From assembly GCA_947624795.1 (NCBI GenBank), contig CANQLY010000007.1, positions 1 to 34,227 of the forward strand: DNA of 34,227 nucleotides, in the 5' to 3' direction. The position numbers and the translations under genes are program-made. Positions 1 to 34,227 of this stretch are shown here, piece by piece. The number at the start of each line of letters is the position of its first letter. Positions within the stretch are counted from its first letter, which is position 1. The notes below the pieces were generated by a model, which was not told the origin of the DNA, made no database searches, and saw only the letters and a list, made by a program, of their open reading frames with translations. The stretch is from an uncultured Marinospirillum sp. GTDB lineage: Bacteria > Pseudomonadota > Gammaproteobacteria > Pseudomonadales > Halomonadaceae.

Positions 1-1193
1 CCTTTGCGGCGAGTCATTTCACGGGCTTTACGAGCCGCTTCACGGGCACGGGCAGCATCGAGCATTTTACTAACAATAGTTTTAGCTTCTTGTGGGAACT
101 CAAGTAAAAAATCAGTAAATGTTCTACCCATTTCTTGTTCTACTGCGGTTCTTACTTCAGAAGAAACCAACTTATCTTTAGTTTGTGAAGAGAACTTAGG
201 ATCTGGCACTTTAACCGAAACAATGGCGGTTAAACCTTCACGGGCATCATCACCAGTGGTGCTTACTTTGGCTTTTTTAGCCAAGCCTTCTTGTTCTATG
301 TACTGGTTAAGTACACGGGTTAACGCCCCTCTAAAACCTGCGAGGTGAGCGCCACCATCACGTTGCGGAATATTATTGGTATAGCAGTAGATGTTTTCTG
401 AATAACCATCATTCCACTGCATAGCCACTTCAACGTTTACACCATCTTCTTCACGTTGATTACTAAAATAAAACACCTTACCTAAAGTGGTTTTATTGGT
501 ATTTAAGTGATCAACAAAAGCCCTTAAACCCCCTTCGTAATGAAAAATTTCTTCACGGCCATTGCGCTGATCTACCAGAGAAATTTTTACACCTGAGTTT
601 AAAAAAGACAGTTCACGCAAACGCTTGGCTAACGTATCAAAGCTAAATTCAATGTTATTAAAAGTTGCTGGAGATGGGCGGAAACGAACCAGAGTACCCG
701 TTTTTTCTGTAGGACCAATCACTGTCAGTGGCGTTTGTGGCACGCCGTGACGATAAACCTGTTCATGCACTTGTTTATCACGCCAAATGGTTAGGGTTAA
801 CTCTTCTGACAAAGCATTAACAACCGAAACACCAACCCCGTGCAAGCCACCAGAAACTTTATACGAGTTATCATCAAACTTACCGCCGGCATGAAGCACG
901 GTCATAATAACTTCAGCAGCAGAGACACCCTCTTCTTCGTGAATATCCGCTGGCATACCACGACCATCATCAGAAACACTCACTGATTCATCTTGATAAA
1001 TAACAACTTTTACTTCACTACAGTGCCCAGCTAAAGCTTCATCAATGGCGTTATCCACCAATTCAAAAACCATGTGGTGCAAACCTGTGCCGTCATCAGT
1101 ATCACCGATGTACATACCCGGTCGCTTACGCACTGCATCTAACCCTTTCAGCACTTTTATGCTGGTCGAGTCATAGGAATTATTTTCACTCAT
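1..1193 (-). CDS. gyrB: DNA gyrase subunit B, N-terminal part (runs off the left edge)
   Basis: Not in the ORF track because it is open at the edge. The minus strand from the ATG at 1193 reads [58 protein letters not shown]..., the GHKL ATPase signature of GyrB, and stays open to base 1. Confidence 0.97.
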
Positions 1194-1235
1194 TACCCAC
1201 TCCCCTTAATTCCTAATACCAAAATTCTAGTTTAT

Positions 1236-2345
1236 TCACTTGGTACTAAGGTATGGCTTTGGACTAATTTGTCCATGTTCCACGTGAAACCATGAAATAC
1301 TTTTTGGCTGTTGCCACCCTTCAGCAAGAGCATCAGCATCAACACCGGTAATAAATACCTGCCCTGATTGCTGTTCAAGCACTTCACAAAAAATCATGCG
1401 ATGCTGCCTATCTAATTCAGCAGGCAAATCATCAATTAAATAAACGCATTGTTTATTTCTTAATTCAGATAACAGCGCACCCTGCGCAAGCTTTAAAGCT
1501 GAAACAACTAATTTTTGCTGACCACGGGATAAAATATCCATCGCCGCATAACCATTAATTGCGACACGAATATCGGCACGCTGAGGGCCTATTTGAGTGA
1601 ACCCTTGCTCACTGTCTTTAACACGTGAAGCAAGTAAAGATTCAGCTAGGCTTAAGTTTTTATCCCAGCCCCGTTGAAAGTTTAATACAAACGCTTGAGA
1701 TGCAAGAAACCTAGCTAATAAGCTGGCAAAAAGTGGCTTTAACCTCGCTAAATACTCTTGGCGATAAGCAGTTATTAGTTCACCATTAATGGCTAATTCA
1801 TTTTCCCAAAGCTGAATTTCAAACGGGTCTATTCTACCACGCCTAAGCAGGCTATTGCGCTGCTTTAGCGCCCTTTGAAAACGTTTCCAAGCATGCATAA
1901 AAGAGGGCTCTACATGGAATACCCCCCAATCTAAAAACTGCCGACGCTCTTTTGGGCTGCCTTCAAGTAAACGAAAAGTATCAGGATTAATTAACTGTAC
2001 AGGAAGTGTGGCGGTTAGTTCGGCCACACCCGCAGGCTTTTGGCCACGAAACAAAATTTCAGTTTCGGCTTCTTGGTGTTTACGCTGAATACCTAAAGAA
2101 TAAGCCGTTGTTGCATCGGCTTTAATTTGGGCAAACACAGTGAATTGTTCAGCTGAGTGATTAATTAATTTAGTAATATTTTTACTGCGAAAAGAACGCA
2201 CTAGGCTAAGTAGATAAATGGCTTCTAATAATGAAGTTTTACCACTACCATTTTTTCCAATAAACACATTAATGCCTGCAGCAGGCATTAAGTCGGCTAC
2301 AGGAATATTGCGAAAATTAGTCAGGCTTAGACGCTGAATTGCCAT
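1236..2345 (-). CDS. recF: DNA replication/repair protein RecF
   Basis: 369 aa; MAIQRLSLTNFRNI, Walker A GKNGSGKTSLLEAI, LSRGQQKLVVSALKLAQ signature, VYLIDDLPAELD Walker B; between gyrB and dnaN. Confidence 0.97.
   Translation of the reverse strand: MAIQRLSLTNFRNIPVADLMPAAGINVFIGKNGSGKTSLLEAIYLLSLVRSFRSKNITKLINHSAEQFTVFAQIKADATTAYSLGIQRKHQEAETEILFRGQKPAGVAELTATLPVQLINPDTFRLLEGSPKERRQFLDWGVFHVEPSFMHAWKRFQRALKQRNSLLRRGRIDPFEIQLWENELAINGELITAYRQEYLARLKPLFASLLARFLASQAFVLNFQRGWDKNLSLAESLLASRVKDSEQGFTQIGPQRADIRVAINGYAAMDILSRGQQKLVVSALKLAQGALLSELRNKQCVYLIDDLPAELDRQHRMIFCEVLEQQSGQVFITGVDADALAEGWQQPKSISWFHVEHGQISPKPYLSTK
1276..1291. promoter_or_regulatory. parS: parS-like ParB-binding site TGTTCCACGTGAAACC
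   Basis: 15/16 match to the bacterial parS consensus TGTTNCACGTGAAACA; lies inside the recF 3' coding end (encodes ..WFHVEHG..). Confidence 0.85.
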
Positions 2346-2386
2346 AAAAAGACTAGCATGCCTTAAAAAGACAGGCTAACAAGAAA

Positions 2387-3496
2387 CTAAAGGCGCATGG
2401 GCATGATGACATAAAATGCATCGCCGCCACCGGCCGCTTGAATTAAGGTACTTGCACTTGGCGTAGAAAGTGCAATCTGTACTAACTCGACTTGATCGCC
2501 AATGTTATCCATTACATCAACTAAATAACCCACATTAAAACCTATGTCTAACGGCTCGCCCTGATAATCAATACTCATACTTTCTTCAGCTTCTTCTTGG
2601 TCAGGATTTTTAGCAATTAAAGTCAAGGTATTATTAGTTAACTGTAAATGGATGCCCTGCAACTTTTCGTTAGCTAAAATACTAATGCGTGACAACATTT
2701 TACGAAACATTAAGCGATCACAAACGACCAACTTATCACTTTGACGAGGAATCACCTGTTCGTAATCAGGGTAGCGGCCTTCAATGTGCTTAGAAACAAA
2801 GGTGGCATTGGCCATATTGACTTGGAAGTGCTGCTCACCAAAAATTAACGTCACTGGCTCATCGGTATCATCTAATAGCTTAACTAGGTCATTCACAGCC
2901 TTGGCTGGAACAATCATGCTTGATTTTTCAACGCCTTCTAATTCCACAGGCGAATCAGCCATAGCGAGTCGGTGCCCGTCAGTTGCCACGGCCCTTAAAC
3001 GATTAGTCGATAATTCAAAGTACATACCATTAAGGTAAAAACGCACATCTTGACGCGCCATTGCAAAATCATTGCGGCGAATAATATTTAACAACTGGCC
3101 TTGCGGCAGGGTTACCTGATGCTTAACAGGACTTAACTGTATGGAAGGAAATTCAGACGAAGGCAAAGTGGCCAATAAAAAACGGCTACGGCCAGACCTT
3201 ACTACAACACGCTGATCCTCGACGCTAAAATCAAGTAGCGCCCCCTCACTTAACGATCTACAAATATCGGAAAGTTTTTTAGCAGGTACAGTAATACTGC
3301 CACCCACATCTAAATGCTGTAAACCTAACTGCCAAGTAAGCTCTACCTCTAAATCTAGCCCTGTTAAGGTTAGCCCTCCCTCATTTGCATCCATACGAAT
3401 ATGAGAAAGAATGGGTAACGTTGGGCGACGTGCAACTACACCTACCATAATGGATAAAGGGCGTAAAAGTATTTCGCGGGATACGGAAAATTTCAT
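2387..3496 (-). CDS. dnaN: DNA polymerase III beta sliding clamp
   Basis: 369 aa; MKFSVSREILLRPLSIMVGVVARRPTLPILSHI...; C-terminal YVIMPMRL typical of DnaN. Confidence 0.98.
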   Translation of the reverse strand: MKFSVSREILLRPLSIMVGVVARRPTLPILSHIRMDANEGGLTLTGLDLEVELTWQLGLQHLDVGGSITVPAKKLSDICRSLSEGALLDFSVEDQRVVVRSGRSRFLLATLPSSEFPSIQLSPVKHQVTLPQGQLLNIIRRNDFAMARQDVRFYLNGMYFELSTNRLRAVATDGHRLAMADSPVELEGVEKSSMIVPAKAVNDLVKLLDDTDEPVTLIFGEQHFQVNMANATFVSKHIEGRYPDYEQVIPRQSDKLVVCDRLMFRKMLSRISILANEKLQGIHLQLTNNTLTLIAKNPDQEEAEESMSIDYQGEPLDIGFNVGYLVDVMDNIGDQVELVQIALSTPSASTLIQAAGGGDAFYVIMPMRL

Positions 3497-3512
3497 CTTA
3501 ATAACCTTAAAA

Positions 3513-5129
3513 TTAACTGGTCAATAAACGGAGTAGGTTTTTCCAGTCTTCACGAATATCGGGGTTCTCATCCTGTAAAGACTTAACTTTTCGGCAAGCA
3601 TGCAGTACCGTGGTGTGATCACGGCCACCAAAAGCATCACCTATTTCTGGCAAAGAGTGATTCGTTAACTCTTTAGTTAAAGCCATTGCTATTTGCCTTG
3701 GTCTAGCAATGGCTCGATTACGACGCTTTGAATGCAAGTCAGCAATTTTTATTTTGTAATATTCCACTACTGTGCGTTGAATATTCTCAACACCTACCTG
3801 CTTATCTTGTACTGCAAACAAATCTTTAAGTGACTCCCTAACTAGCCCAATACTAATCGCTTCACCTTTAAAGCGAGAATCAGCAATGACCCGATTAAGC
3901 GCCCCTTCTAAATCTCTAACATGAGAACGTATTTTTTGGGCAATAAAAAAAGCCACTTCTTGTGGTAAATTAACCCTAGCAATTTCAGCTTTTTTCATAA
4001 GAATAGCAACACGCAATTCAAGTTCAGGTGGCTCAATAGCAACCGTAAGCCCCCAACCAAAACGACTTTTAAGCCTTTCTTCAACACCAATTTCTTTTGG
4101 GTAACGATCAGATGTTAAAATGATCTGCTGCCCACCTTCTAATAAAGCATTAAACGTATGAAAAAACTCTTCTTGTGAACGGTCTTTACCAACAAAAAAC
4201 TGAATATCATCAATTAATAATGCATCAAGGTTACGATAATAACGCTTAAATTCATTAATTGCATTGAGCTGCAAAGCTTTAACCATGTCTTGCACAAAGC
4301 GTTCAGAATTAAGATAAACCACCTTAGCATTAGGATTAAGCTTAAGTATTTGATTCCCCACCGCATGCATTAAGTGAGTTTTACCCAAGCCTACTCCACC
4401 ATAAATAAACAAAGGGTTATAGGCACCCCCTGGATTTTCAGCCACTTGAAAAGAAGCCGCACGAGCCAATTGATTCGACTTACCTTCAACTAAGCTATCA
4501 AATGTATGGGAAAGGTTAAGATTAGAATGGTGCTTAATTCCCACGTCCATTTTAACCCCTTCACGCTTACGCACTTTAGATAAGCTGTTGGGTAAATTAA
4601 GTAGGCTTGGCACATTTGGCACACTCGTCTTTTCTATGCAAGGCAAGCTTGACAAAGGTGTGTCGGTTTGATTTTTTGAATCTGAATCTGCTTCGTTAAC
4701 TAAAGGGGTGTTGGTTAGTGCTAAAGCAGTGGCTGCTGACTGGTCATCTAATGTTTTTGATACTAATGGCTCATTTAAAGGCACTGATAAGGCATAGCTT
4801 GCAGATGAGCTTTGTACTGTTAAAGCAGGTATTGCTGCTGGCGTTATTGGCAAACTAGGCGAAGCACCCACCGCAGGCATTTTTTTATTACCCACCGCAA
4901 AACACACATCAAACACTTGCCCTGCTGAAACTTCTTGCACTAAGCCTTGTAGGCGTACCGAGTATTTATCAACAACCCACTGTAAAACAAAACGGTTAGG
5001 AGCAAATAACTGCAAGCTATCGCCATTCATTTCTGCTTGCAAAGGACGTATCCAAGTCGATATTTGTTGAGCTGGTATTTCATTTTCTAAGATCGCTAAA
5101 CATTTTGACCACAAATCATCAACTGACAC
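3513..5129 (-). CDS. dnaA: Chromosomal replication initiator DnaA
   Basis: 538 aa; GTG start; Walker [29 protein letters not shown], and DnaA-box-binding motif [19 protein letters not shown]. Confidence 0.98.
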
Positions 5130-5178
5130 GTTTTTGCTCCCCTTAATAATCGCAATATTCTAGCTGTTTCACCCTAAG

Positions 5179-5511
5179 TTATCCACAAGCAATGCCAATA
5201 CGCCAAATTATCAACACTTTTTAATCTTTTTCAACACAAAACCTGTGGATAACCCTGTGGAAAACCTATGTATAACCTAGGTATAACCCTGTGGATAACT
5301 CATGCTCTAGCCAAGCAATGCAAGTTATCCACAATCTATCCACAGCTTATCCACAAGATATCAACAACAAATGCACAGCCTTATCAACAGGCTAAGCTTA
5401 TGTTAAATAAAGTAAAAATTGAGTTATCCACAGAATTATCGATCCCTAATAATAACAATAATAAAAAAGCTTTTATAAACCATTATCTATAATTATCAGC
5501 TGTGTGGATAG
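5179..5511. other. oriC: Origin-like region (oriC copy 1, dnaA-rpmH intergenic): DnaA-box cluster plus AT-rich unwinding-type element
   Basis: Perfect TTATCCACA boxes at 5179-5187(+), 5244-5252(-), 5290-5298(-), 5325-5333(+), 5347-5355(+), 5424-5432(+); variants CTATCCACA 5336-5344 and 5503-5511(-), TTTTCCACA 5256-5264(-), TTATCAACA 5208-5216 and 5381-5389; followed by CTAATAATAACAATAATAAAA at 5446-5466. Confidence 0.92.
5324..5355 (+). repeat. Dispersed direct repeat, copy 1 of DnaA-box triplet (partner 9501-9532)
   Basis: gttatccacaatctatccacagcttatccaca vs gttatccacattctatccacagcttttccaca: 30/32 identical. Confidence 0.95.
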
Positions 5512-5650
5512 TTATTCAATGTGCAAGGAAAAATTGCGCTTTGCTGAAGAACGCTTTAAAATCATCGGCCTTGTATCAAAAAAGTTTCTCTAGGGTCTCC
5601 CACCCATGGAGATTCCTTAAACCTTAAATACCCTGTGGAAGTTAAAAAAA

Positions 5651-5785
5651 ATGAAACGTACATTTCAGCCTAGCGTACTAAAACGCAAGCGCAATCACGG
5701 TTTCCGTGCTCGTATGGCCACCAAAGCTGGTCGTCAAGTTCTGGCTCGTCGCCGTGCCAAAGGTCGTCAGCGTTTGTCTGCTTAA
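5651..5785 (+). CDS. rpmH: 50S ribosomal protein L34
   Basis: 44 aa, below the ORF track cutoff: [44 protein letters not shown]. Confidence 0.98.
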
Positions 5786-5799
5786 ACGTTAATCTGACG

Positions 5800-6195
5800 A
5801 TGAAAAATTTCGGCTATCCTCGGCAGTTTAGACTTCTCAAGCCTGAGGATTTCCGTTACGTATTTGAAAATACCTGTTACAAAGTCTACTGCCCAGGATT
5901 CTTATTGCTGGCAACACCTAGTCAATCTGAAACTGCACGTTTAGGCTTTGTAATTGGCAAGAAAAACATCAAATTAGCAGTGACTCGTAATCGGTTTAAA
6001 CGCATGTTTCGTGAATCATTTCGTTTAAACAAACAGCAACTGCCACACGTTGATATTATTGTTCTTGCCATCAAAGGCGCTAGCCAAGTTACAACTGAAG
6101 AACTCAGCAAAAGCTTGACAGAAGCTTGGCCACAACTCGGTAGGCGCGTAAAAAAAGCGACTGCAAATTTATCCTCCTCGATTAAGCGGCAATGA
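5800..6195 (+). CDS. rnpA: Ribonuclease P protein component
   Basis: 131 aa; contains the RnpA signature around AVTRNRFKRMFRESFR; directly after rpmH. Confidence 0.96.
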   Translation: MKNFGYPRQFRLLKPEDFRYVFENTCYKVYCPGFLLLATPSQSETARLGFVIGKKNIKLAVTRNRFKRMFRESFRLNKQQLPHVDIIVLAIKGASQVTTEELSKSLTEAWPQLGRRVKKATANLSSSIKRQ

Positions 6196-6199
6196 TCCC

Positions 6200-7870
6200 A
6201 TGGACGTAAAACGCATAGTGCTCTTTTCATCCCTAGCGGTAGTCGCCTATCTACTGATGCTTCAGTGGAATACAGACTATCAGCAACACGATGTTCAGAC
6301 TCAGGCACCTCAAGTTCAACAACTAGCAACCAATAATAATTCAGTTATTGAAGACGATGAAATTTTACAATTAGGTGAGCCTAATAATTTAATTGAAAAC
6401 CTTCAACCAACCACTAGCACGGCACAAAACTTAATCAGTGTTAAAACTGACATGTTTGACCTTCGTATTAATGCCAAAGGTGGTGATTTAGTTTATGCAG
6501 CTTTATTAAGCCACAAAGCTAAAGTTAACTCCGATGAACCCTTTGTACTCCTACAAGATGACCAGCAACGCCATTACGTTGTACAAAGTGATTTAAGTGG
6601 CTTAGGTAACAAACAACGTTTAATTTTAACCAGCACCCAAAATGCTTACGTTTTAGAGCAAGGACAAGACCAACTTCAAGTGCAATTAAAAGCCAATGTT
6701 GAAGGGGTCAAATTAACTAAAACGTTCACTTTTACTCGTGGTAGCCATTTAATTAAGGTTGATTATCAGCTAAATAATCAGTCTGACCGTGTGCTTAACA
6801 CCAGTTTTATTGGTTTAATTAAACGCGATACCAGTGCCGATCCTAGTCAAAGTGAATCAATGGGCATGAAAGCTTACCTTGGTGGTGCTTTTTCAACGGA
6901 TGAAAAACGCTATCAAAAAATTGATTTTGATGACATAAAAAACAAAGGCTTTAAAGCAGATTCAGTCGGTGGTTGGGCAGCAATGCTGCAACACTATTTT
7001 ATTGCCTCTTGGATACCACCCCAAGATCAAAGCAGCTTTTTCAGTACCCGTACTGACAGAGCAGGCAATCACCTAGTAGGCTTTAATGGTGCTGAAGTTA
7101 ACGTTGAGCCAGGACAAACCACGCAACTCTCTGCTGATATTTATGTTGGCCCAAAAATTCAAGAAGACATGAAAGCAGTAGCACCTAACCTTGAGCTAAC
7201 GGTTGACTATGGTTTCTTATGGTTTATTGCCCAACCTTTGTTTTGGTTACTTGATTTTATTCATGGTTTCATAGGTAACTGGGGCTTTGCTATTATTTTA
7301 GTCACAGTTGCTATTAAAGCTGCTTTTTATAAGCTATCCGCCACCGCTTACCGCTCCATGGCAAATATGCGCCGTGTAGCACCAAAGTTAACTCGCCTTA
7401 AGGAAGAGTGTGGGGATGACCGTCAAAAGCTGTCACAGGCGATGATGGAGCTTTACAAGAAAGAAAAAATCAATCCTATGGGTGGCTGTTTACCCATTTT
7501 AGTACAAATGCCAGTATTCATTGCACTTTACTGGATGTTAATGGAATCCGTTGAATTACGTCATGCGCCTTTTGTACTTTGGATCACTGACCTTTCAATG
7601 AAAGATCCTTTCTTTGTGCTGCCTATTATTATGGGTGCTAGCATGTTTGTGCAGCAGCTTTTAAATCCTCCGCCGCCAGATCCTATGCAGGCAAAGATTA
7701 TGAAACTGCTACCCATTATTTTCACCTTCTTCTTCTTATTCTTCCCTGCAGGCCTAGTGCTTTACTGGGTAGTGAATAACCTCTTATCAATTTTACAGCA
7801 ATGGTACATTATGCAAAAAATTGAAAAAGACGACCAAGAAAAAGATAAGGTCAAATTAGAAAAAAGCTGA
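6200..7870 (+). CDS. yidC: Membrane protein insertase YidC (Oxa1 family)
   Basis: 556 aa; N-terminal TM MDVKRIVLFSSLAVVAYLLML, periplasmic domain, C-terminal NPMGGCLPILVQMPVFIALYWMLMESVELRHAPF. Confidence 0.98.
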   Translation: MDVKRIVLFSSLAVVAYLLMLQWNTDYQQHDVQTQAPQVQQLATNNNSVIEDDEILQLGEPNNLIENLQPTTSTAQNLISVKTDMFDLRINAKGGDLVYAALLSHKAKVNSDEPFVLLQDDQQRHYVVQSDLSGLGNKQRLILTSTQNAYVLEQGQDQLQVQLKANVEGVKLTKTFTFTRGSHLIKVDYQLNNQSDRVLNTSFIGLIKRDTSADPSQSESMGMKAYLGGAFSTDEKRYQKIDFDDIKNKGFKADSVGGWAAMLQHYFIASWIPPQDQSSFFSTRTDRAGNHLVGFNGAEVNVEPGQTTQLSADIYVGPKIQEDMKAVAPNLELTVDYGFLWFIAQPLFWLLDFIHGFIGNWGFAIILVTVAIKAAFYKLSATAYRSMANMRRVAPKLTRLKEECGDDRQKLSQAMMELYKKEKINPMGGCLPILVQMPVFIALYWMLMESVELRHAPFVLWITDLSMKDPFFVLPIIMGASMFVQQLLNPPPPDPMQAKIMKLLPIIFTFFFLFFPAGLVLYWVVNNLLSILQQWYIMQKIEKDDQEKDKVKLEKS

Positions 7871-7878
7871 TTCAACTT

Positions 7879-7904
7879 AACCCCCTCCCAGTGAGGGGGT
7901 TTTG
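7879..7904 (+). terminator. Rho-independent terminator after yidC
   Basis: AACCCCCTC-ccagt-GAGGGGGTT perfect 9-bp stem followed by TTTT. Confidence 0.85.
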
Positions 7905-7924
7905 CTATTAAGAGTAAAAATACG

Positions 7925-9286
7925 ATGAGCCATCAAGACACCATTGCCGCTGTTGCTACACCACCAGGCCGAGGAGGGGTAGGCATTGTTAGGGTTTCAG
8001 GGCCTTTATGTAAGCAGTTAGCCCAACAACTATTAAGCATGACTTTAACACCACGCTATGCACACTACTTACCTTTTTTAGACTTGCAAGGTGAAGTAAT
8101 TGATGAAGGGTTAGCCATCTTCTTTCCAGGCCCTAATTCTTTTACGGGTGAAGATGTTCTAGAGTTTCAAGGGCATGGTGGGCCTATGTTGCTTGATCGT
8201 TTATTAGAAAATTTATTAGCAGCAGGGGTGCGTCTAGCCCAACCCGGTGAATTTTCTCAGCGCGCGTTTTTAAACGATAAAATGGATTTAGCACAAGCTG
8301 AAGCCATTGCAGATTTAATTGATGCTACTTCACGCCAAGCGGCTGACAATGCGCTTAAATCTTTACAAGGCGTGTTCTCACAAAAAGTTCATGCCCTTGT
8401 GGATAAGTTAATTCATCTGCGCATGTACGTTGAAGCTGCCATTGATTTTCCTGAAGAAGAAATTGATTTTATAAGCGATGGTAAAGTTAAAAAAGATTTA
8501 CAAACCATTATTAAGCAACTTGCAGCAGTAAAAAATGAAGCACAGCAAGGCTGTTTGATGCGTGAAGGCATGAATGTAGTCTTAGCAGGCAGACCCAATG
8601 CGGGTAAATCTAGCCTTATGAACGCGCTAGCAGGCTATGACAAAGCTTTAGTTACAGAAATAGCAGGCACTACCCGTGACGTACTAAAAGAGCACCTTCA
8701 TATTGATGGCATGCCATTGCATCTTATTGATACAGCAGGCTTAAGAGAAACAGAAGACCTTGTTGAACGGCTAGGTGTTGAACGCGCTTGGCAAGAAATA
8801 GAAAAAGCGGATCGCATTTTATTATTGGTTGATGCACAGGAAACAACCAGTTTAGACCCTTTAGAAATTTGGCCAGAGTTTGTTAAGCGTTTACCTTATC
8901 CAGAGCGTTTAACCTTAGTAAGAAATAAAATAGATTTAACCGCAGAAGCAGCAGAATCAGACTTATCCACAACCCCACCAGTCATTCGCATTGCAGCCAA
9001 GCAGCAAGTGGGTGTGGATAACTTAAGGCAGCACCTAAAGCAGGTGATGGGACTAAAAAACACCCCAGAAGGTGGGTTTTCTGCACGGCGTAGGCATTTA
9101 GATGCCCTAGAAAGAGCAAGTAAAGTTATCCACAAGGGTAGTTTGCAATTAGAAATGCAGGGTGCAGGTGAGCTTTTAGCAGAAGATTTACGCAGTGCAC
9201 AAAAAAGCCTTGCTGAAATAACAGGTCAATTTACCGCAGATGACCTACTAGGTAAAATTTTTGGCGAATTTTGTATTGGAAAATAA
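7925..9286 (+). CDS. mnmE: tRNA uridine-5-carboxymethylaminomethyl modification GTPase MnmE
   Basis: 453 aa; [27 protein letters not shown]1 [13 protein letters not shown]-terminal [13 protein letters not shown]. Confidence 0.98.
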
Positions 9287-9337
9287 TTTTTTTAGTAAAA
9301 AATCCAGTAAAAAGTAATATTTTTATAACAAGCTTTA

Positions 9338-9378
9338 GCGAGCAGTGGTGAAAATTTCACCATTGCTCGCTTTTTTTT
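9338..9378 (+). terminator. Rho-independent terminator after mnmE
   Basis: GCGAGCAGTGGTGAAA-a-TTTCACCATTGCTCGC: 16-nt arms with one G-T pair, then T8. Confidence 0.92.
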
Positions 9379-9421
9379 AACTTTTTTTTGACTAATTTAA
9401 CTTTTTAAAGTCTAGTTTTCC

Positions 9422-9660
9422 TGTGGATAAGTCTGTGCGTTTCCTGTGGATAACCTATGTATAACCCAGTGGATATCTTTAACATTTAGCCAATAAAAAA
9501 GTTATCCACATTCTATCCACAGCTTTTCCACAGTTAATCCACAACTAATGCACAGGGTTATACACAGCCTCTAAGCCATGTAAATAAAGGGTTTGAAAGG
9601 GTTATCCACAGAAAACACTCTCACTAATAATAACAATAATAAAAGAACTTATATAAACCT
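9422..9660. other. Second origin-like region (oriC copy 2, mnmE-mnmG intergenic)
   Basis: Perfect DnaA boxes at 9422-9430(-), 9445-9453(-), 9502-9510(+), 9602-9610(+); variants CTATCCACA 9513-9521, TTTTCCACA 9524-9532, TTATACACA 9558-9566; identical CTAATAATAACAATAATAAAA at 9624-9644. Confidence 0.88.
9501..9532 (+). repeat. Dispersed direct repeat, copy 2 of DnaA-box triplet (partner 5324-5355)
   Basis: 30/32 identical to 5324-5355. Confidence 0.95.
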
Positions 9661-9785
9661 TATAGTTATTAACAGTAAGCAAAAAAAGCAACCAGCGCAG
9701 CAATCGCTAAGCAATAGATTTCTGCTGTGGTTGAATGATTTTCAGGCTATAATCGGCGGCTTTACTTAGAAATATTTCTTGAGGT

Positions 9786-11672
9786 GTGTCTGTGGATTAC
9801 CCAACCCGCTTTGATGTACTGGTTATTGGCGGTGGCCATGCTGGAACAGAAGCTGCATTAGCTGCTGCACGCATGGGTTGTAAAACGCTTTTACTAACCC
9901 ACAATGTGGAAACACTAGGGCAAATGTCCTGCAACCCAGCCATTGGCGGAATAGGCAAAAGTCACCTAGTGCGCGAAGTGGATGCGCTAGGTGGTGCTAT
10001 GGCACAGGCCACTGATTTATCAGGCATTCAATTTCGAGTATTAAACTCACGTAAAGGCCCTGCCGTTAGAGCAACTAGAGCCCAAGCAGACCGTGTGCTT
10101 TACAAAGCTGCTATTCGTAAAGTATTAGAAAATCAGCCTAATTTACAAATTTTTCAACAAGCAGCCGATGATTTAATTGTTCAAGGCGATAACGTTTGTG
10201 GTGCAGTTACCCAAACGGGTATAAAAATTTATGCCACTAGCGTTGTGCTTACCACCGGTACATTTTTAGGTGGGGTTATTCACCTAGGTTTACAAAACTA
10301 TTCAGGTGGACGTGCTGGAGATCCACCCTCAACGGCTTTGGCTGCAAGGCTTAGAGAATTACCGCTTCGGGTCGGTCGTTTAAAAACAGGTACCCCACCA
10401 AGAATTGATGCACGCAGTGTTGATTTTTCAGTCATGGAAGCACAAGCCAGTGATTTAATTTTGCCGGTAATGTCGTATTTAGGTAAAACTGAACACCACC
10501 CAGAACAAATTAGTTGCTACATCACTCACACCAATGAACGCACCCATGAAATTATTCGTAATAACCTTGATAGATCGCCCATGTATGCTGGTGTCATTGA
10601 AGGCATAGGGCCACGTTATTGCCCTTCCATTGAAGATAAAATTCATCGTTTTGCAGATAAATCCAGCCACCAAATTTTTATGGAACCGGAAGGATTAACA
10701 ACGCATGAGCTTTACCCGAATGGCATTTCAACTTCATTGCCTTTTGATGTGCAAATTGATCTAGTACGAACCATTCGTGGTATGGAAAATGCTCACATTA
10801 CAAGGCCTGGTTATGCGATTGAGTATGATTTTTTTAACCCACAAGATTTACAACCCACGTTAGAAACTAAAGTTATCCACAACCTGTTTTTTGCGGGGCA
10901 AATTAATGGCACTACCGGTTATGAAGAAGCCGCAGCACAAGGCCTTCTAGCCGGTGCAAATGCCGCTTGTAAAGTGCAAGGTAAAGAAGCTTGGTGCCCA
11001 AGGCGTGATGAAGCTTATTTGGGTGTATTAGTGGACGATTTAATTACACTAGGTACTTCTGAACCTTATCGCATGTTTACTTCCCGTGCTGAATACCGTT
11101 TATTATTACGTGAAGATAACGCAGATTTACGCTTAACAGAAAAAGGCCGTGAACTAGGCTTAGTTGATGATGTACGTTGGGCTGCTTTTGAAACCAAACG
11201 CGAAGCCATAGCGCTTGAAAAAGCCCGTTTAAAAGATACTTTTATTCACCCCAATACCCCCCAAGCCGATAGCTTAAGTAATAAACTAGAACAGCCTTTA
11301 AACCGCGAGCAGCCGTTGCTTGATTTACTTAAGCGTCCAGAATTAGATTATTGGGACCTAGCCCATTTAGCGCCGGGTGAATTGCCTGTTGATCCCCAAG
11401 TGCAAGAACAGGTGCAGATTCAAGTTAAGTATGCAGGCTACATTGACCGTCAAGCTGAGGACATTCAGCGCGTTAGACGCCAAGAAAATACTTTACTGCC
11501 CCAAGACCTTGACTACACTCAAGTTAGTGGTTTATCAAATGAAATGAAAAATAAACTAGCCAATGTTCGCCCTGCAACTCTTGCACAAGCAGGGCGCATT
11601 CCTGGTGTGACACCTGCGGCTGTATCGATGCTGCTTGTGCACCTTAAAAAACGTTCAATGTTGGTGGTTTAG
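9786..11672 (+). CDS. mnmG: tRNA uridine-5-carboxymethylaminomethyl modification enzyme MnmG (GidA)
   Basis: 628 aa; GTG start; [26 protein letters not shown]-binding, [39 protein letters not shown]. Confidence 0.98.
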
Positions 11673-11673
11673 C

Positions 11674-12318
11674 ATGGTTGCAAAGATGCAGTTTGAAAAA
11701 AGGCTGCGGGCAGGATTAAAAGAACTACAAATTACAGCCAGTGATTTACAAGTAGAGCAATTACTAAGCTACTTAGCTTTACTTATTAAATGGAATAAAG
11801 CTTATAACTTAACTGCTGTGCGTGACCCAATTGAAATGATTGACCGCCACCTATTAGATAGCTTATCTATTTTGCCTTTTGTACAAGCCGGTGAATTGAC
11901 GGATATTGGCTCAGGTGCTGGTTTACCTGGCATTCCTTTAGCCATTATGAAGCCTGATTTGCAAGTCTTGTCCTTAGATTCTAATGGTAAAAAAACCCGT
12001 TTTCAGTTTCAAGTAAAAGCATCATTGAAATTAAATAATTTTAAAGTAGAGCAAGTGCGGGCTGAAAACTTACAGTTGCAAGCAAAAAGTAAGCAGCTAG
12101 TAAGCCGTGCTTTTGCTAGCTTGAAAGACTTTGTGAAACTAACCCAGCCCTTAGCCGCTGATGATGCACGCTGGTTAGCGATGAAAGGCTTGTATCCAAA
12201 AGATGAGCTAGCTGAATTGCCAGAAGGTTATGCCTGCCAACAAAGCCATGTGTTACAAGTACCCTATGAAGAAGGGCAACGCCACCTACTTATTTTAGTT
12301 AAGCAAGCAAAAGAGTAA
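11674..12318 (+). CDS. rsmG: 16S rRNA (guanine527-N7)-methyltransferase RsmG (GidB)
   Basis: KWNKAYNLTAVRDPIEMIDRHLLDSLSILPF and DIGSGAGLPGIPLAI motifs. The track ORF starts at 11635; ATG at 11674 (or 11686) just after the mnmG stop is the more plausible start. Confidence 0.95.
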   Translation: MVAKMQFEKRLRAGLKELQITASDLQVEQLLSYLALLIKWNKAYNLTAVRDPIEMIDRHLLDSLSILPFVQAGELTDIGSGAGLPGIPLAIMKPDLQVLSLDSNGKKTRFQFQVKASLKLNNFKVEQVRAENLQLQAKSKQLVSRAFASLKDFVKLTQPLAADDARWLAMKGLYPKDELAELPEGYACQQSHVLQVPYEEGQRHLLILVKQAKE

Positions 12319-12348
12319 AGGTAGACTAAATAAGATGAGTAAAGATTT

Positions 12349-13179
12349 ATGATGCCTGCAAAAAATAAAGGCTTAAGTCATGAACTTGATTCTGCTAAAC
12401 AAGAAAGTGCATTTAAAAAAATAGCAGTCGAATACCTGCGTCCTGGAAAATACCAACCACGACGCAATATGAATTCTGAAGCACTAGAAGAGCTTGCCGC
12501 CTCTATACGTCAGCAAGGCATTATGCAGCCTATCGTTGTACGTCCATTATCAGGCGATTATTATGAAATTATTGCAGGTGAAAGGCGTTGGCGTGCAGCC
12601 CAATTAGCTGGCTTAGAGTTTGTGCCTGTTTTGGTGCGTTATGCTAAAGATCGTGACGTTATTGCCTTAGCACTCATAGAAAATTTACAACGTGCAGACC
12701 TTAATCCATTAGAAGAAGCGGTTGCTTTACAGCGTTTACAAAAAGAATTTGAGTTAACTCAGCAGCAAGTGGCTGATGCAGTGGGTAAATCACGCAGTTC
12801 AGTTACTAATTTATTACGTCTATTGCAGTTAGGCACGGGTGTGCAACGTTTACTTGAGCAAGGCGACTTAGAAATGGGGCATGCACGTGCTTTATTGGGT
12901 TTACCTGAAGCTGTGCAATTAAACTTTGCTCGTCAAATTGTTGCTAAAGGCATGTCAGTTAGGCAAGCTGAAGCCTTGGCAAGAAATGAACAGCAATCTT
13001 TTACAAACACTAAAGCCAAAAACCTAATCGATCCAGACATTGCAAGACTAGAAGAACAATTACAAACTAGATTAGGTGCCAATGTAAAGATTAAACATTC
13101 GGCTAAAGGAAAAGGTAAGCTTGAAATACATTATTCAAGTTTGACGGAGTTAGATGGTATCTTGCGTCACTTGCGTTAG
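12349..13179 (+). CDS. parB: Chromosome partitioning protein ParB
   Basis: 276 aa; GKYQPRRNMNSEALEELAASIRQQGIMQPIVVRP, CTP-binding GERRWRAAQLAG and ENLQRADLNPLEEA, HTH VADAVGKSRSSVTNLLRLL. Start could be 12352. Confidence 0.96.
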   Translation: MMPAKNKGLSHELDSAKQESAFKKIAVEYLRPGKYQPRRNMNSEALEELAASIRQQGIMQPIVVRPLSGDYYEIIAGERRWRAAQLAGLEFVPVLVRYAKDRDVIALALIENLQRADLNPLEEAVALQRLQKEFELTQQQVADAVGKSRSSVTNLLRLLQLGTGVQRLLEQGDLEMGHARALLGLPEAVQLNFARQIVAKGMSVRQAEALARNEQQSFTNTKAKNLIDPDIARLEEQLQTRLGANVKIKHSAKGKGKLEIHYSSLTELDGILRHLR

Positions 13180-13230
13180 TTAAAAATATAGACCTTGGTC
13201 GCACAAATTTAATAAAGCGAACAAGGGCTG

Positions 13231-13259
13231 TTGAAGGAAAGCTGCTAAGTCTCTATAAT
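13231..13259 (+). promoter_or_regulatory. Putative sigma70 promoter of the atp operon
   Basis: TTGAAG (13231-13236), 17-bp spacer, TATAAT (13254-13259), upstream of atpI. Confidence 0.65.
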
Positions 13260-13327
13260 CCCGTGAGATTAAATTGAATAGTGGTACATTTATAGTGGTT
13301 GACGGAGTTTAGAAGGCTTTAAAATAT

Positions 13328-13693
13328 ATGGCACAACTTCCTCGTCCACCTTTAAATCATTGGTTTATCAAGCAGTTTATCGCTGTAGTAATAGTCTGCT
13401 TGCTAGCCAGCATTATTTGGCCAAATTCATTGCTAGAAATAGTTGCTGGGGCTATGGTTGCTTATATTCCTCAACAAGTTTTTAGTTACTTGGTTTTTAT
13501 GTATAGGGGCGCAAGGCAGCAAGCAAACCTAGTTAAGATGTTTTTTTTAGCAGAAAGCATTAAGTTTGGTTTGACGGTAGTACTTTTTGTGCTAGTTTTT
13601 GTTCTAGTGCAACCTTCAAACCCAATTTCACTTTTAAGCACTTATGCGGCAGTTACTTTACTTAATTGGCTGAATTTTATGCTAGTCAAGTAA
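13328..13693 (+). CDS. atpI: ATP synthase protein I
   Basis: 121 aa, four-TM small hydrophobic protein immediately upstream of atpB. Confidence 0.88.
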   Translation: MAQLPRPPLNHWFIKQFIAVVIVCLLASIIWPNSLLEIVAGAMVAYIPQQVFSYLVFMYRGARQQANLVKMFFLAESIKFGLTVVLFVLVFVLVQPSNPISLLSTYAAVTLLNWLNFMLVK

Positions 13694-13721
13694 ATAAAAT
13701 TGCAATTACAGTTTGAGGTAG

Positions 13722-14558
<837 letters not shown>

Positions 14559-14676
14559 ACATTAAAAAAGCACTAGACAGTAACCAGCCAACTTGCTGCA
14601 ATGCAGGTTGGTGAGTTTTAGCAGTAAATGAACGAACCTTAAAGTCTTTAATCAACCTTAGTAACCTTAGGAGTAA

Positions 14677-14907
<231 letters not shown>

Positions 14908-14910
14908 GAC

Positions 14911-14950
14911 AGAGTGTAGGGCGCTAAATTTAGCCCCCTAATACTCTTTT
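14911..14950 (+). terminator. Strong hairpin with short U-tract in the atpE-atpF junction (attenuator-like)
   Basis: AGAGT-g-TAGGG-c-GCTAAA/TTTAGC-c-CCCTA-at-ACTCT followed by TTT. Confidence 0.7.
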
Positions 14951-14984
14951 CGAAACCTTAAATAATGACAAAAGGTGTATCGCA

Positions 14985-15455
14985 ATGAATATGAATATGA
15001 CTCTTTTGGGTCAATCTATTTCCTTCGCACTCTTTGTCTGGTTTTGCATGAAGTACATATGGCCGTTTATTACAACAGCCATGCGCGAACGCCAGAAAAA
15101 GATTGCTGAAGGCTTAGATTCAGCAAGTCGTGCGCAGCGCGATTTAGAGCTAGCACAAGAAAAAGCGACCCAACTTTTGCGTGAAGCAAAAGATCAGTCA
15201 GCCCAAATTATAGAGCAGACTAACAAGCGTGCTAGCTTACTAATTGAAGAAGCCAAAGAACAGGCTCGTGCTGAAGGTATCAGACTAGTTGAAGCTGCAA
15301 AAGCTGAAGTTAGTCAAGAGATTAGCCGTGTTAAGGACGATTTACGTGCTCAGATGTCTGAATTAATTATTCAGGGTGCTGAACAAATCCTAGAAAGCAC
15401 TGTTGATAAAAAAGCACACACCCAGCTGGTCGGCAAACTTGCCGCTCAACTCTAA
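14985..15455 (+). CDS. atpF: F0F1 ATP synthase subunit b
   Basis: 156 aa; N-terminal [20 protein letters not shown] then a long charged helix; operon position. Confidence 0.97.
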
Positions 15456-15467
15456 GCGAGGTGTCTG

Positions 15468-16004
15468 ATGGCAGATTACAACACACTTGCCAGGCCTTAT
15501 GCGAAGGCCGCCTTTGAGTATGCGTTAAGTGAAGGTAAATTAGCAGAATGGTCTGTCATGTTAGGCCAAGTTGCTGACGTTGCTTCTAATAAAGAAGTAG
15601 CACAATTTTTACTTAACCCTTCATTAAGCAGTGATGCTAAAGCCGCGCTTTTTCTTGAAATTTGCAAAGCAAAGATCGATGACAAGAGCAGCAATTTCAT
15701 CAAACTGTTAAGTGAAAAAAGCCGTTTACCATTAATTCCAGTGATTGCTGGAATGTATGAAGCCTTTAAGGCTGAGCAGGAAAGAACTGTTGAGGCAGTA
15801 ATTACTTCAGCTTTTAAGCTTGAAGCGGATCAACAGAAACTGCTGGTAGAGGCATTGCGCAAGCGTTTAGACTGTGAGGTAACACTCAAAGTTGAAATCG
15901 ACAAGCGTCTCATTGGCGGTGTAATTATTCGCACCGGTGATCTGGTGATAGATGGCTCGATTCGCGGTAAAATCGCGAAACTAGCCGAGTCATTGAAATC
16001 CTGA
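15468..16004 (+). CDS. atpH: F0F1 ATP synthase subunit delta
   Basis: 178 aa; [13 protein letters not shown]-terminal [28 protein letters not shown]. Confidence 0.97.
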
Positions 16005-16020
16005 TTTTGAGGGACAAGGC

Positions 16021-17565
16021 ATGCAGCAACTGAATCCATCCGAGATCAGTGACATTATCAAGAAGCGCATCGGTAGCTTGGATGTCACTTCTAAAGCCCA
16101 AAATGAGGGCACCATCATAAGCGTAGCTGACGGTATCGTGAAGATTCACGGTCTTGGCGGCGTTATGTATGGCGAGATGATCGAATTTGAACAAGGCGCC
16201 TTTGGTATGGCCCTTAACTTGGAGCGCGACTCCGTAGGTGTAGTAGTACTGGGTGATTACCTTGGTTTAGCCGAAGGTCAAACTGCCCGTTGTACTGGTC
16301 GCATCTTGGAAGTACCTGTTGGTAACGAACTCCTAGGTCGTGTTGTTGACGCACTAGGTAATCCTATTGATGGTAAAGGCCCTATTGAAGCAAAAGAAAC
16401 AGACGCAGTGGAAAAAGTTGCGCCCGGTGTTATTTGGCGTAAAAGCGTAGATGAGCCACTGCAAACGGGTTATAAAGCAATTGATGCCATGGTACCTGTT
16501 GGTCGTGGTCAGCGTGAGCTGATTATCGGTGACCGTCAGATTGGTAAAACAGCCATTGCAATTGATGCGATTATTAACCAGAAAAATACGGGTGTTAAGT
16601 GTGTTTACGTAGCCGTTGGTCAGAAGCAATCGACCATTGCTAACGTAGTACGCAAACTAGAAGAACACGGCGCTTTAGCGCATACAATTATTGTAGTTGC
16701 CTCTGCTTCTGAAGCCGCAGCACTGCAATTTATTGCACCTTATTCTGGTTGCACCATGGGCGAATATTTCCGCGACCGCGGTCAAGATGCCCTAATTGTT
16801 TATGATGATTTAACTAAGCAAGCTTGGGCTTATCGTCAAATTTCATTACTACTAAAGCGTCCACCAGGTCGTGAAGCTTATCCTGGTGATGTTTTCTACC
16901 TCCACTCACGTCTACTTGAGCGTGCATCGCGCGTAAGTGTTGAGTATGTAGAAAAGTTCACTAAGGGCAAGGTTAAAGGTAAGACAGGTTCTTTGACTGC
17001 TCTACCTATTATCGAAACCCAAGGTGGTGACGTATCTGCTTTTGTACCAACTAACGTAATCTCCATCACTGATGGTCAGATTTTCGTAGAAACTAACCTG
17101 TTTAACTCAGGCATTCGTCCTGCAATGAACGCAGGTGTTTCAGTTTCTCGTGTTGGTGGTGCAGCGCAAACTAAAATCATTAAGAAACTGGGCGGTGGTA
17201 TTCGTCTAGCTTTGGCTCAGTACCGTGAGCTTGAAGCTTTCTCTCAGTTTGCTTCTGACTTAGATGAAGCTACTCGTAAGCAGTTAGAGCATGGTCAGCG
17301 TGTTACTGAATTAATGAAGCAAGATCAGTACAACCCCATGACAATTGCACAAATGGGTATTTCTTTGTTTGCTGCAGAAAACAATTTTTTAGATGACATC
17401 GAAGTTCGTAAGGTGCTGCCTTTTGAAAAGGCTTTACACGCTTATATGGCGAGTGAACATGCAGACCTGGTCGTACAGATCAACGAAAGCGGTGACTACT
17501 CTAAAGATATTGAAGCGGCCCTCAAATCTGCTGTTGAGCAGTTTAAGGCCACCCAGTCCTGGTAG
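16021..17565 (+). CDS. atpA: F0F1 ATP synthase subunit alpha
   Basis: 514 aa; [53 protein letters not shown]. Confidence 0.99.
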
Positions 17566-17566
17566 G

Positions 17567-17607
17567 CTGCTTCGAATCAGTTGGTATTAATCAATTGATT
17601 CAAGCAG
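17567..17607 (+). other. Long intercistronic hairpin between atpA and atpG
   Basis: CTGCTTcGAATCAgTTG-gtattaat-CAAtTGATTCAAGCAG: about 16 pairs with one bulge and one G-U; no U-tract. Confidence 0.8.
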
Positions 17608-17632
17608 TTGTTGGCTAAGAAGGTGAAAGCTT

Positions 17633-18505
17633 ATGGCAGCAGGTAAAGAGATCCGCTCCCAAATAGGGAGCATAAAGAATACGCAGAAAATCACCAGCGC
17701 TATGCAAATGGTAGCTGCGTCGAAGATGCGTAAAGCTCAGGATCGTATGGCAGCCAGCCACCCTTATGCCACGCAGATTAGAAACGTAGTCAGCCACCTT
17801 GCTGAAGCTACCCCTGATTATACTCATGTGTATATGCAAGAACGTGATATAAAAAGGGTTGGTTTTATTGTTATTTCTACTGATCGCGGTCTTTGTGGTG
17901 GTTTGAACATTAACTTGTTTAAAGCTGCTGTAAAAGAAGTGATGGAATGGAAAGACAAGGGCGCAGAAGTAGATATTTGTGCTATCGGCAGTAAGGCTGG
18001 CAGTTTCTTCCGTCGTTATGGTGGAAGTCTGGTGGCTGCCAAGAGTGGGCTGGGCGACACTCCTGAAGTAAATGAGTTGGTAGGCAGTGTTAAGGTCATG
18101 CTGGATGCCTATGAAGAAGGCAAAATTGATCGGCTTTTTGTGGTGTATAACGAATTTATAAACACTATGTCACAAAAACCATTGGTCCGGCAGCTGTTAC
18201 CCCTGGAAGCTGAAGCAGAACAGGAAAGTGACAAGAGCAAGGTAATTGGATGGGATTATATCTATGAGCCAGATCCTAAGCATCTATTAGATAGCTTATT
18301 GATTAGGTACATAGAATCTCAGGTTTACCAAGCTGTAGTCGAAAACATTGCTTGTGAGCAGTCTGCGCGAATGGTTGCAATGAAAAGTGCAACAGATAAT
18401 GCGGGTGACTTTATTGATGAGTTACAGCTTATTTATAACAAAGCGCGTCAGGCGGCAATCACACAAGAAATTGCCGAAATTGTTGGCGGTGCTGCAGCGA
18501 TCTGA
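17633..18505 (+). CDS. atpG: F0F1 ATP synthase subunit gamma
   Basis: 290 aa; [62 protein letters not shown]. Confidence 0.99.
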
Positions 18506-18546
18506 TAAGTGCTTCTGCTAAGTTTAAGTGGAAGTTAAAAGGGTAG

Positions 18547-19959
<1,413 letters not shown>

Positions 19960-19989
19960 GTTTGTCGGGATAACCCAAGGGGGATACCC

Positions 19990-20394
19990 ATGGCGATGAC
20001 AATGCATTGCAATGTTGTTAGTGCTGAAAAGAAACTGTTTGATGGCCGAGTCGAGTTTATTGTTGCTTCGGGTGTAATGGGTGAGTTGGGTATTTTACCT
20101 GGCCACGCCCCTTTACTATCAGAGCTAAAAGCTGGCACGATAAAGCTAACCAAACAGGGTGGTACAGAAGAGCTTATTTATGTTTCAAGTGGTTTCTTAG
20201 AAGTTCAGCCAACCGTTGTTACTATCTTGGCTGATACAGCAGAGCGTGCTGTGAACTTAGATGAAGCGGCTGCCAAAGAAGCATTAGAAGCTGCTAAGCG
20301 TGCTACAAGTGATGATCTAGTTGAATTAACTTACGATCAAGCTGTAGCGCAACTTCGTACTATTCAGCTACTGAAAGGCATACGTGGCAAGTAA
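19990..20394 (+). CDS. atpC: F0F1 ATP synthase subunit epsilon
   Basis: 134 aa; [47 protein letters not shown]. Confidence 0.98.
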
Positions 20395-20443
20395 CTAGGT
20401 TTACTTATTACGAGTGTAAAATGCAGTTTACTGCATAATCAGA

Positions 20444-20469
20444 GAAGGCGGCTTTGGTCGCCTTTTCTG
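20444..20469 (+). terminator. Putative terminator after atpC
   Basis: AGAAGGCG-gctttggt-CGCCTTtTCT hairpin, then gcTTTTT; preceded by the palindrome ATGCAGT-tt-ACTGCAT (20422-20437). Confidence 0.6.
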
Positions 20470-20522
20470 CTTTTTACTGTTTAGCTTTTATGTGTGATTT
20501 TACAGTATGGAGGGTGCAGTGT

Positions 20523-21884
20523 ATGACTGAGGAACACCAAGGTAAGCCGGTAGATTCAAACCTAACCTTAGAAGAATTAGTACCCGGTAAAGATAATTGG
20601 CATTATGCCCAAGCTAGTTTTCAATCAGTGGATGTGGCCGAGCAGCTAACCACCTTGCTTAGCGCTGAAGAGATAACGGCTTGTTTAGATTTATTACCCT
20701 TAGCCCGTCGTACTGACGTGTTTGATTACTTACCTGAAGGAATACAGGAAGAAGTTGCCACGGTTTGCAGCTTGGAATCATTGATGGAGCTTTTAGAAGA
20801 GCTTCCTTCAGACAGTGCAGCCGATCTTTTTAAATTACTAAGCACAGAACAGCAAGCCGATCTTTTAAGGGATTTACCTGCCCGCAATAGAGCAACTTTA
20901 GAACACCTTTCTCGTTACTCTGAAGGCACAGCGGGTGCTTTAATGACTTCAGAGATTTCATTGTTACCCACAGGCATCAACGTAGAGCGTGCGTTAGAAA
21001 TTTTACGTCGTACAGCCGCAGGTTCAGAAACCATTTATCACACCTACATTGTCGATCCACGTCACAGATTAGTCGGTGTGGTTTCTTTGCGTGAGCTTAT
21101 TCTTTCACCCCCTAAAGCTAGCTTAGATCAACTAATGACCGAAGAGCTGGTGACTATTTTACCCGATCAACACCAACAAGAAGCTGCCAGATTAATCAGT
21201 CGTTATGATTTACTTGCCCTACCTGTAGTCGATGAAAATCAACGCCTGTTAGGCATCATTACTTACGATGATGCAATGGATGTAACTGAGGAAGAAGATA
21301 CCGAAGACATGCATCGTGGCGCTAGTATTATGCCATTGGAAGAAGGCTTGTTACGCACCAGCTTATTTAACCTTTACCGCAGCCGTGTTGTTTGGTTAAT
21401 TTTACTTATTTTTGCCAACTTGGTTTCGGGGGTAGGCATTGCTTTTTTTGAGGACACCATTTCTGCCAAAGTGGCCCTCGTGTTTTTCTTACCCTTATTG
21501 ATTGGTAGTGGCGGTAATGCCGGTGCTCAAGCTTCAACACTTATGGTGCGTGGTTTGGCTGTGGGCGATGTAGGTTTAGGTGACTGGACTCGGCTTTTAG
21601 GTAGGGAATTATTGGTAGCCGGTGCACTAGGTTTAACCATGGCTGTTGCGGTATCGCCTATAGGCATGTTTCGTGGTGGGCTAGACATTGCATTTGTGGT
21701 AGGCATTAGCATGATCGTTATTGTGTTATTTGGCAGCTTGTTAGGCATGAGTTTGCCATTTTTACTGCACCGCTTAAAGTGGGACCCTGCCACGGCTTCT
21801 ACGCCTTTAGTAACCACCCTAGCCGATGCCGGTGGTGTAGTGATTTACTTTGCTTTAGCTACTTGGATGCTGGGTTTAAATTAA
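20523..21884 (+). CDS. mgtE: Magnesium transporter MgtE (paralog 1)
   Basis: N domain, two CBS domains and membrane domain with GGNAGAQASTLMVRGLA and WDPATASTPLVTTLADAGGVVIYF. Track ORF starts at 20454; ATG at 20523 follows a GGAGG-type RBS. Confidence 0.93.
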   Translation: MTEEHQGKPVDSNLTLEELVPGKDNWHYAQASFQSVDVAEQLTTLLSAEEITACLDLLPLARRTDVFDYLPEGIQEEVATVCSLESLMELLEELPSDSAADLFKLLSTEQQADLLRDLPARNRATLEHLSRYSEGTAGALMTSEISLLPTGINVERALEILRRTAAGSETIYHTYIVDPRHRLVGVVSLRELILSPPKASLDQLMTEELVTILPDQHQQEAARLISRYDLLALPVVDENQRLLGIITYDDAMDVTEEEDTEDMHRGASIMPLEEGLLRTSLFNLYRSRVVWLILLIFANLVSGVGIAFFEDTISAKVALVFFLPLLIGSGGNAGAQASTLMVRGLAVGDVGLGDWTRLLGRELLVAGALGLTMAVAVSPIGMFRGGLDIAFVVGISMIVIVLFGSLLGMSLPFLLHRLKWDPATASTPLVTTLADAGGVVIYFALATWMLGLN

Positions 21885-21886
21885 AA

Positions 21887-22945
21887 ATGTTAAATAGAAA
21901 ATTCAATTCATTATTAAAATTTAGTTTACTGCTGGCTTTATTGACTTTAGTTGCCTGCACTGAACAGCAAGATAAACAGCCGGTGCGCTTACAAGGGCAA
22001 ATTTTTGGTAGCTTTTGGCTTGCCACTTTGCCTGATGAATGGACCCCTACGCAGGTAAAGCAATTGCAAGCAGGTATTCAGGGGGAGTTAGATAAGGTTG
22101 ATGCGTCCATGTCAACTTATAAACCTGATTCAGAATTAAACCGTTTTAATCAAGCACCCTTAGGGCAATGGGTGGATTTGTCAGCAGAGCTTTTTGAAGT
22201 GTTTAATCTAAGCCAATCCATTGCAAGCCTTAGTCAAGGTGCGTTTGATATTACGGTGGGTGGCTTAGTTAACTTGTGGAATTTTGGCCCTGAAGTACGC
22301 CCAGAAGCAATACCAGAAACCAGTTTATTAAAAGAACGCCTAGCCGCTTCGGGTTACCAATACTTAGAACTAGATAATGAAAACCAAGCTGCACGCCGCC
22401 TTCGCGATAGTTCTATTGATTTATCGGGTGTGGCTAAGGGTTATGCTGTGGATAAAGTGGCTCAGTGGTTGCGGCAACAGGGTGTGGATAACTTTTTAGT
22501 GAATGTAAGTGGTGAAGTTATTGTTGCTGGGCAGCGTGCGCCGGAACAAGCTTGGCGTATAGGTGTTGAAGTACCTGATGGTAGCCAACAAAAAGCCCAC
22601 CATATTTTAGAATTAACCGATGAATCGGTTGCCACTTCAGGCGATTACCGTAATTTTTATGAATTTAATGGTAAGCGTTTGTCGCACACAATTAACCCTA
22701 AAACTGGTTCGCCTGTCGATCACAACCTAGCTTCAGTGACTGTTATTCATCCAAGTAATGCAGCAGCAGATGCTTGGGCAACTGCCTTTATGGTGTTAGG
22801 AACAGAGGCAAGTTTAAATTTAGCTAACCGTGAAAACCTTAAAGTGCTGTTAATTAGTAAAGAAGAAGGTGCATGGAAAACGCAAGTTTCCAATTATTTA
22901 CAGCAAAGTTTGGGTGCTGAATTAACGAATAAGCTACTTAACTAA
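21887..22945 (+). CDS. apbE: FAD:protein FMN transferase, ApbE family lipoprotein
   Basis: ATG at 21887 gives a signal peptide with lipobox LVAC; MSTYKPDSELNRFN, DLSGVAKGYAVDKVAQWL, SHTINPKTGSPV motifs. Confidence 0.93.
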   Translation: MLNRKFNSLLKFSLLLALLTLVACTEQQDKQPVRLQGQIFGSFWLATLPDEWTPTQVKQLQAGIQGELDKVDASMSTYKPDSELNRFNQAPLGQWVDLSAELFEVFNLSQSIASLSQGAFDITVGGLVNLWNFGPEVRPEAIPETSLLKERLAASGYQYLELDNENQAARRLRDSSIDLSGVAKGYAVDKVAQWLRQQGVDNFLVNVSGEVIVAGQRAPEQAWRIGVEVPDGSQQKAHHILELTDESVATSGDYRNFYEFNGKRLSHTINPKTGSPVDHNLASVTVIHPSNAAADAWATAFMVLGTEASLNLANRENLKVLLISKEEGAWKTQVSNYLQQSLGAELTNKLLN

Positions 22946-22977
22946 GTGCATTTAAGTGTTTGTTGCTGGAGAAAAAC

Positions 22978-24336
22978 ATGATTAATGATGAACAGTTAGC
23001 CAGTTTAAATAAGGCAGTAACAGAGGGCGATGCGCTTACTTTAGAGCGTTTAGTGCCAGACATTAAGCCTGTTGATTTGGCTGAACTTGTGCGTGATCAA
23101 ACCATAGACGTAGGCCTTAAGCTTTTAACTTACCTTTCTATTGAAGAGCGTGCCGATGTTTTTGGGCACCTTGACGTTATTACTCAATGTGATTTAGCCA
23201 AGAGAATGACGGAAGAAGGCTTGTCGCAGTTGTTTGTTTACATGAACTCTGATGAGCGTGCTGATTTATTTAACGAGCTGTCTGAACAGCAGCAGCAGAG
23301 TATTTTAAGGCGTTTAGCTAAAGAAGAGCGGGAAGATATTCGCCGCTTGGCAAGTTATGAAGAAGGGACGACCGGCTCAATTATGTCAAGTGACTATGTC
23401 ACGGTCGTGGCGCAAACTAGCGGCGTTAAAACCAGTGTTGCACAGGCGCTTGAAAGGGTTCGCCACACCGCCCCTAATGCAGAAACTATTTATCAGGTTT
23501 ATATTTTAAATGCTGATCAGCAGCTAGCAGGTGTGCTTTCTTTACGGCAATTAATTTTAGCAAAACCTGATGCGGTGGTTGATCAAATAATGACCACTGA
23601 ATTAGTTAGCATCAATGCCACTGAGCCTCAGGAAGAAGCTTCACGTTTAATCAGCCGTTATGATTTACTGGCCTTGCCTGTTGTAGATGATAATCAGCGT
23701 TTAATTGGCATCGTCACTTATGATGATGCCATGGACGTTGCCGAAGCTGAAGCCACTGAAGACATACACAAGGGTGCCTCTGTCGGGCCTTCAGACACGG
23801 GATTTGGGCAGGCAACCATAGGTAACCTTTACAGTCGCCGGGTTAACTGGCTGGTTTTATTAGTATTTGCCAATATTCTTTCAGGTGCTGGCATTGCCTT
23901 TTATGAAGAAATGATTGAAACCTATGTGGTTTTAGTGTTTTTCTTACCTTTATTGGTTGCCAGTGGTGGTAATGCTGGCTCTCAGGCTTCAACCCTGATG
24001 ATTCGTGGTTTGGCAACGGGTGATGTGGGTATAAAAGATTGGGGTAAATTATTAATACGTGAATTAATTGTGGCTTCTTTTTTAGGCTTAACCATGGCGC
24101 TGGCCATTGTTGGTATTGGTTTTTGGCGAGGGGGTGCTGAAATAGCGCAGGTGGTGGCTTATAGTATGTTTATTATTGTAATAATGGGCAGCTTAATTGG
24201 TTTAAGCTTACCTTTTTTACTAGTAAAACTAGGCTGGGATCCTGCCACTGCAAGTGGCCCTTTAGTTACTTCAATTGCTGATATCATAGGCGTACTGATT
24301 TACTTTGCTATTGCCACCTCTGTTCTTGCTTTTTAA
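22978..24336 (+). CDS. mgtE: Magnesium transporter MgtE (paralog 2)
   Basis: Same architecture as paralog 1: ISRYDLLALPVVDDNQRLIGIVTYDDAMDV, GGNAGSQASTLMIRGLATGDV, WDPATASGPLVTSIADIIGVLIYF. Track start 22960; 22978 also plausible. Confidence 0.93.
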   Translation: MINDEQLASLNKAVTEGDALTLERLVPDIKPVDLAELVRDQTIDVGLKLLTYLSIEERADVFGHLDVITQCDLAKRMTEEGLSQLFVYMNSDERADLFNELSEQQQQSILRRLAKEEREDIRRLASYEEGTTGSIMSSDYVTVVAQTSGVKTSVAQALERVRHTAPNAETIYQVYILNADQQLAGVLSLRQLILAKPDAVVDQIMTTELVSINATEPQEEASRLISRYDLLALPVVDDNQRLIGIVTYDDAMDVAEAEATEDIHKGASVGPSDTGFGQATIGNLYSRRVNWLVLLVFANILSGAGIAFYEEMIETYVVLVFFLPLLVASGGNAGSQASTLMIRGLATGDVGIKDWGKLLIRELIVASFLGLTMALAIVGIGFWRGGAEIAQVVAYSMFIIVIMGSLIGLSLPFLLVKLGWDPATASGPLVTSIADIIGVLIYFAIATSVLAF

Positions 24337-24339
24337 TGT

Positions 24340-24378
24340 GGGTTGCTAGTCTAAGACGGCTAGCAGTAGCCCTTTTTT
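24340..24378 (+). terminator. Rho-independent terminator after the second mgtE
   Basis: GGGTTGCTAG ... CTAGCAGTAGCCC followed by T6. Confidence 0.75.
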
Positions 24379-24399
24379 ATTAACTTTTGTGGAGCTGTT

Positions 24400-25761
24400 A
24401 TGTCCCTTGAAGTCATTATTCTTGCAGCAGGTCAGGGAACACGGATGCGTTCATCCCTTCCCAAAGTGCTGCACGCACTTGCTGGGAAGTCGATGGCAGG
24501 GCACGTAATTGATACAGTACGCAGCTTAAATTCAGCCAATATCTACCTTGTTGTTGGGCATGGCGCCGATAAAGTACGCAACACTTTAGCAGCAAAAGAC
24601 ATTACTTTTGTTGAACAGCTAGAACAGCTCGGCACAGGCCATGCCGTGACTCAAGCCTTGCCCAAGCTAAACAAAAACAGCCAAGTGCTGATTCTTTATG
24701 GCGATGTGCCGCTAATTAAAGCTGCCACCCTAGAAAAACTTTTAGTTCATGCCACAAAAACTAGCCTAGGTTTATTAACTGTTAACTTAGATAATCCCAG
24801 TGGTTATGGCCGTATTATTCGTGATGAACAACAAAAAGTAGCGGCAATTGTTGAACAAAAAGATGCCAATGCCCAGCAGCTTGAAGTTAATGAAGTGAAT
24901 ACCGGCATTCTAGCCGTTACTAGCCAGCAACTTAACCGCTGGCTGCCACAGTTGTCTAATAATAATGCACAGGGCGAATATTATTTAACCGATATTATTG
25001 CAATGGCTTACCAAGAAGGTACGCAAATAGAAACCGTGCAACCTGCCTCTAGCGCTGAAGTGGAAGGTGTGAATAATCGCCTTCAACTGGCAGCCCTTGA
25101 AAGGGTTTATCAGCTAGAGCAGGCCAATGCTTTAATGGCGGCTGGCGTTGGCTTAGCCGACCCTGCACGGATTGATGTGCGTGGTGAATTAAGTACTGCC
25201 CGCGATATTTTTATAGACGTAGGTTGCGTTTTTGAAGGCCAAGTTGAACTGGCCGAAGGGGTCGAGATTGGCCCTTATTGCGTTCTAAAAAATGCCCGTT
25301 TAGGGCCAGGCGTTAAGTTAGCGGCTTTCAGTCATTTAGACGGCGTTGAATTAGATGGCGATAACCAAGTCGGGCCTTTTGCGCGCCTACGCCCCGGCAC
25401 CCACCTTGAAACGGGCGCTAAAATTGGTAATTTTGTTGAAACCAAGAAAGCGCAGGTTAGAAGTGGTGCCAAAATAAACCACCTTAGCTATATAGGTGAT
25501 GCTGAAGTGGGTGCTAATGCTAACATTGGTGCAGGTACCATTACTTGCAATTACGATGGCGTGAATAAACACCTCACTAAAATTGGAGCCGATGCGTTTA
25601 TTGGTTCTAACAGCTGCCTAGTTGCGCCTGTTGAAATTGGTGTCGGTGCTATTATTGGCGCCGGTTCAACCATAAGAAAGAATGTTAAAGATCAAGCCTT
25701 GGCTGTTACCCGTGGCGAACTATCAGAAATACCTAACTGGCCTAAACCGGCTAAAAAATAG
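24400..25761 (+). CDS. glmU: Bifunctional N-acetylglucosamine-1-phosphate uridyltransferase / glucosamine-1-phosphate acetyltransferase
   Basis: 453 aa; [26 protein letters not shown]; left-handed beta-helix; [20 protein letters not shown]. Confidence 0.98.
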
Positions 25762-25771
25762 GAAGATTACT

Positions 25772-27616
25772 ATGTGCGGTATTGTTGGTGCAGTGGCTGA
25801 GCGCAATGTTAGTGCCATTTTATTAGAAGGTTTAAAGCGCTTAGAATATCGGGGTTATGATTCGGCAGGTTTGGCGGTCATTAGCCTAAATGATGGCCTA
25901 CAACGTTGCCGTGCCCAAGGCAAGGTGGCAGAGGTTGAACGCAAGCTGTTAGATAGCCCTTTATTGGGGCATTTAGGGGTGGCGCACACCCGTTGGGCAA
26001 CGCATGGTAAGCCCAGTGAAAAAAATGCTCACCCACACCTTTCAAGTGATGAAATTGCTTTGGTTCATAATGGTATTATTGAAAACCACGAACCGCTAAG
26101 AAAGCAGCTGCAAGCGGCTGGCTATGTGTTTACTTCAGAAACTGACACTGAAGTGGTTGCCCACCTTGTTCACCAAATTTATGTGCAAACCCAAGACTTA
26201 ACCGAAGCCGTTAGGCTAGCTACTTTGCAGTTAGAAGGTGCTTATGCTTTAGCCGTTATTCACCAGCAGCAGCCTAACGAGCTAGTTTGTACGCGTAAAG
26301 GTAGCCCTTTAGTGATTGGTGTGGGCATCGGTGAAACCTTTTGCGCCTCAGATCCATTGGCTTTATTGCAAGTAACTGACCGTTTTATTTACCTAGAAGA
26401 AGGTGATTTAGCTACGCTGACTTTAACCGAGCAGCGCATTATTAATCAGCAGGGTGAACCCCTTCATCGCCCAACCTTGCAGTGGGAATATGGTAATCAA
26501 GCCGCAGAAAAGGGCGAATACCGCCACTTTATGCTGAAAGAAATTTATGAGCAGCCTGCGGTTATTGCCGCCACGCTAGAAGGCCGTTTGTCTGATAGCC
26601 GTGTATTGCCTCAGGCTTTGGGTACAGTAGCGATGGAGCTATTACCCAAGGTTAAACAGGTGCAAATTATTGCCTGTGGCACCAGTTACCATGCCGGTAT
26701 GGTGGCACGTTATTGGATAGAGCGCCTAGCCGGAATTCCTTGCCAAGTGGAAGTTGCCAGTGAATACCGCTACCGTGATGTGGTGGTGGCTGATAACTGC
26801 TTATTTGTAACCATTTCACAATCAGGCGAAACAGCTGATACTTTAGCCGCCTTGCGTTTTGCTAAAAATGCTGGTTATTTAGGCTCTTTAGCGGTGTGTA
26901 ATGTGCCAGGCTCTTCATTGGTCAGAGAATCTGATTTAAGCCTTATGACCCATGCAGGGCCAGAAATTGGCGTGGCTTCTACTAAAGCTTTTACTACCCA
27001 GCTAACGGCTTTATTGTTGCTAACTTTAGCCTTGCGCCGTGCAAATTTAGCTGATCCAAAAGCCACTGATGCAATAGAAAGTGAATTGGTGCAGGCATTG
27101 CGTTCTTTACCTAACATTGCCGAAGCCACTTTGCAGTTAGATACACAAATAGAAGCCATGGCGCAAGATTTTGCTGATAAACACCATGCTTTATTTTTAG
27201 GCCGAGGCAGCCATTACCCCATTGCGCTTGAAGGGGCGTTAAAGCTGAAAGAAATTTCTTACATTCATGCCGAAGCCTACCCAGCCGGTGAATTAAAGCA
27301 TGGGCCTTTGGCTTTGGTTGATAGCAATATGCCGGTTATTGCAGTTGCGCCTAAAGATGATTTGATTGAAAAATTGAAATCAAATTTGCAAGAAGTGCGT
27401 GCACGTGGCGGTGAATTGTATGTGTTTGCTGACCCAGACAGTTTTTTAGAGCCAGAAGAAGGCATGAAGGTTATTCACCTGCCCGTGGTTCACGATGTGT
27501 TAGCGCCCATTATTTATACCTTACCCTTGCAGCTACTGGCTTACCATGTTGCCGTGCTTAAAGGCACCGATGTTGATCAGCCACGTAATTTAGCCAAATC
27601 TGTCACGGTTGAATAA
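25772..27616 (+). CDS. glmS: Glutamine-fructose-6-phosphate aminotransferase (isomerizing)
   Basis: Catalytic Cys at the mature N-terminus [14 protein letters not shown]-terminal [13 protein letters not shown]. Track ORF starts at 25682; ATG at 25772 is correct. Confidence 0.98.
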
Positions 27617-27731
27617 ACTGCTGGGGTTTAAATGGTGGGCAAGTGCTAACAGCAAGTTGGCTGTAAGTAAGCCTATAATGGTTAAATAAGCTGCTAGCCA
27701 TTGAATAAATAGTTTAAATTTTGGAGTGACT

Positions 27732-28664
27732 GTGTCTCAATTAAAAATCGCCACCCGCCGTAGCCCACTTGCCCTTTGGCAGGCTGAACACGTTAAAGCC
27801 CGTTTAGAAGCTTTGCACCCGGGCCTTGAAGTGGTGTTGGTACCCATTAAGACGCAGGGCGATATTATTCTAAACACGCCCTTGTCAAAAATTGGTGGTA
27901 AAGGCTTGTTTGTAAAAGAACTCGAAGCCTGCATGTTAACTGGTGAAGCCGACATAGCGGTGCATTCGATGAAAGATGTGCCAATGGAATTTCCAGAAGG
28001 TTTGATGCTTGGCCCCATTTTAGAACGCCATGCGCCAACCGATGCTTTTGTGTCGAATAAGTACGACTCCTTTGATGCTATGCCAGCTGGCAGTATTGTC
28101 GGTACTTCTAGCCTGCGCCGTAGTTGCCAAATTTTGGCTAACCGCCCCGATTTAAAAGTGGACTGGCTGCGCGGCAATATTCAAACCCGTATGGGCAAGC
28201 TAGATGCCGGTGATTACGATGCAATTCTATTAGCCACCTCTGGCCTGCAACGCATGGGCTTGGGCGAGCGAGTGCGCTTAGATATTCCAGCCGAAATTTC
28301 TTTACCGGCTTGTGGTCAGGGTGCGTTAGGCATAGAACTACGCCAAGGCGATGAACGCTGCGCTGCTTTAGTTGCGCCTTTAAACGACAAAGATTCAGAA
28401 ACCTGCGTACTGGCTGAAAGAGCCATGAACACTCGCTTACAGGGCGGTTGTCAGGTGCCGATTGGTGGCTATGCTATTTTAGAAGGCGATCAGCTTTGGC
28501 TGCGAGCATTAGTGGGCGAGCCTGAAGGCACACTTATTTTACGTGCCGAAGCCAGAGGCCCTGCCAATGACCCTGTTGCTTTGGGTATAAAAGTAGCCGA
28601 AGACCTGTTAGCTCAGGGTGCAGGTGATATATTATCTAAAGTTTATGGTTTCAAGGTAGACTAA
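27732..28664 (+). CDS. hemC: Porphobilinogen deaminase (hydroxymethylbilane synthase)
   Basis: [59 protein letters not shown]. Track start GTG 27726; GTG 27732 has better RBS spacing from GGAG. Confidence 0.97.
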
Positions 28665-28666
28665 AC

Positions 28667-29446
28667 TTGTCCGTTATTCAGGCTGTGAAAATATTAACAA
28701 CCCGCCCCGAAGCAATGGCAGAGCGTTTAGTCTTGCCCTTGCAAGCGGCAGGTTATCAAGTCAGCAACGTGCCTTTGTTGGCCATTGAACCTTTGGTTCT
28801 GGCACCACAACAAAGGCAATGGCTTATAGATTTAGATCAATTTAGCCGTGTTGTAGTGATTAGCCCTAGTGCTGCTGATGTATTATTAGAAGCGCTTGAA
28901 GATTACTGGCCTCAATGGCCGGTTGGCCTAAGCTGGTACACGGTTGGTAAAGGCACTAAAGTTAGATTGCAGCAAGCCGGCATTGAGGCGTGCTGCCCTG
29001 AACAAGGTGACCGAAGTGAAGACCTGTTATTGCACCAAGACTTACAGCACTTAGCAGGTGAAAAAGTAGTGCTAGCCAAGGGTGTTGGTGGTCGAGATTT
29101 ATTGTATAACACCCTAACAGCAAGGGGCGCAAAGGTTAGCATTTTACCTTTGTACAAGCGTGTTAAACCTAAATTAGGGCCAGCACAGCTTGCGCTTTTA
29201 TTGGCTGGTGATCATCAAGTATTGGTTGTAACTAGTGGTGAATCGTTACTGCAGTATTTGTCTTTTATACAAGCCAAATTAACTGACCCACAAGAAGTAA
29301 AGCAGCAGCTTAACCGCTGTTGGTTGCTAGTCCCTAGTTATCGAATTGAACAACAAGCACGGCAACTAGGTTTTAGTTTAGTTATTAATACCGAAGGTGC
29401 AGGGGCCGAGGCCATTTTGGCTGCAATACAGGCTTTAGTTTTATAA
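28667..29446 (+). CDS. hemD: Uroporphyrinogen-III synthase
   Basis: 259 aa, TTG start; ILTTRPEAMAERLVLPLQAAGYQVSNVPLLAIEP; position directly after hemC. Confidence 0.92.
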   Translation: MSVIQAVKILTTRPEAMAERLVLPLQAAGYQVSNVPLLAIEPLVLAPQQRQWLIDLDQFSRVVVISPSAADVLLEALEDYWPQWPVGLSWYTVGKGTKVRLQQAGIEACCPEQGDRSEDLLLHQDLQHLAGEKVVLAKGVGGRDLLYNTLTARGAKVSILPLYKRVKPKLGPAQLALLLAGDHQVLVVTSGESLLQYLSFIQAKLTDPQEVKQQLNRCWLLVPSYRIEQQARQLGFSLVINTEGAGAEAILAAIQALVL

Positions 29447-29495
29447 TCCATCGCTTAGCATTTAATCTACCGCCTAGCATTAAAGAGGAAAGGGC

Positions 29496-30992
29496 ATGTC
29501 CGCAAAGCAATCCGCTAACAAGCAGCAAAACCGGGCAGCAGAATCAGCCACTGAATCAGCGGCTAGTGAAAAAAATCAAGCTGCTGCTGAACCCAGTTCG
29601 AACCCAGATAAGCTATCTAAAAAGCCGTCCCCCAACTTAGATAAAAACAGTGCCGGTTCGCCACCATCAAAACCCCAAACATCAGAACTTAAGGCTGAAT
29701 CAAAAGATAAGACTGAACCAGAAAATCAGTCTAAGGCTCAGCAAGAATCTAATAAGGTTAATCCTGTGGCTAAAAAAATAACGCCAGACGACAAGGCAGC
29801 ACCGCCGCCGCCCAATGAACCCCCTAAAAACAAAGGAAATAAGTTTTTATATTTTCTGGTTTTGCTGTTGTTTGTTGGGGTCGCTTTTTTAAGTTGGTGG
29901 GGTTATCAGCAATTAACCAACCTACAATCTAGCGTGCAAACCAATTTGCAAACTAGCTTTCAAGGCCAGCTTAAAAGCTACCCAACACACCAAGAATTAC
30001 GTGCATCCTTAAGCGGTTTAAATGCTATTGATGGTTTAGAAAACCGTCAAAACTATTTGCAACAAACCCTTAATAATCATCAGGTAGAACTGGTGAATAT
30101 GCAGCAAGCATTGGTTAAATCAAATGAACCTAAACCCCGTGATTGGCAGTTAGCCGAGGCTGAATATTTGTTGCGTTTGGCAAATCAGCGCCTACAAATT
30201 GAAGAAGATATTGACGGTGCATTAGCACTAATGAGAACCGCTGATCAGCGTTTAAAAGAAGCTAGTGTGCCGGGTACTTTAGGTGTTCGTAGCTATTTAT
30301 TAGAAGACATCGAAGAACTTAAAGCTTTGCCTAGGCTTGATAAAGTATCCATAGCACTTAGCTTGCAAGCTTTGGCTGATCAAGCTTTAAGCTTAAAAAC
30401 TGAAGTGCTTGCTACAGGCCCTTCGTTGAATTTAGATGCCGTGATGCAATTAAATGCTGAATTAAACTGGTATGAACACCTATGGCAAGAAATTCGTAGC
30501 CTAGTTATTGTTCGTCAGCGAGATTTACCCGTTGAAGCCTTGCCCTTTGCAGCCGATGAGTTGGCTTTGCGTCACCAATTAAGCGCTTTATTGCTACAAG
30601 CTTCTTGGGCCGCTTTGCGGGGCGAGCAGCCACTTTATAATGCAAGTTTAACCGCCGCAAATAAACGCCTTGCAGGTTTTGATGCACGTCAGCCTGAAGT
30701 GCTTGATTTTACTCAGCAGTTAACTGATTTGTTAGATCAGCCAGTGCGTCAAACGCTGCCTGAAATTCAAGCAAGTTTAGATAGCCTGCAAGCTTTTATT
30801 GCTCAGCGTTACAGTTTGCAACTTCCTTTAGATGCTGAAAATTTAGACGTTAAAGATTCAGATGCTAAACAAGTGGATGATCAACCAATCACCACAGAAG
30901 AAGCAATTAGCCTACCACCTTCTTTAGATGCTGAAAAATCAAGCATTGAAAACACAGCACCTAAAGCAGATAGCCAAGAGGCGCAGCCATGA
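29496..30992 (+). CDS. hemX: HemX-family protein (uroporphyrinogen-III C-methyltransferase-like membrane protein)
   Basis: 498 aa; low-complexity charged N-terminus, single TM (FLYFLVLLLFVGVAFLSWWGYQQL), HemX domain; between hemD and hemY. Confidence 0.88.
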   Translation: MSAKQSANKQQNRAAESATESAASEKNQAAAEPSSNPDKLSKKPSPNLDKNSAGSPPSKPQTSELKAESKDKTEPENQSKAQQESNKVNPVAKKITPDDKAAPPPPNEPPKNKGNKFLYFLVLLLFVGVAFLSWWGYQQLTNLQSSVQTNLQTSFQGQLKSYPTHQELRASLSGLNAIDGLENRQNYLQQTLNNHQVELVNMQQALVKSNEPKPRDWQLAEAEYLLRLANQRLQIEEDIDGALALMRTADQRLKEASVPGTLGVRSYLLEDIEELKALPRLDKVSIALSLQALADQALSLKTEVLATGPSLNLDAVMQLNAELNWYEHLWQEIRSLVIVRQRDLPVEALPFAADELALRHQLSALLLQASWAALRGEQPLYNASLTAANKRLAGFDARQPEVLDFTQQLTDLLDQPVRQTLPEIQASLDSLQAFIAQRYSLQLPLDAENLDVKDSDAKQVDDQPITTEEAISLPPSLDAEKSSIENTAPKADSQEAQP

Positions 30993-32290
30993 TTAAGCGG
31001 GTATTTTTGTGGTTAGTTTTTTTAGCTTTTGCCGTGGTATTAGGGCAGCAGCTATTAAAAGGCACAGGTTACCTTTTAGTGGTATTACCTGATGGGCAAA
31101 CCAGTGTTGAAATGTCTTTTTGGACAGGTTTGGCGTTGGTCGTTATCAGCTGGTTTGCAGCCGCTTGGGTGCTAAGTTTGCTGGGTTGGCTTGCTAATCC
31201 TTTTCGTGGGTTGCGTAATCAACAAGCCAGATTTAAAAGCCAGCGAGCAATTAAATTAACCGTTAAAGGCTTGGTCGAGCTTTCTCATGGGCGTTGGTCT
31301 AAAGCCCGTAGGTTACTTACCGGCGTTGCTAAAAACAGCGGTGTGCCACTGGTGAATTACCTTGCAGCAGCCCAAGCAGCACATTATGAAGGCCGTGAAA
31401 AAGATGCTGAGATGTTTTTGCAAGAAGCAGAAAAAACCACGCCCGATGCTAGTGTGGCGGTTGATTTTGTGCAAGCGCGCATTCAGCTAGATAAAGGCCA
31501 TTACGAACAGGCTTTAGCTACTTTGGTTCGCTTGTATCAAAAAACACCCAACCACCCTGTTGTCTTGCATCAATTGCGGGATGTGCATTTAGCTTTGTTT
31601 GATTGGAAGCCGCTTATTCAGTTAATGCCAGAGTTTCGTCGTTATCAAATTGGCACACCTGAAGCGTTGGATCAGCTAGAAAGAAACGCTTATTTGCACC
31701 GGTTTGATGAGCTATTACAAGACGTGCATCGCACTGACAACTTTGAGGCCATAAAAGAGCTATGGAAAGGTTTGCCCGCACCAATGAAGCTAGAAGAAAC
31801 GCTTATTTTAGCTTGGTTGCGAGTATTAATTAAACAAAATGAGTTCACTTCAGCAGAGCAGTTGTTAAACCGCAGCTTAAAAGTGGTTTGGTCGGCAGCA
31901 CTGGTTGAAAAATATGGTTTGTTGCCCAAAAGTGCAGAGCCTAAGCGGCGTTTAATGGAGGCTGAGCAGTGGTTAAAAGAGCGCCCAGATGATGCTGTGC
32001 TTTTGCATGCTTTGGCTAGAATTTGCCAGCAACAAGGCTTGTGGGATAAAGCGTTAGATTATTATCAGGCAAGTTATAAGTTAAATGCAAAAGATCAGCT
32101 GTGTGCAGAAATTGCCCAGCTTCATTTTGCTTTAGGCGATGCCGACCAAGGCCAGCGCTTTCAAGACTTAGCTTTGCAGGGGTTGCAGCGTCAATTACCT
32201 GAACTGCCTTTGCCTGAAAAGCCTTTGCCTGAAAAAAATCCTGAGCTAGGCAAGCCTGAACCTACAAAAATTGCATTAGAAAAAAAATGA
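30989..32290 (+). CDS. hemY: HemY family TPR-containing membrane protein
   Basis: 433 aa; two N-terminal TMs, HemY_N region WSKARRLLTGVAKNSGVPLVNYLAAAQAAHYEGREKDAE; overlaps the hemX stop by 4 nt. Confidence 0.92.
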   Translation: MIKRVFLWLVFLAFAVVLGQQLLKGTGYLLVVLPDGQTSVEMSFWTGLALVVISWFAAAWVLSLLGWLANPFRGLRNQQARFKSQRAIKLTVKGLVELSHGRWSKARRLLTGVAKNSGVPLVNYLAAAQAAHYEGREKDAEMFLQEAEKTTPDASVAVDFVQARIQLDKGHYEQALATLVRLYQKTPNHPVVLHQLRDVHLALFDWKPLIQLMPEFRRYQIGTPEALDQLERNAYLHRFDELLQDVHRTDNFEAIKELWKGLPAPMKLEETLILAWLRVLIKQNEFTSAEQLLNRSLKVVWSAALVEKYGLLPKSAEPKRRLMEAEQWLKERPDDAVLLHALARICQQQGLWDKALDYYQASYKLNAKDQLCAEIAQLHFALGDADQGQRFQDLALQGLQRQLPELPLPEKPLPEKNPELGKPEPTKIALEKK

Positions 32291-32322
32291 ATGCGAACTA
32301 TTCTTAAATAAAGCTTGCTATA

Positions 32323-32341
32323 CGTAATGAGATTCATTATC
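32323..32341. promoter_or_regulatory. Fur box candidate CGTAATGAGATTCATTATC
   Basis: 15/19 match to GATAATGATAATCATTATC; overlaps a promoter-like TTGCTA (32315-32320) -17 bp- TATCAT (32338-32343). Confidence 0.75.
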
Positions 32342-32349
32342 ATTGCTTA

Positions 32350-32478
32350 AGGGTTGAGAGACCCTAAACCTGAACAGAATTTAAGCTTTTAGCTGTGCGA
32401 TAGGTTCTCACTCTTTTCAGGTTCTCCTCATCATCAAGCGAGTCTTTAGCCATTCCGCCCCCGGAGTGGCTTTTTTTT
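32350..32478 (+). ncRNA. Candidate iron-responsive (RyhB/PrrF-like) intergenic small RNA
   Basis: Fur-box promoter upstream; GGGU-UGAGAG-ACCC 5' hairpin; complementary AACCTGAA (32367-32374) / TTCAGGTT (32416-32423); CU-rich GGTTCTCCTCATCATC; ends in a strong terminator with T8. No supported ORF. Confidence 0.65.
32449..32478 (+). terminator. Rho-independent terminator of the sRNA candidate / hem operon
   Basis: GCCATTCCG-cccc-CGGAGTGGC (one G-U pair) followed by T8. Confidence 0.9.
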
Positions 32479-32529
32479 CTAAATTTTTTATAGGCTTAAT
32501 GCACATGGATGCTATTGTTTAGTTTTTAT

Positions 32530-34155
32530 TTAAATTTGATATTGGCTTGCTAAGTTTTGTAGCTCTTGACTTAAACGAGCTAACTCATGAGCCTGAGTAG
32601 ATATTTCCTCTACTGCAGTAGCAGACTGATCTGCAACATCATTAACCCTTACAACACTTTGGTTGATTTCTTCTGCAACACTACTTTGCTCTTCTGCAGC
32701 GGTGGCTATTTGGTTGGTCATATCTTGTATACCTTGAATTGCAGCTATAACAATCTTTAACTCTTGAGCAATTGATTCTGTTAAGTCTGATGTTTCACCT
32801 GCTAAATTACGGCTAGTTTGCATTTGTGCTACTGCATTTTTACTTCCTTCTTGTAAGTTAGCAATTAGCTTTTCAGTTTGACTTGTTGACTCTTGAGTTC
32901 GTTGAGCAAGGTTTCTTACTTCATCAGCAACTACAGCAAAACCACGACCAGCTTCACCCGCTCGTGCCGCTTCTATGGCAGCATTAAGCGCTAGAAGGTT
33001 TGTTTGCTCTGCTATATCGTTAATAACATCAAGTACTGTATTAATTTCTTGACTTTCTTGATTTAGTTTTTCTATGGCTAACCCTGCATTTTCTATTTCT
33101 TGAGCTAGTTGGCTTATTTTTTTAACGCCTGTATTTAAGCTTTCGGCACTATTATTAATTTCTGTAGCCGCTGTGTTGGTAGCTGCTGCAGTTTGTTCAC
33201 TATTTTGGGCTACTTCATGTACAGTAGCAGTCATTTCATTCATAGCAGTTGCTACTTGTTCTGTTTCAGAGCGTTGGTTTTCAACACCTTCACTAGCTTG
33301 ATTGGTTACAACTGAAAGTTCTTCTGCTGAAGAAGCGAGTTGTATTGAGGAATTAATTATAGCGCTAACCTTAGTATATAAGTTTTTTTGCATAATACTT
33401 AAAGCGTTTAGCATTTGAGTAGCTTCATCTTTTCCTGTAATTTTAATTTTTTGTGTTAAATCATTCTTTGCAATAGTTTGCATTATTTCTACTGCATAAC
33501 GTAAAGGCTGGGTTAAGCTTCTAATAAATTTTATAGCTACTATTATACTAGTCATTAATATAATAGACATCAATAAAATCGAATCTCTAAGGCCTTTATA
33601 GTATACTAAATCAGCTTCTTTAGAGGTTTTAATTAGTCTATCATTTATTATTTTATTCATTTCTGCAATTTGGTTTATGGTGTACTCTTCATAAATAGCT
33701 ACCTTGCTTTCTGAAAGCTCTCGTGCCTCAACCTTTTTTTTATTTAATAACAAATTATAAACTTGTTTAGAGCTTTCAGTAAGATTGCTTCTAGAATTTT
33801 TATATATTTTAAATAAATCAAAAACTTCACCATTTAGTATTAGGTTATCTAGAATAGCTTCGCTATTTTTGATTTTATCAATAATGACTTCTAAGTCAAA
33901 AGACGTGTTTCTTAGAGTGCTTTCTCCTCTATAATGATCTATAATATTTTCCATACGATGTCGACTAACTTGATTAAGGTAAATTCTAATGTCAGTAAAC
34001 TCATTAATGATAGGTATGTATTGTTCTTGCATTAATTGTAATTTATCATTAATATTTTTTTGACCAAAAACACTCATTAAATTACTTGTTAAAATCATTA
34101 AAATAAAAAAAGTTAAAACTAAAGTTGCTCTAACTCCTATCGTAAAATTACGCAT
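32530..34155 (-). CDS. Methyl-accepting chemotaxis protein
   Basis: 541 aa; TM1, periplasmic four-helix-bundle-like domain, TM2, HAMP, and signalling tip [47 protein letters not shown]. Confidence 0.96.
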
Positions 34156-34227
34156 CTCATCTCCATTGGTTACTTAATTTATTTAAAAGGTAATGTATTG
34201 TATTACTTTAAATGAAGTAAGGTAAAG

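Follow-up and report, generated by a model that had tools for sequence, protein, structure and literature searches.

Within the genome of an uncultured Marinospirillum sp., the sequence upstream of mnmG most probably contains an oriC linked to mnmG(gidA), with its R1-DUE unwinding module composed of a DnaA box, a spacer with fixed length of 13 nt and the first DUE repeats, upon which DnaA is predicted to act (we put the probability of this reading at roughly 0.8). All coordinates refer to the 34,227-nt stretch of contig CANQLY010000007.1 that was analysed as a whole (the window). According to the gene map of the window, one copy of the arrangement (o1) sits in the rpmH-dnaA gap and the second (o2), which is the predicted site of DnaA binding, unwinding and initiation, in the mnmE-mnmG gap. 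The o1 copy, of the same architecture, is a putative paralogous Pseudomonas-type origin/dnaA promoter. The features concerned are as follows.

5244 to 5298, reverse strand: DnaA boxes of o1 (5244; 5256 with 1 mismatch; 5290), from the box scan
5325 to 5389, forward strand: DnaA-box array of o1 (5325; 5336 with 1 mismatch; 5347; 5381 with 1 mismatch), from the box scan
5424 to 5432, forward strand: o1 DnaA box TTATCCACA, matching the o2 box, read from the sequence
5433 to 5445, forward strand: o1 spacer GAATTATCGATCC, 13 nt, read from the sequence
5446 to 5466, forward strand: o1 21-mer, identical to the o2 element, read from the sequence
7925 to 9286, forward strand: mnmE, left neighbour of o2 (gene map of the window; neighbours in relatives)
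9337 to 9378, forward strand: intrinsic terminator of mnmE (inverted repeat with a T run), bordering the origin region on its left, read from the sequence; a similar structure exists in the relative G003
9422 to 9453, reverse strand: DnaA boxes of o2 (9422-9430 and 9445-9453; -180 and -157 from R1), from the box scan
9502 to 9566, forward strand: DnaA-box array of o2, mostly in 11-nt steps (9502, 9513, 9524, 9535, 9558), from the box scan
9602 to 9610, forward strand: R1-like DnaA box TTATCCACA of o2, predicted high-affinity (0 mismatches; E. coli R1 in the same place)
9611 to 9623, forward strand: o2 spacer GAAAACACTCTCA, 13 nt, read from the sequence
9624 to 9644, forward strand: TAA-repeat element CTAATAATAACAATAATAAAA of o2, a 21-mer, putative edge of the DNA unwinding element, read from the sequence
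9748 to 9753, forward strand: TATAAT, likely -10 of the mnmG promoter, apart from the box array and present in most genus relatives (sequence and inference)
9786 to 11672, forward strand: mnmG (gidA), right neighbour of o2, transcribed away from the origin (TIGR00136, 931 bits)

The preliminary description had stated that the TAA-repeat 21-mer and its 13-nt distance from the box are identical at both loci, and that the two spacers are unlike in sequence and equal in length; reading of the sequence bears out both statements (GAAAACACTCTCA versus GAATTATCGATCC). On the strand complementary to 9624-9644, the element reads as the trios 3'-GAT TAT TAT-5' together with 5'-TTATT/TTGTT-3'. When positions 9625-9645, a probe of 21 nt displaced by one base, were searched for in the window with at most 3 mismatches, o1 and o2 were the only matches (0.00 expected from shuffles). 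The box TTATCCACA, with at most 1 mismatch, has 36 matches in the window, 8.3 being expected. A third match of the element in the same genome (contig C181) was set aside as chance, as it falls within a coding sequence (probably of a glycosyltransferase), where it specifies a run of Asn/Lys.

Next, we examined conservation of the module. The genus sample comprised eight genomes, from each of which both gaps (rpmH-dnaA and mnmE-mnmG) were extracted, and the family sample covered 24 genera. Seven of the eight genus genomes possess o2; in the remaining one, G004, mnmE and mnmG are separated by ~35 bp and no box cluster was found in that gap. The 3'-most o2 box is a perfect TTATCCACA at all seven genus loci, followed by GAAAnTGTCCACA or a variant of it (13 nt) and then by (C/T)TA(A/G)TAATAA. 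Of the o1 boxes, those of the window genome and G005 alone are perfect; the remaining six genus relatives have TTATCAACA, TTACTAACA, TTATGAACA, TTTTCCACA, TTATCCACT or ATATCCACA instead, and the o1 spacer again has 13 nt. Read by eye, the 13-nt spacing is present in 15/15 genus loci at both sites, with one base missing at the junction of G002 o2. Of 75 aligned mnmG-upstream loci, 73 show neither insertion nor deletion across box and spacer. Relatives devoid of such constraint, which the preliminary description had named as the outcome that would speak against it, are thus not what these alignments contain. In G006, G007 and G002 (loci L032, L031 and L033), a small reverse-strand ORF apparently lies between mnmE and the box cluster; the window is without it.

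Outside the genus, the box cluster accompanies mnmG even where mnmE is located elsewhere. A strict match to a 12-nt element failed to place the G+C-rich loci of the family, and a profile search was used instead. The 68-nt core profile matched 46 of 48 mnmG-upstream loci of genus and family, the two misses being G004, which has no o2, and G012, where the contig ends at the locus. In named Halomonas, Salinicola and Billgrantia loci, the family core was found with E values of 1e-9 to 1e-14. Pseudomonas, Shewanella, Vibrio and enterics have weaker forms, which as a rule precede mnmG by 180-240 nt, and the same position and geometry recur in named Enterobacteria, Vibrio, Shewanella, Pseudomonas and Halomonas.

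In 5,394 of 5,426 E. coli genomes, TTATCCACA-GGGCAGTGCGATC-CTAATAAG, again with a 13-nt spacer, is present between mioC and mnmG; this is R1 together with the right edge of the E. coli unwinding element. The distance from R1 to mnmG is 176 nt in E. coli versus 184 nt in the window. Position and core both match those of E. coli and so identify o2 as the mnmG(gidA)-linked oriC. With the oriC of E. coli, Vibrio and Shewanella it shares location upstream of mnmG, a DUE on the mnmG side, the TTATCCACA-13 nt-CTAATA edge and a similar distance to mnmG. It differs from them in having mnmE rather than mioC as its neighbour, in the layout of outer boxes and in the existence of a full second copy at dnaA. 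Whereas oriC of the E. coli type contains GATC-rich 13-mers and is controlled by SeqA, there is no GATC site from -260 to +120 at o2, and no SeqA was found in the eight genus genomes (the E. coli control was positive), so that o2 is not controlled in the E. coli manner.

The module was also compared with the basal unwinding system (BUS) of B. subtilis and many other bacteria, defined by a DnaA box, a spacer of up to 16 nt, most commonly 13, and at least three 3'-NAN-5' motifs; a tandem second box is optional, the tandem set being present in 57% of origins (PMC8287927). We required a box with at most 2 mismatches and at least three consecutive trios within 16 nt of it. At o2, a box without mismatch (9602-9610) is followed, after a spacer of 13 nt, by 3'-GAT TAT TAT-5', so that box, spacer and motifs are common to both. 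In contrast to BUS, the fourth motif of o2 is TGT and the downstream tandem box is lost in the window: most relatives carry a second tandem box, GAAAnTGTCCACA, inside the 13-nt spacer (nTGTCCACA being the better tandem box), and its degenerate counterpart in the o2 spacer, ACACTCTCA, differs from TTATCCACA at 5 positions. TTGTT repeats are kept even in the many family members that do not satisfy the strict trio rule; 8 of 39 loci in the rest of the family pass it, and TT[A/G]TT remains above the shuffled level there. Genus o2 loci contain on average 2.9 copies of TT[A/G]TT on the recognised strand, as opposed to 0.85 after shuffling, and 0 on the other strand. Fixed at 13 nt in enterics, Vibrio, Shewanella, Halomonas and Pseudomonas, the spacer links R1-DUE of E. 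coli to the general BUS rule.

We propose that DnaA bound to R1, with help from the array between -180 and -43, would be held in register to pass more DnaA to the T-rich strand. A DnaA filament would be seeded from R1 on the recognised strand, and the DNA would open in direction of mnmG, leading to helicase loading. The length of the spacer would fix the geometry between box-bound DnaA and its first contact with single strand, setting the register of the filament; the length is therefore expected to be selected and the sequence to be freer. Many promoters are known to be regulated by DnaA (PMC8203912) and the array does lie upstream of mnmG, so one might suppose that it serves merely in regulation of mnmG transcription or in DnaA titration, the TAA-repeat being incidental A+T-rich DNA. 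We consider this highly improbable: the likely -10 of mnmG is more than 100 nt away from the array, and titration needs no fixed 13-nt spacing, while the spacing is conserved as far as the oriC of E. coli.

The rpmH-dnaA origin of Pseudomonas and a second ARS of P. aeruginosa are credited to Yee and Smith 1990 and Jiang et al. 2006. Two ARS origins exist in P. aeruginosa, of which a single one is essential, according to the part of PMC4403523 that refers to Jiang et al. 2006. Together with G004, which lives without o2 and demonstrates that one lineage can do without the locus, this would agree with o2 being a decaying, unused, box-rich duplicate of the true oriC on the dnaA side. Such decay is nevertheless quite unlikely. 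Where o1 was also scored by the core profile, it is generally weaker than o2 throughout genus and family (except in G002, which belongs to the genus), the element has been lost from o1 in several genera which retain o2, and strand skew favours o2 as well.

The chromosomal origin is located on the dnaA side in Pseudomonas and on the mnmG side in Vibrio, Photobacterium and Shewanella, and these bacteria served as controls. TA skew did not separate the known dnaA-side from mnmG-side origins; hence the comparison relied on GC skew at 4-fold sites alone, taken as the value of the rnpA-yidC-mnmE interval minus that of mnmG. Over this span of 3.5 kb, which is noisy, and in genomes that are not independent, the difference was +0.05 in Pseudomonas (negative in 3/11), -0.13 in Vibrio/Photobacterium/Shewanella (negative in 8/8), -0.09 in the genus members with o2 (a small signal, negative in 7/7) and +0.19 in the o2-less G004. 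The sign distinguishes the genus from Pseudomonas with Fisher p of 0.004, the genomes being related. In 32 of 39 family genomes, the 7 kb to the left of o2 have negative skew; the exceptions belong to g4, g35 and, with one genome, g16, and the positive values of g4 and g35 fit a dnaA-side origin there. In much of the family, the dnaA and mnmG loci lie ~10-174 kb apart. Among four such genomes, skew of the dnaA-mnmG interval has the sign of an mnmG origin nearly throughout in G021 and G023, mostly in G055 and only in the mnmG half in G043. As the genus groups with mnmG-origin controls and G004 behaves in the opposite way, o2 is probably the main or a co-used origin of the lineage, a conclusion of moderate strength. 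It does not look like a relic. The earlier formulation that the second locus retains, or recently had, unwinding capability was right in direction and too modest in wording, given that o2 is the better conserved copy, occupies the E. coli position and is favoured by skew. G004, which belongs to the genus and lacks the intergenic region between mnmE and mnmG, can be viewed as a natural deletion of o2.

Duplication between o1 and o2 spans nearly the whole DnaA-box array of ~240 bp at a constant offset of 4177-4178, with blocks of 59, 72 and 59 nt at 80-83% identity. Relative to the 3'-most box, both copies have reverse boxes at -180, -157 and -134 and forward boxes at -99/-100, -88/-89, -77/-78, -66/-67 and -43/-44 (some of them with 2 mismatches); the o2 array is shifted by one base relative to o1, which leaves the 13-nt spacer length unaffected. 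At the o2 loci of genus and family, boxes recur at -144 (reverse, 23/46), -117 (reverse, 36/46), -99 (forward, 35/46) and +13 (forward, 32/46) from R1. Pseudomonas o2 has the -117 and -99 boxes in 11/12 loci, and most of the Pseudomonas o1 loci sampled likewise show the -117 step. Counts this high at one fixed position have a negligible probability of arising by chance, though the genomes are related. In o1 and o2 of the window, the -99/-100 box is kept, the array with 11-nt steps has been added, and the -117 box is absent with -134 in its place. These shared box steps make the two origins of Pseudomonas and of this family look like old paralogues. An mnmG-upstream array of another genus (G043; L112, C15 ~199,676-199,903) matches the window o1 at 69% over 228 bp, above most orthologues; shared ancestry, transfer or convergence are possible causes.

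The two window copies are 73% identical over 265 nt, whereas the o1/o2 pairs within relatives reach 55-62%. Identity of the 21-mers might accordingly stem from recent gene conversion between the copies instead of independent selection, an explanation that comes somewhat short of an even chance and is compatible with the unwinding module. The window o1 and o2 resemble each other more than either resembles its orthologue in G003 (68% for o2, 64% for o1), and the likeness is patchy: from -166 to -46, o2 is mostly closer to its own o1, as is the element, and from -46 to +14, R1 and spacer included, as well as in the flanks it matches o2 of G003. From -16 to +14, however, o2 agrees with G003 o2 in 27/30 positions and with its own o1 in 18/30; the o2 spacer is thus of o2 ancestry, and the box-spacer part was not copied from o1. 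Moreover, the spacing is kept in other genomes whose copies have diverged. Conversion could not be proved from a tree built on the 265-nt origin segments, as its resolution and support were poor. Partial gene conversion and parallel growth of the arrays are both possible sources of the likeness.

Complete, equally spaced arrays at both loci and the higher o1/o2 likeness in the window, which suggests homogenisation, would also suit a single bipartite origin, its halves separated by 4.2 kb, in which DnaA would form a bridge between the arrays and opening could take place at either element; bipartite origins are known in other systems (PMC4285127). We regard this as unlikely, since the distances between the dnaA and mnmG loci in much of the family imply that proximity is not required.

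Among known systems, Pseudomonas is alike in combining a dnaA-side origin with an mnmG-side locus that carries boxes at -117 and -99 and might correspond to the second P. aeruginosa ARS; in contrast to o2, its skew fits the dnaA side. DoriC lists two candidate oriCs in some Gammaproteobacteria, of which the gidA-side one was kept on the basis of GATC enrichment (PMC6323995). Such pairs resemble the present case in having two predicted origins per genome and differ from it in GATC enrichment, which is absent at o2. Neither paired candidate oriCs nor a 13-nt spacer is therefore new in kind; what is of interest is that two intact modules with equal spacing coexist. A further, rather tentative reading goes beyond the mnmG-linked unwinding module itself: the window may hold two paralogous origins, each complete for unwinding and 4.2 kb from the other, under selection and partly homogenised, initiation taking place at either or jointly, and the lineage could then represent a surviving intermediate stage between the dnaA-linked arrangement of Pseudomonas and the mnmG-linked one of enterics. 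With origins in the E. coli position and in the Pseudomonas position as paralogues of the same geometry in one lineage, a move of oriC between dnaA and gidA becomes testable.

DnaA boxes were also observed inside genes. An inverted pair within mnmE (8963-8971, forward, and 9013-9021, reverse), 50 bp apart, recurs in genus relatives, and in the family a pair with the same 50-bp spacing is found in a different gene, ~6-7 kb upstream of mnmG; coding constraint is possibly the cause of these pairs. The region 20454-24336 contains an apbE-like gene between two mgtE-like genes (named from translations alone), and two perfect DnaA boxes, 36 bp apart, lie in the apbE-like gene at 22447-22455 and 22483-22491 on the reverse strand.
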